A DNA stretch of 64,000 nucleotides, from contig CALLAA010000071.1 of NCBI GenBank assembly GCA_938002955.1, positions 1-64,000 of the forward strand, given 5' to 3'. Made by a program: the position numbers and the translations under genes. This document shows positions 1 to 64,000 of the stretch, one piece after another; within the stretch, counting starts at the first letter, position 1, and every line of letters begins with the position of its first letter. The DNA is from an uncultured Acidimicrobiales bacterium (GTDB taxonomy: Bacteria; Actinomycetota; Acidimicrobiia; Acidimicrobiales; SHLQ01). Under the pieces are notes generated by a model. That model did not search any database. It worked only from the letters and a program-made list of their open reading frames with translations, and was not told where the DNA came from.

Positions 1-669
1 TTCGCTGCTCTCGACCCAGCGACCGGAGCTGCGCTCGATTGGGAGCCGGTTACGAACTCTCAAGAAGGCGTGCTCGAAATCACGCCGATCGATCGAGGCC
101 TCCTCGTTGGCCATGACCGTGATCTTGTCGGAGGCTTCTCCGTCGGTCGCCAGGCGTTCTTTGACTTCGGTGGCACGACGCCGGGATATGTTCCGCCCGT
201 CGTCACCGAGATCGACTGCACCGCCGTCGTGACCGCTGCCGGCAACGTCGACCTCACCTGGAACGAGATCCCCAGCGTCGCCACCTACGCCGTCCGCCGA
301 GACGGCAGCTGGCTTGCATCGGTCGACGACGAGTCGTACACCGACACAACCGCAGCCGTGGGACAACACACCTACGTCATCCGATACCGACTCGCCGGCG
401 ACACCATCAACACGACCTGCTCCCCCGACCCAATCACGATCGCACCCCAGCCCGTCGACGAGCTCACCTGCGACGCAACGGTTGTCGGCGACGGCGTTTC
501 GGTCGTGTCGAACTCGATCGGCGTCGACACCTATCAGGTCCGTCGTAACGGTGGCTGGATCGGCCAGACGGCCGGCCTGTCGTACGTCGACCCCGATGGC
601 ACCGAGGCCGACAGCTATCAGGTTCGGTATCGGCAGAACGGAACGACGACCACGGTCGATTGCGTCTGA
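1..669 (+). CDS. C-terminal part of a secreted/beta-propeller-like protein with two FN3-like modules (5' truncated by window edge)
   Basis: Frame 1 is open from base 1 (FAALDPATGAALDWEPVTNSQEGVLEITP...). Two similar modules follow: ATYAVRRDGSWLASVDDESYTDT...YVIRYR and DTYQVRRNGGWIGQTAGLSYVD...YQVRYR. Confidence 0.7.
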   Translation, partial: FAALDPATGAALDWEPVTNSQEGVLEITPIDRGLLVGHDRDLVGGFSVGRQAFFDFGGTTPGYVPPVVTEIDCTAVVTAAGNVDLTWNEIPSVATYAVRRDGSWLASVDDESYTDTTAAVGQHTYVIRYRLAGDTINTTCSPDPITIAPQPVDELTCDATVVGDGVSVVSNSIGVDTYQVRRNGGWIGQTAGLSYVDPDGTEADSYQVRYRQNGTTTTVDCV

Positions 670-721
670 CGCTGCGACGCTGAACCACGGACGGCGACCG
701 AATCCGTGGCACTCTGTGCAC

Positions 722-1447
722 ATGTCGCCGTTGCCCAAGCCTGACGCCGCTGTACAACTCGTCGTCTTCGACCTGATGGGCACGCTCATTACCGATGATG
801 GCGTGGTTCACCGGGCCTATGACCAGGCATTAGCTCAAGCGGGCATCGCGCCTGGATCGGACGCAGCCGCAGCGGCACGTGCGACGATCGATGCGTTGAG
901 AGGTCGACCGACCCTCGTGGTCCTCACCGAAGTTATCGGCGATGCCGTCATGGCCGAAGAAGCAACATGGGCGTTCGACGACAGCATTCTCGACTCGGTC
1001 TCGAACCTCGTCGAGGTCCCAGGAGCTGGCCGCGTGCTTCGCGACCTGCACAACAACGAGATTCTCACGGCGGTCACGACCAGCTTTACGCCAGAGGTGC
1101 GCAAGGCCGTCCTCGCCCACATGGGATGGACCGACAGTTTCGCCGCAACCCTTTCTGCCCATGGCGTACGACGAGGACACCCGGCCCCAGACCTGCTGCT
1201 GCACGCAATTCTGGATCTGCGGATCGACAGCGTTGCGCAGGTCGCCATCGTCGGCGATAGCGCGACCGACCTCGAGGCGGGCAACCGAGCCGGGGCCGGA
1301 CTGGTCGTTGGCGTCCGAAGCGGGGGCGCAACAGAATCAGATCTGCTCTCAGCGCCCCACACGCATCTGGTCGACTCGGTCGCCGACCTACCAGCGATCC
1401 TGCAGGCACCGCGTACCGACGGCCAGCGACGCACATCGGATCGCTAG
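722..1447 (+). CDS. HAD-superfamily hydrolase (phosphonatase-like)
   Basis: VVFDLMGTLITDD motif I (DxxGT), TTSF motif II, VGDSATDLEAG motif IV. ATG at 722 inside the longer ORF. Confidence 0.85.
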   Translation: MSPLPKPDAAVQLVVFDLMGTLITDDGVVHRAYDQALAQAGIAPGSDAAAAARATIDALRGRPTLVVLTEVIGDAVMAEEATWAFDDSILDSVSNLVEVPGAGRVLRDLHNNEILTAVTTSFTPEVRKAVLAHMGWTDSFAATLSAHGVRRGHPAPDLLLHAILDLRIDSVAQVAIVGDSATDLEAGNRAGAGLVVGVRSGGATESDLLSAPHTHLVDSVADLPAILQAPRTDGQRRTSDR

Positions 1448-1533
1448 TCCGGTTACACGACACGTTCGACGCAACTCCGACAGTCGAGTCGGGATCGGCA
1501 CGATGTCGGGTTCGTCACGCGGCATACTTGAGC

Positions 1534-2613
1534 ATGTCCGCAACGCTTCCGACCCCAGAACAGATCGCCGCTGCACCCAAGGTCCTTCTTCACGATCACC
1601 TCGACGGAGGGCTTCGCCCACAGACGGTCATCGACCTCGCTGACGAGACAGGATATGGCGCCCTTCCGACGACCGACCCGGCCGAGCTTGCCGAGTGGAT
1701 GAAGCGTGGTGCCGATCGCAAAGACCTCGTGTTGTACCTCGACACGTTCGCGCACACGACCGGAGTCATGCAGACCGCTGAGGCGCTCCACCGTGTGGCC
1801 CGGGAGTGCGCCGAAGACCTTGCTGCCGATGGCGTTGTATACGCCGAAGTCCGCTTTGCCCCTGAGCTTCACACCGAACAGGGCATGAGCATGGACGATG
1901 TGCTCGAGGCGGTCACGAGCGGGTTTGCCGACGGTAGCGACGGGACGCCGCTGACGATTCGTGCGATCTGCTCAGCCATGCGCCAGATGGACAAAAGCCT
2001 TGAGGTATCCCAACTCGCTGTTCGTTGGCGCGACCGGGGCGTTGTTGGCTTCGACATTGCCGGCCCAGAGAACGGCTTCCCTCCAGACGAGCACATGCTC
2101 GCATTCCAGTTCGCCGAGCGGGAGAACTTTCACTTCACAATCCACGCCGGCGAAGCGTACGGACCCAAGAGCATCTGGAAGGCACTGCAGTTCTGTGGAG
2201 CCGAACGTCTTGGCCATGGCGTGCGCATCATCGATGACATCGAGGTCTCGCCAGACGGCGAACCCCATCTCGGGCGTCTTGCGAACTACATCCGAGACCG
2301 GCGAATCCCGCTCGAGGTGTGTCCGTCTTCCAACCTGCACACCGGGGTGGTCGATGATCTTGCGGACCATCCAATCAAGCTGTTCAAGGATCTGAAGTTT
2401 CGCGTCACGCTGAACACCGACAATCGCTTGATGAGCGATATCTCCATGTCCAAAGAGATGCAGAACATGGTCGACGTGTTTGGCTGGGATCTTTTGGACA
2501 TGCAATGGCTCACCGTGAACGCCATGAAGAGCGCATTCCTGCCGTTCGATGAGCGTCTCGTCTTGATCAACGAGGTCATCAAGCCCGCGTATGTGACCCT
2601 GCGTGGAGCGTAA
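1534..2613 (+). CDS. add: Adenosine deaminase
   Basis: KVLLHDHLDGGLRP (HxH), HAGEAYGP, ERLGHGVRI, VCPSSNLHTG, LNTDNRLMS; full-length ADA family. ATG 1534 (TTG 1528 is an alternative). Confidence 0.92.
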   Translation: MSATLPTPEQIAAAPKVLLHDHLDGGLRPQTVIDLADETGYGALPTTDPAELAEWMKRGADRKDLVLYLDTFAHTTGVMQTAEALHRVARECAEDLAADGVVYAEVRFAPELHTEQGMSMDDVLEAVTSGFADGSDGTPLTIRAICSAMRQMDKSLEVSQLAVRWRDRGVVGFDIAGPENGFPPDEHMLAFQFAERENFHFTIHAGEAYGPKSIWKALQFCGAERLGHGVRIIDDIEVSPDGEPHLGRLANYIRDRRIPLEVCPSSNLHTGVVDDLADHPIKLFKDLKFRVTLNTDNRLMSDISMSKEMQNMVDVFGWDLLDMQWLTVNAMKSAFLPFDERLVLINEVIKPAYVTLRGA

Positions 2614-2616
2614 ACG

Positions 2617-3525
2617 TTAACCGCCGGTTCCGACCAGGAGCGCCGTACCGACGAAGGCTACGAGGGCACCGATCCACGAGCCGACGCCTGGGCGTTCCTT
2701 CGTGGCCATCCACAGCAGCGGCAACATCATGATCGGAGTGGTTGCGGACAAGATCGTGGCTGGGCCGATTGGGCCGTTCTTGAACGAGTCGAGAAGTAGC
2801 GTCATCCCGATCACCATCGCCATTGCTGCCGAGAGGCCGAGGATGGCCCAGTATCGCAGGGTCATCGGTGCGCGGTTCTCGCTCTGGGCCATCTTGTCGA
2901 GCGGCCGTGCAAAGATCCAGAGCAGTGGTGTTGCGATCAGGACCCGACTCGCTGACACGGTCCACGTCGAGGCCCCAGCGTCGAAGACAGGGTCGATCAA
3001 GATGGCGCCGATGGCCTGACCGAGCGCACCGAGCAGCGCCCAGCCAAAGGCGGTGAGCGGATTGCCGACGATTGTTTCGAACCGGTGGACCTGACCGGGC
3101 TTATTGCCGAAGAACACGGCTAAGAGCACACCGATGACGATCAGCACGGTGCCGAGAACACCGAGCGCTGTCCACTCCTCATCGAGTATGACGACTCCGA
3201 TGATCGCCGCCATAGGTGCATTGGTCGTGAACACCATGGAGGTTCGCCGCGGACCAAAGCGAGCAAAGGCGGTGAACAGTGCAGCGTCGCCAATGAGCAG
3301 GCCCACAACCGCGGAGCCGACGAGGAAGGCAACGGATCGCCCGTCGAGAGGCAGGCTCGACCAATCGCCAAAGATCGACGCAACGATGAACAGCAGTGCC
3401 GAGGCGACGACCATGCGTAGGCGGGTGAAGCGTGGCCCACCGAGTTCTCGACTGGGCGTCGCTGCCACAAGACCGCTCAGGGCCCAGAAGAAGGCCGCAC
3501 CGAGTGCGGCGACCTGATACGGCAT
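2617..3525 (-). CDS. EamA/DMT-family transporter
   Basis: About 10 hydrophobic segments in two repeats, EamA-like (ALGAAFFWALSGLVA; ALLGALGQAIGAIL). Confidence 0.85.
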   Translation of the reverse strand: MPYQVAALGAAFFWALSGLVAATPSRELGGPRFTRLRMVVASALLFIVASIFGDWSSLPLDGRSVAFLVGSAVVGLLIGDAALFTAFARFGPRRTSMVFTTNAPMAAIIGVVILDEEWTALGVLGTVLIVIGVLLAVFFGNKPGQVHRFETIVGNPLTAFGWALLGALGQAIGAILIDPVFDAGASTWTVSASRVLIATPLLWIFARPLDKMAQSENRAPMTLRYWAILGLSAAMAMVIGMTLLLDSFKNGPIGPATILSATTPIMMLPLLWMATKERPGVGSWIGALVAFVGTALLVGTGG

Positions 3526-3607
3526 TGGGGCAACGCTATCGGGAGCGCCCGGGCACGGGATGGGGCCCGCTCCGTTACCGATCCGCGCCGCTTGCTAGCG
3601 TCGCCAC

Positions 3608-5362
3608 ATGTTCGAGATCACCTCACCGTTGATTGGCACGATCCTCCAGCTCACAGATGTCGGCACGATCGTCCCCGCTGGCGCTCCGCTAGCGGTTCTC
3701 GAATCGATGAAGATGGAGCACTTCGTGACCGCCGAGACGCCCGTGGAAATCGTCGAGCATCGAAGCGAAGTCGGTGCCGCTGTCGCTGCGGGCGATGTGC
3801 TGTTCATGGTGGCGACCGCCGAGGCAGAGCCTGAGAGTGCTGGCGACAGCACCGATGAGCCTCGGCTGGCGTTCGATCACATCCTGGAGCGACGGGCATT
3901 GGGACACGATGCTGCCCGGCCCGACGCGGTTGCGAAGCGACATGGCCGCGGACATCGAACCGCTCGGGAGAACATCGCTGACCTCATCGACGACGGTAGT
4001 TTCGTCGAGTACGGCCCTCTCGCGATTGCAGCTCAGCGACGACGACGCGATATCGATGAGCTCATCGCACGCACTCCAGCTGACGGACTTGTCGGCGGTG
4101 TTGCGACGGTGAACGCGGAGCACTTCGGGATCGACTCAACCGGCTGCGTCGTTGCGTCCTACGACTACATGGTGCTCGCCGGTACCCAGGGAATGGTCAA
4201 CCATCGCAAGAAGGATCGGCTCTTCGAACTCGCCGAGAAGAAGCGGCTGCCGATCGTGATGTACACCGAGGGCGGGGGTGGCCGACCGGGCGACACCGAC
4301 ATGCCCGGCGTCAGCTGGCTCGACTGTTTGGCGTTCGCGCTCTTCGGCAAACTCGCTGGCAGCGTTCCGCTCATCGGCGTGAACTCTGGATACTGCTTCG
4401 CTGGCAACGCAGCGTTGCTCGGTACCTGCGATGTCGTGATTGCGACCGAAGACTCAAATATTGGCATGGCAGGACCCGCGATGATCGAGGGTGGCGGGCT
4501 CGGCACGTTCGCTCCGACCGAGATCGGCCCAATCGACGCCCACGCGAGCAATGGCGTCGTAGACATCGCCGTATCGGATGAAGCTGAAGCGACGAGAGTG
4601 GCCAAGATCCTCCTCGGTATGACGCAAGGAAACCTCGCCGACTGGACGGCGCCAGACCCGCAGCTGGCCCGCGATGCCGTGCCGGCGAATCGCAAGCAGG
4701 TCTATGACATGCACGATGCGCTTGGGTCTATCGTCGACGCGGACACCCTGATCGAGCTTCGTCCGAGCTGGAACCCGGGAATGATCACCGCATTTGCCCG
4801 TGTCGAGGGGCGGCCGGTTGCGATCATTGCGAACAACCCCCTGCACCTGTCGGGGGCGATCGATCACGGTGGCGCCACCAAGAGCGCGGAGTTCATGCAG
4901 CTCGCCGACAGCTGGGGAATTCCCTTGCTCTTTGTATGTGACACCCCCGGTTTCATGGTCGGGCCGGACTCCGATGCAGAGGGCCTCCCACGAAGCGCCG
5001 GCGCCCTGTTTCGGATCGGAGCGAACCTCTCGGTTCCCTTTGCCACCGTCATCACCAGAAAGGGATATGGCCTCGGGGCCCAAGCAATGGCGGGCGGCGG
5101 CTTTAAGGAGCCACTGTTTACCGTCAGCTGGCCCACCGGCGAATTCGGCCCGATGGGTCTCGAAGGAGCCGTCCAGCTCGGGTTCGCGCGAGAGCTCAGC
5201 GCTGCCGCCGAGGGGCCAGAGCGCGACGCGCTCTACGAGAAGTTGGTCGACACCATGTACGAGCTCGGGAGCGCAGCGAACGTGGCGTCACATTTTGAGA
5301 TCGACGATGCGATCGATCCGGCCGAAACTCGGCGCTGGATTTCTACGCTGCTGCTTCGGTAG
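3608..5362 (+). CDS. Biotin carboxyl carrier domain fused to acyl-CoA carboxylase carboxyltransferase (BCCP-CT)
   Basis: N-terminal biotinyl motif LESMKMEHF; C-terminal carboxyltransferase signatures (GGGGRPGDTD, NSGYCFAGNAALLGTCDVVIAT, CDTPGFMVG, FGPMGLEGAVQLGF). No biotin carboxylase domain in the ORF. Confidence 0.88.
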   Translation: MFEITSPLIGTILQLTDVGTIVPAGAPLAVLESMKMEHFVTAETPVEIVEHRSEVGAAVAAGDVLFMVATAEAEPESAGDSTDEPRLAFDHILERRALGHDAARPDAVAKRHGRGHRTARENIADLIDDGSFVEYGPLAIAAQRRRRDIDELIARTPADGLVGGVATVNAEHFGIDSTGCVVASYDYMVLAGTQGMVNHRKKDRLFELAEKKRLPIVMYTEGGGGRPGDTDMPGVSWLDCLAFALFGKLAGSVPLIGVNSGYCFAGNAALLGTCDVVIATEDSNIGMAGPAMIEGGGLGTFAPTEIGPIDAHASNGVVDIAVSDEAEATRVAKILLGMTQGNLADWTAPDPQLARDAVPANRKQVYDMHDALGSIVDADTLIELRPSWNPGMITAFARVEGRPVAIIANNPLHLSGAIDHGGATKSAEFMQLADSWGIPLLFVCDTPGFMVGPDSDAEGLPRSAGALFRIGANLSVPFATVITRKGYGLGAQAMAGGGFKEPLFTVSWPTGEFGPMGLEGAVQLGFARELSAAAEGPERDALYEKLVDTMYELGSAANVASHFEIDDAIDPAETRRWISTLLLR

Positions 5363-5579
5363 GAGCGTCTGCCCGAGCGCCAGCGGTAACGACGGCGTGC
5401 ATCTCCTTGATGGCGGTGCTGCCGGTCGTGCAGTGCCTCCACGGCATCACGGCATGAATGGCACAACACCAGGCAGCCTTGAGCAGCTTGGCGGACATGC
5501 CTGCGGCAAAGCGCATGTGTTCGAAATATGTTTCGTCGACCGACGCTGGATGCTCGGTGAACTTCCCCCGGATACTCAT
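5343..5579 (-). CDS. DUF6356-like small protein
   Basis: MSIRGKFTEHPASVDETYFEHMRFAAG...CAIHAVMPWRHCTTGSTAIKEMH resembles the FTEHPASVxETYxEHM family. Overlaps the end of the convergent carboxylase by 20 bp. Confidence 0.7.
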   Translation of the reverse strand: MSIRGKFTEHPASVDETYFEHMRFAAGMSAKLLKAAWCCAIHAVMPWRHCTTGSTAIKEMHAVVTAGARADAPTEAAA

Positions 5580-5606
5580 GAACGTACGGTACGCGACGCC
5601 GACTAG

Positions 5607-5622
5607 ATATTGGTCGCAATAT
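5607..5622. promoter_or_regulatory. Inverted repeat ATATTG-GTCG-CAATAT in the DUF6356/Lrp divergent promoter
   Basis: Perfect 6-bp arms with 4-bp spacer. Confidence 0.55.
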
Positions 5623-5653
5623 TCACTGGCAAATAGCCGCTTGGGCACCCATA

Positions 5654-5685
5654 CTGTTCTAGCGAACTATCTTTTCGCAGAACAG
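5654..5685. promoter_or_regulatory. Inverted repeat CTGTTCT(A)GCGAA - 7 nt - TTCGCAGAACAG ahead of the Lrp gene
   Basis: 12-bp arms with a single bulged A, ending 9 bp before the ATG. Confidence 0.7.
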
Positions 5686-5694
5686 GATTCCACC

Positions 5695-6153
5695 ATGGAC
5701 GAAATCGACAAGCAGATCGTGCAATTACTGCAGGCCGACGCGTCCACCTCGGTCCGCGATATTGCCGACACTGTTGGCCTCACCGCGACGCCGTGTTGGC
5801 GGCGAATTCAGAACCTTGAGCGATCCGGGGTGATCTCCGGGCGGGTCGCACTCGTCGACCCGCTGGCGGTCAATCTCTCGCTCACGGCGCTCGTTCTCAT
5901 TCGCACGAACGAACACAATGCGGACTGGACCGCACGGTTCCTCGAAACCGTCGAACGATTCGACGAGGTGATCGAGGCATACCGCACAAGCGGCGAACTC
6001 GACTACATGCTCAAGGTCGTCGTCCCCGATATGGCAGCGTTCGACCAGTTCTACCTTCGCCTCATCGAATACATCGATCTCTACGACGTGCGTAGCACCT
6101 TTGTGATGGAGGAGATGAAACGCACCACTGCGCTCCCCCTCAGCTACGCGTAG
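5695..6153 (+). CDS. Lrp/AsnC-family transcriptional regulator
   Basis: MDEIDKQIVQLLQADASTSVRDIADTVGLTATPCWRRIQNLERSGVI HTH, then an AsnC ligand-binding domain. Confidence 0.92.
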   Translation: MDEIDKQIVQLLQADASTSVRDIADTVGLTATPCWRRIQNLERSGVISGRVALVDPLAVNLSLTALVLIRTNEHNADWTARFLETVERFDEVIEAYRTSGELDYMLKVVVPDMAAFDQFYLRLIEYIDLYDVRSTFVMEEMKRTTALPLSYA

Positions 6154-6155
6154 CG

Positions 6156-6890
6156 CTAGGTCTGTGCGAGCGCAGCGCCGACAATACCGGCGCGGTTCAG
6201 CATCTTGGCCGCAACGATCGGCGTGCGGACATCGTCGAGATATTCTTCGAATCGATCGAACTGCTTACTGATACCTCCGCCGAGTACGAACAGCTTGGGC
6301 CAAAAGAGCTTCTCGATCTCCATCATGACGCTCTCGAGTTCCTTACCCCAGTCCTTGAATGACAGGTCCTTTTCGTCCTTCGCCCGGGAGGACGCTCGTT
6401 CTTCGGCGATCTTGCCGTCCATCATCAGGTGACCAAACTCGGTATTCGGGACGAGCTTGCCATCGATGATCACCGCCGATCCAATGCCCGTGCCGAGCGT
6501 TAGCAAAATGACCGTGCCAGGGATGCCCTCACCGGCGCCGAACCGCGCTTCCGCGAGGCCCGCAGCATCGGCGTCGTTGATAACGGCAACGTCACACCCG
6601 CTGGCTTCGGTGAACACCTTGTCGCCATCGACATTCACCCAGGACTTATGCAAGTTGGCAGCGGTGCGTACAACACCGTGCTGGATCACGCCCGGGAAGC
6701 CAACGCCCACAGGCCCGGTCCAGTCAAAGTGCTCGGTCAGTTGACGGACCACATCGGCCATTGCCTCAGGCGTTGCTGGTTTCGGTGTCGGAATCCGGAA
6801 CTTGTCCGACATGATCTCGCCAGTATCTGTCTCGACCTCGGCTGCCTTCATGCCCGATCCACCGATATCGATTCCAAGTACCCGGGTCAC
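6156..6890 (-). CDS. ppgK: Polyphosphate glucokinase (ROK family)
   Basis: [71 protein letters not shown]. Confidence 0.92.
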
Positions 6891-6964
6891 GTTCGCCTAA
6901 CTCCTCTAAAACTGGCTGTAGCGGACGGTCGATACCGTCCGCTACAGGCTACGCGTTTTCTGGA

Positions 6965-8326
6965 CTAGTTCGGCGAGGCTTCGGTCGCCGGGATTTCAGG
7001 TGCCGAGATCTGCTCGGGAGCAGACTCCGACGTGGTTGGCAGCGCGGGTTGACCGGAGTCGCCGCCGCCTTCCATCTTTGTGCGCAGTGGACCCATGATG
7101 TCGACGCCTGTGGCCGTCTCGATCTGCTCGGCGATCGCAATCACCGACGCCGGAAGCTGCTTGGCGATACCTGGGAGAGCTTGACCATCGCCGCCGGCGT
7201 CGATCACCGTCATCTTGTCGATGTCGATGCCGTTCACGGTGGAGACGATCTCGCTGATCAGTTCTGGCAACATGTTGAGCACGAAGATGTCGTGAGCATC
7301 GTCACCTGCAGCCTGGTACTGAGCCGTAAGCCGCTGGAAGACCTCGACCTGAGCTGCACCTTCCTCAACAATGTGCGCAGCGTCGGCACGTGCCTGCAAC
7401 TGGCGGGCCTCGAGATCAGCCTGTGCGGGAAGTACGACGTCGGCCTGGAGACGACGGCGCTCGAGTTCGATTCGTTCGAGCTCGAGCTCCTGCTGGGCAA
7501 CAGCGTTTGCCTTCTCACCGGCTACTCGCGCCTCGGCCTCTGAAGCGAGCGCGACACCATCGAGCTCAGCGCTACGAACACGGAGCAGGTTCTGCTCTTC
7601 GACGATCTGACGCTCGGCTTGGGCACGGGCGATCTGGGCACGCTGTTGAGCTTCGGCCTCAGCCTGCTCCGCCTCGGCCTGCTTCTCTGCTTCGGTGACA
7701 CGAGCGGACTTCAACACGTCGGCGGTACGACGACGGCCGACCGCATCGAGATACCCAACTTCATCGGTGACGTTCTGAATCTTCAGCACGTCGAGCTCTA
7801 GACCAAGGGTCTTAATGTCGTCGTCGGCCTCTTCGATGAGCACCTGGGAGAATTTGAGGCGGTCTTCGTTGACCTCTTCTGGTGTCAGCGTCGCCAATAC
7901 GCCACGAAGGTTTGCTTCGAGGGTTTCCTTAGCGATCTGGGCGATCGACTGATGTGGCACGTTGAGGAAGCGCTCAACGGAGTTGGCAAGCAACGAGTCG
8001 TTGCTCGACACCTTGACATTTGCGATGCCTTGGACGTTGAGCGGGATTGCGCCCTTCGAGTACGCATTAAGGACCGAGACCTCCAACGGAATGTTGTTGA
8101 GGTCCATCCATGACACCTGCTCGAGCAGTGGGATCCGGAGCGTACGTCCGCCCTTGACGGTCCGGTAGCCGAGCTTTCGGCCGTCGGCTGTCACCTTGTT
8201 GCTACGTCCACCCGAGATGATGGCCACCCGGTTCGGCGGACAGATGATGATCAGGCTCTTGACGACGAAGATCGCGACGATCACCGCCAAGGCAATCAAG
8301 ATTCCTAGGATCGCTGCAAATGTCAT
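6965..8326 (-). CDS. Flotillin/SPFH-domain membrane protein
   Basis: N-terminal TM, then SPFH domain (CPPNRVAIISGG..., VNAY...IPLNVQGIANVKVSS) and long Ala/Glu/Gln-rich helices. Confidence 0.9.
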   Translation of the reverse strand: MTFAAILGILIALAVIVAIFVVKSLIIICPPNRVAIISGGRSNKVTADGRKLGYRTVKGGRTLRIPLLEQVSWMDLNNIPLEVSVLNAYSKGAIPLNVQGIANVKVSSNDSLLANSVERFLNVPHQSIAQIAKETLEANLRGVLATLTPEEVNEDRLKFSQVLIEEADDDIKTLGLELDVLKIQNVTDEVGYLDAVGRRRTADVLKSARVTEAEKQAEAEQAEAEAQQRAQIARAQAERQIVEEQNLLRVRSAELDGVALASEAEARVAGEKANAVAQQELELERIELERRRLQADVVLPAQADLEARQLQARADAAHIVEEGAAQVEVFQRLTAQYQAAGDDAHDIFVLNMLPELISEIVSTVNGIDIDKMTVIDAGGDGQALPGIAKQLPASVIAIAEQIETATGVDIMGPLRTKMEGGGDSGQPALPTTSESAPEQISAPEIPATEASPN

Positions 8327-8395
8327 GTATTACCCCTTTCGGCCGAAGCCGCCTACATCGTTCAGACGTACTGAACGAAATCTGAGTGCCGAGCG

Positions 8396-9034
8396 TTAAT
8401 CCGTCAGTTCCGGATCGACTGCCATGACCTTGGCTACGCCATTGGCCATCTCGACGATTACTACTTGTTCTCCACGTGCAAATGTCGTGTCTATAGCGTC
8501 CTCGACAGAGCCAGCCGTGAGCTGTACTCGCTCATCGCCGGTATCGAGCCATACCCGGCCGCGCTTGCCAGCGTCGATCGGAACGCTGACCGTCGCCATG
8601 CGACCTTCGAGTTGTCGATCGGTGAGTTGACTGTCTGATTCGGTGTTGCGAAGGAAGCTGAAGAAGGCGGTGTTGATGAATGCTGAGGTCACGCCGACGA
8701 TGACGGCGAGGATGATCGTGGCGATGAATCCGACGCTGAAGACGGTTCCGAGGATGCCGCCGATTCCAAAGAAGGCCAAGAAGAACGTGTACGAGCTGAC
8801 CGGAATGCGGCGGAAGAGCGCCGTGAGGTCGCCAACGCCATGGGCTCCTATGTCGGCGTCGCCGACGTCCATACCTCCGTCGACATCGAGCCCTGCGTCG
8901 ACGCCCGCGTCGAAGTCGCCATCGAGGTCGAACCCGGCATCGCCAACGTCAGCTTCAGCATCGGTACCGCCGAGAGCGAACATCGCGAGCAACGGAACTC
9001 CGAGTGCCGCACAGAAGATATACAACGCCAACAT
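8396..9034 (-). CDS. NfeD/YqiJ-like OB-fold membrane protein, flotillin partner
   Basis: TM segments, C-terminal OB-like domain (EGRMATVSVPIDAGKRGRVWLDTGDERVQLTA...FARGEQVVIVEMANGVAKVMAVD), downstream of the flotillin operon position; Asp/Gly-rich N-terminal loop. Confidence 0.8.
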   Translation of the reverse strand: MLALYIFCAALGVPLLAMFALGGTDAEADVGDAGFDLDGDFDAGVDAGLDVDGGMDVGDADIGAHGVGDLTALFRRIPVSSYTFFLAFFGIGGILGTVFSVGFIATIILAVIVGVTSAFINTAFFSFLRNTESDSQLTDRQLEGRMATVSVPIDAGKRGRVWLDTGDERVQLTAGSVEDAIDTTFARGEQVVIVEMANGVAKVMAVDPELTD

Positions 9035-9200
9035 GAACTAATTCTAGTCCTTCCCACCTCGTCAGGTAGCCGGTGCAACCAAACCGGCACCTTGGTCATT
9101 CCCCGGCAAAAATCTCTGCTTGGCAAGCGGCACTTCCTGCCAACAAATATGACAGATTGATGACGGAAGCGATCGAGATGAATCCGGTTACTCTGAGCGG

Positions 9201-9893
9201 ATGCGTCCACTCATTGGTATCACCGGTAGACAGCTGCTGTACGGGTCGGTGGAGGGTTGCCCGCCCCTGCTTGCCAACGCTGGTTTGGACATCGTGCTCA
9301 CCGACTATGTTGACGCGGTCCTGGCCTCGGGCGGCCTGCCGGTCCATCTGCCAATGTCGGTCGACCCAGACGAGTTCGCTGGACGGCTCGATGGGCTCAT
9401 CTTGACCGGTGGAGCCGACATCGATCCTGCGATTTACGGAGAGGTTCCGGACCCGTCGGTTGAAACGCCAGATCCGAACCGCGATGCCTTTGAGCTCGCA
9501 ATGGCTCGCATCGCCATCGAAACGTCTATGCCAACGCTCGGGATCTGTCGTGGGATCCAGGTTCTGAACGTCGCGGCGGGTGGTTCGCTGATCCAGCACC
9601 GCCCCGAGCACGCTCGTTACGACTCCGCTCCCGACGCCGATGTCCACTCGGTGGTGCTCGAACCCGACAGCATCGCTGGAGCCGCATATGGCGTCGACAA
9701 GAACGTCAACAGCTTTCACCACCAGGTGGTGGGCGAAGTCGGCGCGGGCATCCGGGTCGTGGGTCGAGCAAGCGACGGCGATGTCGAGGCGATCGAATTC
9801 GACGGCAAACCAATCGTCGGAATCCAATGGCACCCCGAGATGTACCGCCAGCAAGACCCAATCTTCGACTGGCTCGTAGCCGCAGCGGGTTAG
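9201..9893 (+). CDS. Gamma-glutamyl-gamma-aminobutyrate hydrolase-like (peptidase C26)
   Basis: LTGGADIDPAIYGE, GICRGIQVLNVAAGG nucleophile elbow, SFHHQVV, GIQWHPEM. Confidence 0.9.
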   Translation: MRPLIGITGRQLLYGSVEGCPPLLANAGLDIVLTDYVDAVLASGGLPVHLPMSVDPDEFAGRLDGLILTGGADIDPAIYGEVPDPSVETPDPNRDAFELAMARIAIETSMPTLGICRGIQVLNVAAGGSLIQHRPEHARYDSAPDADVHSVVLEPDSIAGAAYGVDKNVNSFHHQVVGEVGAGIRVVGRASDGDVEAIEFDGKPIVGIQWHPEMYRQQDPIFDWLVAAAG

Positions 9894-9944
9894 TGCTGCT
9901 CAAGATCGGCGCGTAGCCCGGGCGGTTCCCGGTATTTTCCCACG

Positions 9945-10037
9945 CGGTCGGTCTGTCAAGGCCGGTGGCAAGGCCTGTTTGCGGGTGGGGTTCTTTACCA
10001 AACCGCTCGGTCTCGCCAGGCCGGTGGCAAGGCCTGT
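9945..10037 (+). repeat. Two direct copies (period 59 bp) of about 34 bp sharing AGGCCGGTGGCAAGGCCTGT
   Basis: Identical 20-mer at 9959..9978 and 10018..10037, each containing an AGGCC/GGCCT hairpin; upstream flanks are also similar. Confidence 0.85.
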
Positions 10038-10181
10038 GTATAGACGGCTTGCGCCCGCAGCGGCGCCGTCAGCGCGCGCCCGGAGGGACGGAGGGCGTTA
10101 CTCGGCCTCCGGCAGTCCGCAGAGCACACCGAGCGAAGCGAATGTGCGATTGCCGGGAGCGAGGAACGAGCGGGAAATACT

Positions 10182-10225
10182 CGAAATTGTTCGAAGTCAG
10201 AGAATCTGACTGAGGAACAATTTCG
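10182..10225 (-). terminator. Nested perfect inverted repeat spanning the aapP-like stop codon
   Basis: CGAAATTGTTC (10182..10192) pairs with GAACAATTTCG (10215..10225); inside it GTCAGA (10196..10201) pairs with TCTGAC (10205..10210). No clear U-tract. Confidence 0.6.
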
Positions 10226-10967
10226 TGCGGTCTTCGGTTGGGTTGGTGAAGAAGTGCTCTGGGGTGCCAACTTCGACGATCTCGCCGGACTCCATGAAGA
10301 TGATGCGGTCGGCGACTTCTCGGGCGAAGCCCATCTCGTGGGTTACGACCATCATGGTCATGCCGCCGCGAGCGAGGTCCTTCATAACCTCCAACACCTC
10401 GGAGATCATTTCTGGGTCGAGGGCCGATGTTGGCTCATCGAACAACATGATGCGTGGTTCCATGGCCAATGAGCGCGCAATCGCTACACGTTGCTGCTGG
10501 CCGCCGGACAGCTGGCCGGGGAACTTCGCGGCTTGCTCTGGAATGCCGACGCGCTCGAGCAGTTCCATTGCCTTGGTTTCCGCTTCGGCTTTGGGTTGCT
10601 TGCGAACCCAGCGTGGCGCAAGCGTGATGTTGTCCATGACGGTGAGATGGGGAAACAGGTTGAACTGCTGGAATACCATGCCCACGTCGGATCGGATCTT
10701 GTCGATGTTCCGGGTGTCGTTTGTGAGTTCGACACCATCGACGGCGATGGTGCCGCCTTGGTGAACTTCGAGACGGTTGATGCAACGAATCCACGTTGAC
10801 TTACCCGAACCAGATGGCCCGAGCACAACGACGACCTCACGCTCGGCGACCTGTGCGGTCACGCCTTTGAGCGCCTGGAAGTCGCCGTACCACTTGTCGA
10901 CGCCGTCCGACACAATCATGTCGGCGCGGCCAAGTTCCATGCCCGATGCGCTCATGTTCGCGGTCAT
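10197..10967 (-). CDS. Polar amino-acid ABC transporter ATP-binding protein (AapP/GlnQ-like)
   Basis: [12 protein letters not shown] Walker [19 protein letters not shown] signature, [14 protein letters not shown] Walker B; next to two permeases and an SBP. Confidence 0.93.
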
Positions 10968-11031
10968 TGGTTAGCTCCTTGTTGCAGATTGGTTAGTGAC
11001 GCTGTGGTCGGTCCGAAATGTGACGGAAGGT

Positions 11032-12903
11032 TCATCGTGTACCCAGTCCGAGTCGCTTCTCGAGGCGCTGGCTGTACTTCGACATCGAGAACGCAACAAC
11101 GAAGTAGATCGCCGAAACAATGAGTAGCCCTTCACGCTTGGCCCCCACGAAATCGGTCTGTGCTGGGATCGTGTTGTTCGCGATGCGCAAGAAGTCGTTG
11201 AGGCCGATGATGGCCACGAGGGCGGTTTCCTTGAACGTTGCGATCGCCTGACCGACGAGCGGTGGAATAGACACTCGCAAGGCTTGCGGCAAGACAATGA
11301 AAGCCGTCCGCTGCGAGGTCGTCAGGCCCAACGCATCGGCTGCTTCGAACTGGCCTCGACGGATCGACTGCAAGCCGCCTCGGACGTTCTCGGCCAAATA
11401 GGCCGCCGAGAACAATCCGTAGCCGATGACAACGGCTGCGACCTTGGCTATCTCCATGCCTTCGGGCAAGAAGAACAGCAAGATGTTGGCGAAGAAGAAC
11501 AAGATGGTGATCAGTGGAACACCACGGATGATCTCGATGTAGCCGGTCGACAGAAGTCGGAAGATTGGAAGGTTCGACGTCCGACCGAGGGCCATGACGA
11601 CACCGATCGGGAAGCTCACGAGCAGAGTCAGCCATGCAATGAACAGCGTCAGCGTAAATCCGCCGAGGTACGTGTCCGACTGAATGTTCAGCGTTGATGG
11701 CGAGTTCACGGCTGTTACCAACCAGTGGAAGATCACCATGAAGATGACCCAGCCGGCGACATAGGCCCGGCGGGTGGCGTTATCTCGAGAGAAGTTGCTG
11801 GCAGCCAAACCGTAAAGGCCAAGGAACAACATGCTCAGGCGAGCCTTCTGCAGCATGGACCAGTTCGGCAAGAAGTCCAAGAACTCGATCCGACTTACCC
11901 AGGTGTAGACCGCAGCGAGCAGAATCGCAATGGCGAGCAGTCGACCGGTTTCCCCAATCGTGCTGCTGGACTGGGCCCAAAGAACAGCGCCGCCGATGAC
12001 GATGAACGCAAGCGCCATTGGAATGTCGGTGGAGAAGACGTGGTCGTAGTCGAAATCGGGGTCTCGCAGAATGATCCAGTTGGCAACGAACGGTGCAATC
12101 ACCCACAGCAGACCGAGGAAGCCCTTGGATGCCTGGGCAGGAAGGCGATCGCGAACGGCAAGTCCAACGAGGTGCGACACCACCAGGATCGCCCACATGA
12201 CCGTCCACGGCATCTGGGTCGAGAACGCAACGGTTCCCTCTTCGACGGTTGCTCGGCCATCCTCGCCGAGGAAGTAGTGCCCGTAGGGCACAACCCACAG
12301 CGAGATGACACCGATCAGCGCGAAACCGGACAGCACCCAGATCGACGGGATGAAGGTAGAACGACGCCGCTCCTCGCCGAAGCCAAACCAGATTGCAGCA
12401 CCGACGCCAAAGACGACGAGCGCCGCAATGATCCATCCCATTCGCCCGCTGCTTGAGAGCGGAGCCAACAAGCCAATCACACCGGCGGCCACGCCGATGT
12501 TCATCACCCAGATCGCAATGCGCTTCAGCGAGATGGTGCCACTCGCCCGGAAGATCGCTGCGGAGAAACCGGCGAGCCCGATGAGCGAGCCAAAGGCCAC
12601 CCAAATACGCACGAACTGGTCGAGCGGATACCCCTGAGCGGCCATCAGGCGCGAGTTGGTTGCAATGGCGTCCCACTGGCGCTCTTCACCGAGGATGAAC
12701 GCAAGAAGACCGCGGATCGTCAGGACGGCAATGACGCTGAAGACCACCGTAAGTACGGCGCTCGACGGCGACGAGAAGAGGTTCTTCTGGATCCAGACAC
12801 TCGGGGAGAGGCTCGGATCCTCCGGAGGGAGCGATGCTTCTTCGCTGTACTCGACCTCAAAATCCTCTGGTGTTAGGTTTGGAGGAACAACACTTGATGA
12901 CAT
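11032..12903 (-). CDS. Polar amino-acid ABC transporter permease (AapM-like) with long multi-TM N-terminal extension
   Basis: C-terminal HisM/AapM domain (GFTLTLFIAWLTLLVSFPIGVVMALGR...EIIRGVPLITILFF...AAYLAENVRGGLQSIRRGQFEAADALGL); about 370 aa upstream with additional TM helices. Confidence 0.88.
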   Translation of the reverse strand: MSSSVVPPNLTPEDFEVEYSEEASLPPEDPSLSPSVWIQKNLFSSPSSAVLTVVFSVIAVLTIRGLLAFILGEERQWDAIATNSRLMAAQGYPLDQFVRIWVAFGSLIGLAGFSAAIFRASGTISLKRIAIWVMNIGVAAGVIGLLAPLSSSGRMGWIIAALVVFGVGAAIWFGFGEERRRSTFIPSIWVLSGFALIGVISLWVVPYGHYFLGEDGRATVEEGTVAFSTQMPWTVMWAILVVSHLVGLAVRDRLPAQASKGFLGLLWVIAPFVANWIILRDPDFDYDHVFSTDIPMALAFIVIGGAVLWAQSSSTIGETGRLLAIAILLAAVYTWVSRIEFLDFLPNWSMLQKARLSMLFLGLYGLAASNFSRDNATRRAYVAGWVIFMVIFHWLVTAVNSPSTLNIQSDTYLGGFTLTLFIAWLTLLVSFPIGVVMALGRTSNLPIFRLLSTGYIEIIRGVPLITILFFFANILLFFLPEGMEIAKVAAVVIGYGLFSAAYLAENVRGGLQSIRRGQFEAADALGLTTSQRTAFIVLPQALRVSIPPLVGQAIATFKETALVAIIGLNDFLRIANNTIPAQTDFVGAKREGLLIVSAIYFVVAFSMSKYSQRLEKRLGLGTR

Positions 12904-12905
12904 AG

Positions 12906-14477
12906 CTATCGCTCCACGATCTTCATACGGACGTTAAAGAAATTGACGATCACCGAGATCGTGAGTGAACAACACAGGTAGAACGACATCCAGATCACGA
13001 AGACCGACAACGACTTGCCGCTCTGCGAGATCACCGTCTGCCCAATCTGGACGACTTCGGAAAGTCCAACCGCCACAGCAAGCGACGTGTTCTTTGTGAG
13101 GTTCAGGTACTGGTTGCCAAGCGGCGGCAGGGCCACTCGAAAGGCTTGGGGCAAGATGACCTTTCGAAGCGCCTGCGCCCGGCTCAAGCCAAGTGCTGCA
13201 GCCGCTTCGCTCTGGCCCTTCGCGACCGCAAGGATGCCGCCACGCACGATCTCGGCGATGAACGCCGCCGTGTAGAAGACGATGCCGAAGAAGACCGCGG
13301 CAAAGCCTTGTGACATGGTCAAGCCTTGGTCGCCATAGTTGGCGAAGTTGCCGGGCTGAACAATGTCGGGACGGGCCCAACCAAACGGAGCACCGTCACG
13401 GTCCCGTGCGACGCCATCAGCGTCGAGGAACTCGGGGTTGTCACCAAACTTGTCGGCCAAGACCCGAAACAGGTCGCTCGACGAGTTGACGATCCAGTCC
13501 GAGAAGCCGGGCCAGACAAGCCAGAGAAACGCAGCTGCTGCAGCGGCACCGACAAAGGCAAAGATCTGTCGGAACCAATCGTCGTCGGTCAGCGCGGCCA
13601 TACCGGCTGGAGTGCGACGACTGTCGCGGAACCGCTTCACCCACAGTGCAGCAGCAAAGAACGCGAGCGCAGTGAGTGCGACCTGCACGGCGACCTGGGG
13701 GATATTCGCGATCCCGTCGCTGATCGCCTGCAGCGGGCCACCAATGAAGCCAAACACGGGGTGGATGAACCAGCCCACGATGGCGAACAACAACAGGACG
13801 CCAAGGGTTGCCAGACCCGAGTACGACGGTTCGCCGGTGGCCTCTTGGGCCGCGATGCGGTTCTTCCGCACGAACCTGGCAACAACCAGGCCGATCAGCA
13901 TGAACACGAGCCATTGGTAGAAGCCGTCGGCGATGAAGACCCGGGGCATCGAAACGCCCTTGTTCGTGACGTGCAACCAGCCGTTGATAGGGCCGCTGTC
14001 GAGTTCGACTCGAGACAGCGAACCAAAGACTGCAAAGAGCAGGACGATCTGCACGATGAGCGGGATGTTGCGGATGGTCTCGACAAAGACCGATCCGACC
14101 CGATTCACAATCCAGTTGTTCGACAGTCGGGCAAGGCCGACGAGAATGCCGAGAATCGTGGCGGCCAAGATGCCCGAGATCGCGAGGCGGAATGTCGTGA
14201 CCATACCGACCCACAACGCACGACCACCGGTCGCTGGCTCGGTGTCGATACCTTCCGACACGTTGAAGCCTGCGGGCTGGCCGAGAAACTCAAAGCCGCT
14301 CGTGAGTCCCTTCGCTCGAAGGTTGTCGCCAGCTTCACGTGCGAGAAACCACGTGATGAAGATCAGCGTAAACAGCGTCGCAAGCTGAACGAGCCACTTC
14401 ACGACCGTGACATCGCGATAGAACGGCGGTTTGCCCGAAACTTCGAGACGCGACGCGGATGGTTCCGTCATTGTCAC
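12906..14477 (-). CDS. Polar amino-acid ABC transporter permease (AapQ-like)
   Basis: TFRLAISGILAATILGILVGLARLS...FVETIRNIPLIVQIVLLF...IAEIVRGGILAVAKGQSEAAAALGLSRAQALRKVILPQAFRVALPPLGNQYLNLTKNTSLAVAVGLSE. Confidence 0.92.
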   Translation of the reverse strand: MTMTEPSASRLEVSGKPPFYRDVTVVKWLVQLATLFTLIFITWFLAREAGDNLRAKGLTSGFEFLGQPAGFNVSEGIDTEPATGGRALWVGMVTTFRLAISGILAATILGILVGLARLSNNWIVNRVGSVFVETIRNIPLIVQIVLLFAVFGSLSRVELDSGPINGWLHVTNKGVSMPRVFIADGFYQWLVFMLIGLVVARFVRKNRIAAQEATGEPSYSGLATLGVLLLFAIVGWFIHPVFGFIGGPLQAISDGIANIPQVAVQVALTALAFFAAALWVKRFRDSRRTPAGMAALTDDDWFRQIFAFVGAAAAAAFLWLVWPGFSDWIVNSSSDLFRVLADKFGDNPEFLDADGVARDRDGAPFGWARPDIVQPGNFANYGDQGLTMSQGFAAVFFGIVFYTAAFIAEIVRGGILAVAKGQSEAAAALGLSRAQALRKVILPQAFRVALPPLGNQYLNLTKNTSLAVAVGLSEVVQIGQTVISQSGKSLSVFVIWMSFYLCCSLTISVIVNFFNVRMKIVER

Positions 14478-14521
14478 GATTGTCTCCCCTTTGAAACAGA
14501 TACGACCTGGGTAACGGAAAA

Positions 14522-14547
14522 GGGCCGGGAACCGAAGTTCCCGACCC
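14522..14547 (-). terminator. Intercistronic hairpin with UUCG tetraloop between the SBP gene and first permease gene
   Basis: Minus strand reads GGGTCGGGAAC-TTCG-GTTCCCGGCCC-TTTT; 11-bp stem with 10/11 Watson-Crick pairs (remaining pair G.U), C(UUCG)G loop and short U run. Confidence 0.75.
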
Positions 14548-14634
14548 TCATCGTCACTTCGTGCAGCGACCGTACAACGTCACTGCACACATCTCACAAT
14601 TCGGTGGCTTGAATTACCAAGCCGTTACACCGAA

Positions 14635-15813
14635 TTAACGTGCTGGTGGAGCGTAGAGCAAACCACCGTCGGTCCACTGGGTGTTTGCGCCTGCGCGCTC
14701 TACACCAAGTGGTGGCAACGATGCGTCGAAGATCTCGCCGTAGTTACCAACCTGGGCAATGACCTGGTAGAAGGCATCTGCGTTGAGACCCATGACGGTC
14801 TGGAGCTCGCCTTCGCCACCGAGGAGACGGATGATCTCTGCGTCACCGTTGACGAGCATGTCGTCGACGTTGCCGCTGTTTACGCCCTTCTCATCAGCGA
14901 TGAGGGTTGCGTATACGGTCCAGTTAACAGCGTCTGCCCAAGCCGAGTCGTTCTGACCGTATGTCGGTCCGAGTGGCTCCTTGGAGATTGGCTGTCCTGG
15001 GAAGATGACCCAGTCGTTTGGCTCGTTGACGGACTTACGTCCAACAAGTGCCGAACCATCGGTGGTGATGATGTCACATGCGCCAGCGATGAAGTTCTCC
15101 GTCACGATGTCGAAGTCCTCGAAGGTGTTGAGGGTGATCGAAACGCCTGCAGCGTCAGCTGCGTCGGAGATGTTCTTCTCGGTGGTGGTACCAGCGTTGG
15201 TGCAAACAACAGCGCCGTCGATGTCAGCTACGGTCGAAGACGACGAGAATCCGCTAGCGGCAGAAGCCATGAGCTGCTGTCCGTCGAAGTAGGTGGTCGG
15301 ACCAAAGTCCATGCCTACGTCGGTGTCACGGCTCTGGGTCCACGTGGTGTTACGCATGAGAACGTCGGCGTCACCGGTCTGGATGGCGGTGAAGCGCTCA
15401 GCTGCGGTGAGCTCAACAAAGTTGACTGCTTCTGCGTCGCCGAGCACAGCTGCGGCAACCGCACGACAGAAGTCAGCGTCGAAGCCGACCATGCGGCCAT
15501 CAGCGTTGGTGGTCGAGAAGCCGACACCAGCGCCAGAAACGCCACAGTTCAAGGTTCCACGAGCGATGACCTCGTCGAGAACGCTGCCCTGCGTGAGATC
15601 GACGCTCTCGTCGTCAGAGCCTGCATCGTCAGATCCAGCGTCGTCTGAGCCTGCATCGTCAGAGCCGGAATCGTCAGATCCCTCAGCGTCAGAATCAGAT
15701 GATGTGCTGTCGCCATCGGCGTTGTCTGCTGCGTCGTCGCTACCGCAAGCTGCGGCAAACATCGTGACAGCAAAGAGAACCGCCAACAGGCGGAACAGCT
15801 TTGTGTTCTTCAT
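14635..15813 (-). CDS. Polar amino-acid ABC transporter substrate-binding lipoprotein (AapJ-like)
   Basis: MKNTKLFRLLAVLFAVTMFAAACGSDD lipobox, then SBP_bac_3 features (GTLNCGVSGAGVGFSTTNADGRMVGFDADFCRAVAAAVLGD). Confidence 0.92.
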   Translation of the reverse strand: MKNTKLFRLLAVLFAVTMFAAACGSDDAADNADGDSTSSDSDAEGSDDSGSDDAGSDDAGSDDAGSDDESVDLTQGSVLDEVIARGTLNCGVSGAGVGFSTTNADGRMVGFDADFCRAVAAAVLGDAEAVNFVELTAAERFTAIQTGDADVLMRNTTWTQSRDTDVGMDFGPTTYFDGQQLMASAASGFSSSSTVADIDGAVVCTNAGTTTEKNISDAADAAGVSITLNTFEDFDIVTENFIAGACDIITTDGSALVGRKSVNEPNDWVIFPGQPISKEPLGPTYGQNDSAWADAVNWTVYATLIADEKGVNSGNVDDMLVNGDAEIIRLLGGEGELQTVMGLNADAFYQVIAQVGNYGEIFDASLPPLGVERAGANTQWTDGGLLYAPPAR

Positions 15814-15842
15814 TCGGATTTCCCTCCGTAAATTTTGTGAAA

Positions 15843-15858
15843 TGAACATCAGTGTTCA
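15843..15858. promoter_or_regulatory. Inverted repeat TGAACA-TCAG-TGTTCA upstream of the AapJ-like gene
   Basis: Perfect 6-bp arms, 4-bp spacer, 30 bp upstream of the start at 15813. Confidence 0.5.
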
Positions 15859-16007
15859 AACACACTTGTGCGGGCGCGATAATATCCACACAATTTGAAG
15901 CAGTGGTAGGCGGGGACGAACTTTGTCACCGTCGGTTCACGAAGTCTCAACACTGCAGAGTTCGACGCGCTGACCCCGAGAAGCGCTTCACTGACTACAT
16001 TCTGGTC

Positions 16008-16631
16008 ATGGCCGCACATCTCGTAGAACACGCCCTCGTTAGCGAACGCTTGACCCGATTGCGAATGGTGGCGACAAGCCGACCGGACTTTCGCCGGATC
16101 CTTTCGGAGCTGTCGACCTACGTCCTCTTCGACGCGTTGCGAATGATCGAGACAACCGAAATCGACATCGAGACACCCCTCGAGCCCACCACGGGAGCCG
16201 TCATTTCCAACTCTCCGCTCCTGATTCCGGTGATGAGAGCGGGTCTCGGCATGCTCGACGCCGCGCTTGACCTCCTTCCCGAATCGCGGGTTGGGTTCAT
16301 TGGGTTGAAGCGAGACGAGGAGACTCTGCTCCCCCACGCGTACGCGAACACCGTCCCCGACGACCTCGACGGCCAAAGCTGCCTCGTGCTCGATCCAATG
16401 CTCGCGACGGGCGGTTCGCTCGCTCACACATGCGCGCTCCTGAAGGACGCGAACGCTGGGACCATCACGGTCGCGTGTGTCTTGGCGAGCCCGGAAGGCA
16501 TCGAATTGATGCAATCGGAATACCCCAACATTGAGGTGTGGACAGCCGCGATTGACGAGGCGCTGAACGACGTTGGGTTCATCCGTCCCGGACTCGGCGA
16601 CGCCGGCGACCGACAGTTCGGCCTCTCGTAA
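16008..16631 (+). CDS. upp: Uracil phosphoribosyltransferase
   Basis: ILIPVMRAGLGM-type motif (LLIPVMRAGLGMLDAALDLLP), RVGFIGLKRDEET, LVLDPMLATGGSLAHT PRPP loop, IRPGLGDAGDRQFG. Confidence 0.92.
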   Translation: MAAHLVEHALVSERLTRLRMVATSRPDFRRILSELSTYVLFDALRMIETTEIDIETPLEPTTGAVISNSPLLIPVMRAGLGMLDAALDLLPESRVGFIGLKRDEETLLPHAYANTVPDDLDGQSCLVLDPMLATGGSLAHTCALLKDANAGTITVACVLASPEGIELMQSEYPNIEVWTAAIDEALNDVGFIRPGLGDAGDRQFGLS

Positions 16632-17203
16632 TGCTCGACCATGTCTTCGCCGATGCCATCGGCGCTATCCGCACCGCAATCGAGCTCGCAATGCTCGAGC
16701 GCCAAGCGGTCGAAGAGCGTTTCACGACCGATGCGTTGCTCGGCGACACCCGCTGGGAGACCTCGTACAGCATTCCCGGCGAAGGATCACCTCCACGCGT
16801 GCAAGCCGACATGACCTTGCTCTGGCCTACCTGGTCTCAGACCTCGTACCGCAGCTGGTTCCTGAGCGGCGAACTCGCCGAGGTACCGGCGATCGAAGCC
16901 GAGGTCGTCATGCGCGCCCAGGGCCTCGGCGGCCCTCCGAATCCAGCCGATGTTCTCGATGCCCTACCCGAGGCGTCGCCCGTGATGGGCCGGAACATGT
17001 TGGAACGAGTCGAGGGCGCAACCGTCGAAACGATCTACGGCGAGGACCTCAGCATTGCCACCTATGCCATCGACGTCTCGTACCTCGGCCAGTTTGAACT
17101 CCATACCGATGTGCTGGCCGACGGAAACCTGCTCGACGAAATGTTCCGGGCGGTCGGCGGCTGGATCTCCAGCACGCTCGTCGTGCTCTCCGATTGCGTC
17201 TGA
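16631..17203 (+). CDS. Hypothetical protein, translationally coupled to upp
   Basis: ORF of 190 aa; ATG overlaps the upp stop (TAATG). Confidence 0.7.
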   Translation: MLDHVFADAIGAIRTAIELAMLERQAVEERFTTDALLGDTRWETSYSIPGEGSPPRVQADMTLLWPTWSQTSYRSWFLSGELAEVPAIEAEVVMRAQGLGGPPNPADVLDALPEASPVMGRNMLERVEGATVETIYGEDLSIATYAIDVSYLGQFELHTDVLADGNLLDEMFRAVGGWISSTLVVLSDCV

Positions 17204-17206
17204 TCC

Positions 17207-17725
17207 ATGGCGAGCATTCCAACGCTGCATACCGAACGCCTCACGCTCCGGCCCATCGACGAAGCCGACTTCGACGCCGTCGCCGCGTTTTACGAGAGTG
17301 AGCAAAGCGCGATGTACGGAGGCCCGTGCGACCGGGCCACCGCCTGGCGCAAGTTCGCTGCGTGGTTCGGCCACTGGGAGCTTCGCGGCTACGGGCCGTG
17401 GGCGGTCGAACAGCGATCGACTGGCGAGTTCATTGGCTGGACTGGCCTCTGGTCACCCGAAGGTTGGCCCGAACCCGAGATCACCTACGCCCTTCTACCC
17501 GCACACCACGGTCAGGGGTTTGCGACCGAGGCCGCTGGTCGAGCGCTGCAATCGGCCTATGAGGATTTTGGCTGGACGACGGCGGTCAGCGTGATCGATG
17601 ACCGCAATACCGCATCGATCGCGCTCGTCGAACGCCTTGGCGCCAGTGCTGAATCAGCCGTAGACCTCTTTGGCCACCCGGCCCACATCTATAGACACCG
17701 GCAACCAGACAACACACCGGGTTAG
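17207..17725 (+). CDS. GNAT-family N-acetyltransferase (RimJ/RimL-like)
   Basis: TERLTLRPIDEADFDAVAAFY, PEPEITYALLPAHHGQGFATEAAGRAL, SVIDDRNTASIALVERLGA. Confidence 0.9.
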   Translation: MASIPTLHTERLTLRPIDEADFDAVAAFYESEQSAMYGGPCDRATAWRKFAAWFGHWELRGYGPWAVEQRSTGEFIGWTGLWSPEGWPEPEITYALLPAHHGQGFATEAAGRALQSAYEDFGWTTAVSVIDDRNTASIALVERLGASAESAVDLFGHPAHIYRHRQPDNTPG

Positions 17726-18561
17726 AGACCGCGGTTGACCTCTCCGAGATCGTCGTAGGTCGGATCGCGCTTTTCCATCTGGGCCCCGAACGACTCCATC
17801 AGGTCGGTCGGTTGGAACATGCCGGTTTGCCACGCTGCCATGTACTGCAGCGAATCGGCCACCGAATGATCGCGGGTGTAGTTGATCATCTCTTTGCTGC
17901 CGTGCACGGCCAACGGCGACCTCGACGCAATGCGCTGAGCAATCTCCAAGACCCCATCGAGCATCGTTTCATGATCGGCGTAGACCTCGTTGACCAACCC
18001 GACTTCTTTCGCCCGCGCCGCCGGCATGCGATCACCGGTGTAGGCCAGTTCGCGGACGATTCCTTCGGGGATCAACTTGGGTAGACGCTGGAGCGTGCCG
18101 ACGTCGGCGGTCATGCCGATGTTGATCTCGTGAATACAAAACCACGCGTCCTCGGTGGCGTATCGCATGTCGCATGCGGTGACCATGTCGACGGCTCCAC
18201 CAACGACGCCGCCTTGCATTGCGGCGAGGACGGGCATCCGAGCTCGTTCGAACGCGGTGAACGTGTCCTGGAGGTGCAAGACGTTGTAGCGAAAGTTCGC
18301 TCGAGCCCGACCCACCTCGACGTCGGGGTTGTTGTTGAGGTCGCCCCCGGTGAACACGCTGATGTCCATCCCGGCGCTGAAATGGCGCCCAGTCGACGAG
18401 ACGACCATGGCCCGGGCGGCGCCCCGGTTACTGATTTCGTCGACGAGTTGGGGCAACTCGCGCCAGAACTCTGGCGTCATTGAATTCAGTTCGTCGGGAC
18501 GATTGAGCACGATGTGCGCAATACCTTCGGACTCGGTTACCTCGAAGCACTGACTACCCAT
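17722..18561 (-). CDS. Enoyl-CoA hydratase/isomerase family protein
   Basis: IAHIVLNRPDELNSM, STGRHFSAGMDIS, MQGGVVGGAVDMVTACDMRYAT. Confidence 0.9.
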   Translation of the reverse strand: MGSQCFEVTESEGIAHIVLNRPDELNSMTPEFWRELPQLVDEISNRGAARAMVVSSTGRHFSAGMDISVFTGGDLNNNPDVEVGRARANFRYNVLHLQDTFTAFERARMPVLAAMQGGVVGGAVDMVTACDMRYATEDAWFCIHEINIGMTADVGTLQRLPKLIPEGIVRELAYTGDRMPAARAKEVGLVNEVYADHETMLDGVLEIAQRIASRSPLAVHGSKEMINYTRDHSVADSLQYMAAWQTGMFQPTDLMESFGAQMEKRDPTYDDLGEVNRGL

Positions 18562-18569
18562 AGTCTCCC

Positions 18570-19697
18570 CTATGCCCGATCTGCAAACGGTGCGTCGTCA
18601 CCCTCGACGAGGTCGAAGTTGACGTATTCCTCGGCGGTGTCTTCGTAGTTCTCGAACTCGATAACACCAATGTCGGTGAACCGGTCGCGCAACCAGCCGT
18701 CTCCGGCGTCGAGCAAGCCAAGCTTGCGACAGTTCGGCACGATCTTTGCGAAGAGGAGGCGCTGGAATGCTTTCATCTCCCATGGCATTGCGAGCAGGTG
18801 CGTCACCATGTCGCGCTGATCGACACCGACGCGTTCCCAGACCTCTTGGCGCATGAAGCGATCCCGCATACGAAGCGCTGCGTCAAAGGCAAACTCCTGA
18901 CGTTCACGAATCTCGGAACTGTTCATGCCGTCATAGACCTCTTGCAAACTCAACACGCCAAAGGCGACATGGCGAGCTTCATCGGCCATCACGTATCGAA
19001 GCAGCTGCTTAAGCAGTGGCTCGTTCGTCGTCGAGTGCACGAAACCAAACGCTGCGAGGGCGAGCCCCTCGACCATGATCTGCATGCCGAGGTAGGTCAT
19101 GTCCCAGCGGTCATCGTTGATGATCTCATCGAGCAACAGTCGAAGATGGGGGTTGATCGGGTAGGCGCCGCCAAGCTTCTCGTTTGTGTATCGACTGAAC
19201 ACTTCGACGTGGCGGGCCTCGTCGACCACCTGTGTAGCGGCGTAATACTTGGCATCGATCCATGGCACGGTCTCGACGATCTTTGCGGTGCACAACAACG
19301 CGCCCTGCTCGCCATGGAGAAACTGACTCAGACTCCACTTGAACGACTCGATGTCGACTTCGTGGCGCTTCTTGTCATCGAAGTTGTAGAGCGGCGAGTC
19401 GGGGTTGTCGTAGAAGTACTCGAGCTCGAATGGGTCGGTCGTTGGTTCGTAGGTGTCGAGATCGACATCGGTGTCCCAGGGCAGGTCGGTCGTCCCGTTC
19501 CACTGCGACCGCTTGGCCTTTTCGTACAGCTTGTCGAGCGCGGCTCGTTGGCCTTTGCCGTAATCCCAGGTGAACAAGGCGTCGGCATTGTCCTTCACGG
19601 CGTGCAACACCTCATCGGGGTCGACGTTTGCTTTCGCGATCTCGAGAATCCGTTCCGGGTCGTTGATGTCGATGGCGTGTGGATCGGTGATGGTCAT
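18570..19697 (-). CDS. Ferritin-like diiron protein
   Basis: Two DEARH motifs (VVDEARHVEVF, MADEARHVAFG) plus GEQGAL and MVEGLAL glutamates, the four-helix carboxylate diiron pattern. Start ATG 19697. Confidence 0.82.
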   Translation of the reverse strand: MTITDPHAIDINDPERILEIAKANVDPDEVLHAVKDNADALFTWDYGKGQRAALDKLYEKAKRSQWNGTTDLPWDTDVDLDTYEPTTDPFELEYFYDNPDSPLYNFDDKKRHEVDIESFKWSLSQFLHGEQGALLCTAKIVETVPWIDAKYYAATQVVDEARHVEVFSRYTNEKLGGAYPINPHLRLLLDEIINDDRWDMTYLGMQIMVEGLALAAFGFVHSTTNEPLLKQLLRYVMADEARHVAFGVLSLQEVYDGMNSSEIRERQEFAFDAALRMRDRFMRQEVWERVGVDQRDMVTHLLAMPWEMKAFQRLLFAKIVPNCRKLGLLDAGDGWLRDRFTDIGVIEFENYEDTAEEYVNFDLVEGDDAPFADRA

Positions 19698-19707
19698 AAG
19701 AGTTTCC

Positions 19708-20316
19708 TCACTCGCTGGGGGTATCGGATGGGGGTAGGGGTGCCGCTGCGGCAAGAACGCGATCGATGACTTCGCGCCAGCTATCGGCTTCTGGGAGTTC
19801 TCGTCCAACGAGCTGATTGACCGTCATGCCCATGCCCAGCGCCATCGCGAAACTCGCGATGGCTTTCGTGCTGAGGTTGCGATCGATCTGGCCGTCGTCT
19901 TTGGCTTGTTGGATGTGTTTCGCTATTCGACTCTCGTCGTCCTCGAACGAGCGGCGGATCATGTCGGCCAACTCAGGATCGCGACGGGTGGCCACGATTG
20001 CTTCCATCACGAGCCAATCCGACGACTTCTTCTCGTCGAGAAGATGGGTACCCATCGAGAAGAGCAACGCAGCTCCTCCTTCGGGGGCTTCGGGAAGGAC
20101 GCGTTCGATCTGTGCGATCAGGTGCGTTCCGAGCGCGTCAGCCATGAGATCGGCTTTCCCCCGATATCGACTGTAGATCGCGCCGGTCGTTACCCCGGCC
20201 CGGCGAGCAATTTCGGCCACCTTGGCGCGGTCGTAACCTTCCTCGGCAAAAACCTGTGCAGCTGCAGAGACGAGTTGGTTGCCCAACGGATCCGAGGCAA
20301 AGGTGTCGGTGGTCAC
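19708..20316 (-). CDS. TetR-family transcriptional regulator
   Basis: N-terminal HTH AAQVFAEEGYDRAKVAEIARRAGVTTGAIYSRYRGKADLMADAL. Confidence 0.92.
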   Translation of the reverse strand: MTTDTFASDPLGNQLVSAAAQVFAEEGYDRAKVAEIARRAGVTTGAIYSRYRGKADLMADALGTHLIAQIERVLPEAPEGGAALLFSMGTHLLDEKKSSDWLVMEAIVATRRDPELADMIRRSFEDDESRIAKHIQQAKDDGQIDRNLSTKAIASFAMALGMGMTVNQLVGRELPEADSWREVIDRVLAAAAPLPPSDTPSE

Positions 20317-20331
20317 AGGATGATAATAACG

Positions 20332-20350
20332 GTGATTATCGCATCAGGCA
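20332..20350. promoter_or_regulatory. 19-bp near-palindrome GATAATAACGGTGATTATC, candidate TetR operator
   Basis: 9-bp half-sites match at 8/9 around a central G; 16 bp upstream of the TetR start. Confidence 0.65.
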
Positions 20351-20385
20351 AGGTGCTCGTTACGCGCCCCGAAGAGAACGAACCG

Positions 20386-22203
20386 TTACGCCGTGTGGTC
20401 GATGTCGGCAGTCCAGGCAGCGAAGAGCTCGGCGTACCGTCCACCGGCGAGCACCAACTCGTCATGGCCGCCTTGCTCGATCAACTCGCCATCGCTGAAC
20501 ACCAACACGATGTCGGCCGACTCCGCCGTGGAGAGCCGGTGCGCTATCGACACGATGGTTCGCCCTTCAGCCAGCCGATCGAGCGCACGGGTGAGCTGAA
20601 GATCGGTCTGCGGATCGACCGACGACGTCGCTTCATCGAGAATCAGAATGCCCGGGTCGGCAACCGCAGCGCGTGCGAAGCTGACCAACTGGCGCTCCCC
20701 GACCGACAACGACGAACCGCGTTCGCCAACCGGAGTATCGAGACCGTCCGGCAGTCCGGCAACCCACGCCTCGAGGCTCAACAAGTCGATGGCTTGATCG
20801 ATATCGGCTTGTGTTGCATCGGCGCGCCCAAAGGAGATGTTCTCGCGAATGGTGGCGTCGAAGAGGAACCCGTCTTGGGGCACCATCCGAATCGCACGAT
20901 GTCGGGCGTCGCCGGCAACATCGGTGAGCTCCACCCCGTCGATCATGATCGACCCAGACGTCGGGTCGGCGAGCCTGCACAAAAGCCGAGCAAAGGTGCT
21001 CTTGCCCGAGCCCGTCTCACCAACGATCGCGATTCGCCTCCCGGCGGGAAGCTCGACCGAGACATCTCGCAACACCGGCACACCGTCTCCGTAGTCAAAG
21101 GCGACATGGTTCGCAGCGATCGACAGTGCGCCGGCGGATAACGCAACTCCGGTTTCTGGATCCAGATCTTCGATTGGTTGGTCCAGAAGATCGAGTACCT
21201 TGCGCCAGCCGGCGACAGCCTCTTGAGCAGTATTGATCGTCTCGCCGAGCTCGGCGATCGGCGTGAGCAAGAGCGTGATGAGAAACATGATTGCGACCAG
21301 AGACCCCGAGCTGAGATCGAGCGCCTCGCGCTGGGTGACGCCCACGAGCAACACCGCCGCCAACATGACCGCTCCGACAAGATCGCCAATCACGTACACG
21401 CCCGACATGTACAAGTTGGCCTTCAGACCCTTTTGATACCGGACCTCCGAGACCGTGTCGAGACGCTTCTGCGTCCGATGCTGGGCGTTGTAGGCACGAA
21501 CAACCTCGGCTCCGGTGAGCGACTCGTTAAACGCCCCGAGCAGATTCCCAATGGCCGTGCGGCGTTCATCGTGCGCCAACGCCATCCGAGTTCGCACCCA
21601 GCGCATTGCAACGAACACGGGGAGAAACGACACCAGCGCCAGGAGTGCAAGCTGCCAGGAGTAGACGGCCATCGCCACAAAGATGCACAGGACCACGATT
21701 GGCTCCACAACCCACACGAACAGCCCCCAATCGGTGAACCGCGACAGCGAGTCGACGTCGCTGGTGACCCGGCTGATCATGACGCCCGTGGCCTGCTCGT
21801 TATGGACCGAGAGCGTCTGTCGGTGGACATGATCAAAAGCCAAGACTCGGAGGCGTCGCAGGGAGGCTTCGGCGCGCACGATCATGCGCCGCTTGGCGAT
21901 GAGCGCCAACGCCTCGGTTGCCACCAATACCCCAAAGGCCATGAGCACGAGTCGGAGCACGACGCCCGTATCGACCTCGCCACTCGTCAACCCGCCACGA
22001 TCGAGGGCCAACTGGATGACGATCGGAATCGAAATTTGCCCGATCGCCACTGCGACGCCAATAAGGGCAGTGGCCAGCAGGCCTTGGAGCAGTTCGGGTG
22101 TGGTTTGCAGGCCGCGCCGTAGAACCTGAATCGCGCCGTCGTGAGTCGCTGCGTCAGCGGTATCGACCTCGACGCCTGGGACGGGTGTTTCGAGATCAGC
22201 CAT
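20386..22203 (-). CDS. ABC exporter subunit (TM + NBD fusion), catalytic-Walker B half
   Basis: VGETGSGKST, LSVGERQLVSFARA, ILILDEATSSVD. True start ATG 22203, overlapping the upstream stop. Confidence 0.92.
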   Translation of the reverse strand: MADLETPVPGVEVDTADAATHDGAIQVLRRGLQTTPELLQGLLATALIGVAVAIGQISIPIVIQLALDRGGLTSGEVDTGVVLRLVLMAFGVLVATEALALIAKRRMIVRAEASLRRLRVLAFDHVHRQTLSVHNEQATGVMISRVTSDVDSLSRFTDWGLFVWVVEPIVVLCIFVAMAVYSWQLALLALVSFLPVFVAMRWVRTRMALAHDERRTAIGNLLGAFNESLTGAEVVRAYNAQHRTQKRLDTVSEVRYQKGLKANLYMSGVYVIGDLVGAVMLAAVLLVGVTQREALDLSSGSLVAIMFLITLLLTPIAELGETINTAQEAVAGWRKVLDLLDQPIEDLDPETGVALSAGALSIAANHVAFDYGDGVPVLRDVSVELPAGRRIAIVGETGSGKSTFARLLCRLADPTSGSIMIDGVELTDVAGDARHRAIRMVPQDGFLFDATIRENISFGRADATQADIDQAIDLLSLEAWVAGLPDGLDTPVGERGSSLSVGERQLVSFARAAVADPGILILDEATSSVDPQTDLQLTRALDRLAEGRTIVSIAHRLSTAESADIVLVFSDGELIEQGGHDELVLAGGRYAELFAAWTADIDHTA

Positions 22204-23995
22204 CGCCGGCCTCCGCATAGGCCATGACGAGCTCGCGGTAGTCGTCGTTTTCAAGCAGCTCATCGTGAGATCCGGTGGCGCCGATTCGTCCATCGACGAG
22301 ATGTACGACCCGGTCGGCGAGCGCAATGGTCGCCAACCGGTTCGCAACGATGACCATGGTGGCGTTCGTTGAACTCCGCAGGTGCGACAGGATCTGCTGT
22401 TCGACGACCGTGTCAACAGCCGAGGTCGCATCATCGAGGATCACCAGGCCTGCATCACGGACAAGGGCGCGTGCCAACGCAATTCGCTGTCGCTGACCGC
22501 CCGACACGGTGACGCCACGCTCCCCGATCGGAGTGTCGTAGCTCTGTGCGAGAGACGAAATCCACTCGTCGGCCGCAGCGACCTTCGCCGCCATCACGAC
22601 CGACTCGTGAGACGAATCTCCGTCGAGGTCGATGTTGGACCGAATCGACTCGGCAAAGAGGAACGCCTCTTGAAAGACGTAGGCGATCGCCTCGGCTCGG
22701 TCTGCTGGATGAAAGTCTTGCAGCGCTCGTCCACCGACGATCACGTGGTCATCGACGTCGTCGAGAACCCCAGCGATTGCGGCACACAACGTGCTCTTCC
22801 CAGAGCCGGTCGAACCAACGATCGCGACCATTTCGCCAGGGGCGATGGTCAACGCAATGTCGTCGAGCACGATGTCGTCTGGGGCTGATGCCCAAGCGAA
22901 CGAGACCCCATCAACAACCACTTCCAGGGGTCCCTCAGGGCGCCCGATCTGCTTAGGTACCTCCGGGATCGGCGCTTCGATCACGGGACGAAGGCGATTC
23001 CACGCGACGACCGATGGGATCAGGCTTTCCAACAGGAACCCAAACACCAGCATTGGGATCGCCAGCGCTCCAAACAGGGCAGCGATCTCGACGATGTCCC
23101 CCGGCGACATCGACCCCGACGAGATCCGATTCGCACCGACCAGCAGCACGACGAGAATGCCGACCTGCGGAAGCGAATGCCGAAAGATATCCATCCAGGA
23201 ACGGATGAACCCAACCTGTTGCCGACGTGCCCGAAGGTTGTCCGCAGCGGCGTCGAAGCGCTCGACCTCGGCCTGTCGCCGCCCGAGTGTCTTGACGATA
23301 AGCGCACCTTCGAAACTCTCATGAGCAATGCCAGCCACCGTTGCGACCTCCGCCTGACTCTCGGCCAACGGTTTCTCAACAAAGCGGCTGTACAAGCTGT
23401 TGATCACGGTCATGGCCGGAAACAAGAACAACGCAATCAGCGCAATCCATGGATCGATGATGACAAGCCGGACCCCCGAGAAGATGGCGAGGAACAAAAC
23501 GCCGAAGCTGAACGGCAACGGGTGCAGGGAGTGCGTCAGAACTTTCGCATCCGAATCGACGTGAGCGACCAGCCGGCCCGTCGACGCTCGTCGAAGCCAC
23601 GACATTGGCTGAGACAGATATTGCTGAGCGAGCGCCTGTCGCGTGGAGCGCTCGACGCGTTCGGCGGTCATCCCGGCGAAGTAGCGCCGAGTTACTACAC
23701 CGAGCGATCGCACGATCGCTATCGCGATGATCAGGGCTGCAGCCGTGACCGCCGACGCTCCCGCAATGTCGCCTTCGAAGCTATCGATGACAACTCGGTC
23801 GGTGATCCAGCCCAACGCCGTCGCCGACGCAACCGTACCGGCGGCGAACACCGCTGAACCAATGACCGACGTCGCAAAAGGTGGGATGTGCGGGCGAAGC
23901 AGCGTCCGTACGAGGCGCACTCCGGCTCGTACGGTCGGCTTTGTGTCGTCGACTCCGAGATCGTCATTGGTCGCCACCGCACACCTCCCGTCCAA
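22196..23995 (-). CDS. ABC exporter subunit (TM + NBD fusion), degenerate-Walker B half
   Basis: [37 protein letters not shown] (Asp in place of the catalytic Glu). Confidence 0.92.
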   Translation of the reverse strand: MDGRCAVATNDDLGVDDTKPTVRAGVRLVRTLLRPHIPPFATSVIGSAVFAAGTVASATALGWITDRVVIDSFEGDIAGASAVTAAALIIAIAIVRSLGVVTRRYFAGMTAERVERSTRQALAQQYLSQPMSWLRRASTGRLVAHVDSDAKVLTHSLHPLPFSFGVLFLAIFSGVRLVIIDPWIALIALFLFPAMTVINSLYSRFVEKPLAESQAEVATVAGIAHESFEGALIVKTLGRRQAEVERFDAAADNLRARRQQVGFIRSWMDIFRHSLPQVGILVVLLVGANRISSGSMSPGDIVEIAALFGALAIPMLVFGFLLESLIPSVVAWNRLRPVIEAPIPEVPKQIGRPEGPLEVVVDGVSFAWASAPDDIVLDDIALTIAPGEMVAIVGSTGSGKSTLCAAIAGVLDDVDDHVIVGGRALQDFHPADRAEAIAYVFQEAFLFAESIRSNIDLDGDSSHESVVMAAKVAAADEWISSLAQSYDTPIGERGVTVSGGQRQRIALARALVRDAGLVILDDATSAVDTVVEQQILSHLRSSTNATMVIVANRLATIALADRVVHLVDGRIGATGSHDELLENDDYRELVMAYAEAGDG

Positions 23996-24092
23996 CGCCG
24001 TGGATCAGCCAACCTATCGAGCGATCTCGGCCATTACGTGGCGCTGTGCTGAAGATGCCACCCGACCGAGACGTCGCAGCCACCCTGCCTGC

Positions 24093-24150
24093 GTACCAGG
24101 TACCGTTCGCCGAAAAGGTACCTGGTACCTTTTTGGGAAAAGGTGCCAGG
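24093..24150. repeat. Three-arm palindromic element able to form two alternative hairpins
   Basis: TACCAGGTACC (24093..24103) / GGTACCTGGTA (24117..24127) is a perfect 11-bp inverted repeat; CCTGGTACCTTTT / AAAAGGTGCCAGG pair at 12/13 using the same middle arm. Confidence 0.8.
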
Positions 24151-24201
24151 TTCGTTAAGAAGTCGGGCAACGGCGGGATCGTTGTCGGCCCGAGGCCGGG
24201 T

Positions 24202-25158
24202 TTATGCGCCGCTACGGGCCTTGGGATCGAGTGCGTCGCGCAACCCATCACCGATCAGGTTGACGCTCAGAACCGTCAACGAAAGCAGCAGTCCGGGACC
24301 GATGGTCAGCCAGATGTTCAGGTTGAGGCGAGTGCTCGAGTCGTTGAGCAGACTTCCCCACGTAGGGATGTCGAGTGGGAACCCAAGACCGAGGAACGAC
24401 ACGGCCGACTCGGTGATGATCGCGATCGCGATACCGAGCGAAGCCGCCACGATCACCGGGCTCAACACGTTCGGAAGAATGTGGCTGGTGATGATGCGAA
24501 GCGATCGTGTACCGACACTGCGGCTGGCGAGGATGAACTCCTCTTCCTTTACGGACAGGACTTCGCCCCGAACAATACGGGCGGTCTGCATCCACGATGT
24601 TCCGCCGATGATCGTCACCATCAAGACGAAGATGCCGAGGCTATCGCCCAACCAGTCCTGCATTGGATCTCGGAACAGCACAACGGCGACGAGAAGAATC
24701 GGCAAGATCGGCAGCGCCAAGAAGAGATCCGTCACCCACATCAAGAACCAGTCGAGCCAGCGGAAGTAGCCGGCCAAAGCGCCCACGAGCACGCCAACAA
24801 CGATCGAAATAGCCATGGCGACGAAACCGACCAACAGCGAGATCCGGCCACCGAGAAGAGCCCGGGTGAACGCATCGCGACCGAGTGAGTCAGTACCGAG
24901 CAGGTGGGGCCACCCAGCTGGCTTGTTGCCGTTCTCATAGTCGAGTTCTTCGATGTCGAAGGGCAACAGGTATGGCAGAACGAAGCACGCAAAGATGACC
25001 GAGATCAAGATCACTACGCCGGCCATTGCACCCTTGTGCTTTTTGAACTGGCGCCAAACATCGGCGCGCAAGGAGCGCAGCTCGCCAAGATCGTTGGCGT
25101 CCTCGAGTGCGGACGCCGTCGTTGCCGCTGCGTCGTTCTTTCCAGAAATGTCAGTCAT
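24202..25158 (-). CDS. Peptide ABC transporter permease (OppC/DppC)
   Basis: HLLGTDSLGRDAFTRALLGGRISLLVGFVAM, FILASRSVGTRSLRIITSHILPNVLSPVIVAASLGIAIAIITESAVSFLGLG. Confidence 0.93.
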   Translation of the reverse strand: MTDISGKNDAAATTASALEDANDLGELRSLRADVWRQFKKHKGAMAGVVILISVIFACFVLPYLLPFDIEELDYENGNKPAGWPHLLGTDSLGRDAFTRALLGGRISLLVGFVAMAISIVVGVLVGALAGYFRWLDWFLMWVTDLFLALPILPILLVAVVLFRDPMQDWLGDSLGIFVLMVTIIGGTSWMQTARIVRGEVLSVKEEEFILASRSVGTRSLRIITSHILPNVLSPVIVAASLGIAIAIITESAVSFLGLGFPLDIPTWGSLLNDSSTRLNLNIWLTIGPGLLLSLTVLSVNLIGDGLRDALDPKARSGA

Positions 25159-26236
25159 AGCGAATCCGTGGGTCGAGGATGCCGTACAGGACGTCAGCGA
25201 GGATGTTGAACACCACCACCAGCACAGCAAAGATGAACACGAGCGACTGCACCATCGGGATGTCCGACTGGCGGATCGAGATCAGAAGCAACTGACCCAG
25301 GCCGTTGATGCGGAAGACGTTCTCGGTGATGATCGCGCCAGCGAAGATGCCGGGGATCTGCAGTGCCAGCAGGGTGATCACGGGGATCATGCTGTTGCGA
25401 AGCACATGCTTACTCACGATTGGGAACTCGCCAAGTCCCTTCGATCGTGCGGTGCGAACATAGGACTGATTCAGGTTCTCAAGCACCGAGCCACGGGTGA
25501 AGCGGCCAAAGGACGCCGCATTGAACAGCGTCAGAACCGTCACGGGCATCAGGAGTTGTCGGATCTGCGACCAGATCGATGACAGCGACGTCCACGTAAC
25601 GTCGAGGGTGGTGTCATAGAAGGTGGGCAACCACCCCAATTTGACCGAGAAGAGCCAGATAAAGAGTGGCCCGATGACGAACACGGGAACGCTGTAGCCG
25701 AGCAGCGTAAAGATCGTTCCGATGTTGTCGAAGAGTGAGTACTGCTTATAAGCCTGCAGCGTTCCAACCGGAACGGCGAGCAGGAAACCAAAGAGCAAAC
25801 CGAGGCCGAGCACCCAAACGGTCTGCGGGAGGCGCTGGTAGACGGTGTCCATGGCATCGGAGCGAGAGCTCCAAGAGACGATTCGTTCTCGTCCGGGGCA
25901 TTCACCACCGCCGGAGCCAAGAAGCTCTGCGGCCGCTTCATCGGCACCCGGCAAACAAATGCCGGTGACATGCTCGACGGCGTGGATTGGCTCATTGACC
26001 ATCATGAGCTGTGCCCAGTTCGCCCATTTCTGAAGGAACGGGTCATTTACTCCGAGAGACTCGCGGATCGCTTCGCGGACCTCTGCGGGAACGGTAAGGG
26101 GTACCTGACTTGTTGGGTCGCCGGGAGCAAGCTCCAGCAATCCGAACACGATGATACTGATGACGATGACGGTCGGAACTGCGATCAGCAACCGTCGTAT
26201 GAGATATCTCAGCAAGGCCCTCTCCCTCTTACCCAA
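25151..26236 (-). CDS. Peptide ABC transporter permease (OppB/DppB)
   Basis: RYLIRRLLIAVPTVIVISIIVFGLLELAPGDP, YVRTARSKGLGEFPIVSKHVLRNSMIPVITLLALQ. TTG starts; 26215 is an alternative. Confidence 0.92.
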   Translation of the reverse strand: MGKRERALLRYLIRRLLIAVPTVIVISIIVFGLLELAPGDPTSQVPLTVPAEVREAIRESLGVNDPFLQKWANWAQLMMVNEPIHAVEHVTGICLPGADEAAAELLGSGGGECPGRERIVSWSSRSDAMDTVYQRLPQTVWVLGLGLLFGFLLAVPVGTLQAYKQYSLFDNIGTIFTLLGYSVPVFVIGPLFIWLFSVKLGWLPTFYDTTLDVTWTSLSSIWSQIRQLLMPVTVLTLFNAASFGRFTRGSVLENLNQSYVRTARSKGLGEFPIVSKHVLRNSMIPVITLLALQIPGIFAGAIITENVFRINGLGQLLLISIRQSDIPMVQSLVFIFAVLVVVFNILADVLYGILDPRIRYD

Positions 26237-26252
26237 AAGTGCGTGGCGGCGA

Positions 26253-26302
26253 GGACCCGCCCTCCCGGACCTTCAGAGAGAAGGTCCGGGTCGAGCGGGT
26301 CC
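26253..26302. promoter_or_regulatory. Long nested hairpin between SBP gene and OppB-like gene
   Basis: Outer GGACCCGC/GCGGGTCC (8 bp) and inner CCCGGACCTT/AAGGTCCGGG (10 bp, loop CAGAGAG), all perfect. Confidence 0.85.
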
Positions 26303-26330
26303 CGCCGTCACATCAACAACGAATTACCAA

Positions 26331-28184
26331 TTACTCGGAACGAGTCCAGTCTTCGATGTTGTAGTACTCGCTGTCCCAACCGTTCAGGTCGCCGGTGCCC
26401 TCGATAGCGGTCGAGAATGCCGATGCGTTTGCACGGTGGATGAGTGGGATCACTGCGGTGGTCGACAGGATGTCGTTCATGCCGATCACGAGTTCGTTGA
26501 ACTTCGGATCGTCAAGAGCGGTGGTTGCCGCCTCTGCAGAGAGAGCGTCGAACTCAGCAGAGTTCAGACGTGGGATGTTGTCGCCGCCCCAGCTGTTGCC
26601 AGCGGTTGGAACCTTCTCAGACTCCCAGCCGTTGAGGTAACCAGGTCCGTAAGGGCCAGATGCACCGTTGGTGAACATCTGCATTGGGGTGAAGAACTTC
26701 CAGATGCACACGTCGCTGGCGCAGGTGCCGTCGAAGAACAGCGATGCGTCTTCGTTCAGCATGTTGGCCTTGACGCCGATTGCTTCCCAGTCAGCTGCGA
26801 TGAGCTCCTGGTTGCTCTGACGAACAGCGTTGGTCGAGGTGACGTAGTCGAACTCGAGTGGGCCGTAGCCGTCAGCTTCACGGATGCCGTCACCGTCGGT
26901 GTCGAGGTAACCAAGGCCGTCGAGCAGTGCGTTAGCAGCGTCGGCGTCCTGGGTCAGGCACCAGTCGTTGTTGGTGCTCTGGTCGCCTACTGGCCACATG
27001 TTGCAGGTTGGACGACCCGATGGGCCGTAACCAACAGCGACGAGTGCGTCACGGTTGATCGCAATCGACAGTGCACGGTGCAGGTCTGGGTTGTCAACGA
27101 ACAGTGGGTTCGGGGTTCCTTCGGAAGGAGGATCAGCAAACGGATCGGTCTGGTTCAGGTTGATGTGCTCGACGTTTGCGGTGAACGCAGATGCGAGACG
27201 GCCCTGGCCAGCTGCTTCCATGGAAGCAAGGATTTCCGGAGCAACCTGAAGGTTCCAGGCGTAGTCAGCTTCGCCAACTTCGAGAACCGAACGAGCTGCA
27301 GACTCAGCGTCGCCGCCACCCTTGATGGTGACGGTGCCAAATGCTGGCTTGCCCTCGGCAACGCCGCGGTAGTTCTCGTTCATTGCGTAGGAGACGGTGT
27401 CTTCTGGACGCAGCTCGGTGACCATGTATGGACCGGTACCGACGGGAGCGAAGTTCTGATCGGAGCAGGACTTTGCAGCCTCACCAACGCAGTCAGCGAA
27501 CTGAGCGCGCTGAATGATTGGGCTGGTGTAGGAGACGAATGCCTCGAATGGGAAAGGCTGTGGCTCGTTGAAGGTAACGGTGACTTCGAAGTCGCCGTTT
27601 GCTTCGACGTTTGCGACCTTGGTGAAGGCCTGAACTGAACAACCGGTTGCTTCATCGGAGCAGTACTCGTAGGTGAAGACAACGTCGTCCGAGGTGAACG
27701 GCGTGCCATCAGCCCACATGACATCGTCACGAAGCGTCCAGGTGATCGAGAGACCATCGTCAGCAATGCCGTTGCCCGAGGTTGGGATCTCTGCGGCGAG
27801 CGCTGGGATCAGGCCACCGTTCGGGTCGTACTCGGCGAGTGGCTCAAGTACGAGCGACGACGCAAGGAGGTCCTTGGTGCCGTTCGAGAGGAGACCGTTG
27901 GCCTGTGACGGAGCCTGCCACTGGAGAAGCAGAAGGTCGCCTTGAGAACCGGCACCGTCTGGTGCTGGCGCAGGCTCTTCTTCCATGGCGTCGTCTTCGC
28001 CGCCATCTTCTTCCATAGCGTCGTCTTCGCCACTGTCATCTTCCATGGCATCTTCGGTGCCATCGTCGGTTTCAGTAGTCGCACCATCATCGGTGCTCGC
28101 TGCATCGTCACTGTCGCTGCCGCAAGCAGCTGCGACGAGCGTCAGGATTGCCAAAATGGCAATCAATTTCTTCCACTGTTTCAT
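26331..28184 (-). CDS. Peptide ABC transporter substrate-binding lipoprotein (OppA/DppA, SBP_bac_5)
   Basis: MKQWKKLIAILAILTLVAAACGSDSDD lipobox, SBP5 body (LEPLAEYDPNGGLIPALAAEIP...WTLRDDVMWADGTPFTSDDVVFTYE). Confidence 0.93.
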   Translation of the reverse strand: MKQWKKLIAILAILTLVAAACGSDSDDAASTDDGATTETDDGTEDAMEDDSGEDDAMEEDGGEDDAMEEEPAPAPDGAGSQGDLLLLQWQAPSQANGLLSNGTKDLLASSLVLEPLAEYDPNGGLIPALAAEIPTSGNGIADDGLSITWTLRDDVMWADGTPFTSDDVVFTYEYCSDEATGCSVQAFTKVANVEANGDFEVTVTFNEPQPFPFEAFVSYTSPIIQRAQFADCVGEAAKSCSDQNFAPVGTGPYMVTELRPEDTVSYAMNENYRGVAEGKPAFGTVTIKGGGDAESAARSVLEVGEADYAWNLQVAPEILASMEAAGQGRLASAFTANVEHINLNQTDPFADPPSEGTPNPLFVDNPDLHRALSIAINRDALVAVGYGPSGRPTCNMWPVGDQSTNNDWCLTQDADAANALLDGLGYLDTDGDGIREADGYGPLEFDYVTSTNAVRQSNQELIAADWEAIGVKANMLNEDASLFFDGTCASDVCIWKFFTPMQMFTNGASGPYGPGYLNGWESEKVPTAGNSWGGDNIPRLNSAEFDALSAEAATTALDDPKFNELVIGMNDILSTTAVIPLIHRANASAFSTAIEGTGDLNGWDSEYYNIEDWTRSE

Positions 28185-28235
28185 TTTTCCCTCCGGTGGC
28201 CAGTCCCCTGGCCGTTGGTTGTACACGTGATGGTT

Positions 28236-29279
28236 TTATCCACCAGCGTTCTGTTGTTGATCTGCGTAGTGACACGCAACCCATTGCCCCGCACGTACTT
28301 CACGGAACTCCGGTTCTTCAGATTCGCACCGCTCCGTCGCAATTGGGCATCGGGTGCGAAACCGACATCCGCTCGGCGGATTCGATGGGCTTGGAATGTC
28401 GCCCTCGAGAATCACGCGCTCGCGCGATCGTTCAACGATCGGATCTGGCACGGGTACCGCCGACTGCAACGCCTGTGTGTAGGGGTGCAGTGGACGGTCG
28501 TACAGATCGTCGACCTCCGCCAATTCAACGATTTTTCCGAGATACATCACCGCAACCCGGTCCGCCATATGGCGCACCATGCTGAGGTCGTGGGAGATGA
28601 ACAGGTATGTCAGACCGAGCTCTTCTTGGAGCTCGAGCAGCAGGTTCACAACCTGCGCTTGGATCGACACATCGAGCGCCGCAATGGGTTCGTCGCAAAC
28701 AATAAAATCTGGATTGAGCGCAATCGCACGGGCGATACCGATGCGCTGACGCTGTCCGCCACTGAATTCGTGTGGGTAACGGTTTGCGTGTTCGGGGGCG
28801 AGACCCACGAGTTTGAGCAGTTCGTGAATTCGAGCTTCGCGGTCGGCCGACAGCATCTTTTCGTGCTCTCGAAGTGGCTCACCAACAATGGATGCAACGG
28901 TCATACGTGGGTTTAGACAGGCATGTGGATCTTGGAAGATCGTCTGCATGCGGGGACGGAGCGCTCGCAGATCCGAGTTGCTCAACGCCAGCACGTTATT
29001 TCCGGCAAAGTCGATGTCTCCACCGGTGGCAATGTCGAGCTGCAAGATGACCCGGCCGGTCGTGGTCTTGCCCGATCCGCTCTCACCGACCAAGCCCAAC
29101 GTTTCACCGCGGTAGATGTCGAAGGTGACGTCGTCGACGGCCTTCACGACACCGACCTTGCGCTTCAACAGCCCGGCTCGGACGGGGAAGTGACGCTGGA
29201 GGTCTTTGACCGTCACCAGAACCTCTTTGGGTTCTCCGGCGTTCGATGCGGCGGCGTCCTGGGTCATCTCCGCGGTCAT
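28236..29279 (-). CDS. Peptide ABC transporter ATP-binding protein (OppF/DppF)
   Basis: [53 protein letters not shown]-terminal oligopeptide motif [15 protein letters not shown]. Confidence 0.93.
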
Positions 29280-30262
29280 CGAGGTTCCCCTTTGTTGAGG
29301 TCGAAGTGGCAGGCCACCTTTTGACCAATGGCGACCTCGACGAACTGCGGGGTCTCGGTATGACATCGATCGAAGGCGTACTCGCAACGCGGGGCGAACG
29401 AACACCCGACGGGCTCACGCAACATGTTCGGCGGTTGCCCATCGATCGATACGAGCTCGTGTCCCTGTTGATCGAGTCGAGGTAGCGAGGCGAGCAGGCC
29501 ACGCGTGTATGGATGCTGCGGGTTGCTGTAGAGCACATCGACACGTGCTTCTTCGACGACCCGCCCGCCGTACATCACGAGGACTCGGTCGGCGAGGCCG
29601 GCGACGACGGCGAGGTCGTGGGTGATCCACACGACAGCGGTGCCGAGTTCGTCTTGGAGCCGGCGGACCTGGTCGATGATCTGGGCCTGGATCGTCACGT
29701 CGAGAGCCGTTGTTGGCTCGTCGGCAATGATGATCTCGGGCGAGCACGCGATCGCCATCGCAATCATGACTCGCTGGCGCATACCGCCCGACATTTCGTG
29801 GGGGTAGTTCTTCAGTCGCTGCTTCGGATCGGGGATACCGACGAGATGTAGCAGCTCTTCGGCGCGCTCTTTGGCCTGGGCTTTCGAGCTATCGGTGTGG
29901 AGAAGAATGGCCTCGGTGATCTGTTTGCCCACCGGGATGACCGGGTTCAGGGAGGTCATTGGGTCCTGGAAGATGAACCCGATACGACCGCCGCGAACGT
30001 CTCGTAGACCTTGTGCATCAAGTTGCAGCAGGTCCATGTCGCCAAAGCGTGCTGTGCCGTCGGTAATTTCGCCTGGAGGCATGGGGATGAGCTTGAGCAG
30101 AGACATCATCGTGACGCTCTTGCCGGACCCGCTCTCGCCAACGACTCCGAGAAATTCGCCGGCGCGAAGTTCGAAGTCGACGCCATTCACCGCATGGACA
30201 GTGCCGTCTTGTGTGCGAAAGCGCGTGTGCAGGCCATCGACATCGAGCACTACTTCGTCCAC
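29276..30262 (-). CDS. Peptide ABC transporter ATP-binding protein (OppD/DppD)
   Basis: [72 protein letters not shown]. Confidence 0.93.
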
Positions 30263-30360
30263 GTGGTTCCCACCCCTTTTCTTCGGTTCACTAGCGAAGA
30301 CGTGAACGTTAGCCGCTTATAACCGAGTGGCAAATCGGATAATCGATGTTCACACACCTG

Positions 30361-30480
30361 ACATACGCATTGCGGTTGAGAATCGGCATCACAGAATCCG
30401 AAATCGGCGTTGCAGCTTGGAATCGGGCATTGCGCTTTGGAATCGTCATCGCACGTCGAAATCGTCATAGTGTCTCGAGA
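30361..30480. repeat. Degenerate tandem array, consensus about AATCGGCATTGCGCTTGG, period 19-21 bp
   Basis: AATCG starts at 30381, 30402, 30421, 30441 and 30460, plus a weaker upstream unit ACATACGCATTGCG at 30361. Confidence 0.75.
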
Positions 30481-32438
30481 TGCAGCCAGCACAACTCGAC
30501 GAGTTCACGTACGCATCCGACCCACAGCTCTCCCCCGATGGCCGTCACGTCGCCTATGTGGTCACCCAGATCGACGTAGAGGCCAACACCTATCGCAGTC
30601 GGATCTGGCTGATCGGAACGGCAGCTGAGGCCGCCCCTCGACCGTTGTCGGCGGGAGAGCATCGCGATGGTCAGCCCCGTTGGTCGCCAGACGGTTCGAC
30701 ACTGGCCTTCACCTCGACGCGGACCACCGATAGCGACGGCACGAAGAAGTCGACGCTACATCTCATGCCGTTCGATCAGCCCGGTGAAACAGCGCTCATT
30801 CACACCAGCGACGAGGCCATGTCCTCGCTCACGTTTTCGCCAGATGGCCGATGGCTCGCCTTTGGCATGCGCACGAGGAGCGCCGACTATGCGGTCACCG
30901 ACCACGCGGCGCGTGAGCCACGCAAGATCGAGAACATGCTGTTCATGTTGAACGGCGAGGGCTTTATCTCGGATCGACCGGCACATGTGTACGTCGCAGC
31001 GCTCGACGGTTCGGGAGAGGTCCGCAACCTAACTCCTGGCCAACATGAGTGTGGGCGCCCCAGCTGGTTCCCCGAGAGTGACCGGATTGCGATCGACTAC
31101 AACCCCCTCACGAGCACCGGGGAGGCCCGAGTGGCCGTCGTGACGCTCGATGGGGGTCTTAGGCCGATCTCTGACCCGGTCGGTTCGGCCTCAGCCCCCG
31201 TGGTGTCTCCCGATGGACGCCAGATCGCGGTAACGGGGTCCGATGACATCGAGACGCTGTTCGAGAACGCACATGTCGGCCTCCTCTCGCCGACAGCTGT
31301 CAGCGCGCCCGCCTGGCTCACGAGGAGTCTCGATCGGACGTGGTCGCCGTTCATGACCGCCACCTCGCCAACGTGGGATGCACTCGGCCTCATCGGCGCG
31401 ATCGAGGACCGCGGCAACATTCACGTGTACCGGATCGATGTCGACGGCGCAGACCCCACGTTGCTCATCGGCGGCGATCGCAGCGTGACCGCCTGGTCGA
31501 CTGGTTCGATCGATGGCGCCGACGCCATTGTCTTCGCGGCCTCCAATCCAACGACGCCGAGCGAGATCTACGTGTCGGTCGCTGGCGAGGAACGCCAGCT
31601 GACCGCAGTGAGTGCCAGCTGGACCGCCCGCACGAACCCGGTTCCTGCGGAGCACTTTCTGGCGCCGTCGGGCGCAGAGGATGTCGACGCGTGGATCTAT
31701 CGACCGAAAGACTTCGACCCGACCAAGACCTATCCGATGCTGCTCAACATCCACGGCGGCCCATTCACCCAGTACGGCAACTACTACTTCGATGAGTTCC
31801 AGATGCAGGTGGACGCGGGGTACGTGGTGGTTTGCTCAAACCCCCGCGGAGGGTCGGGGCGCCACGCCGACTGGGGCGACGCCGTACGGGGACCAAAGCA
31901 CAAGAAGCCAGGGACTGGATGGGGCTCGGTCGACTACGACGACGTCATGGCGGTCACCGATGAAGCACTACGACGCTTCGACTTCATCGACCCCGATCGC
32001 CTGGGTGTTCTGGGCGGGTCCTACGGCGGCTACATGACGTCGTGGATTGTCTCCCACACCGACCGTTTCGCTGCCGGGTGCAGTGAGCGAGCCGCGAACA
32101 ACCTGCTGAGCTTGGAGTTCGGTTCGGACTTTGCCGGCTTTTTCAACGGGGAGATGGGGCCGCATCACTTCGACGATCCTGAGGAGTACCTGCGGATGTC
32201 GCCGGTGTCCTACGTTCGTGACATCAATACGCCGCTGCTGATCGTGCATAGCGAAGACGATCTGCGCTGCCCGGTGGAGCAGGCAACCCAGCTCTTTGTG
32301 TCGCTGCAGATCTTGGGCAAGGACGTGGAATATTGGCTGTTCCCGAACGAGTCGCATGAGCTCACCCGTTCCGGTAGCCCGAAGCACCGTCAGCGTCGCG
32401 CCGAGATCATCCTCGAGTACTTCGGGCGCAAGCTGTAG
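30480..32438 (+). CDS. S9 prolyl-oligopeptidase-family serine peptidase (acylaminoacyl-peptidase-like)
   Basis: N-terminal WD/propeller repeats (SPDGR), GVLGGSYGGYMTSWIV, SEDDLRCPVEQ, NESHEL catalytic motifs. Confidence 0.93.
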   Translation: MQPAQLDEFTYASDPQLSPDGRHVAYVVTQIDVEANTYRSRIWLIGTAAEAAPRPLSAGEHRDGQPRWSPDGSTLAFTSTRTTDSDGTKKSTLHLMPFDQPGETALIHTSDEAMSSLTFSPDGRWLAFGMRTRSADYAVTDHAAREPRKIENMLFMLNGEGFISDRPAHVYVAALDGSGEVRNLTPGQHECGRPSWFPESDRIAIDYNPLTSTGEARVAVVTLDGGLRPISDPVGSASAPVVSPDGRQIAVTGSDDIETLFENAHVGLLSPTAVSAPAWLTRSLDRTWSPFMTATSPTWDALGLIGAIEDRGNIHVYRIDVDGADPTLLIGGDRSVTAWSTGSIDGADAIVFAASNPTTPSEIYVSVAGEERQLTAVSASWTARTNPVPAEHFLAPSGAEDVDAWIYRPKDFDPTKTYPMLLNIHGGPFTQYGNYYFDEFQMQVDAGYVVVCSNPRGGSGRHADWGDAVRGPKHKKPGTGWGSVDYDDVMAVTDEALRRFDFIDPDRLGVLGGSYGGYMTSWIVSHTDRFAAGCSERAANNLLSLEFGSDFAGFFNGEMGPHHFDDPEEYLRMSPVSYVRDINTPLLIVHSEDDLRCPVEQATQLFVSLQILGKDVEYWLFPNESHELTRSGSPKHRQRRAEIILEYFGRKL

Positions 32439-32471
32439 CCCGAGCAACGACGAGCAGCGCGATACCAGCGA

Positions 32472-33443
32472 TCAGCAGAGCGAGGAGAGTGCCTGGAGTG
32501 GTCGAGCGCCGATGTGCGTGATGATCTCGGCCGCAGCGCAGCTACCCATGCGACCCGACACATCCAAACTCTGGCCTTGCGCAAGCCCGGCGAGCACGCC
32601 TGCGGCATAGAGATCACCAGCACCGGTCGTATCGACGCGTTCGTCGACTTCGACGACTGGAATTTCGAGGACCTCGCTCGGCGTGATGATCATCGAACCA
32701 GATGACCCCATGGTCACACACGTCGTCTCGGCCATGTCGCGAAGCCTGCTGATGATCTGGTCGCGGTCCTCGGTACCGAGCAATGAATGCACCTCGTCGC
32801 GGTTACCAAAGAGTAGATCCACCCGATCGGCGATGAGATCGAGCCATTCGTCGCGATGGCGATCGACGGCGAACGGATCGGAGAGGGTGAGCGACGTGGT
32901 GACGCCATTCGCCTTCGCAATACCCATTGCGTGTCGGATTGCTTGCTTTGCCTCCTCGAGGTCCCAGAGATACCCCTCGCAGTACAGAACCTTGGCCTGG
33001 GCGACCAGCTGCTCGTCGACGTCGTCGATCGTCAGAACCGAACTCGCACCAAGGAATGTGTTCATCGTGCGCTGGCCGTCCGGCGTTACTTGGATCAGGC
33101 AGCGGGCCGTTGCTGGTCCAGCACTCGCTGGTGTGACGTCGAACTGGACACCAGCTTCGCGAATGTCGTGAATGAAAACTTCACCGAGCGCATCATCGCG
33201 CACCTTGCCGATGTAGGCCGCGGTCTGGCCGAAGCTCGCCACGCCGACCATCGTGTTGGCCGCAGAGCCGCCAGACTCCTTGAGTCCCGGTGGCATGAGC
33301 TCGGTGAGCTGCTCGGCTCGTGGCTCATCGATCAAGGTCATCGAACCGCGGTTTAGGTCATGGTCGGCAATAAAGCTGTCGTCGACCTGTGCAATCACGT
33401 CGACGATGGCATTGCCAACACCCACGACTTCAGCTGTGCTCAT
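32472..33443 (-). CDS. PfkB-family sugar/nucleoside kinase (adenosine-kinase-like)
   Basis: GVGNAIVDVIAQVDDSFI, ESGGSAANTMVGVASFG, DTTGAGDLYAAGVLAGL. Confidence 0.88.
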   Translation of the reverse strand: MSTAEVVGVGNAIVDVIAQVDDSFIADHDLNRGSMTLIDEPRAEQLTELMPPGLKESGGSAANTMVGVASFGQTAAYIGKVRDDALGEVFIHDIREAGVQFDVTPASAGPATARCLIQVTPDGQRTMNTFLGASSVLTIDDVDEQLVAQAKVLYCEGYLWDLEEAKQAIRHAMGIAKANGVTTSLTLSDPFAVDRHRDEWLDLIADRVDLLFGNRDEVHSLLGTEDRDQIISRLRDMAETTCVTMGSSGSMIITPSEVLEIPVVEVDERVDTTGAGDLYAAGVLAGLAQGQSLDVSGRMGSCAAAEIITHIGARPLQALSSLC

Positions 33444-33570
33444 GTTCCTACCCTGCGACTAGCGATCTCTTGCGCCAGAAGCGATCCGGCACACGGCCCT
33501 CGAAGGTACCATTCGCCAGACACCACACCACGGTCTCGCAATACATCTCCCTGCACGACTCTGGGACACC

Positions 33571-33592
33571 GACGTAGTAGAACCGCTACGTC
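33571..33592. promoter_or_regulatory. Inverted repeat GACGTAG-N8-CTACGTC ahead of pepN
   Basis: Perfect 7-bp arms, 24 bp upstream of the pepN ATG. Confidence 0.5.
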
Positions 33593-33616
33593 ACGCCCGA
33601 TCACTTCGAGGAACCA

Positions 33617-36109
33617 ATGTCTTACCGACTTCCCCGCACAATTCTTCCTTCCGCATACTCGATCGAGATCTCCCCCGATCTTGGTGCGCACAGCTTCTCC
33701 GGAACCGTGAGCGTGGACGCCGAGGTCATGGAGGCCACCGCAGAGCTCCGCTGCAATATTGCAGACCTCGAACTCTCACAGGTCACGATCGATGGCGTCG
33801 ACGTCCCGTACACGATCGATGAGGAGAGCGAACAGCTCATCGTCGATCTGGGAGAGGAACGTTCACCGGGACCGATCGCGTTCGGTGCGTCATTCGCCGG
33901 TGAGCTCAACGACACCCTGAAGGGTTTCTACCGGTCGACCTTCACCGACGACGATGGTGTCGAGCACACGATCGGCACCACGCAATTTCAGTCGACCGAT
34001 GCCCGTCGGGCCTTTCCGTGCTGGGACGAACCGGACATGAAGGCGACGTTCGCCATCACGCTCACCGTCGACCCGCAGTTCACTGCGGTCAGTAACGGCG
34101 CCGAGGTTGGACGCTCCGAACGTCCCGATGGTCGGGTCGCCGTGCAGTTCGCGACGACGATGAAGATGTCGACCTACCTCGTCGCATTCGTCGTTGGACC
34201 TCTCGAAATCTCCGAGACTCGGTTCGCTGGAGACGTTCCGGTCCGCATCGTCCACCGACCTGGCAAGGGCCACCTGACGACATTTGCGCTCGATGTTGCC
34301 GTCGCTGCACTCGAGTACTTCGAGGAGTACTACGGCATCGCCTACCCGACCGACAAGCTCGACATGATCGCGCTGCCGGACTTTGCAATGGGTGCCATGG
34401 AAAACCTGGGTTGTGTCACCTACCGGGAGATTCTGCTCCTAGTCGACCCGGACTCCGCGACCCAGCCCGAGCTGCAGAACGTGTGTGACGTCATCAATCA
34501 CGAGCTCGCGCACATGTGGTTTGGCGATCTTGTCACGATGGGCTGGTGGAACGGCATCTGGCTCAACGAAGCATTCGCAACCTTCATGGAGATGAAGGCG
34601 ACCGACAACTTCCGACCCGAGTGGCAGCGATGGACCAGCTTCGGGATCAGCCGAAGTGCAGCGTTCGACATCGACAGCTTGGAAAGCACCCGCCCGATCG
34701 AGTTCCCGGTCATTTCTCCGGCCGACGCTGAGGGCATGTTCGATCTGCTCACCTATGAAAAGGGTGCGGCGGTCGTGCGAATGCTCGAACAGTGGCTTGG
34801 GGAAGACACGTTCCGAGACGGCATCCGCCACTACCTCAACACCCATGCGTACGGAAACACCGAGACCCATCACCTCTGGGACGCACTCGAAGCAACCGCT
34901 GGCCGTCCGGTAACAGCGGCGATGGAGACCTGGATTTTCCAAGGCGGCTACCCGGTCATCGAGGTCGAGGGCGAGCATATTTGCCAGCGCCGCTTCACGT
35001 ACTCCGGCCAGGGCGATGCAGCCACCTGGTCCGTCCCGGTCCAGGTTCGTGATGAGGCCGGCACGGTGACCACGGTCGAGCTTCACGACGACCGGACCGA
35101 ACTTCCGATGCCTGCCGCCAGCCTGGTCACGTTTAACAATGCCGGCAACGGCTTCTACCGGGTCAAGCTCGATAGCGACCGGCTCGTCTCGCTCGGAGAA
35201 CAGGGCGTCGATGACCTCCAAGCCGTTGAGCGCTTTGGCCTGCTCGACGACACATGGACCATGACACTCGCTGGCGAGACCGATCTCGCGGCCTTCCTTG
35301 GGCTCCTGTCGGGGTACACCAACGAGGACGATGTCTCGGTCTGGCAACGCGCCATTGGAGCGCTCGGATTTATCGACCACGTCGCGGCAAGCAATGATCG
35401 TGCAGCGCTCGGCGCACGCGTCGATGAGCTCATTGCATCTGCGCGAGCTCAGCTCGGCGCAGATCCAATCGTTGGCGAGACCGAACGCACCTCTCAGCTG
35501 CGCGGCACGCTGCTCAACGCAGCAGGAACGCTGACGCCCGCTGATTCCCCGACGCGTACGTCCGCAATAGAACGGGCTCGGGACGTTCTCGCGATGGCCG
35601 CGCCCGACGCCGAGCTTCGATCGGCGTCGGTCAAGGTCGTAGCGGCCAACGGCAACGACGATGACTTTGCCACCTTCCGGTCCGGGTTTGAGTCGGCTGA
35701 CGATCCGCAGGCGGAGATTCGATACTTGTATGCGCTTCCGGCATTCCCCGGCGCTGGCCACATCCAGACAGTCGTCGACATGGCCCTCGACGGATCGATC
35801 CGTTCGCAGAACGCGCCGTTTGTGCTGGCTCAGGCAATGATGAACCGCGAGCACGGCCCGATGGTCTGGGCGCAAATCAAGTCCTCATGGGAGCGGGTGA
35901 ACGACCAGTTCCCGGCCAACACGATCGTCCGCATGCTGACCGGCGTTCGGTGGCTCACCGACGCCGAGTCATCGGCCGATGTCGTCGCGTTCTTCGATGG
36001 CCGAGAGATGCCGCAGGGGCAAAAGCAAGTCGATCAGCATCTGGAGCGTCTCGCGGTCAACGCCGGCTTCCGGTCGCGTGTGGTCGACGGTCTTCGCTCC
36101 GCTCTGTAA
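33617..36109 (+). CDS. pepN: M1-family aminopeptidase N
   Basis: GAMENLGCVTYRE, VINHELAHMWFGDLVTMGWWNGIWLNEAFATFME (HExxHx18E). Confidence 0.95.
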   Translation: MSYRLPRTILPSAYSIEISPDLGAHSFSGTVSVDAEVMEATAELRCNIADLELSQVTIDGVDVPYTIDEESEQLIVDLGEERSPGPIAFGASFAGELNDTLKGFYRSTFTDDDGVEHTIGTTQFQSTDARRAFPCWDEPDMKATFAITLTVDPQFTAVSNGAEVGRSERPDGRVAVQFATTMKMSTYLVAFVVGPLEISETRFAGDVPVRIVHRPGKGHLTTFALDVAVAALEYFEEYYGIAYPTDKLDMIALPDFAMGAMENLGCVTYREILLLVDPDSATQPELQNVCDVINHELAHMWFGDLVTMGWWNGIWLNEAFATFMEMKATDNFRPEWQRWTSFGISRSAAFDIDSLESTRPIEFPVISPADAEGMFDLLTYEKGAAVVRMLEQWLGEDTFRDGIRHYLNTHAYGNTETHHLWDALEATAGRPVTAAMETWIFQGGYPVIEVEGEHICQRRFTYSGQGDAATWSVPVQVRDEAGTVTTVELHDDRTELPMPAASLVTFNNAGNGFYRVKLDSDRLVSLGEQGVDDLQAVERFGLLDDTWTMTLAGETDLAAFLGLLSGYTNEDDVSVWQRAIGALGFIDHVAASNDRAALGARVDELIASARAQLGADPIVGETERTSQLRGTLLNAAGTLTPADSPTRTSAIERARDVLAMAAPDAELRSASVKVVAANGNDDDFATFRSGFESADDPQAEIRYLYALPAFPGAGHIQTVVDMALDGSIRSQNAPFVLAQAMMNREHGPMVWAQIKSSWERVNDQFPANTIVRMLTGVRWLTDAESSADVVAFFDGREMPQGQKQVDQHLERLAVNAGFRSRVVDGLRSAL

Positions 36110-36112
36110 CCA

Positions 36113-37255
36113 ATGTCCAGCCCGAGGAGACGCGTCTCCGCTCCATTCTCCGCGTTGGTCGACAACGAGGTCTTCGCCGTCGACGAGCGGTCGGCTCAGC
36201 TGATCGTGCGATCGACCGCCGACGTCGTCATCATCGATATCGACGGACGGCAGATACCGGGGCAGACGTCCCAGGGCGTTGCCGTGATCAACGTGAGCGA
36301 CCTCGACGCAGACACGTCATACCGGGCGACCATCCGGACCGAGTCAGGGGAAGAACTCGACACCGTCGAGGTCCGCACTCGCCCAACATTGGGGCCGATC
36401 CGAGCTCGGTTTGCGACCATATCGGACGTGCACCTGGGAACCGATTCCTTTGGGGGCGGCCGGTCGATCACCGACGACCACAACGAGCCGTACCCGTTGC
36501 GGTGCGGACGTTCGGCAATCACCGAAGCGAGCGATTGGGGTGCCGAAGTGCTGCTCGTCAAAGGCGACCTCACCGACACCGGGGCGGCCAGCGACTGGGA
36601 CCTCGCTCAAGAGATGTTCGCCGACATCACGATTCCGTTCATGTTCACGCCAGGCAATCACGACGTATGGAAGTCGCGAGACCTTGAGCCAGCAGTGGGC
36701 GCTGGCCTCCTCGGACTACCCGACGCCCCGTTGCACTTCCACGACCTCGATGGCGTTCGCCTCGTGCTCGCCGACACGAGCAAACCCAATCGCGGCACCG
36801 GTGACCTTGCCCGAAACGCTGAGGCACTGAAGGAACTCGTATCGGTCGACCAGCGGGTGTTTCTCGGGCTCCACCACAACATTCAGCGCGCACCGGTCAC
36901 ATGGTTTTGGCCGCCGGGGATCCCATCGACAAATGCACTGCCCGTGGTCGAGTCGCTTGCGTCGATCAACCCAGCACTGTTCATCAGCTCGGGACACACC
37001 CATCGCAACCGTGTGCATTGGCTCGGCCCCGGTGAGCAAATTCCGTTCACCGAGGTCAGCGCGACCTCGGACTATCCGGGAGTCTGGGCCGCATACGAGG
37101 TCGGCGAGCGTGGGATTCGACAGACCGTTCGCCGAATCGCCGACCCCGATGCAACGAGCTGGACCGAGAAGACCCGGGCAGCGCTCTTCGGCGTGTGGCC
37201 GCGCTGGTCTCAGGGCCGACTCGCGGACCGGTGCGTCGATCTCGTCGATGAGTAA
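36113..37255 (+). CDS. Metallophosphoesterase
   Basis: ISDVHLGTD, LLVKGDLTDTG, FTPGNHDVW, LHHN, ISSGHTHRN. Confidence 0.9.
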   Translation: MSSPRRRVSAPFSALVDNEVFAVDERSAQLIVRSTADVVIIDIDGRQIPGQTSQGVAVINVSDLDADTSYRATIRTESGEELDTVEVRTRPTLGPIRARFATISDVHLGTDSFGGGRSITDDHNEPYPLRCGRSAITEASDWGAEVLLVKGDLTDTGAASDWDLAQEMFADITIPFMFTPGNHDVWKSRDLEPAVGAGLLGLPDAPLHFHDLDGVRLVLADTSKPNRGTGDLARNAEALKELVSVDQRVFLGLHHNIQRAPVTWFWPPGIPSTNALPVVESLASINPALFISSGHTHRNRVHWLGPGEQIPFTEVSATSDYPGVWAAYEVGERGIRQTVRRIADPDATSWTEKTRAALFGVWPRWSQGRLADRCVDLVDE

Positions 37256-37454
37256 TCAGCCGCTCCCCGATCATGTCGCGGCACGTCATCGTCGCGCCGT
37301 CACGGCTGGCGAGGCGTACTACTTCGACCCCGACACTGGCTTCCTCGTGATGACCGAATTGCACCACCTCGCCCGTGGCGAGTGTTGCGGCAATCGCTGT
37401 CGCCACTGCCCGTTCAGGACTGATCCACCATCTGACCTTCGAGGTGAATCGTGA
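37248..37454 (+). CDS. DUF5522-like small Cys-rich protein
   Basis: ATG 37248 overlaps the upstream stop (ATGAGTAA). YYFDPDTGFLVMTELHHLARGECCGNRCRHCPF matches the CCGxxCRHCP family pattern. Confidence 0.82.
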   Translation: MSNQPLPDHVAARHRRAVTAGEAYYFDPDTGFLVMTELHHLARGECCGNRCRHCPFRTDPPSDLRGES

Positions 37455-38928
37455 ACGCCCGCCGCGCTCCCGGGGGCACGTGGACGATCGTGACGATCGT
37501 TCCTGACGCACGCAGTTCTTCAACGACGCGTTCGAGTGCAGCGGCTCCTGAGTAGTCCAGTCGGCCAACGCCGCTGAGGTCGATGTCGACCTGTTCGATC
37601 TCGACATGTTCCGCGAGCAATGTCCGCAATGCCCGCTCGATCTGCGGCACGGCTGCGAACCACAGAACGCCTTGGGGCCGGACGATGAGCTTTTCTGGCG
37701 AAACCTCGTGACTGACGGTCACGGTCATCTCGCGATACAAGTGCACGGCCAAGGCGAGAACGATGCCGACGAGGACTCCGCGCTCGACCCGAGGGGCGAG
37801 CGCGAGGGTGGCGACCAGTGTGCCGATGCCGACGACGGCTTGAGCTGGTGACTCCCGGACCAGTCCAACAAGTGACCCAATATCGATCAGCTTGGCGACC
37901 CCGGTGATGATGAGCGCCCCGAGGACCGCCGTTGGGAGGTTTGCGAGAAGCGGTGTAAGCGGCAGCGCAGCGATCACCACGAGGCCGGTTACTGCACCCG
38001 ACCACGCACTCGACGCTCCCGCTGCGTGATTGAGCGAACTCCGGGAGAACGAGCCCCCGATGGGAAATCCGCCCGACAAGCCCGACGTTAGATTGGCGAC
38101 ACCTTGGCTGATCATCTCCCGGTTGGCGTCCCATGGGGTTCGTTCTGCCGTCGCAAAGACGCGAGCGATCGAGGATGGCTCAGCAAAGCCGATCAGGCCA
38201 ATGAGCAACGCAGCGGGAACGAGCGCCCCCGCACTCGACCATGGGAACGACGCCGAAATGGACAAGAAGCCGCCGGGGAGATCGCCGATCGTCGACCCGG
38301 AGTATCCCGTGATCGAGGAGACGATGACGCCACCGATCACCGCAAACAGCACACCGGGAAAGAGCTTGTGAATCTTTCGACCGCCGAGAACTGCGATGGC
38401 AGTCGCGATTGCGAAGGCGATGCTCGATGCGCTCCAGGAGCCCGGCGAGCTCACGCTCGCAAACGCGTTGGCGAGAACTCCGTCGCTGCCTCCCGCTACG
38501 CCGAGCACCTTGGGGAGCTGGCTTGAGATGATCAAGAACGCGGCGCCCGTCGTGAACCCGGTCAACACCGGATCCGACAACAGGTACGCCACTCCCCCGA
38601 GACGTAGGAGGCCGAGCAGCACTCGGGTCAGGCCAACGAGGAACGCCAGCAGCGCGGCGAGCCGGACGTACTCCGGAGAGAACGGTTCGGCGAGGCCTTC
38701 GAGCGCGCCGTATGTCAGCAATGCGGTTAGCGCCACCGGCCCCGTCTGCAGATACTTCGAGGACACGAAGAGCGCAGCAAGAACCGGTGGCAACGCTGCG
38801 GCGAAGAGACCAGCTTGGGCTGGCACTCCTGCGAGGTCGGCGTAGGCGAGCGCTTGGGGGATGACGATGAATGCGACCGAAGCCCCCGCCACAACGTCGG
38901 AGGAGCTTGGCCCGCGAACGGAGATCAC
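37414..38928 (-). CDS. SulP-family anion transporter with C-terminal STAS domain
   Basis: VAGASVAFIVIPQALAYADLAGVPAQAGLFAA; STAS domain VDIDLSGVGRLDYSGAAALERVVEEL. GTG start. Confidence 0.92.
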   Translation of the reverse strand: MISVRGPSSSDVVAGASVAFIVIPQALAYADLAGVPAQAGLFAAALPPVLAALFVSSKYLQTGPVALTALLTYGALEGLAEPFSPEYVRLAALLAFLVGLTRVLLGLLRLGGVAYLLSDPVLTGFTTGAAFLIISSQLPKVLGVAGGSDGVLANAFASVSSPGSWSASSIAFAIATAIAVLGGRKIHKLFPGVLFAVIGGVIVSSITGYSGSTIGDLPGGFLSISASFPWSSAGALVPAALLIGLIGFAEPSSIARVFATAERTPWDANREMISQGVANLTSGLSGGFPIGGSFSRSSLNHAAGASSAWSGAVTGLVVIAALPLTPLLANLPTAVLGALIITGVAKLIDIGSLVGLVRESPAQAVVGIGTLVATLALAPRVERGVLVGIVLALAVHLYREMTVTVSHEVSPEKLIVRPQGVLWFAAVPQIERALRTLLAEHVEIEQVDIDLSGVGRLDYSGAAALERVVEELRASGTIVTIVHVPPGARRAFTIHLEGQMVDQS

Positions 38929-39392
38929 TTCGACAGGGTCACGAGATCGCGGTGTTCACCGTCGCCCGAGTGTCCTGCACCCCGTTGTTGTCGTTCTCGA
39001 AGATGCAGCCCAATGAAGATTCCGGGGATAGCGATCAGGCTCAACATGGCGCCCGAGGAGAACATCACGAGGGCTGGGGCGGGACACGTTCCGGCGATGG
39101 CCCACCCGATTCCGAAGAGCGCACCGCCCTTGAGGTGATGCGCTTCGGGCTTCGAACGCGAGAGGCGAAGCTCGCCACCGAGCGGTGTCGTGAAGCCCGT
39201 ACGCTCGAGCAGCCAGAGCAACGGCGCAGATACCACGATCGCCGAGGCCATGAACAGGAAGATGTCGGGTTCGTCAAGGCGCAGCATTGCATGGATCGTG
39301 TCGTACTCGTGCAGGTTCATTGCACCGAGCACGCCACCAAACATCGCCCCAAACAGCAGGCCGATCACATTCAACTTCGCCGTGTTGCTCAC
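38925..39392 (-). CDS. YeeE/YedE-family protein (second half)
   Basis: LLFGAMFGGVLGAM, GGALFGIGWAIAGTCPAPALVMFSSGAM. GTG start overlapping the upstream stop. Confidence 0.88.
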   Translation of the reverse strand: MSNTAKLNVIGLLFGAMFGGVLGAMNLHEYDTIHAMLRLDEPDIFLFMASAIVVSAPLLWLLERTGFTTPLGGELRLSRSKPEAHHLKGGALFGIGWAIAGTCPAPALVMFSSGAMLSLIAIPGIFIGLHLRERQQRGAGHSGDGEHRDLVTLSK

Positions 39393-39868
39393 AGGGCACC
39401 GCCGGTTGCGATACGAAGGATGAAGGTCGTCAGGATCGCCGTGGCCATAAAGGTGGCCGTCACTGCAAGGCTCGCCGGGGACCGTTGGGCGGTGCCGCAC
39501 ATTCCGTGACCCGAGGTACATCCGCCGGCGAGCGCTGCTCCGTAACCGAGGAGGATCGCTCCACCCAAAACGAGCGGGACGGTGACGCCGAGCGGGAAGA
39601 CCTCGCGCAGTGCGTCGTATCCCGACCGGACCCCTGCGTCTTCTCGGAACACTCGGGTCACGAGGAGGCCGCCGACGAACAGGCCTACGAAGTACCAGAC
39701 TCGCCACTTGACCACGCCCTCGCTCCGGCGAAACAGTCCGGCCGTTTGGACGTAGGCACCGCTCGCTCCGAGCGGTTGGTTCGCAAGAACGAATAGCCCA
39801 ACGATCAGCAGTCCGAGAATCGGGCCTCCGATAAACCAGGGCAGGCGGTCGGGTAGCAGGTCATACAT
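39389..39868 (-). CDS. YeeE/YedE-family protein (first half)
   Basis: LGGAILLGYGAALAGGCTSGHGMCGTAQRS. Confidence 0.9.
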   Translation of the reverse strand: MYDLLPDRLPWFIGGPILGLLIVGLFVLANQPLGASGAYVQTAGLFRRSEGVVKWRVWYFVGLFVGGLLVTRVFREDAGVRSGYDALREVFPLGVTVPLVLGGAILLGYGAALAGGCTSGHGMCGTAQRSPASLAVTATFMATAILTTFILRIATGGAL

Positions 39869-39898
39869 CGTGGTTCCTTGTCGTACTTCGGGTGGTGA

Positions 39899-41275
39899 CT
39901 ACGCCGGTGCGTGTGCTGCGGTCCATGCGCCGTACCCGCCGAGAAGATCGGAGATGTCGGTGAACCCTGCACCGATCATTCGGCTCGCAGCGATCGATGA
40001 ACGGAAGCCGCCAGCGCAATACACGATCGTGGGCTTCGCGGGGTCGAGCTCACCGAGCCGCTCGTTCAGACGGGTCAATGGAATGACGATCGCGCCGTCG
40101 ACGACGCCGTTCTCGGTTTCGCCGGGCTGGCGAACATCGACGAGCTGGAGGTCGGCGACGTTCTCGATGGCCTCGCGCATCTGCGCCACGGTGACGCGCG
40201 AGTTCCGGGCGACGAGGTCCGGGTTCTGCGACAACGATCGAGCTGGCTCGACGAGGCACCCAATGACGTTGTCGAAGCCAATTCGAGCAAGGCGGACCTT
40301 GGCCTCAAGTTCATGGCCTTCTTCGGTGACCAGAATGATCTCGGCTTCTGGCGACAGGACTCCGCCGGCGAACTCGGCGTATCGACCCGCGAGGCCGATG
40401 TTGATCGATCCAGCCACATGGCCGAGCGCGAACTCATCGGGTGAGCGGGTGTCGAGAACCACGGCACCGTCGGCCTGGCGTGCAACGACGTTAGCGATCG
40501 AGAGAACCTGGGGAGCCGCGTGCTCGTCGAGCAGCGGGCGATTTTGCCGGTTGAGCATCGCGTCGTAGGAGAAGTATCCCGGCGGTGCAGTCTGACCATC
40601 GGTAACCACCTGGATGAACTGTTCCTTGGTCATGTCAGCGACCGCATAGTTGTTGTCGCGTTGTTTTCCGATCGTGCACGAGGTGTCCGACGATAGGTTC
40701 TTTCCACACGACGAGCCTGCGCCATGACCGGGGTACAGAATCGTCTCGTCGGGCAACGTCATGAGCTGAGTATGGAGCGAGTCGTAGAGGTCGCTCGCCA
40801 ATTCTTCGCTCGTCACACCTTTTGACGACAAAAGGTCCGGACGTCCGACATCACCGATGAACATCGTGTCGCCGGTGAGTACGGCGTGCGCGGGGCTATC
40901 AGCGTTTTCGTAGACGACGATGCTGATCGATTCGGGTGTGTGGCCGGGGGTGTGGCGAACCTCGAGCACGACCTCGCCGAGCTCGATTCGTTCGCCATGG
41001 TCGAGCTTGCGAGAGGCGAACTCGGTTTCGGCTTTGCTGCCGTAGGCAATGGTTGCGCCGGTGGCATCGGCGAGTTCGAGGTGGCCGGAGAGAAAGTCGG
41101 CGTGGAAGTGCGTTTCGAGGACGAGTTCGATCGTCATGTTGTGCCCAGTCGCGCTTTCCAGGTACGGGGCGATGTCGCGACGAGGATCGACGACGACGGC
41201 ACGGCCGGTGGTTTCGTCGCCGATGAAGTACGACGCCTGCGACAGGCAGTCGAGGTAGTGCTGTTCGAAGATCAT
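39899..41275 (-). CDS. Metallo-beta-lactamase-fold persulfide dioxygenase (ETHE1/BLH-like) fused to two rhodanese domains
   Basis: THFHADFLSGH, HTPGHTPESISI, LTGDTMFIGDVGRPDL, YPGHGAGSSCG; rhodanese 1 LDTRSPDEFALGHVAGSINI without active Cys; rhodanese 2 TIVYCAGGFRSSIAAS with Cys. Confidence 0.92.
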   Translation of the reverse strand: MIFEQHYLDCLSQASYFIGDETTGRAVVVDPRRDIAPYLESATGHNMTIELVLETHFHADFLSGHLELADATGATIAYGSKAETEFASRKLDHGERIELGEVVLEVRHTPGHTPESISIVVYENADSPAHAVLTGDTMFIGDVGRPDLLSSKGVTSEELASDLYDSLHTQLMTLPDETILYPGHGAGSSCGKNLSSDTSCTIGKQRDNNYAVADMTKEQFIQVVTDGQTAPPGYFSYDAMLNRQNRPLLDEHAAPQVLSIANVVARQADGAVVLDTRSPDEFALGHVAGSINIGLAGRYAEFAGGVLSPEAEIILVTEEGHELEAKVRLARIGFDNVIGCLVEPARSLSQNPDLVARNSRVTVAQMREAIENVADLQLVDVRQPGETENGVVDGAIVIPLTRLNERLGELDPAKPTIVYCAGGFRSSIAASRMIGAGFTDISDLLGGYGAWTAAHAPA

Positions 41276-41342
41276 GAGGGCGAGCCTTTCGTCGGGTGGG
41301 TCACGATACGTCGACTTTATGCCGACCGTCACACTATTGTCC

Positions 41343-41358
41343 AAATGTACGTACATTT
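41343..41358. promoter_or_regulatory. Perfect 16-bp palindrome AAATGTACGTACATTT, candidate operator
   Basis: Exact self-complementarity, located in the divergent promoter between the persulfide dioxygenase (-) and the DUF480 fusion (+). Confidence 0.75.
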
Positions 41359-41458
41359 AGCCTAACAGGACTGGAGCGATGTGCAAGAGGCATGCGAGGT
41401 ATGCCCCGACGACGACCAATGTCGGGCGGAAGTCCCGACGACGACATAGTCTCGGCGA

Positions 41459-42712
41459 ATGGAACTCGACCTGACCGCCCCAGAGATTCGGGTGCTGTGT
41501 TCGCTGATCGAAAAAGAGCGGACAACACCCGACCAGTACCCGTTGAGTACGAATTCGCTGCGCTCGGCGTGTAACCAAAAGACCAGCCGCGAGCCGGTTA
41601 TGGAGTTGAGCGAGCGTGATGTCGACTCTGCGGTTATGGGCTTGCGTGAACGCGGCCTTGCTCGAAGCGTGAAGCCAACGGGGTCTCGGGCGTGGAAACA
41701 TCGCCATGTTACGAACGAGGTGCTCCCGCTCGACGATGCCGAGATTGCGGTGCTTGCGGTGCTTGGTCTGCGTGATGCCCAGACCCCTGGTGAGCTTCGC
41801 CAGCGTTGTGATCGCATGCATCCATTCGACAGTGTCGATGAGGTCGACTCGACGCTGTCTGCGCTGGCCGCTCGCCCCACTCCCCTGGTTCGCAACCTCG
41901 GCAGGGAACCCGGGCAGAGCCAAGATCGGTGGGTGCACTGCTTGGGCGAGGAAGCAGTTCCGGCGTCGCAGAGCCGCCAGCGAGCGCAGGCGGCGACGTT
42001 TCGTGCGCTTCACGAGTCCGGCTTCTTCGCCATGCCAAATCCGTGGGATAGGGGTTCGGCACGCATGATGCAGGAGGCCGGAGCCCTTGCGCTTGCGACG
42101 ACCAGCGCCGGATTCGGTCGCACGATCGGCAAAGACGATCAGCTCGTGACTCGCGATGAACTCGTCGCCCATGTCGCAGACCTGACGGCGTATATCGACG
42201 TTCCGCTCAACGTCGATAGCGAACGGCTCTTTCCAGAGGCACCCGGCGGCATCGCCAGAACCGTCCAACTTCTCGCCGAGGCTGGCGCGGCGGGCGTTTC
42301 TATCGAGGACTACAACCCCAAGACCTCCTCGATCGACCCACTCGGTGCCGCCACCGAGGCCGTCGCGATCGCGGCCGCCGAGTGCGCCCGCCACGACATT
42401 GTCCTGACGGCTCGCACCGAGAACCATCTCTATGGCATCGAGGACCTCGACGACACGATCACCCGACTCAATAGCTTTCGTGATGCCGGTGCGCTGTGTC
42501 TGTATGCACCCGGCCCGAAGAACCTCGGCGACATCGAGCTTCTCGTCAGCGAGGTCGCCGCTCCACTCAACGTTCTCGCGTTCCCGGACGGACCGTCCAA
42601 CAGCGAACTTGCCGCGGCCGGCGTTCGGCGCGCATCGAGTGGATCGATCGTGTTCAACGCTGCAGCAAAAGCAGCGCGCCAGTCGACGATCGACTTTCTC
42701 GCTACTGTCTGA
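41459..42712 (+). CDS. DUF480 (YceH-like winged helix) fused to isocitrate lyase/PEP mutase-family domain
   Basis: N-terminal LTAPEIRVLCSLIEKERTTPDQYPLSTNSLRSACNQKTSREPVMELSERDV...; C-terminal ALHESGFFAMPNPWDRGSARMMQEAGALALATTSAGFG...AGAAGVSIEDYN...ALCLYAPG. One uninterrupted 417-aa frame. Confidence 0.87.
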   Translation: MELDLTAPEIRVLCSLIEKERTTPDQYPLSTNSLRSACNQKTSREPVMELSERDVDSAVMGLRERGLARSVKPTGSRAWKHRHVTNEVLPLDDAEIAVLAVLGLRDAQTPGELRQRCDRMHPFDSVDEVDSTLSALAARPTPLVRNLGREPGQSQDRWVHCLGEEAVPASQSRQRAQAATFRALHESGFFAMPNPWDRGSARMMQEAGALALATTSAGFGRTIGKDDQLVTRDELVAHVADLTAYIDVPLNVDSERLFPEAPGGIARTVQLLAEAGAAGVSIEDYNPKTSSIDPLGAATEAVAIAAAECARHDIVLTARTENHLYGIEDLDDTITRLNSFRDAGALCLYAPGPKNLGDIELLVSEVAAPLNVLAFPDGPSNSELAAAGVRRASSGSIVFNAAAKAARQSTIDFLATV

Positions 42713-42714
42713 AC

Positions 42715-43359
42715 ATGACAACGACCGAACCGGTACATCTCACCGTCTACTCAGACTTTCTTTGACCGTGGTGCTACGTCGCGACCGTGCGTCTCGACAA
42801 GTTGGCCGAGCAGGTCGGCGACCGCATCACAATGGAGTGGAAATCTTTCCTCCTTCGCGTCGAGCCGAAGACCGGTGATCGCGACAAGTTCATCGAGTAC
42901 ACCAAGAGCTGGCTCAATCCTGCTGAACAAGAGCCAGATGCGGCATTCACCGTCTGGGCGAGTGACGAAGGACAACCTCCCTCAAGCGTTCCAGCCCAGG
43001 TCGCGCACAAGGCGGTCCGCGCGTTCGCTCCCGACCGGGCAGACGACTATCACCACCGGCTGCTCACGGCGTACTTCACCGAGAACCGCAACATCGGCGA
43101 TAGCGACGTGCTGCTCGACCTCGCCGAGGACATCGGTATCGACCGAGACGGCCTCGCGACCGTCGCTCGCGAAAACCACGACGCCTTCGCAAAGATGGTG
43201 ATCGATGAGCACAACAGCGCTGTTCAGAGCAACGTCACCGCAGTACCAACGGTTGTGTTTGAACACGCCTTTGCCGTCCCGGGTGCACAACCCGTTGAAA
43301 CGTACGAGCGTCTCATCGAACGTATAGAAGAGAAGAAGGGACCAGCCGGAGAGGCGTGA
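42715..43359 (+). CDS. Predicted selenoprotein: DsbA/FrnE-like thioredoxin-fold oxidoreductase with UPWC active site (in-frame TGA at 42763..42765 read as Sec)
   Basis: ATG 42715 reads MTTTEPVHLTVYSDFL-[TGA]-PWCYVATVRLDKLAEQVGDRITMEWKSFLLRVEP... in one frame. TGA replaces the first Cys of CPWC. The ORF track lists the parts as 42496..42765 and 42787..43359, both in frame 1. Confidence 0.82.
42778..42798 (+). promoter_or_regulatory. Candidate bacterial SECIS hairpin
   Basis: GUCGCGAC - CGUGC - GUCUCGAC: 8-bp stem with one C.U mismatch, 5-nt apical loop with G at position 2 followed by U, apical loop 20 nt after the UGA. Confidence 0.65.
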
Positions 43360-43442
43360 CCGACTTCTCCCATGCTGTCTAGGAAGTCCGCAGCGCATTG
43401 ACTACGGTGGCGTACCGACCGGCGGGCCTGATCCACAAACCC

Positions 43443-44036
43443 ATGACCTTTTCTTTCGAACCACAATTGATCAAGCAGGACTCTGCGGTACCGCTGCGGA
43501 TGATGGTGGGCGGCTGGGTCGTGGGCGTCGCCGCAGTTCTGTTCGTCGGTCCTGTCGCGAACACGCTGATTGCGCTGATGGGGTTCACGCTCGTCGCCGG
43601 AGGTTTGGTTGCTCTCACGCTTATCGCACCGCGCACCTGGCGCATGGTCCTGGGCGCGGCTACCGGCGCAATCGCTGCCTGGCTCGGCTACAAGTTTGCG
43701 TTCCCCGATCGCTTGATTCCAGCGAAGGACGACCCCTTCGAATTGCTCGATCGAGACCACCTCGCGGCGGTCGCTGTTGGGCTCTCCACCATGTCGATTG
43801 GCATCGGCGGGCTGCTCGAGTCAATTCGTGCCCAAGCGGCCCCGGGCACATCACACATTGCGGTGCGTGTCCTGCTCGTTGCGATCGGCATGGTCATCGC
43901 CGGCGCGATCTGTTCGATTCTCGGGATCTCCAGTGGTATCTCTATCGTCGTCACCTTGGCCACCGCTGCCGGCCTGATCGCAATGGCTTGGTTGCGCCGG
44001 GAGCGTCCAAACAGCGCGTTCGTTCCCCGGGCATAA
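43443..44036 (+). CDS. Membrane protein, hypothetical
   Basis: Several hydrophobic segments; ATG 43443 (TTG 43398 also possible). Confidence 0.65.
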   Translation: MTFSFEPQLIKQDSAVPLRMMVGGWVVGVAAVLFVGPVANTLIALMGFTLVAGGLVALTLIAPRTWRMVLGAATGAIAAWLGYKFAFPDRLIPAKDDPFELLDRDHLAAVAVGLSTMSIGIGGLLESIRAQAAPGTSHIAVRVLLVAIGMVIAGAICSILGISSGISIVVTLATAAGLIAMAWLRRERPNSAFVPRA

Positions 44037-44092
44037 CCCCTGCTCGTCGACGGGTAGCCCTGGGCAGCGCCTCGCAGCGCTACTGTTCAGCC

Positions 44093-45265
44093 GTGCGCGT
44101 TCTCGTCATTTCCAACGACGTCATTCCCGGATTCGGGGTGCCTGTAGCCGCTCCGGGTATTCGAGCAGCCGGATTGGCCGAAGGTCTGCGGGAGCACGGT
44201 CACGAGGTCACCGTGCTCGTTCCTGCAGATCTCCTCGCGCTCTTGTTCGGCCACGAGACTCCCGAGCCTCCGAAGGGCGCGATCGTTACGCAACCGGCGA
44301 CGATTCACGACATCATCATCGAGCGGAGATTCGAGGTTGTCGTGTTCATCAATGCCAACCTCTCCCCGCATCTGCGCCCGATTCCTGGGGTGCATTTCGT
44401 GTACGACCTCTTCGCCCCCAAGCTTCTCGAGTCGTTGGCGTCGAGTGGGGCAACGCGTCCATGGCAGGACCAGTCGGCCGAGAAGTCTCGGGCGATGGCC
44501 CTCGCAGATTCGGTTTGGGTGAACGGCCATCGCAAGCTCGGGTACGGACTTGGCTGGCTCGTACGGCCCGATGTCGATGCAATCCGCACCGGAGACTTCG
44601 GGTTGCCGTCGATCGTCGACGCCGATATGGCCGATCGACTGTCGGTCGTCGAGATGCCGGTGCCGCTGCCCGAGGGACTTCGCAGCACGCCCCCAGCCAG
44701 CGACAAGCCTGGCATTCGGCTCGGGGTAGCCGGATACGCCCAGGCCTGGAGCGCACTCGCGGCCGTTCATCCCGGACATCAATTGCTCGTCGACAACGGG
44801 CACGAACTCCATGCGCTCCTGCCTGGACACTGGGGCGGCGCACCCTCGAGCACACCGTCCAATGCGTTGCCGTCGGGCACCATCCACCACCACGGGCCGA
44901 TGATCTTTGACGAGTTCGCCCGCTGGGTCCAAGGGATGGACGCAATGGTGGACGTCTTTGCGGCGACCGCCGAACGCCGATTCGCAATGATCACGAGAAG
45001 CGCTGTGGCTCTGCGACTTGGCGTACCCCTCATCCATGCCGTCGACAGTGAGATCTCCGACATCGTGCAACAACACGACGCTGGCTGGGTTCTCGATCCC
45101 GACGATCTCGACGCGTGGAAGCGCGTCTGCTCCGAGCTCGGCGACCCGGCAATTCTTGAGCGCAAGCGCGCTGGTGCATCGCACGCCTCGACGACACGCT
45201 TCGCGCCCAGCGCTGCGCTGGCCCGGGCAGCAGCGGCGCTCGCTGCCGCCGCCGAACGGTCATGA
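44093..45265 (+). CDS. Glycosyltransferase (GT4-like)
   Basis: GTG start; VRVLVISNDVIPGFGVPVAAPGIRAAGLAEGLREHGHEVTVLVP Rossmann N-terminus and GT-B-like C-terminal half. Confidence 0.75.
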   Translation: MRVLVISNDVIPGFGVPVAAPGIRAAGLAEGLREHGHEVTVLVPADLLALLFGHETPEPPKGAIVTQPATIHDIIIERRFEVVVFINANLSPHLRPIPGVHFVYDLFAPKLLESLASSGATRPWQDQSAEKSRAMALADSVWVNGHRKLGYGLGWLVRPDVDAIRTGDFGLPSIVDADMADRLSVVEMPVPLPEGLRSTPPASDKPGIRLGVAGYAQAWSALAAVHPGHQLLVDNGHELHALLPGHWGGAPSSTPSNALPSGTIHHHGPMIFDEFARWVQGMDAMVDVFAATAERRFAMITRSAVALRLGVPLIHAVDSEISDIVQQHDAGWVLDPDDLDAWKRVCSELGDPAILERKRAGASHASTTRFAPSAALARAAAALAAAAERS

Positions 45266-46257
45266 CCACGACACACATCGACGTCCTCGTCCCGTTCTGG
45301 GGACTCGCCGGCGGAGTCATCAAGATCCTCGACTACGCCGATCACGCCGCTCAGCTGGGTCGACGGGTTCAACTCTGGGCTCCGCCAATGCCGACGAACG
45401 ACGCATTGGTCATGAAGCTTCCCGTCGTGCAACGCCTCGTCGACTCGGACAACGTCGCCGTACATCCCCTTGACGAGCTGACGATCGATCGCAGCGAAGC
45501 GGTGTTGTTCACCGACCCTACCCACCATGAGCTGATCGAACGATCGACCACCAACAGCCTCGGGCCCCGACTGATCCACCTCATCCAAGGCACGCGCCAT
45601 GCCAACCCCCGATGGCAAGACGGCCGTAACTACCGGTTACTGCACCGGCCAATGACCCGGATCACCGTGTCGAACGAGGTCACCTCGGCGATTCGACCCC
45701 TCGTGAACGAACGTCACCCGTTGCACACGATCGTCGAGGGACACGACATCGACTACTTCTCGAAGCGACCAACCGCCGCACCGCCCGACCGCGGAGTCGC
45801 CCGTGTTCTGTACACGACGTGGAAGTCCGATCTTGGCGACCGGATCCAACAACGGCTGGCTGAAACCGACGACGCCCCGCAGGTTGCCTGGATCTCTGTC
45901 CGCGAACCGCTCGGTTGGCCATCGCTTCGTAACCGCTACCACGGCGCGGACATCTTTCTCTGCGCCCCGGGCCCCGAGGAGGGCTTCTATCTGCCGGGAC
46001 TTGAAGCCATGGCGGCGGGCGTCGCGGTCATCACCGCCGTCGTGGGCGGAAATGCCACATATGTGCGACCCGAACACAATGCGATGGTCGCCGACTACGA
46101 CGATGTCGATTCACACATCGATGCACTACGTACGCTCAGTGTGAACGCCGAGCTTCGCTCGTCGCTCGTCGAGCATGGGCGCGCAACCGCACAACTCCAT
46201 CGGCTCGAGCGCGAGCGCGACGAGTTCGCCGCGGTGCTTGCCACCGTCGGCACCTAG
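45262..46257 (+). CDS. Glycosyltransferase (GT4-like)
   Basis: ADIFLCAPGPEEGFYLPGLEAMAAGVAVITAVVGGNATYV (E-x7-E motif); ATGA overlap with previous gene. Confidence 0.85.
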   Translation: MTTTHIDVLVPFWGLAGGVIKILDYADHAAQLGRRVQLWAPPMPTNDALVMKLPVVQRLVDSDNVAVHPLDELTIDRSEAVLFTDPTHHELIERSTTNSLGPRLIHLIQGTRHANPRWQDGRNYRLLHRPMTRITVSNEVTSAIRPLVNERHPLHTIVEGHDIDYFSKRPTAAPPDRGVARVLYTTWKSDLGDRIQQRLAETDDAPQVAWISVREPLGWPSLRNRYHGADIFLCAPGPEEGFYLPGLEAMAAGVAVITAVVGGNATYVRPEHNAMVADYDDVDSHIDALRTLSVNAELRSSLVEHGRATAQLHRLERERDEFAAVLATVGT

Positions 46258-46278
46258 CCCCTCCGCTACGCTCGCTGC

Positions 46279-46569
46279 ATGGACGACCTCGGCCTCACAC
46301 CGGTTACGCCGATCACCGATGACGAAAAAGCCGAGCTGGATTTTCTCCGATTCGAAGCGGCCCATCTCCAGCGGCGGCTCGGCGAGGTCGAGCGAGCCCT
46401 CGATGCCGCCGAAACCGAGCGCGACACCATCCGACATGAGCGGAACCTGATGGCACAGGACTTCGCTTGGACTCTCGATCGCCTCAATTCCTCTCCCATC
46501 GGAGCTGCGCTACGACGCACCGCTGGTTTCCAACGGCTGCTCGACACCTGGGGCGACTCAGCCTCGTGA
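46279..46569 (+). CDS. Small coiled-coil protein
   Basis: LDFLRFEAAHLQRRLGEVERALDAAETERDTIRHERN heptad-like pattern; between coupled genes. Confidence 0.65.
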   Translation: MDDLGLTPVTPITDDEKAELDFLRFEAAHLQRRLGEVERALDAAETERDTIRHERNLMAQDFAWTLDRLNSSPIGAALRRTAGFQRLLDTWGDSAS

Positions 46570-47246
46570 CCGCGTTTCGATATGCCGGACGTTTCGGCGA
46601 TGACGATTCGACTCCGGGCCAGGTGATCGTCTCACGCGTTGCTGCAGCCGACATTGCCTATATCGATGATCCGCTCTCGTTTCCGTGGGAACTTCTCGAT
46701 GAGCACGCGCGTTCCTGTCCGCTCGTTGTCGACGTCTCGGACTGCACGCCGGATGCACTCGCCGCCTTACGACCAGCACTGAGCGTTCTCACCGAGCATG
46801 ACATCGTCACACATTCCTCCGACCCGAACAGCCCGGTAGCAGAACGTCTCGCCCGGCAGGTTGGGGCGACGTACTCGGCCACCGCGCCATCGGACATGGC
46901 GAATCACATCACCAAGGCCCGCAAGGGCATGCAACACGACGAAGACACCGTCATTGGCCGCGTAACCGCCGAGTGGCAGGCGCTCGTCGTCGACTTCGAG
47001 GATCTTGGCTCGATCGACTGGCTCTCGACCGAATGGACCGACTCCCACGACGAGCGGCCCGCCGCGCTGGCCGTACGAATTCCCGGCGAAACCATTCGAT
47101 CGATTTCCATTGGGTTTCATGCCTTTGGACAATGGCTACTCTCGGCCACTGCATGCACCGCGGTCGCTGGCATCTGGGGAATCCGAGAACACGCCGGATC
47201 CCCCCTCGACCGAGCCGTGGTCGTTCTCGCGAAGGGCAGAGCGTGA
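46566..47246 (+). CDS. Hypothetical protein of the glycan/sulfotransferase run
   Basis: GTGA overlap with the previous stop; continuous 226-aa ORF. Confidence 0.65.
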   Translation: MTAFRYAGRFGDDDSTPGQVIVSRVAAADIAYIDDPLSFPWELLDEHARSCPLVVDVSDCTPDALAALRPALSVLTEHDIVTHSSDPNSPVAERLARQVGATYSATAPSDMANHITKARKGMQHDEDTVIGRVTAEWQALVVDFEDLGSIDWLSTEWTDSHDERPAALAVRIPGETIRSISIGFHAFGQWLLSATACTAVAGIWGIREHAGSPLDRAVVVLAKGRA

Positions 47247-48010
47247 CGCCACCTGTATTGATCGCGGGCTTCCACCGCAGCGGCACCTCCGCTGTTGCGC
47301 GCGCACTCCATACCGCTGGGCTGCATCTCGGCGATGAGTTGCTCGGAGCGGAGCCGGCAAACCCATATGGCCACTTCGAAGACGTGCAGGTCATCGCGGC
47401 CCACGACGACGCCTTGCGGCGGGTTGGGCTGACATGGAAGTCTCCGACCGACCCACAACCTGGGGCCGACGATGAACTCCGGTCATGGATTCACGCTCAT
47501 GTTCGCCGACGGGCGAGAAGCGGACGGCCGTGGGCGATCAAGGATCCGCGTCTCTGCCTCTTTCTCGACCACTGGCTCGACGCCTCGCCGACCGCAAAGG
47601 TAATCGTGGTGTTTCGACGACCAGCCGATGCCATTGCATCGTTGCATCGACGTCACGTGCGACGGTTCGTCGACACCCGCGGCATCGACCCGTCTGACCG
47701 GGCATTCTGGGAGACACCGGACCTTGGAGTCCGATTGTGGATTCACTACCACGAACAGTTGCTCACGCAACTCCCGTCCGCTGACCAGGTCATTGCACTC
47801 AACTTCGCCCACCGTGCGTCCATCGAGAATCTGCCCGCAACGCTCTCGCAGCAGTGGGACATTCCCGTTACGACCATGGATCCCGTGTTACTCGATCCGA
47901 TGCTCGGCGGGGAGACCACCACGAGCATCGAGGTCCGAGATCCGTTGCTCATCCCGCGTACTCGGCACATCTGGGACCAGCTTTCAGCGCTCATCCCAAA
48001 AGAGATGTGA
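47243..48010 (+). CDS. Sulfotransferase-family protein
   Basis: LIAGFHRSGTSAVARAL (5'-PSB-like loop), WAIKDPRLCLFLDHWL, VIVVFRRPADAIASLHRR (3'-PB-like). GTGA overlap. Confidence 0.85.
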   Translation: MTPPVLIAGFHRSGTSAVARALHTAGLHLGDELLGAEPANPYGHFEDVQVIAAHDDALRRVGLTWKSPTDPQPGADDELRSWIHAHVRRRARSGRPWAIKDPRLCLFLDHWLDASPTAKVIVVFRRPADAIASLHRRHVRRFVDTRGIDPSDRAFWETPDLGVRLWIHYHEQLLTQLPSADQVIALNFAHRASIENLPATLSQQWDIPVTTMDPVLLDPMLGGETTTSIEVRDPLLIPRTRHIWDQLSALIPKEM

Positions 48011-48062
48011 AATGCTGGCCGAGCGCCTCAAGAACGTTCGCTGATACGCCGATAGGGCCATC

Positions 48063-48644
48063 ATGGTGGAGGCGATCTACGACCGAAGAAAACGAAATGA
48101 CGGTTCTCGTAAGATCGTCCTGATCGATCTCGAAAACATGCTGTTCGGGCACCATCAAGGTTCCGACGCACAGCGACGCCCCGATCGATCTACCGAAATT
48201 CTCTCGCTCGCCCAAGCTCGTCGCCCCGGCGACATGTTGATCGTTGGCTGCAACCCGCATCTCGCGTTCCTTGCCAACGAGCATTTCCCTGGCGCCAAGA
48301 TCGTCACCGGCAAGGGCAAGGATGGAGCCGACCAAGCGCTTATCGACGCTGTCGACGCCACTCATGCCGCCGATCGCTACAGCGAGCTCTGCATTGTTTC
48401 GGGCGATCATGCCTTTAGCGAGATCGCCCATGCGGCGCGACGCGCCGGACTCCGCGTGCGGGTTGTTGCACCCCACGCCGGGCTAAGTACTGCGTTGCGC
48501 GTCTACGCAGACACCACAGTGATCCTTCCCGAAGCCCCCGTCGTCGACGAACCGGTCGAGCCGGTCACCGATCTCGAAGTTTCTGAGATTACCGATCTCG
48601 AAGTATCCGAGGCGCTCGACCACGAAGAACCAATGGCGGCATAA
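48063..48644 (+). CDS. NYN-domain (PIN-like) protein
   Basis: IVLIDLENMLFG, GKGKDGADQALIDAVDAT, CIVSGDHAFSEIAHAARRAGLRVRVVAPH; conserved acidic positions present. Confidence 0.8.
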   Translation: MVEAIYDRRKRNDGSRKIVLIDLENMLFGHHQGSDAQRRPDRSTEILSLAQARRPGDMLIVGCNPHLAFLANEHFPGAKIVTGKGKDGADQALIDAVDATHAADRYSELCIVSGDHAFSEIAHAARRAGLRVRVVAPHAGLSTALRVYADTTVILPEAPVVDEPVEPVTDLEVSEITDLEVSEALDHEEPMAA

Positions 48645-49012
48645 TGAACCGACGCTTCTTTCACCGAGTCGATATTCAAGCAAACGGCGAGCTGCTCTGG
48701 GCCACCAAGTCACGGTTCGGCCGAGTGTCGACCCATCGCGAGTTCATCACGACCGTCAACGTGTCCATGGACGGCGCCAAGATCGTCATGAAGGGACGAC
48801 AGACGTTTCCCGCAAACGCCCGAGCCCGGCTCAAGTTGGGAATCGAATTCTGCGAGGTCGAGGTTCTCGAGGTCCTTCACAAATCTCGTCCTGACAGCAC
48901 CCAGCTTCGGCTGCTCTTTATCTCGCCGAACGCTCGATTTGTCTCCGTCGTCGAGAAGTGGATGCCGATCGACGCCCAGGGACGCGACGAGTTCATCTCC
49001 GCCTGGACCTAG
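48644..49012 (+). CDS. PilZ-domain-like protein
   Basis: RFFHR (RxxxR) and NVSMDGAKI ([D/N]xSxxG) motifs; TAATG coupling to the NYN gene. Confidence 0.7.
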   Translation: MNRRFFHRVDIQANGELLWATKSRFGRVSTHREFITTVNVSMDGAKIVMKGRQTFPANARARLKLGIEFCEVEVLEVLHKSRPDSTQLRLLFISPNARFVSVVEKWMPIDAQGRDEFISAWT

Positions 49013-49044
49013 ATCTGGCTCGTCGGGCCTCGACCCGGCTGTGT

Positions 49045-49089
49045 CTTCTTGCGCTAGGCCTTCTTGCGCTAGGTCTTCTTGCGCTTCGT
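49045..49089 (-). repeat. 3 x 15-bp tandem repeat at the 3' end of the nth-like gene
   Basis: CTTCTTGCGCTAGGC / CTTCTTGCGCTAGGT / CTTCTTGCGCTTCGT at 49045, 49060, 49075. Confidence 0.85.
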
Positions 49090-49746
49090 TGCCGGAGCAT
49101 TCATTTTTGCCTCCGCCGCCATCTGCTTTTTGGTCGATGCCCACGAACAGATCAGGCACTCGGCAAGATCGTGATACCGAGCCGGACAGTATTCGCGGCC
49201 AAAGAAGATGATCTGCAGGTGGCGACGATTCCAGGTGTCTTCAGGAAAAACCGCCTTGAGGTCCTTCTCCGTGCGCTCAACCGTCGTCCCATTCGACAGA
49301 CCCCATCGATGGGCGAGTCGATGAATGTGGGTGTCGACCGCAAACGCCGGAATATCAAACGCACCGGCCATGACGACACTCGCGGTCTTGTGGCCCACCC
49401 CGGCAAGAGACTCAAGAAAGTCCCAGTCCGGAATGATCTCCCCACCGGCGTCGAGAATCTGGTGAGCCATCGTCGAGAGATTGCGCGCCTTCGTTGGGGC
49501 CAAACCAATCTCTTTGATGAGCGCATGGATCTCATCGGGTGAAAGCGCCGCCATCTTCTCCGGCGTGCCGGCAACAGCGAAGAGGCCCGGCGTGACCTCG
49601 TTGACCTTCTTGTCCGTCGTCTGCGCCGACAGGGCTACGGCAACGGTCAACGTATACGGGTCGGTGTGGTCGAGCGGTACCGGTGTCTCCGGGTAGAGCT
49701 CGTCGAGCATCTCGCCGATTCGGTCGGCCTTCTCTGCGCGCTTCAT
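49069..49746 (-). CDS. nth: Endonuclease III
   Basis: LSAQTTDKKVNEVTP, HhH LAGVGHKTASVVMAGAF (Lys), FAVDTHIHRLAHRWGLS (Asp). Atypical C-terminal Cys pattern. Confidence 0.92.
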   Translation of the reverse strand: MKRAEKADRIGEMLDELYPETPVPLDHTDPYTLTVAVALSAQTTDKKVNEVTPGLFAVAGTPEKMAALSPDEIHALIKEIGLAPTKARNLSTMAHQILDAGGEIIPDWDFLESLAGVGHKTASVVMAGAFDIPAFAVDTHIHRLAHRWGLSNGTTVERTEKDLKAVFPEDTWNRRHLQIIFFGREYCPARYHDLAECLICSWASTKKQMAAEAKMNAPATKRKKT

Positions 49747-49891
49747 ATCGGCGCACCATAACCGGAGCAGGTCTGATCGAGTACGGAACGACCGAAGAAT
49801 GTCTAGGCCGATCGACCCTTATGAATAGTGGGCGCACGTCCGATCGGAATCGTGGCGGGATAGCCCCGGGCCACGCAAAGGACAAGCGATT

Positions 49892-51400
49892 ATGCGAGCC
49901 GAACTCATCTTGGATCTACATGGCGTCGGTGCCGACGTTGGACGAGCACGAGGCCGAGACGTCTCGGTTTTTCCTGCTCTCGGGAACATCGGACAGCTGT
50001 GGCGTCACCTCGGCGTCGATATCAGCGCAATACACGTCGTCGCGCCTGGCAGCTCGTCACGCGACAACAGCGGCGCCACGACCTTTGGCGAACTTCACAC
50101 CGCTGCGTGGTGGAAGACCGAAGAGGTATTCCTCGAGGACCAGCAATTCGAAGCATCGCTCTCGTTCTGTGCCCTCGGTGAAGACGGGCCTGTCGGCCTC
50201 AACGAACTCGTCACAACCATCGCACTGTCGCGTTCCGACGCGCTCGCCGATTCATCCGACGCTGACCTCGTCATCGTCATGAGCAACTCTCCCGACGTTG
50301 CTCCTGCGGTCACGTACGCTCGCGGCGTACCGGTCATGATCGCCGGGACGATCATCCCCGATTCAGGACTTTCGCACGCACGCCTCGACCTGTCATGGAT
50401 GGGCCTGCTCAAGGATCGCTTTGCGTCGTTCAAGCTGAACGACGTCGAACTCCGCGATGGCCGGCCGTGGAGCAACGGTGTTGCCATCTGCACCCCCTTT
50501 GGACGCACCGATGGCCGCGACCTCAGCCCTGGCGGGCTGCCGTCGTTCGCAGAATCGATCGCGCTCTTTGACCCCGAGCACTTCCGTCTTGAGGATCACG
50601 CGGTGTCCCCCGACGATGCTGGGATCGCGTCGGTGGTTCACACCCTCGGTCTCGGCACGCTGGTGCATATCGAGGATGTCTCTACGCACCGCGCCAAAAC
50701 GGCGAACACGACCTCTGCGGCTGCGTTGTACCGATACGCCGCAGACAATCCCGACTCGCCCATCGTTGTTGCTTCGGCCCGGCCCGGCTTGATCGCCGTC
50801 ACCTCCGCGCTCGACTCCTACCGGATCAGCAATCCCGAGCGTATCCTTCGCCTCTGCCTCCCCGAGCGTGAGCATTGGTTCGACGAAGCCGGATTCGCGT
50901 CGGCGCGACCTGCCTGTCGCATCGTGATCGAACGAACCTTGACCGAGCCGTTGTTCGGTGAAGACGAGGATCGCACGGCCACCAGCGATGTGGACGGCCC
51001 AACCCTCACCTTGCTCCAGGGCGGCGAAGACGACAGCAAAGCAATGCGACGGAGCACGTCGCCAACGCTCGTGCTGTACGCCAACCCAAACACCATCCGC
51101 GACGACTCCGAACAATGGCGTGAGTCGCGTCAGCGTCGGTTCCTGTTGTTGGGAGCGAACGGAGCAGAAGCCACACCGGCGAATCACGGCGACGGCACCT
51201 TCCTACCGATTTCTCTCGGCGGGTGCACCGACTTCGCCCTTCGCCGTCCACCGATTCGACCCGGCTGTGTTGTTGAGGGTGTGCTGAGTTCGAGTGGCGA
51301 TCGGTGGGTCGTTGTCTCCGATCCAATCGAGCGCCGTCGTTCCTCGCGGGCGAAGGCGTCCTCGGCCACGTCAGCGACCGAGACGTCCCAAGCTGCCTAA
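49892..51400 (+). CDS. Hypothetical 502-aa protein with NYN/PIN-like N-terminal fold
   Basis: GLNELVTTIALSRSDALADSSDADLVIVMSNSPDVAPAVTYARGVPVMIAG resembles the NYN 'Kgvd...D...D..DvavlvSgDsDf.p' arrangement. Confidence 0.6.
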   Translation: MRAELILDLHGVGADVGRARGRDVSVFPALGNIGQLWRHLGVDISAIHVVAPGSSSRDNSGATTFGELHTAAWWKTEEVFLEDQQFEASLSFCALGEDGPVGLNELVTTIALSRSDALADSSDADLVIVMSNSPDVAPAVTYARGVPVMIAGTIIPDSGLSHARLDLSWMGLLKDRFASFKLNDVELRDGRPWSNGVAICTPFGRTDGRDLSPGGLPSFAESIALFDPEHFRLEDHAVSPDDAGIASVVHTLGLGTLVHIEDVSTHRAKTANTTSAAALYRYAADNPDSPIVVASARPGLIAVTSALDSYRISNPERILRLCLPEREHWFDEAGFASARPACRIVIERTLTEPLFGEDEDRTATSDVDGPTLTLLQGGEDDSKAMRRSTSPTLVLYANPNTIRDDSEQWRESRQRRFLLLGANGAEATPANHGDGTFLPISLGGCTDFALRRPPIRPGCVVEGVLSSSGDRWVVVSDPIERRRSSRAKASSATSATETSQAA

Positions 51401-51415
51401 GTCAGGACAGCACGG

Positions 51416-52249
51416 TTAGAGCCGTACCCAGCCGTGCTCGATCTCGAGGTCGGCGTCGTCGTACCCAGGATCTTCCGGCAAGAGAACTTCATAGGCGCCA
51501 TCGGGATCATTAACGCGCACGCGGCGCGCGTCTGGTCTCGAGCGTGCGGTTTCGAGGAGCGACGCGACGTTGTCATAACGCCGTAGGCAGGCGAGCATCC
51601 GGTGCGTTACCGACATAAGTGGAAAGTCGTCACTACCCCAAAGGTCGAGCGCTTCGGCCGGCGAGACCCAGCGGGCATTGACCACTTCGCTCTCATCGGG
51701 CGATACGAGTTGCCCCGCCGGCGATGCAGTGACAAAGAACCTGGTATCGAACCTGCGTGGCGGACCGAGCGGGGTGATGAAGCGGGCGACCTCGTGCAAC
51801 GCAGCCAGGTCGAGCTGTAGACCGTGTTCGGCAAGCTGCGGAAAGAGTGCTGCGCTGTCGGCCTGCACGATCGTGCGAACGGTGGAGAGCTCGGCGTTAG
51901 TCACCCTCGATGACGCGGCTTCGTCGAGCAACAAGAGCCCGGCTTCTTCGATGGTCTCGCGTATCGCGGCGATCCACCAGGCGAGTCCGCCCCGCTCCAC
52001 ACCCAAAATCTCTGAAGCCTCAGCATCGGTTCGTCCCGTGGCGAGCACCGGATCGGGCACGGCATCCTCGGGGTCGACCCGTCCTCCCGGAAACACCCAG
52101 GCGCTCGCCCCAAACGCAGCACGCGACGCACGTTGCACCATAAGCACCTGGAATTCGGGATCGTCTCGCACGATCATGACCGTTGCCGCATCTCGAACGT
52201 CGACCTGCTCTGGGTCGCCGTCCGAGATGGAATGCTGATAGCGAGACAT
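51416..52249 (-). CDS. NUDIX hydrolase
   Basis: GASAWVFPGGRVDPED ... AAIRETIEEAGLLL (split Nudix box Gx..REx2EExG). Confidence 0.88.
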   Translation of the reverse strand: MSRYQHSISDGDPEQVDVRDAATVMIVRDDPEFQVLMVQRASRAAFGASAWVFPGGRVDPEDAVPDPVLATGRTDAEASEILGVERGGLAWWIAAIRETIEEAGLLLLDEAASSRVTNAELSTVRTIVQADSAALFPQLAEHGLQLDLAALHEVARFITPLGPPRRFDTRFFVTASPAGQLVSPDESEVVNARWVSPAEALDLWGSDDFPLMSVTHRMLACLRRYDNVASLLETARSRPDARRVRVNDPDGAYEVLLPEDPGYDDADLEIEHGWVRL

Positions 52250-52325
52250 CGACTCAGTCTTACCGACCGGATTCGATTTGGGCGGACCCTTGCAGGTCGA
52301 CACCGTTCGTCGGCAGACTGGAGCT

Positions 52326-53372
52326 ATGACCCCGCTTGAGATTCGTCCAATGGAGGGGGCAGGAGCCGAGGTTCGGTATGTCGATCTCACGACGATCACC
52401 GTCGGGGACTGGAACCAGATTGAAGCGGCGTTTGCGAACTACGGCCTGTTGATCTTCCGCGACCAGATCTTCACTGAAACGGACCATCTCCATTTCGCTC
52501 GGCGCTGGGGCAACATCAACGTCAACCGGTTCTTCACCGCGCACTCCCGATTTCCAGAAATCGCGCTCGTCGTCAAAGAAGCGACCGACACCCAAAACAT
52601 CGGCAGCGGCTGGCATGCCGACCACAGCTATGACCGAGAACCGGCACTCGGTTCGGTTCTCGTTGCCCGAGAGCTACCGTCCAGCGGCGGCGACACGATG
52701 TTTGCCTCGATGTACGCGGCGTTCGACGCACTGAGCTCGAGCACCCAACGAGCACTCGAAGCCCTTCATGCAACCCACTCAGCACAACGCTCCTTTGGAA
52801 CCGCTGCCATTGCCGATGGGGACTCCTATGCGGGCCGGCTCGCCAACGCGGACATTGCCGATGCCATGGACGACGTGACCCACCCGGTCGTGATTCGCCA
52901 CCCGATCAGTGGACGTAAAGCCCTCTACGTGAACCCCGAGTTCACCACTGGAATCGTTGGGATGGAGGAGAACGAGGGCCTCGCCCTTCTCAACCAGCTA
53001 TACGAGCACTGTCAGCTTCCCGAGTTTGTTGGCCAATGCACGTGGGAACCGGGCACCGTTGCGCTCTGGGATAACCGGGCAATGTGGCATCTGGCGCGCA
53101 ACGATTACCCCGGAGAGCGACGCGTCATGCATCGGGTGACGATCGAGGGCTGCGCTCTCGAGCCAGCGGTTCGGCCCGACAAAGCGGACCCCACCTTGGC
53201 CCAACGAGCCGGGCGCACCTTGGCAGGCGGACTTATCACCGCGGCGATGACGGGAATTGCCGAGGTGCTTGAACCGGAGCGAATTCGTCAGGACATCGAG
53301 ATCGTAAGCGAGGCACCCGAACGCGAACCGCTACCCGATCTCGACTTTGGCAATCTCCCCCCGCTCGACTGA
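52326..53372 (+). CDS. TauD/TfdA-family Fe(II)/2-oxoglutarate dioxygenase
   Basis: WHADHSYDREPALGSVL (HxD), WDNRAMWHLARNDY, RRVMHRVTIEG distal His/Arg. Confidence 0.9.
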   Translation: MTPLEIRPMEGAGAEVRYVDLTTITVGDWNQIEAAFANYGLLIFRDQIFTETDHLHFARRWGNINVNRFFTAHSRFPEIALVVKEATDTQNIGSGWHADHSYDREPALGSVLVARELPSSGGDTMFASMYAAFDALSSSTQRALEALHATHSAQRSFGTAAIADGDSYAGRLANADIADAMDDVTHPVVIRHPISGRKALYVNPEFTTGIVGMEENEGLALLNQLYEHCQLPEFVGQCTWEPGTVALWDNRAMWHLARNDYPGERRVMHRVTIEGCALEPAVRPDKADPTLAQRAGRTLAGGLITAAMTGIAEVLEPERIRQDIEIVSEAPEREPLPDLDFGNLPPLD

Positions 53373-53394
53373 GCGCTGAGGCTGGCGCCATCGC

Positions 53395-54279
53395 TTAGCT
53401 TCCGGCTGCGGTCGATTCGACGACCGACTCGGGCGGCGGCCCCCACGACCTACGGACGATGTCGATGAGCGCTCGCCTGCGAGCACCGGCATGCCAATAC
53501 TCGCCTCGCTTCGTCGGTCGCACCGTCCCATCGACCAATTGCCACACTGCGATGGCGAATCGCATGGCTGCCTTTCGAACCCCGAAGTGTGTCGCCACGA
53601 GCAGCACGGTGTTGCGCTCCTTGAGGTAGTCGACGACCCCCGTTGGTGTGTTGACCTGCGGGTTGATCACCCTGGCACCGCGCACCAGGCCAACGTCGTA
53701 CCCAGCGCGCTGGGCCCGCAAGCCCAGATCGGCTTCTTCGCAGTACGCGAAGTATCGCTCGTCGAAGAGCCCAATGTGCTCAAGGCAGCTTCGCGACGCC
53801 AGCATCAACGTGCCATGGGGGTAGTCGACGGCTTCGTAACCTGCATCCGATGCTGCGGGCACAGTGATCGGGCCAAAGACATGATCGACGATTGGACGAG
53901 CATTGTCCCCGACGTCGGCGCTCAACAATCCAACGCGTGGCCGATCGCTCGCTGCGTCCAGCAACAGCCGCAGGGCGTCGTCGGTGGGATACGCGTCGTG
54001 TGGAGCGACCGCTGACCATTCGGTACCGGCGAGATCTGCGAGCCACCGTTCCCAACCACGATTGGCAGCAGGGCCAAAGCCACTGTTGAAACCCACGTCG
54101 ATCAGCTGAACATCAGCGGGAAGACCGTCGACCAACAGTGCCCGTTGGTCCGACCGCGACCCGTTGTCGACCACGATGACGGACTCGACCTCGTCAAGCG
54201 CACGGAATCGCGCGACGGTATCGAGACACGTGGCGCCTTGGTTCCAATGGATGATGATCGCCGTCAGGCGGTGGGACAT
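53395..54279 (-). CDS. Family-2 glycosyltransferase
   Basis: AIIIHWNQGATCLDTVARF, VIVVDNGSRSDQR, GFNSGFGPAANRGW, FDERYFAYCEEADLGLRAQRAGYDV. Confidence 0.9.
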   Translation of the reverse strand: MSHRLTAIIIHWNQGATCLDTVARFRALDEVESVIVVDNGSRSDQRALLVDGLPADVQLIDVGFNSGFGPAANRGWERWLADLAGTEWSAVAPHDAYPTDDALRLLLDAASDRPRVGLLSADVGDNARPIVDHVFGPITVPAASDAGYEAVDYPHGTLMLASRSCLEHIGLFDERYFAYCEEADLGLRAQRAGYDVGLVRGARVINPQVNTPTGVVDYLKERNTVLLVATHFGVRKAAMRFAIAVWQLVDGTVRPTKRGEYWHAGARRRALIDIVRRSWGPPPESVVESTAAGS

Positions 54280-54288
54280 CCTCCGACG

Positions 54289-55311
54289 CTATCGAATCGG
54301 GCGCAACCCAGTGACCACGATCGACGTATCGAGATACTTCATCTGCTCGAAAAGACGAACGATCATGTCGTTCTCGTAGTCGTAAAGACCAATGTTCGCA
54401 GCCCGCTGCAGATCGTCCTTTGCAGACAATGAATTGAGGTCGGTACCGTTCGGGGCCACGGCGAGGATGTCCATCTCCACGGCACCGCCTGCGCCGATAG
54501 CTCCCGACAGGCCCGTCAGCTGCGGCACGAATACCTGCAGCGACCCGGTCTCGTCAGTGAACGTACCAACACAACCTCGTAGCGGTCCGCCGCCGACGCT
54601 CGTCTCGTATGTTCCAACAAGCGTTGCGGTCACCTGGGGCGAGGCTTCTCGCTCAAGACGGAAGCTCTGCACCGTGTGCGTGGCGCCGCGGAGTACGAAA
54701 TGGTCGTGATCGAGGCCTTCGGCGCGAAGCCAGTGGTCGCTGAAGGCCGTTCGGTCCATTGCTTCGAACCGACGAGGGAGGTCCGGGCCTATAGCGGCAT
54801 CGAGCGACCGCTTGACGACCGCAGCAAAGTGCGGGCCGTGGAGCCCGCCCGTTCGGTCATCGATGAGATCCCGTTCCAGGGCCGCACTGATCACATCGAG
54901 CAATCCCGAGATTCCAAAGGCCCACAAGCTGGCCTCGGTCTCGTCGTGATAGGTGTGGAAGATCCGACCGCCGGGATGGTCTTGGGTTGCAAGTTCGATC
55001 CAGATTCGAGCGTGCTGCCAGTCAGCGATCGGCAGCAACACTGCGGGGCACGGCGGATAGTCCATCGCGCGCCGTTCCACGAGGTCCTCGAGCGGGATGA
55101 AACCATCAAAGATTGGCCAACCAATCGACGCCGGGTCCCACCGACTCCAGAACGCACGCAACTCGTCGGGCAGGCGTAACGGAGCGATTTCCTTCTCGAT
55201 CGCAGCGATGTGCTGGCGAAACTTGGCGCGGCGCTTCCACCGAGCAACCTGAACGTCGTAGGGCTTGCCGGCCCGTTGGAATCGTTCAACAGCTTCGTCG
55301 AGCAGAATCAT
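54289..55311 (-). CDS. Hypothetical protein, possibly SMI1/KNR4 (SUKH)-like N-terminus
   Basis: IEKEIAPLRLPDELRAFWSRWDPASIGWPIFDGFIPLEDLVERR resembles SUKH; rest unassigned. Confidence 0.55.
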   Translation of the reverse strand: MILLDEAVERFQRAGKPYDVQVARWKRRAKFRQHIAAIEKEIAPLRLPDELRAFWSRWDPASIGWPIFDGFIPLEDLVERRAMDYPPCPAVLLPIADWQHARIWIELATQDHPGGRIFHTYHDETEASLWAFGISGLLDVISAALERDLIDDRTGGLHGPHFAAVVKRSLDAAIGPDLPRRFEAMDRTAFSDHWLRAEGLDHDHFVLRGATHTVQSFRLEREASPQVTATLVGTYETSVGGGPLRGCVGTFTDETGSLQVFVPQLTGLSGAIGAGGAVEMDILAVAPNGTDLNSLSAKDDLQRAANIGLYDYENDMIVRLFEQMKYLDTSIVVTGLRPIR

Positions 55312-55384
55312 CAACCGAGAGTTCGGCACGGAACCCACAGGCCTTAATGGAATGATTCGGTCAATAGTGGTGCAAGATACGGTG

Positions 55385-56788
55385 ATGACGACCGAGACCA
55401 GCCCAACATCCGAGGAGCTTCCACAAAAGATCGTTCTCGCGCTGGCCGCCGGTTATCTCGGCATGAGCATTCTGCTGAACCTGCTCAATACGCTCCTGGT
55501 GTTCTTCTATTTGCCGCCCGACACCGCTGGACTTCCCAGTCTCGTCACCGATACGACCGTGCTTGGGATCCTCAACGTCATCGCCTTGATCGCAGCCGCC
55601 GGCCGATTCACCGATGCCATCACGGACCCGATCATCGCCAGTCGCTCCGACAGCAGCAACCACCCCAAGGGTCGACGTATCCCGTTCATGGCTGCCGGAA
55701 TGGTGCCCGGAGCGATCCTGACACTGTTGATGTTCATTCCGCCGGTAGGTGAAGAGAGCGGTTGGAACATCGTGTGGCTGCTCGGCATTCAGGTGCTGCT
55801 GTACATCAGCCTCACCGCGTATGTGACACCGGCGTTCGCACTCGTCGCCGACCTTGGAAGCACGCCCGCTGAGCGCCTGCGCCTGTCGACGTGGACGTCT
55901 ATGGCCTGGGCGATCGGCCTCGTGCTCGCCGCCACGACGCTCTTTCTCGCTGGGCTCCTCGACGGCCCGTTCTCGGTGGTTCGGGGTTGGCAGGTAGCGG
56001 TCGGCATCGTGTGTACGGTGGCGCTGTTGTTCATGATGGTTCCCGTCTTCATGATCGACGAGCGCAAGTACGCCCATGCGGAGCCATCGACCATGCCGCT
56101 GCTCGAATCGCTAAAGGGTGTGCTCGGCAACAAGTTCTTTCGTTTCTATGCCGCAGCGGACTTCGCCTATTTCGGCGGGCTTGCGATCATCCAAACCGGC
56201 ATCTTGTTCTACGTAACGGTTCTGCTCGAACTCGAAGAATGGGTGAGCACCGTGCTTTTGCTGCTCATGGTTATCGTGTCGGCCTTTCTCTTCCCGCTCG
56301 TCGCTGGCTGGGCCCGCAAGCAAGGTGGCGGCAAGCGACTGACCGTCTTTGCGTTCCTCGTCGCCTCCGGCGTCTTCCTCGCCATTACGGCCCTTGGCCT
56401 GATCGACACACTCCCCTTCTTGCAGGCGGCCTTGCCCATCGCCGTTTTCGCTCTGCCTTTCGCCATCTTGTCCGTGATGCCGCAGTGGATTCTCGCCGAC
56501 ATCGCCGAGCACGCCGCGTTGACCGGCGGCGAAGCGCAAGCGGGCATGTTCTATGCGACCCGGACGTTCTTGCAAAAGCTGTCGACCACGCTCGGCGTCG
56601 TGATGTTCGCCCTACTTCTTCAGTTCGGCCGAGATGTCGGTGATGATCTCGGGGTTCGGCTCACCGGTCTGGGCGGCGCCATCCTCTACATGGTCGCAGC
56701 TGCCCTCTTCAGCAAGTACGACGAGAAGACGTTGCAGCGCGAGTTAGCCGAGGCGGGCCAGATCAGCGAGTTCAGCCGGAACGACTAG
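55385..56788 (+). CDS. MFS/GPH-type sugar:cation symporter-like transporter
   Basis: 12-TM-like pattern; GRFTDAITDPIIASRSDSSNHPKGRRIPFMAAG GPH-type loop. Confidence 0.85.
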   Translation: MTTETSPTSEELPQKIVLALAAGYLGMSILLNLLNTLLVFFYLPPDTAGLPSLVTDTTVLGILNVIALIAAAGRFTDAITDPIIASRSDSSNHPKGRRIPFMAAGMVPGAILTLLMFIPPVGEESGWNIVWLLGIQVLLYISLTAYVTPAFALVADLGSTPAERLRLSTWTSMAWAIGLVLAATTLFLAGLLDGPFSVVRGWQVAVGIVCTVALLFMMVPVFMIDERKYAHAEPSTMPLLESLKGVLGNKFFRFYAAADFAYFGGLAIIQTGILFYVTVLLELEEWVSTVLLLLMVIVSAFLFPLVAGWARKQGGGKRLTVFAFLVASGVFLAITALGLIDTLPFLQAALPIAVFALPFAILSVMPQWILADIAEHAALTGGEAQAGMFYATRTFLQKLSTTLGVVMFALLLQFGRDVGDDLGVRLTGLGGAILYMVAAALFSKYDEKTLQRELAEAGQISEFSRND

Positions 56789-56799
56789 CCGTCACGGAT

Positions 56800-57579
56800 C
56801 TACGTTGCGAGAAGCCGGTCCCGGAACTTCTCGGCGTTGATGAAGAGATCGTCCTCGCCTACCTGATCGAACGGGTTCTCGAGGTGTTCTTGGATGTTGT
56901 CAAGGCTCACCAAGATCACGGTGAGAAGCACGGGCATGACGTACTCAAACCCGCGACTGTATTCCTGACTAATGGCCGCGAAGTACGGTCCGTACAGCAC
57001 CGGCAGGACGGAGATGAAGAGCTTGCTGTAGGCACGCAGGGTCATCGGCGTGCGGTATTGATAGACGTGCTTGATGTGCTCGAAGCTGACCATCATCTTG
57101 GAGAGGAACTGGTTACAACGCGATGCCTCTCCCGACGGGAGCCCCCGGTCACGCAGTGAGTTGATGAAGATCGACAAGTTTGAGAACGCCGCGTACACCT
57201 CGCGTTCGTTGTGTTCCATCTCGCTGACGGGCTGCTCGAACATGGTGCGCATGCCCTCGAGCAAGTCATACAGCAGGTCTCGCCCGAGATCCTGGAGCTC
57301 CGTGTCGGTGTCATCGAACCAGTCTCGGGTCGCAAAGTACACCGCTCGACCGTGTGCCTTGATCGCGCCGTAGTCGTCGAGGGCCGCCTCGCGTCGTTTG
57401 TACGCACCACCGATCGAGAACACGATCGGGAAGATGACGGCGGTACCCATGAGGGTCAGCGGAAACTCGGCGAACCAGCCCTGGTTTCGACAGACCGCCG
57501 TCGAGACGATCGCGAGGGCGACCGTGATGAACGTCTGTCGGTTGATGATGGAGTGGATGCTCTCGATACGGCGTCGCAT
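56800..57579 (-). CDS. Bestrophin-like membrane protein
   Basis: YQYRTPMTLRAYSKLFISVLPVLYGPYFA and QEHLENPFDQVGEDDL resemble the bestrophin ENPF-D motif. Confidence 0.6.
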   Translation of the reverse strand: MRRRIESIHSIINRQTFITVALAIVSTAVCRNQGWFAEFPLTLMGTAVIFPIVFSIGGAYKRREAALDDYGAIKAHGRAVYFATRDWFDDTDTELQDLGRDLLYDLLEGMRTMFEQPVSEMEHNEREVYAAFSNLSIFINSLRDRGLPSGEASRCNQFLSKMMVSFEHIKHVYQYRTPMTLRAYSKLFISVLPVLYGPYFAAISQEYSRGFEYVMPVLLTVILVSLDNIQEHLENPFDQVGEDDLFINAEKFRDRLLAT

Positions 57580-57592
57580 AACGCCGTCCGTT

Positions 57593-59650
57593 TTAGTCGA
57601 CGGTGGAGTCGAATCGGATGAGGCAACCGCCGTTTGGCACGAGCGTCATACCGACCTGGCCGTTGGCCGGGCCAATGTCGACGGCGTACTGGGTTGGGTC
57701 GTCCCATGTTGCGCTGCGCCCAGGGTCGCTACCCCATGCCGGATCATCACAGACGCTGGTCATCGTCGTTTCCCCGCCGACACCGATGGCATCGAGGTCC
57801 ACGGTCACGACCAGACTCTCCTCACGTGCCGAGATCGCACCGATCCACCACTGCTCGCCGCGACGGCGTGCCAGAACAACGTGTGATTCTGGGGTCCCTT
57901 CGATGAAGCGAGTCTCGTCCCAAACAGTCGGCACCGAGCGCAACAGATCGATCACTGGCTCGGGTTGTTCGAGGTAGGCCTCAGGCGTGTCGGCAAAGTG
58001 CTGTAGCCCGCTCTCGAAGACGACGGAGAGGCCGAGCTCATGGCCGTTGGTTGTCACCCGCCGAACGGTGTCGCCGAGAATCACGGGCGTGTAGTCCATG
58101 GAACCCACCACGTTTCGGGTGAATGGCAGGACGGTGTTCTGCCGTGGCGCCGCTGCAGCGTAGCCGGCGTCGAATGTGTAGATCTCCGCACCACGTACTG
58201 CTTCCATGGTCATGAGATTTGGGAACTCCCTGCTCCATCCCCGTGGGACCGTCGACCCATGGAAGTTCACGAGGAGCTGCGCATCGGCTGCGTCGGAGAG
58301 AATCGACCGATACAGGTTGATGACGTCGGGTTTGTCCGAGTGGAAGAAGTCGACCTTGATGCCGGCGATACCGAGCTCGGCTAACCGGGCGAACTCAGCT
58401 CGGCGAATCGTCCGATCGCGCATCCGGTCTCTCGGGGCTTCGGGCACGGCGTTGTTCGGACCGCCAGAGTTGTACCAGAGAAGCAGTGCAACATTGCGTT
58501 CAGCGGCGTAGTCGATCAGTTCGGCCAATCGGGTATCGCCAAACGTGTTCCAGTTGGCATCGACGAGGGAGTACTCCCAGCCGAGATCCGACGCGAGATC
58601 AACGAATCGCTCGAGTGACTCGGGATCGGTCGAACTCGCATGATCCGACAGCCAGCTCCACGAGACGCGGCCCGGCCGAACCCAGTCCATTTGCGGGTCG
58701 ACCTCGGGCTCGGACAGATGCCGCACGAGATTCGACTCAACAATGCCGCCGACGTCATCGCTATTCATCACGACGCGCCACGGCGAACGCCACGGCAAGG
58801 TAAGGACGGGCCGTGGATCTCCAACGCCGTTGCCCTCCCCGCGATCGGCGAGATCGACAAAGAACTCTCCGTCAACCGACACGCTCGATAGATGGGAGGC
58901 TGCGTCATCGGTACCGGGGGCTGACTCGGTGATCAGGGTCCATGAATCTTGGGTTGCGAACAGAGCCGGAAACGTCCATCCGTAGGGTGCGTTGCCCGGA
59001 GCACCTGCTGGGGCCTCGCGATTGCGGAGCCGCTCATATGCCGGGGTCACAAACCCCGGCGGGTCATGGGCTTGCAGCCACGACCGCGCCTCGGAAGGAA
59101 CACGGAAACTGGTTCGTTCCCACTCCAAGCGGACTCGCTCGGGGTCGCCGCTGGTCGGGTCCAGCCCGTACCGGATGGCAAAGCCCTCGTCGGATACCCA
59201 TACGTCGAGGAGGAGTGGTCGATCCGCTGTCGTCGTCGTGTACGCGAGTGACGCCAGGTGAGCCTCGATCTCTTCAGAGACCGCTTTGCCGGTGGGTAGC
59301 GAGAAGGAGCTGCTGACGACCGTTTGTGGAGTGAGCACGGTCAGCGACCCGTCCGACGCGTACGAGACTGGCACCTCGTCGATCGTCAGTTCCAGGCCAA
59401 GAGACGAATCGAGCAGTACCGGGCTCATGACGCCGGCAGAGGTACGGCGAGATGACCGGAATCGTGGACGCCCCGCCGCGTCCGTTCCCACGTCGACGTG
59501 AAGCCGACCATCTGGCGATGCCACAGAAAGGACCGTTTCGAACGCGTCAACAGCGCTCGAGACCTGGTCGTCGGCTGAAGACCCTCCCGTGCACGTCGCA
59601 CACGCGACGATCACGATGAAGAGCAACAACAAGGAGCGGGGCTGGCTCAT
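57593..59650 (-). CDS. Glycoside hydrolase family 97 lipoprotein
   Basis: ASPDGRLHVDVGTDAAGRP, LGWEYSLVDANW, GIAGIKVDFFHSDKPDVINLYRSIL, LLVNFHGSTVPRGWSREFPNLMTMEAVRGAE; N-terminal lipobox-like ACATC. Confidence 0.88.
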   Translation of the reverse strand: MSQPRSLLLLFIVIVACATCTGGSSADDQVSSAVDAFETVLSVASPDGRLHVDVGTDAAGRPRFRSSRRTSAGVMSPVLLDSSLGLELTIDEVPVSYASDGSLTVLTPQTVVSSSFSLPTGKAVSEEIEAHLASLAYTTTTADRPLLLDVWVSDEGFAIRYGLDPTSGDPERVRLEWERTSFRVPSEARSWLQAHDPPGFVTPAYERLRNREAPAGAPGNAPYGWTFPALFATQDSWTLITESAPGTDDAASHLSSVSVDGEFFVDLADRGEGNGVGDPRPVLTLPWRSPWRVVMNSDDVGGIVESNLVRHLSEPEVDPQMDWVRPGRVSWSWLSDHASSTDPESLERFVDLASDLGWEYSLVDANWNTFGDTRLAELIDYAAERNVALLLWYNSGGPNNAVPEAPRDRMRDRTIRRAEFARLAELGIAGIKVDFFHSDKPDVINLYRSILSDAADAQLLVNFHGSTVPRGWSREFPNLMTMEAVRGAEIYTFDAGYAAAAPRQNTVLPFTRNVVGSMDYTPVILGDTVRRVTTNGHELGLSVVFESGLQHFADTPEAYLEQPEPVIDLLRSVPTVWDETRFIEGTPESHVVLARRRGEQWWIGAISAREESLVVTVDLDAIGVGGETTMTSVCDDPAWGSDPGRSATWDDPTQYAVDIGPANGQVGMTLVPNGGCLIRFDSTVD

Positions 59651-60378
59651 GTCTCCGCTCTCGCCGATGACACATTGGATTCGTGGGCGACACCGTCCAC
59701 CATTCGCACAACCCGGTCGGCCATCGACTCGACTGCTCGGTCGTGGGTGGCCATGACCATCGTGATCCCGTGGTGTCGCGCTGCGTCGTAGAGCCGGGCC
59801 GTCACCATCGATGTGGTTTCACTATCGAGCTGACCCGTTGGTTCATCCGCAATGAGCAGTGCGGGGCGAGCAGCGATCGCGCGTGCGAGCGAGACGCGCT
59901 GCTGCTGTCCACCCGAAAGCTCACCAGGGCGATGGGCCGAGAAGTCCGCGAGCCCGAGGTCGGCCAGCGCCTGGGCCACCCGGCCGTTACGCTCCGAGCG
60001 TGAGAGACCTCGAATTCGCAGCACGATATCGACGTTCTCTGCAGCGCTGAGATGCCGAAGAAGTCCGGTCGTCTGAAAGACGATCGCCACGTGCTCACGT
60101 CGCCAATCGACCCGCTCCTCATAGGACAGATCGAGCAGGTTCTGACCCAGCACACACACCTCACCCGAGGTTGGAGAGTCCAGGCCGACGAGGCAGTTAA
60201 GCAGGGTTGTCTTGCCGCTACCAGACGGGCCGGACAACGCGACGATTTCGCCATGACGAACCTGCACATTCGCCCCACGCAGGGCCGGCACGACTCGGTC
60301 GCCGTCGCCGTAGTCGCGGCGTAGCTCGCTGGCGTCGATAACGCTCTGGCCATGCATTGCCAACCGATCGGCAGTCAT
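59647..60378 (-). CDS. ABC transporter ATP-binding protein (LolD/MacB-type)
   Basis: [59 protein letters not shown]. Confidence 0.92.
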   Translation of the reverse strand: MTADRLAMHGQSVIDASELRRDYGDGDRVVPALRGANVQVRHGEIVALSGPSGSGKTTLLNCLVGLDSPTSGEVCVLGQNLLDLSYEERVDWRREHVAIVFQTTGLLRHLSAAENVDIVLRIRGLSRSERNGRVAQALADLGLADFSAHRPGELSGGQQQRVSLARAIAARPALLIADEPTGQLDSETTSMVTARLYDAARHHGITMVMATHDRAVESMADRVVRMVDGVAHESNVSSARAET

Positions 60379-61235
60379 CAGCGATCCTCCCCGGCACGGC
60401 GGATCTCGATGACGCCGTCGACGATCTCGGCGCGGACCCGCCGGCTGCTATCGAGCAGATCGAGCTGATCTTCGGTCAGCTGCAAACGCCCGATGGTGTC
60501 GACCACAAGAACTTCGTCGATTTCTCCGGGCCGTCCGTCGCCATCGACCCAGCGCTGCTCTGAGGCGACCCGTCCGTCGCGGATCGCAACGACTCGATCC
60601 ACGTGTCGGGCGAGTTCGGGATCGTGGCTAACGATGACCTGCGTCAGGCCAAGCTCGCCACCGATCGTTCGCATGAGAGAAAAGATGTCTTCGGTGCTTG
60701 CGCTATCGAGCGCACCGGTGGGTTCATCTGCGAGCAGCACGGTTGGCTCATGTGCGAGGGCGACGGCGAGCGCCACGCGCTGTTGCTCTCCACCCGAAAG
60801 CTCGAGTGGCCGGTGCTCGGCCCGACCGGACAACCCGACCAAATCGAGGAGTTCGTCGGCCCGTTGACGAGCACCGCGCAGACCGGCGAGCTCGAGCGGG
60901 AGCGCAATGTTCCTTCGGGCGGTGAGGTACGGCAGCAGGTTGCTGGACGAGTCCTGTAACACGGTCCCGATCGTGCGCTGCCGGTAGACATCGAGATCCG
61001 CCGAGGTCGCCGTACCAAGATCGAGGCCCGCGACCTCCACGTGCCCTCCGGTCGGGCGCATCGCTGCCGACATCACCGACATGAGCGTCGACTTACCCGA
61101 TCCGCTCGCACCGACGACGCCGAGCATCTCCCCCGCCTGAACCGTGAGGTCCAGTCCCTGCAGCGCAATCACCTCGGATGATCCCACTCGGTATATCTGC
61201 GTCAGCTGTCCGCAGTCGATCACCGGCGAGGTCAT
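60378..61235 (-). CDS. ABC transporter ATP-binding protein (MacB-type)
   Basis: VVGASGSGKSTLMSVM, LSGGEQQRVALAVALAHEPTVLLADEPTGALD. Confidence 0.92.
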   Translation of the reverse strand: MTSPVIDCGQLTQIYRVGSSEVIALQGLDLTVQAGEMLGVVGASGSGKSTLMSVMSAAMRPTGGHVEVAGLDLGTATSADLDVYRQRTIGTVLQDSSSNLLPYLTARRNIALPLELAGLRGARQRADELLDLVGLSGRAEHRPLELSGGEQQRVALAVALAHEPTVLLADEPTGALDSASTEDIFSLMRTIGGELGLTQVIVSHDPELARHVDRVVAIRDGRVASEQRWVDGDGRPGEIDEVLVVDTIGRLQLTEDQLDLLDSSRRVRAEIVDGVIEIRRAGEDR

Positions 61236-64000
61236 GATGACGCCCCCAACTTCACGGCTTCAAAGAGGCGAATCTGCCGCAGACCAATGAGCATGAGGGC
61301 GGTGACGGCCAGGAAGGCCAGCGCGAGACCGCTGCAGATAATCAGTGTTGCCGACCAGTCAACCTCGGGCAGCAAGACCGGTGCTGCACCCGACGGCGTT
61401 CCGATGAGCCGCGGCAGCAGACCCCGAGCCATCACCACTCCAGACAACACCGCCGCGACGGTACCCACTGCCGCCACCAACAACAGATCGGACCCCACCA
61501 GGATGAACAAACTCCGAAGTCGCAGCCCGACAGCACGAAGAACCCCGACCTCGGTGAGCTGTTGGCGGAATCCGAACGATGCATAGAAGACGAAGGCCGC
61601 CAGCGTCAGTGCGGTCGAGAGTACAAAGCTCACGGTGAGGAGACCGAATATCCCCTGGCGCTCCGGGCGGGCCTGCGCTTCGTCGATTCGATCCGCCGCC
61701 GAGTCGACGCGTCGACTGCCAATCCCGAGTCGGTTGAGATCGGCCCGGGTCTGGGCATCGTCGACGACTCCATCGGAACGGGTGAAGATCACCCGCCGAG
61801 CCACAGACGTACCGAGGCGCGCTTCGAGGTCGCTGAGCGACACCACCGCTGGAGCCAGCGGGTTCGACGGACTCCACGTCGGAAATTGATCGAATGATCC
61901 AACAATGACCATCGGCACATCGATCGACCGATCGTCGATACTCGCCGACACATCGATGACATCGCCAATGCGCAGCTGACCTGCACGCAACACGCGGCGA
62001 TGAACGACAACTCCGTCTGGAGTCGATTCGAGCGACGAGAGCAGCGTGGGTAGCGACTGGGTCGAATAGTCGTCACGCCAGAAAGCAGCAGCGGCGAACG
62101 TCGATGGGTCGATCGCCGTTAACTCGATAGGGATCGGTTCGCCACCTCCAATGCCCTCTGCCCGACCAGGTACCTGCGCCAGACGTGTGACTGCGTCGAG
62201 TCCCCAAACCCGCTCGTAGGCCGACGCGCTCACCGGTGGCCCACTCGCACCACGGGCAATCGCCGGGCGTCCGTCATCGAAGACGAAGATGTCGCCGCGT
62301 GACGACAGGTCGTCGGCGATGCTGTTGCTTCCTCCGACCTCGTGATACGCCTGGTCGAGGAGTTGCAGGTCGAGCGTGCGTGCCAGGGACGCGGTGTACA
62401 CCGAGAGCGCGCCGGTCACGATCAACAGCATGAGTGGAGCCGCGAGAGGTCCAGGCGAGCGAGCAGCTCGCCGGAGCACCAGGAGCAGCGCCGTACTGTT
62501 CGTGCGTTCCACGATCCGACTCACTCGGTCGAGCGCTGGCGGAAGGATGCGGAGGACAGCGAGTCCGACCGACACCGAAAGCGCCGCCGGCAACAGGATC
62601 ACAACTGGGTCATCGAGAAGGTCCTGTTGCAAGGAATCACTGCGAAGAACGAACCAGGCGAACGCACCGGTACCGATGATGATGGCGAGGTCGGCGTATG
62701 TGCGTTGCCACCACGGAGATCGGGCGCGGGTCTCGGCTCGCCGGACGGCGGTTCGCGCAGACCACCGGTAGGTGCCGAGGCTGGGCACTACCTGCAACGC
62801 GAGGACGATCATCGCCACGACGCCAATGGCTCGACGGGCCCGCGAGGTGATCGTCAACTGGAGCTCTACCGACTCGCCGAGCTCCAAGAAGGTGCTCGTT
62901 CTCGCCATAAGTTCAGCGACCCCGAACGACAGTGCTCCGCCCACGAGCGTGGCGACTGCGGTGATTGCGAACGCTTCGGCGAAGGCTCCGCTGACGATCA
63001 CCGTGGACGAGACGCCTCTCCGTCGAAGTAGGCCGACCTCGGCGGTACGTCCTGCCCAGGACATCGCCGCGATGAGTCCAGCGACGAAGACAACGAGAGC
63101 AAGGGTCGGTATCGAGAAGGCCGCGAGTCCATTCTGCAGTCGAGCCACGTTCTCCTGGAAGCCCACGAGTGAGGACTGTGGACTGACGAGCAGCCTGGTT
63201 CCGGAGAGCCGACTGTCGACCGCGCGATTGATGTCGTTGGTTCGAGCGAGAAGATCGTCAACGTTGTCGGTGGTGACACTTCCTGCGTCGAGCAGAACGA
63301 GCCACTGTGCATTCGAAACGATCGACTCGTCGAGATCGGCGAATGCGACGCCGAGCATTGCTTCTGGAAGCACCAGGCTCTGCCGCATCGCTCCCGAGCG
63401 TGCGAAACGCGCCTCCGCTCGAGAACCGGCGTCGGCGAGACTCCATACTCCGGTGACCTCCGCCGAAACCGACGGGCGCTCGGGCTGCCCACTGCGCGTG
63501 CTTTCGACACGAAGGACCTGACCAACGGATAACCCGAGGTCTACGGCGAGCGATTCGCTCACCATGACCTCGATGTTCCCGCCAGCAGTCGGCTCGGGCG
63601 CCCGTCCCGAAACCAGCTCGACATCTTCCTCGATCCCGTCGAGGGAACTGAAGCCGATGCGGTCGAGACGCTCTTGGTCGCTCGAGCCGCGGAGGTAGAT
63701 GTCGAAGGGGATGGTCTCGACGAAACGCCGCGTTGCCCGAACGGACGATCCAAACGGAGTATCCCCAATAGCGAGGTACTCGTTCACAGGGGTAAGCGCA
63801 GTCGACGGCTGATTCCCGCCGCTCAACCGGTTGAAGCTGAACAAGTAGCCGAACGGAACGCTGTCGACTTCGGCGTCATCGAGCTGGTTGTTCAACAGCG
63901 CAGCTGTAGCCGATTCGGCGTAGAGCGGAATGCCAACCCAGATGCTGACGAGCGCGGCCGAGGCGACCACGCTGGCGACAAACAGTCCGAGCGAGCTTCG
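61232..64000 (-). CDS. FtsX/MacB-type ABC permease (N-terminus beyond window edge)
   Basis: Frame stays open to base 64000 (RSSLGLFVASVVASAALVSIWVGIPLYAESA); FtsX-like C-terminus (EVGVLRAVGLRLRSLFILVGSDLLLVAAVGTVAAVLSGVVMARGLLP). Confidence 0.88.
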   Translation of the reverse strand, partial: RSSLGLFVASVVASAALVSIWVGIPLYAESATAALLNNQLDDAEVDSVPFGYLFSFNRLSGGNQPSTALTPVNEYLAIGDTPFGSSVRATRRFVETIPFDIYLRGSSDQERLDRIGFSSLDGIEEDVELVSGRAPEPTAGGNIEVMVSESLAVDLGLSVGQVLRVESTRSGQPERPSVSAEVTGVWSLADAGSRAEARFARSGAMRQSLVLPEAMLGVAFADLDESIVSNAQWLVLLDAGSVTTDNVDDLLARTNDINRAVDSRLSGTRLLVSPQSSLVGFQENVARLQNGLAAFSIPTLALVVFVAGLIAAMSWAGRTAEVGLLRRRGVSSTVIVSGAFAEAFAITAVATLVGGALSFGVAELMARTSTFLELGESVELQLTITSRARRAIGVVAMIVLALQVVPSLGTYRWSARTAVRRAETRARSPWWQRTYADLAIIIGTGAFAWFVLRSDSLQQDLLDDPVVILLPAALSVSVGLAVLRILPPALDRVSRIVERTNSTALLLVLRRAARSPGPLAAPLMLLIVTGALSVYTASLARTLDLQLLDQAYHEVGGSNSIADDLSSRGDIFVFDDGRPAIARGASGPPVSASAYERVWGLDAVTRLAQVPGRAEGIGGGEPIPIELTAIDPSTFAAAAFWRDDYSTQSLPTLLSSLESTPDGVVVHRRVLRAGQLRIGDVIDVSASIDDRSIDVPMVIVGSFDQFPTWSPSNPLAPAVVSLSDLEARLGTSVARRVIFTRSDGVVDDAQTRADLNRLGIGSRRVDSAADRIDEAQARPERQGIFGLLTVSFVLSTALTLAAFVFYASFGFRQQLTEVGVLRAVGLRLRSLFILVGSDLLLVAAVGTVAAVLSGVVMARGLLPRLIGTPSGAAPVLLPEVDWSATLIICSGLALAFLAVTALMLIGLRQIRLFEAVKLGASS

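Follow-up and report, generated by a model that had tools for sequence, protein, structure and literature searches.

The window, the whole 64,000-nucleotide stretch analysed here, comes from the draft genome (3.9 Mb, 270 contigs) of an uncultured Acidimicrobiales bacterium and carries a single gene in which a YceH (DUF480) module is joined to an enzyme domain of the PEP_mutase family, which belongs to the ICL/PEPM superfamily. We judge this fusion to be a new, genus-restricted domain architecture made from two known families. The gene (41459..42712, + strand) runs from ATG to TGA with no internal stop and encodes 417 aa. The Pfam model PF04337 (DUF480) matches residues 5-153 (E 9e-53, 178.8 bits against a cut-off of 25, profile positions 1-149 of 149), and PF13714 (PEP_mutase) matches residues 181-410 (E 1e-57, 195.7 bits against a cut-off of 31.5, profile positions 1-236 of 240); chance matches are excluded for both domains. 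A preliminary description of the window had proposed one unbroken frame combining DUF480 with an ICL/PEPM domain, and the two full Pfam domains in one ORF bear this out. It had let the DUF480 region run to about residue 178, which is too far, as homology stops at about residue 162-165 and is followed by a linker of ~14 residues leading into the enzyme domain. The tandem winged-helix module comprises residues 1-162 (41459..41944, +), the linker residues 163-176 (41945..41986, +) and the PEP_mutase domain residues 177-417 (41987..42709, +).

The AlphaFold model of the fusion has a mean pLDDT of 83.5 and a pTM of 0.59 and is weak at residues 161-180. When its parts were compared with known structures using Foldseek, the N-terminal part matched E. 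coli YceH (5vyv) with a TMt of 0.89 over 173 columns at 45% identity, so that the tandem winged-helix fold of 5vyv is present in the model, and the second part matched 4lsb, 2ze3 and 4mg4, the first two of these being found by sequence as well as by fold. Since the two halves of the model match known structures, both domains are well formed, although the model does not fix their placement relative to each other. The linker varies among relatives by insertions and deletions, and this variability, together with its low model confidence and the pTM, gives no indication of a fixed interface between the domains.

The full fusion was found in 10 of the 11 genomes of the genus, i.e. in every one that has the locus; identity to the copy in the window ranges from 53 to 93%. 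The eleventh genome (G002) lacks the fusion, the selenoprotein gene that adjoins it elsewhere and the next gene downstream, which would reflect either loss of the block or an incomplete assembly. Every one of these sequences comes from a draft genome, and the three named records from the GTDB collection (L032-L034) are all Acidimicrobiales MAGs, which is a ground for suspecting that sequencing or assembly joined two genes artificially. Such an artefact is hardly conceivable, since 10 separate genomes have the same junction and the named MAGs come from three different projects; the recurrence of the fused frame in 10 independent MAG assemblies excludes a frame error, and with it the sequencing-induced fusion that the preliminary description had allowed for. 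The dN/dS values of close pairs are about 0.04-0.08 for both domains. Judged from these comparisons of sequences, the fusion is real, old and maintained by selection, with both halves under strong purifying selection.

Outside the genus, the fusion was not found in other genera of the same family; there, and in further genera of the order, DUF480 and PEP_mutase are separate genes. In two single-contig genomes (G020 and G024) they lie ~0.6 and 1.1 Mb apart by the record coordinates. The fusion was likewise found in none of 296 genomes of the class and 388 of the phylum (overlapping draws, about 680 in total), where the genes are also separate, nor in the plasmids searched. The earlier statement that YceH is normally stand-alone thus holds, in that it is separate from the enzyme gene in other genera and in the class and phylum draws. 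A scan of GTDB contigs gave three fusions among the matches listed, all in the genus, and the fusion is likely to be rare outside the phylum. A literature search retrieved no published record of the DUF480 and PEP_mutase architecture. In the DUF480 tree the fusions form one clade (100/97), and in the PEPM tree they are compatible with one clade (56/84), recovered in 63% of bootstrap trees; the sequences lend weak support to one origin for the enzyme half. The closest free-standing relatives of the enzyme half are 59-61% identical and belong to other families of the class. In four genomes (G045, G267, G121 and G132) whose alignments extend upstream of the enzyme domain, we looked there for a pre-fusion DUF480 and found none. 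From translations read by eye, we take the gene upstream of the enzyme in G267 and G121 to be pth, preceded by an rplY-like gene, with glycerol kinase downstream. At two loci from another family of the class (L139 and L140), a free-standing PEP_mutase homolog is flanked by rplY-like/pth-like genes on one side and glycerol-kinase-like genes on the other; this different setting could offer a clue to its role.

What distinguishes the N-terminal half from known members of the YceH/UPF0502/DUF480 family (PF04337; PDB 5vyv, 5u8j, 3bz6) is its C-terminal end. The fusion has the same full tandem winged-helix region and the invariant ACNQKTSR motif, but the known members are stand-alone proteins, in which, as in E. 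coli YceH, the winged helices are followed by a Pro/Ala-rich linker and a heptad-like tail (..AEVAELRxLVExLYxxLG). This C-terminal coiled coil, which was read by eye in the stand-alone homologs inspected and is not part of the Pfam definition of DUF480, is absent from the fusions, where the enzyme domain takes its place. The fusion is the only DUF480 detected in each fused genome and thus probably serves as the cell's YceH. A literature search on YceH and UPF0502 yielded no established function, and the matches to DUF480 were mostly longer DUF numbers with the same leading digits; the only hints retrieved were a computed interaction of YceH with proteins of transcription repression (PMC13246756) and the screen for H2O2 resistance discussed below. 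Given its winged-helix fold, we infer that the module may bind DNA or protein.

The enzyme half has the same complete TIM-barrel domain as the PEP_mutase family PF13714, represented by 4lsb (a putative lyase/mutase) and 2ze3 (DFA0005 bound to 2-oxoglutarate), with the same metal and Arg site and D-x-E in place of D-x-D, but is here fused behind YceH and bears the subfamily motif VDSERLF...SIEDYNP. Residues D227, D253, E255, E283 and R319 correspond to D58, D85, D87, E115 and R158 of the 2-methylisocitrate lyase PrpB and are invariant in 9 aligned fusions. The Mg/oxo-acid site of the superfamily is therefore kept, with an Asp to Glu change at the PrpB D87 position (E255), where 4lsb and 2ze3 also have Glu. 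PrpB and isocitrate lyase thus share the fold and the Mg-site residues with the fusion, at about 25% identity, but not the catalytic loop K-[KR]-C-G-H: the corresponding stretch of the fusion is EDYNPKTSSID, where KRCGH aligns with a gap and no Cys is nearby, and the fusion has no equivalent of Glu188 of methylisocitrate lyase. For isocitrate lyase, the loop Cys has been proposed as the catalytic acid, and replacing it by Ser abolishes activity (PMC7609661). We reject an assignment as isocitrate or methylisocitrate lyase because of the missing loop, and the prpB models score 56 bits on the enzyme half against a cut-off of 354. PEP mutase proper was also rejected, as the NCBIfam equivalog scores 17.8 bits, far below its cut-off of 319.55. 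Of the ICL active site that the preliminary description had proposed to check, the metal and oxo-acid part is retained and the catalytic part is missing. Its label of a C-C bond lyase is unsupported, because the Cys loop and Glu188 of the (methyl)isocitrate lyases are absent; the nearest families are PEP_mutase-like ones with no assigned reaction. A decarboxylase of the same superfamily is possible, the oxaloacetate decarboxylase of the PA4872 type (3b8i) being 22% identical by fold.

Two nucleotides after the fusion stop, at 42715, lies the ATG of a gene for a DsbA-family selenoprotein (42715..43359, +; PF01323, E 5e-26), and in two relatives the stop and start overlap as ATGA. The start and the 2-nt gap are as previously reported. 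All 10 genomes that carry the fusion retain the in-frame TGA (42763-42765, in the motif UPWC). The genome very probably decodes selenocysteine, because both a tRNA-Sec (G000:C48:24725-24816) and SelB (G000:C145:61045-62103) score above curated cut-offs. A probable SECIS hairpin with an 8 bp stem and the loop CGTGC follows the TGA (42778..42798, +); in the alignment 90% of cells are paired, against 28-44% when the hairpin is slid, and about half of the rows have one mispaired position in the stem. Its covariation showed no excess over shuffles, and the pairing comes mostly from invariant pairs. By its sequence, the neighbor is a genuine DsbA-like selenoprotein gene; such selenoproteins are already known in bacteria (PMC1794560), and the gene is of that same kind, a neighbor and not a part of the fusion.

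The genus has a conserved gene order of metallophosphoesterase (36113..37255, +, the upstream neighbor in all 10 genomes), fusion, Sec-DsbA and membrane-like protein; the last (43443..44036, +, start uncertain) has no Pfam match and is hydrophobic and probably a membrane protein. From the gene spacing, the fusion is likely to be co-expressed with the metallophosphoesterase and Sec-DsbA genes. Only in the window, G008 and G010 are the metallophosphoesterase and the fusion set apart by a divergent sulfur block (37414-41356, -). It encodes two YeeE/YedE-type proteins, an MBL-fold protein bearing two rhodanese domains and a SulP permease, the last present in 2 of these 3 genomes and not detected around the locus in G010. 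Sec-DsbA adjoins the fusion in 9 of the 10 genomes. In the other, G003, a 915-aa surface-protein-like ORF lies on the opposite strand between the two genes (L118:6190-8937, -). In sister genera Sec-DsbA is on other contigs than DUF480, and the same holds for the homologs with an in-frame TGA in G013-G016, G018 and G034. The synteny is therefore a trait of the genus and weak evidence for a pathway: of the coupling suggested earlier, the close spacing of the genes stands, and the shared redox pathway is only weakly suggested by an adjacency limited to the genus.

Our preferred interpretation, with a probability of about one half, is that the fusion is a two-module YceH, in which the coiled coil was lost and a PEP_mutase-family gene was joined once to give a clustered, bifunctional protein. 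The segment of a free-standing yceH that encodes the C-terminal coiled coil would have been lost, and the truncated gene would have been joined once to the enzyme gene, the two being unlinked in related bacteria. The product would be catalytically active, depend on Mg2+ and have a small 2-oxocarboxylate as its substrate, with decarboxylation or hydrolysis more probable than an isocitrate-type cleavage, and would also perform the cell's ordinary YceH job. The PEP_mutase/ICL superfamily is oligomeric, and the enzyme domain may have taken over from the coiled coil the task of clustering the winged-helix modules. That YceH and the enzyme are true functional partners on a 2-oxo-acid metabolite is a further proposition, which we consider quite improbable.

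A rearrangement could also have joined two unrelated functions with no coupling between them, as the short and variable linker, the one origin and the lack of linkage of the two genes elsewhere (L121-L131) would allow. We find this somewhat doubtful, as every genome of the genus with the locus keeps the fusion, at identities as low as 53%, with no re-splitting among them, although this argues for retention and not for coupling. It is unlikely that the protein is a metabolite-sensing regulator, whose PEP_mutase domain would bind a 2-oxocarboxylate signal and control DNA binding by the winged helices. The fold of the YceH half and the retention of ligand-site residues without the lyase catalytic loop are in keeping with such a sensor, but DNA binding by YceH is a prediction from the fold, the metal site is complete, as in enzymes, and the enzyme half has free-standing orthologs encoded by genes of their own. 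A thiol/selenol redox pathway, in which either the fusion or Sec-DsbA would supply or repair a substrate of the other, is very improbable. The gap or overlap between the two genes and their adjacency favor it, as does a first-round overexpression screen for H2O2 resistance in which E. coli yceH was one of 217 hits (PMC8228696). However, the screen was large and the hit is unspecific, the neighborhood is a genus-level arrangement, and the Sec-DsbA gene of sister genera is near neither DUF480 nor the enzyme gene.

YceH is widespread and its structure is solved, with no function assigned, and a natural, selected fusion is a concrete lead. The fusion indicates that the YceH tail is replaceable and points to an enzyme subfamily that could be assayed alongside YceH. 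It also offers a compact marker, specific to the genus, by which an uncultured Acidimicrobiales lineage can be recognized. A functional partnership of the two halves, if true, would be the first pathway assignment for this widespread, uncharacterized family.

Follow-up and report, generated by a model that had tools for sequence, protein, structure and literature searches.

Does an in-frame TGA codon at the active site of a DsbA/FrnE-like gene end translation, or is it read as selenocysteine (Sec)? The question is raised by a locus in the window, a stretch of 64,000 nucleotides from the contig of an uncultured Acidimicrobiales bacterium. Here, a frame that begins at ATG 42715 and ends at a natural stop (TGA, 43357-43359) is interrupted only once, by the TGA at 42763-42765 (codon 17), giving the translation MTTTEPVHLTVYSDFL-U-PWCYVATVRLDK... 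from its ATG. We conclude, with a probability of roughly 96%, that the gene encodes a real cytosolic selenoprotein of the DsbA/FrnE family in which UGA 17 is decoded as Sec via a SECIS element. A first-pass annotation of the locus had proposed a probable unannotated selenoprotein, and this proposal is now supported by conservation of the TGA, by a SECIS hairpin and by the presence of the Sec machinery.

An interrupted frame encoding a single DsbA domain

The Pfam DSBA profile (PF01323) matches the translation straight across the TGA, from residue 9 to residue 201, at 92 bits (E = 5e-26; gathering cut-off 25.6 bits), and so both flanks of the codon belong to one domain. The translation, together with this match on both sides, bears out the earlier description of 42715-43359 as intact save for one TGA. 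Two further points of that description also held: alignment with FrnE places the TGA at the first Cys of CPWC, and the second Cys, at TGC 42772-42774, is kept as the invariant Cys20 (Table 1). As had likewise been anticipated, a mechanical ORF caller reports only a truncated frame at the locus, GTG 42787-43359, of 190 aa. When the selenoprotein was searched against NCBIfam, only weak matches were returned and none reached its model cut-off; annotation pipelines therefore probably truncate the gene at the active site. A motif scan of the window found 23 further TGA sites in UxxC, UxC or CxxU settings.

Table 1. Features of the selenoprotein locus, in window coordinates.
Feature	Position	Strand	Details
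DsbA/FrnE-like selenoprotein CDS	42715..43359	+	214 aa, Sec at residue 17; PF01323 over residues 9-201
TGA codon, read as Sec17, opening the U-P-W-C active site	42763..42765	+	All 109 close homologues have TGA; counterpart of the first Cys in FrnE CPWC
Cys20 (TGC), resolving Cys of UPWC, sole Cys in the protein	42772..42774	+	Invariant in alignments
Bacterial SECIS hairpin, 21 nt	42778..42798	+	Stem 42778-42785 with 42791-42798, loop 42786-42790 (CGTGC); compensatory changes, synonymous constraint
Pro178, cis-Pro position of thioredoxin-fold oxidoreductases	43246..43248	+	Invariant in 25 homologues
Upstream gene, DUF480 and PEP_mutase in one 417-aa frame	41459..42712	+	Stop 2 nt before the selenoprotein ATG

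The TGA codon is conserved across close homologues

In 198 genomes of the same order, 29 homologues stand out as matches far above the rest (E < 1e-49), and TGA is found at codon 17 in 29/29. These order-level homologues show 40-65% identity, the window itself aside, and continue in frame for about 190-213 codons after the TGA; one of them is scored with a second TGA, close to where its match ends. We also searched named species genomes with a query that began downstream of the TGA and thus gave Cys and Sec forms an equal chance of being found. The best 80 of 201 confirmed loci, nearly all from Acidimicrobiales/Acidimicrobiia MAGs, carry TGA in 80/80 cases. The two sets, which overlap in species, make up the 109 close homologues discussed here.

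The residues that flank the TGA are among the most conserved in the alignment, with S13, D14, L16, P18, W19 and C20 invariant. The column itself holds TGA family-wide in the close homologues (109/109) and Cys in remoter relatives, the two states that the first-pass annotation had named for it. Scattered other stops, which it had listed as a sign against a selenoprotein, do not occur in the close orthologues; TGA is present in all of them and the rest of the frame is open.

A hairpin under synonymous constraint follows the TGA

A check for a SECIS element downstream of the TGA had been proposed, and a hairpin with compensatory changes is indeed found there. Its 8-bp stem encloses the 5-nt loop CGUGC and comprises alignment columns 16-23 paired with 29-36, numbered from the U of UGA. 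RNAalifold alone yields a core of seven pairs; the eight-pair stem was written by hand from single-sequence folds. Across 29 sequences, standard pairs fill 93.5% of the stem cells, as against 29-44% for slid partners. Two of the pairs have changed on both sides, from G-C to C-G in five sequences and from A-U to G-C in eight. Both the covariation score and the count of both-side changes surpass all 500 shuffles; the tally of pairs that show them does not.

Because the hairpin region encodes conserved residues, we added a shuffling of synonymous codons, with usage taken gene-wide from 67 non-redundant homologues. The native sequences form 7.43/8 pairs vs 5.18 (sd 0.11) after shuffling, with a hairpin energy of -8.9 kcal/mol vs -3.7 (sd 0.26); kinship among the 67 homologues inflates the nominal significance of these differences, but there is no doubt about where the constraint lies. 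Only codons 5-10 past the TGA, which match those of the hairpin, are strongly biased; this bias is absent from codons 11-16 in the same 67 homologues. Arg within the hairpin codons is written CGT or CGC in 67/67, and Val5 is GTC in 59/67. Remoter Sec subfamilies likewise fold a hairpin in the same region. Judged by its sequence, the conserved hairpin directly after the TGA is a bacterial SECIS element. Lying within the coding sequence, this covarying RNA element shapes which codons, and perhaps which residues, are used in the helix of the active site.

Selenocysteine machinery in the genome and the order

All four Sec components named in the first-pass annotation, selA, selB, selD and tRNA-Sec, are present in the window's own genome (G000; roughly 90% complete, with 3.93 Mb spread over 270 contigs). 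The selB gene (C145:61045-62103) scores above its curated cut-off and is adjoined by a complete selA (E 1e-115), and a tRNA-Sec with a TCA anticodon (C48:24725-24816) reaches 64.5 bits vs a gathering score of 47. The selD match is also above its cut-off and sits within a 728-aa frame that has an extra N-terminal part. With all of these components and the conserved hairpin observed, we infer that the UGA is decoded as Sec. By eye, the N-terminal part of this SelD (L017, G000:C145:20731-21624) looks like a pyridine-nucleotide oxidoreductase, and its active site has Cys, not Sec. A search of the genome for Sec-type formate dehydrogenase gave only matches that run without an internal stop and score below the cut-off of the family.

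Across the 198 order genomes, selA occurs in 28/29 genomes with the gene vs 91/169 without it (Fisher p = 2.6e-6, in a test that takes no account of shared ancestry), and about 60% of the sampled order genomes have selA. One gene-bearing genome, G170 (83% complete), has neither selA nor an above-threshold tRNA-Sec, probably as a result of incompleteness. A member of the window's Sec clade was also seen in a genome of another family (f77) that has no above-threshold tRNA-Sec (L153, G372:C359); this is probably a misbinned contig.

Alternative readings of the TGA codon

A nonsense mutation in a pseudogene, or a sequencing or assembly error for TGC, would take only a single-base change from TGC to TGA, and the window's assembly is a draft in 270 contigs. 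The first-pass annotation had allowed for both. However, the same codon recurs in 109/109 homologous loci drawn from many independent assemblies, with the remaining frame open in all of them, and the conserved hairpin behind it also argues against mutation or error; this cross-species conservation refutes the idea and leaves it a negligible chance. If the TGA were instead a real stop followed by a restart at GTG 42787, the product would be a truncated 190-aa protein without the active site, just the call expected from a standard ORF caller. Yet the residues flanking the codon on either side are highly conserved and are taken in by the DSBA domain, and a restart would not hold the TGA itself fixed, making this reading very improbable.

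A full-length product would likewise arise if the TGA were reassigned, or if a near-cognate tRNA inserted another amino acid such as Trp in place of Sec. Against this, TGA serves as the ordinary stop of both the selenoprotein gene and its upstream neighbour, the genome encodes a dedicated tRNA-Sec along with SelA and SelB, and the alternative residue at the TGA column in relatives is Cys. The SECIS after the TGA argues against reassignment as well, and we give such a reading almost no weight. These comparisons leave practically no room for a nonsense mutation, a sequencing error or a reassigned code.

Fold and proposed mechanism of the Sec17 enzyme

The AlphaFold2 model of the selenoprotein has a DsbA-like fold (mean pLDDT 94.4, pTM 0.90) in which a strand (7-13) leads into UPWC (17-20) and a helix extends over 18-37. 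Two features of the DsbA family are present, a redox motif that opens the first helix and the invariant Pro of a VP[TA] motif; by analogy with the family, Pro178 would be in the cis state. Its top PDB matches are Deinococcus radiodurans FrnE and SCO1869. No signal peptide is evident by eye at the N-terminus, which suggests a cytosolic location.

We propose that SelB and tRNA-Sec(UCA) would decode the UGA at codon 17, directed by the SECIS just downstream within the coding sequence, and that Sec17-Pro-Trp-Cys20, where the first long helix begins, would form the redox centre. If the chemistry resembles that of other thioredoxin-fold enzymes, the Sec17 selenolate would attack an electrophile such as the disulfide of a substrate, with Cys20 then resolving the intermediate. 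Since Cys20 is the sole Cys and the C-terminal CX4C of FrnE is missing, an outside thiol system, for example thioredoxin or mycothiol, would presumably be needed to reduce the oxidised selenenylsulfide again. We infer that the catalytic role is that of a cytosolic thiol/selenol oxidoreductase.

Relation to FrnE and to known selenoprotein families

The best PDB match by both sequence and structure, D. radiodurans FrnE (DR_0659; PDB 5CNW and others), has the same fold and is cytosolic by prediction. Its CPWC aligns with the UPWC of the window's protein, at about 25% identity, but has Cys where the latter has Sec. D. radiodurans FrnE also carries a C-terminal CX4C for regeneration, whereas the window's protein has none. 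This motif occurs in many, not all, FrnE proteins (PMC8945050), and because the FrnE of Streptomyces roseofulvus is also without it, CX4C is not strictly defining for FrnE. D. radiodurans FrnE is reported to be a cytosolic disulfide reductase/isomerase that is important for cadmium and diamide tolerance (PMC8945050); by analogy, the window's protein may have a comparable role. The next-best solved relative, SCO1869 of S. coelicolor (PDB 3GL5), is an actinobacterial, probable DsbA oxidoreductase, but it shares about 21% identity by structure alignment and its PDB entry does not call it a selenoprotein.

DsbA-like selenoproteins with UxxC (PF01323/COG2761) have been described before: Sargasso Sea data gave the first report (PMC1088965, 2005), the family was extended with Global Ocean Sampling data, in which DsbA 1 is marked as marine-enriched (PMC2398784, 2008), and a DsbA-like selenoprotein was counted in 41 organisms (PMC5029168, 2016). 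A 2026 inventory of selenoproteins lists 'DsbA-like protein form 1' (PMC13188914). The definition of form 1 given there, PF01323 with UxxC, fits the window's protein, and the likeness extends to Sec at the N-terminal redox position and to a predicted bacterial SECIS. The difference, on a comparison by description only, is that the passages on this family in these four papers do not mention Acidimicrobiia, whereas the subfamily found here is order-wide with Sec in 109/109. As DsbA-like UxxC proteins of PF01323 have been listed as a selenoprotein family since 2005, the window's gene falls within a class of DsbA-like selenoproteins that was known already. Our literature search found no paper joining Acidimicrobi- with selenoprotein and selenocysteine; with no NCBIfam model at cut-off either, the subfamily appears undescribed and is likely mis-annotated. 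What appears to be new, with published families compared by description, is an order-wide, apparently Sec-only Acidimicrobiales subfamily that NCBIfam does not cover, in an order where the gene is widespread.

Sec and Cys forms in the wider family

The DNA pattern SD[FY]x-TGA-PWC occurs at 10 sites in 9/397 genomes of the phylum (0 in the reversed control). A second Sec lineage is found in another family of the phylum (f86; L154-L160), all of whose genomes have an above-threshold tRNA-Sec. Further TGA subfamilies within the same order read SDYL-U-PWCHLARAR, SDYI-U-PFC, SDFI-U-PWCYLAWAR and SDYL-U-PWCYVGLDR. Altogether, the order holds no fewer than four additional DsbA-like subfamilies with TGA, and another family of the phylum holds one (L128-L131, L133, L136, L137, L139, L140, L154-L160, L175-L179).

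A pattern permitting either TGA or Cys matched 76 sites in 397 order genomes, 69 with TGA and 7 with TGC (control 0). All seven TGC sites fall in a sister subfamily of the SDYL-x-PWCYVGLDR/Q type, and none of the seven lies in the window's clade. Among the Cys-form genomes, G061 and G160 are without selA, and G146 and G007 have it. The Cys gene of G146 (L168, G146:C27:8058-8085) retains the SECIS-like hairpin found in its Sec sisters, as would be expected had this selA-positive genome switched from Sec to Cys recently.

The window's clade forms one cluster on trees. At the deep branches, where SH-aLRT is about 80-88, the trees are compatible with one or more origins of Sec across the subfamilies and with differing numbers of gains and losses. 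The subfamily is apparently both order-wide and Sec-only. That it is obligate for Sec, with Sec never replaced by Cys even though a sister subfamily of the order has moved between the two, is a tentative idea that we consider rather doubtful. If true, the enzyme would need selenium chemistry and could be one reason that the order keeps its Sec machinery, even though neither SelD nor any of the formate-dehydrogenase-like proteins encoded by the window's genome is a selenoprotein. A Sec-only clade beside a Sec/Cys sister clade within one order would provide a natural experiment on the retention and loss of selenium.

Gene neighbourhood

The gap of 2 nt to the upstream stop makes translational coupling with the DUF480/PEP_mutase gene possible. 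This gene adjoins the selenoprotein gene in only about 10/81 loci, and frames of similar length (median 432 aa) were seen near the gene in about 10 related loci. Across the order, no conserved gene partners travel with the selenoprotein gene, and many of the neighbour clusters are shadow ORFs. Farther upstream in the window, on the minus strand, lies a group of sulfur genes (37414-41356) that comprises a persulfide-dioxygenase-like metallo-beta-lactamase with rhodanese domains, a YeeE/YedE-type transport protein (PF04143) and a SulP sulfate permease.

Follow-up and report, generated by a model that had tools for sequence, protein, structure and literature searches.

The hairpin at positions 42778-42798 (+ strand) of the window, the whole 64,000-nucleotide stretch from an uncultured Acidimicrobiales bacterium analysed here, is with a probability of about 0.96 a bacterial SECIS element (bSECIS), which would be bound by SelB and would direct the insertion of selenocysteine (Sec) into an enzyme of the DsbA/FrnE family. 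The hairpin is conserved, covaries and is tied to an in-frame UGA, the genome carries a complete set of Sec genes, and the gene is orthologous to Cys-containing DsbA/FrnE proteins.

The gene extends from an ATG at 42715 to a terminal TGA at 43357-43359 (42715-43359, + strand) and encodes a protein of 214 residues when the UGA at 42763-42765 (+), its codon 17, is read as Sec (MTTTEPVHLTVYSDFL-U-PWCYVATVRLDKL...). This protein matched PF01323 (DSBA) with an E value of 5.3e-26 (92 bits, cut-off 25.6) and the FrnE structures 5cnw and 5cp1 of the PDB with an E value of 3e-16, the CPWC of FrnE being aligned to UPWC and its first Cys to the UGA. The Streptomyces protein SCO1869 (PDB 3gl5) was also matched. 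The predicted Sec is therefore the first residue of a UPWC active site, equivalent to CPWC with its first Cys replaced by Sec, as in a UxxC-type selenoprotein of PF01323, and the product is probably a thiol-disulfide oxidoreductase with a redox role. The upstream gene (41459-42712, +) ends 2 nt ahead of the ATG, and in it a DUF480 (YceH-like) domain (PF04337, E=9e-53) is fused in one ORF to a PEP-mutase/methylisocitrate-lyase-like domain (PF13714, E=1e-57).

Orthologues with the UGA were found in 15 of the 19 genomes of the family, and in a sample of 397 genomes of the order all 60 matches at E<=1e-30 had the in-frame TGA. More were detected in further genomes of the class, as well as one elsewhere in the phylum, whereas a search of plasmids gave distant relatives only, below 60% identity. 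The position of the UGA was verified in an extracted set of 66 distinct UGA-bearing sequences. One family of the class has both Sec and Cys forms, twice inside a single genus.

These orthologues bear on the reading of the UGA as a true stop, due to a pseudogene, to a sequencing error or to a start at the GTG at 42787 with the hairpin acting on expression. Such a reading would agree with the mechanically called ORF (42787-43359), which begins at that GTG, within the hairpin, but we consider it very improbable. The UGA is kept across the 66 distinct sequences, from independent assemblies and with identities down to about 40%, and the residues preceding it are conserved as the first strand of DsbA (S in 65 of 66, D and L in 66 of 66). 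Moreover, a product starting at 42787 would be devoid of the active site, and a true stop does not predict a hairpin linked to UGA rather than to Cys codons.

The bSECIS hairpin consists of a 5' arm GUCGCGAC (42778-42785, +), an apical loop CGUGC (42786-42790, +) and a 3' arm GUCUCGAC (42791-42798, +), in which eight stem positions include a single C.U mismatch at 42782/42794; the mismatched position is a G.U in 54 of the 66 UGA orthologues. The loop begins 20 nt after the UGA and has G at its second position, followed by U. The earlier note had described this hairpin from the letters of the DNA, and its coordinates, arms, loop, mismatch and spacing were reproduced exactly on re-examination. 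The rules that it gave for such elements also agree with those of a 2026 review, which lists a loop of 3-9 nt, a stem of 4-16 bp, a spacing of 16-37 nt, a G as the first or second loop base, with G or U frequently next to it, and an MFE of -7.5 kcal/mol or lower (PMC13188914). The hairpin lies in the coding region directly 3' of the in-frame UGA, with a 5-nt loop, an 8-position stem, a 20-nt spacing and GU at loop positions 2-3 in 66 of 66 sequences. ViennaRNA predicted exactly the same fold, with energies of -7.0 kcal/mol when the 21 nt were folded alone and of -8.5 kcal/mol in a 36-nt context, borderline with respect to the -7.5 limit, within which 39 of the 66 UGA orthologues fell at 21 nt and 56 of 66 at 36 nt.

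Taken alone, the window hairpin folded better than codon-shuffled versions (z -2.4), but no better than dinucleotide shuffles (z -0.67 at 21 nt and +0.97 at 48 nt), and a scan of the window with Rfam gave no family above the gathering thresholds. Since the lone fold did not exceed dinucleotide shuffles, the window by itself could not decide, and the significance of the hairpin comes from its orthologues.

The result with dinucleotide shuffles, together with the fact that every pair joins coding positions, would be compatible with a hairpin that is only a by-product of codon usage and amino-acid conservation in a gene rich in G+C; the earlier note had cautioned about codon choice. A codon null was used in which the amino acids were fixed and codons were redrawn 300 times from the usage of each orthologous gene itself. 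The 66 UGA sequences formed on average 7.32 of the 8 stem pairs, compared with 5.15 (SD 0.10) in the null, whose highest set mean in the 300 draws was 5.44, never near the observed value. The mean MFE of the 21 nt was -8.25 kcal/mol in the same sequences and -3.79 in the null, so that the orthologous hairpins fold better than their codon-shuffled controls, the comparison that the earlier note had proposed. In an unbiased scan of every helix possible within the first 75 nt, the SECIS-like hairpin ranked first by excess of pairing. Synonymous constraint was likewise limited to the hairpin (codons 42778-42795) and ended at its edges: the four codons that begin at 42778, 42781, 42790 and 42793 had a third-position entropy lowered by 14-20 SD, the two codons of the loop one lowered by about 5 SD, and departures elsewhere were weak, at 4 SD or less.

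The two arms also covaried, as the earlier note had asked of TGA-bearing orthologues, in addition to the stem being conserved. In a covariation count with 54 of the 66 sequences, 91.6% of the cells were paired, a proportion that dropped to 33-44% when the 3' arm was slid by 1-3 columns, and 39 cells with double changes were observed compared to 13.9 after shuffling. Compensatory changes were detected at 42784/42792 (A-U, G-C, U-A) and at 42783/42793 (G-C, C-G). For example, where Val GUN replaces Leu CUN at 42793, GGC takes the place of GGG at 42783. In one orthologue, UCG...CGA gives rise to a U-A at a pair that is A-U or G-C in others. RNAalifold, unaided, found the same stem de novo. Phylogenetically independent sign tests, in which few well-supported branches were available, gave values above 0.05 (p 0.06-0.5 for pair 21/29 and 0.06-0.13 for pair 23/26), with no pairing change in the wrong direction.

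The absence of the hairpin from Cys orthologues with similar amino acids was the other decisive contrast. Five close Cys relatives had 3.80 of 8 pairs, compared with 3.84 in their codon null; three of them are nested in the UGA clade, and two of these three are supported sisters of UGA genes. In these sister pairs, the UGA form folded at -8.3 kcal/mol and the Cys form at -2.2 in one case (L056 vs. L020), and at -7.2 and -4.0, respectively, in the other (L050 vs. L022). Thus, the comparison of TGA and Cys orthologues, also suggested by the earlier note, revealed a degraded stem in the Cys relatives, and selection maintains the hairpin in orthologues with the UGA but not in those with Cys. The codon-null test and this contrast together refute the by-product of codon choice, to which we give practically no weight. 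As the genomes of the three nested Cys forms retain SelA, the change occurred in the gene and not in the Sec system.

The positions of the loop were not equally free to vary. The GU at 42787-42788 was invariant in the 66 UGA orthologues, and the bases on either side of it, 42786 and 42789, showed the highest covariation among all column pairs (MIp 0.81), in the combinations C-G, A-U, G-C, G-U and U-A. These were Watson-Crick pairs in 83% of the cases, compared to 41% expected if both positions were independent and to 31% in control Thr/Ala-Val codon pairs from other parts of the genes. The loop pattern of the FrnE-like group can therefore be written as N-G-U-N'-C, with N and N' covarying across the invariant GU, and 42786/42789 would form a closing pair that frames the GU and leaves C42790 unpaired. 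A GU framed in this way would be similar to the GGUC at the tip of the elements from E. coli and Moorella.

With respect to the host machinery, SelA (387 bits), SelB (279 bits), SelD (263 bits) and tRNA-Sec are all encoded in the same genome, in which one tRNA-Sec scored above the Rfam cut-off (64.5 bits, cut-off 47) and ARAGORN also called a tRNA-SeC with anticodon tca. The SelA and SelB genes adjoin on one contig, where SelD is also located, and SelB carries the winged helix PF09107 (SelB-wing_3); the winged helix of SelB is the part that binds SECIS RNA. The SelD match (G000:C145:20731-21624, -) lies within an open frame that, at 732 aa, exceeds the length of SelD by itself, which suggests a putative SelD fusion. 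Of the genomes tested, 45 of the 48 that have the UGA gene encode SelA, the three others being assemblies of 73-83% completeness. All 3 genomes with the Cys form also encode it, as do 17 of the 29 that lack the gene; in these 17, other selenoproteins presumably sustain the Sec system. In total, SelA was present in 65 of 80 sampled genomes of the order and class, a set picked partly for the UGA gene. That the UGA is instead reassigned to Trp, Cys or Gly, or subject to general readthrough, has nothing specific in its favour and is hardly credible, given that the gene itself and the upstream gene both terminate in TGA, that tRNA-Sec, SelA, SelB and SelD are present, and that the UGA is aligned solely with the catalytic Cys, leaving the dedicated hairpin downstream without explanation.

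In Sec insertion as proposed here, SelB carrying Sec-tRNA-Sec (UCA) would bind the hairpin through its C-terminal winged helix once the ribosome arrives at the UGA (42763). SelB would recognize mainly the GU at the tip of the loop, framed by the covarying 42786/42789 pair, and would deliver Sec in place of termination, giving rise to UPWC as the active site, the selenium counterpart of CPWC.

A covariance model of the hairpin was run on the genome. The model includes the UGA-Pro-Trp-Cys codons, and its first match was the window (63 bits). The second (E 0.0045) was a UGA of a different gene (L105, G000:C145:3-569, -), cut off by the end of the contig; because the model spans those codons, part of this score reflects coding similarity. 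Weaker matches (L106, L107, L108, L110, L111 and L113) were dropped, as none showed a UGA within a reading frame that is plausibly DsbA-like. The product of the second gene (MDIEFWVDPI-U-PWCWVTARWVV..., with a UPWC motif) is a homologue of the Rv2466c-like mycothiol-dependent nitroreductases (PF22234, DsbA family), and most of its nearest homologues in the order have the UGA. The 27 Rv2466c-like UGA sequences extracted were 100% paired in a stem of 7 bp (17-23/29-35, counted from the U), and their 5-nt loop was CGUUG in most and AGGUG in four. Synonymous constraint was again limited to the hairpin, and some overlapping helices showed a slightly higher raw excess of pairing but a far lower occupancy. 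In two Cys homologues of this gene (L130 and L140) the pairs were broken. Judging from these sequences, the Rv2466c-like UGA genes may possibly constitute an undescribed selenoprotein family; a limited literature search found no report combining Rv2466c with selenocysteine. In genome G543, the FrnE-like and Rv2466c-like UGA genes adjoin on the same strand (G543:C1:69355-69978 and 70107-70646, -), which suggests a functional link.

For the window gene, the usual annotation would miss the active site or label the gene as truncated. The set of orthologues also represents a strong natural experiment on bSECIS, with 66 Sec forms and nested Cys forms that keep SelA, and the loop has been resolved to an N-GU-N' tip directly testable for SelB binding. 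On a wider scale, the distribution of these genes suggests that uncultured Acidimicrobiales-type actinobacteria may make wide use of selenium in redox enzymes of the DsbA family; limited literature searches found no report of such wide use, nor any relevant report on selenoproteins in Acidimicrobiia. We see an even chance that the order has a lineage-wide set of Sec DsbA-family proteins, composed of FrnE-like and perhaps undescribed Rv2466c-like members, with the tip of the FrnE-like SECIS being a tight N-(GU)-N' that includes a covarying pair and leaves the 3' C unpaired.

In the SECIS elements of E. coli fdhF and Moorella fdhA, the G-U of the loop is recognized by the winged helix of SelB, and the bases flanking the GU can pair; no equivalent of their bulged U is apparent in the window hairpin. 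With respect to FrnE (5cnw, 5cp1) and Streptomyces SCO1869 (3gl5), the window protein belongs by sequence to the same fold family and has UPWC at the position of their CPWC, but these are Cys proteins, whereas that of the window is shorter and has a predicted Sec. Compared to the bSECIS consensus (PMC13188914, Fig. 2), the hairpin is alike in its 8-bp upper stem, 5-nt loop, loop GU from position 2 and 20-nt spacing, whereas 42786 covaries here with 42789 and not, as in the N1...N2 pattern of the review (PMC13188914), with the last loop base. DsbA-like UxxC selenoproteins have been described in the Sargasso Sea selenoproteome (COG2761; PMC1088965), as "DsbA 1" (PF01323) in GOS (PMC2398784) and as "DsbA-like form 1", with a bSECIS (PMC13188914). 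Compared by description, the window gene shares with these the PF01323/FrnE-like domain, Sec for the first Cys of CxxC and the bSECIS, and differs in that those came from marine metagenomes whereas this one belongs to an orthologous group of Acidimicrobiales. As the FrnE/DsbA UxxC selenoprotein family has been known since 2005, the window gene is counted among a known kind, of which it is a well-supported new example that involves no new mechanism.
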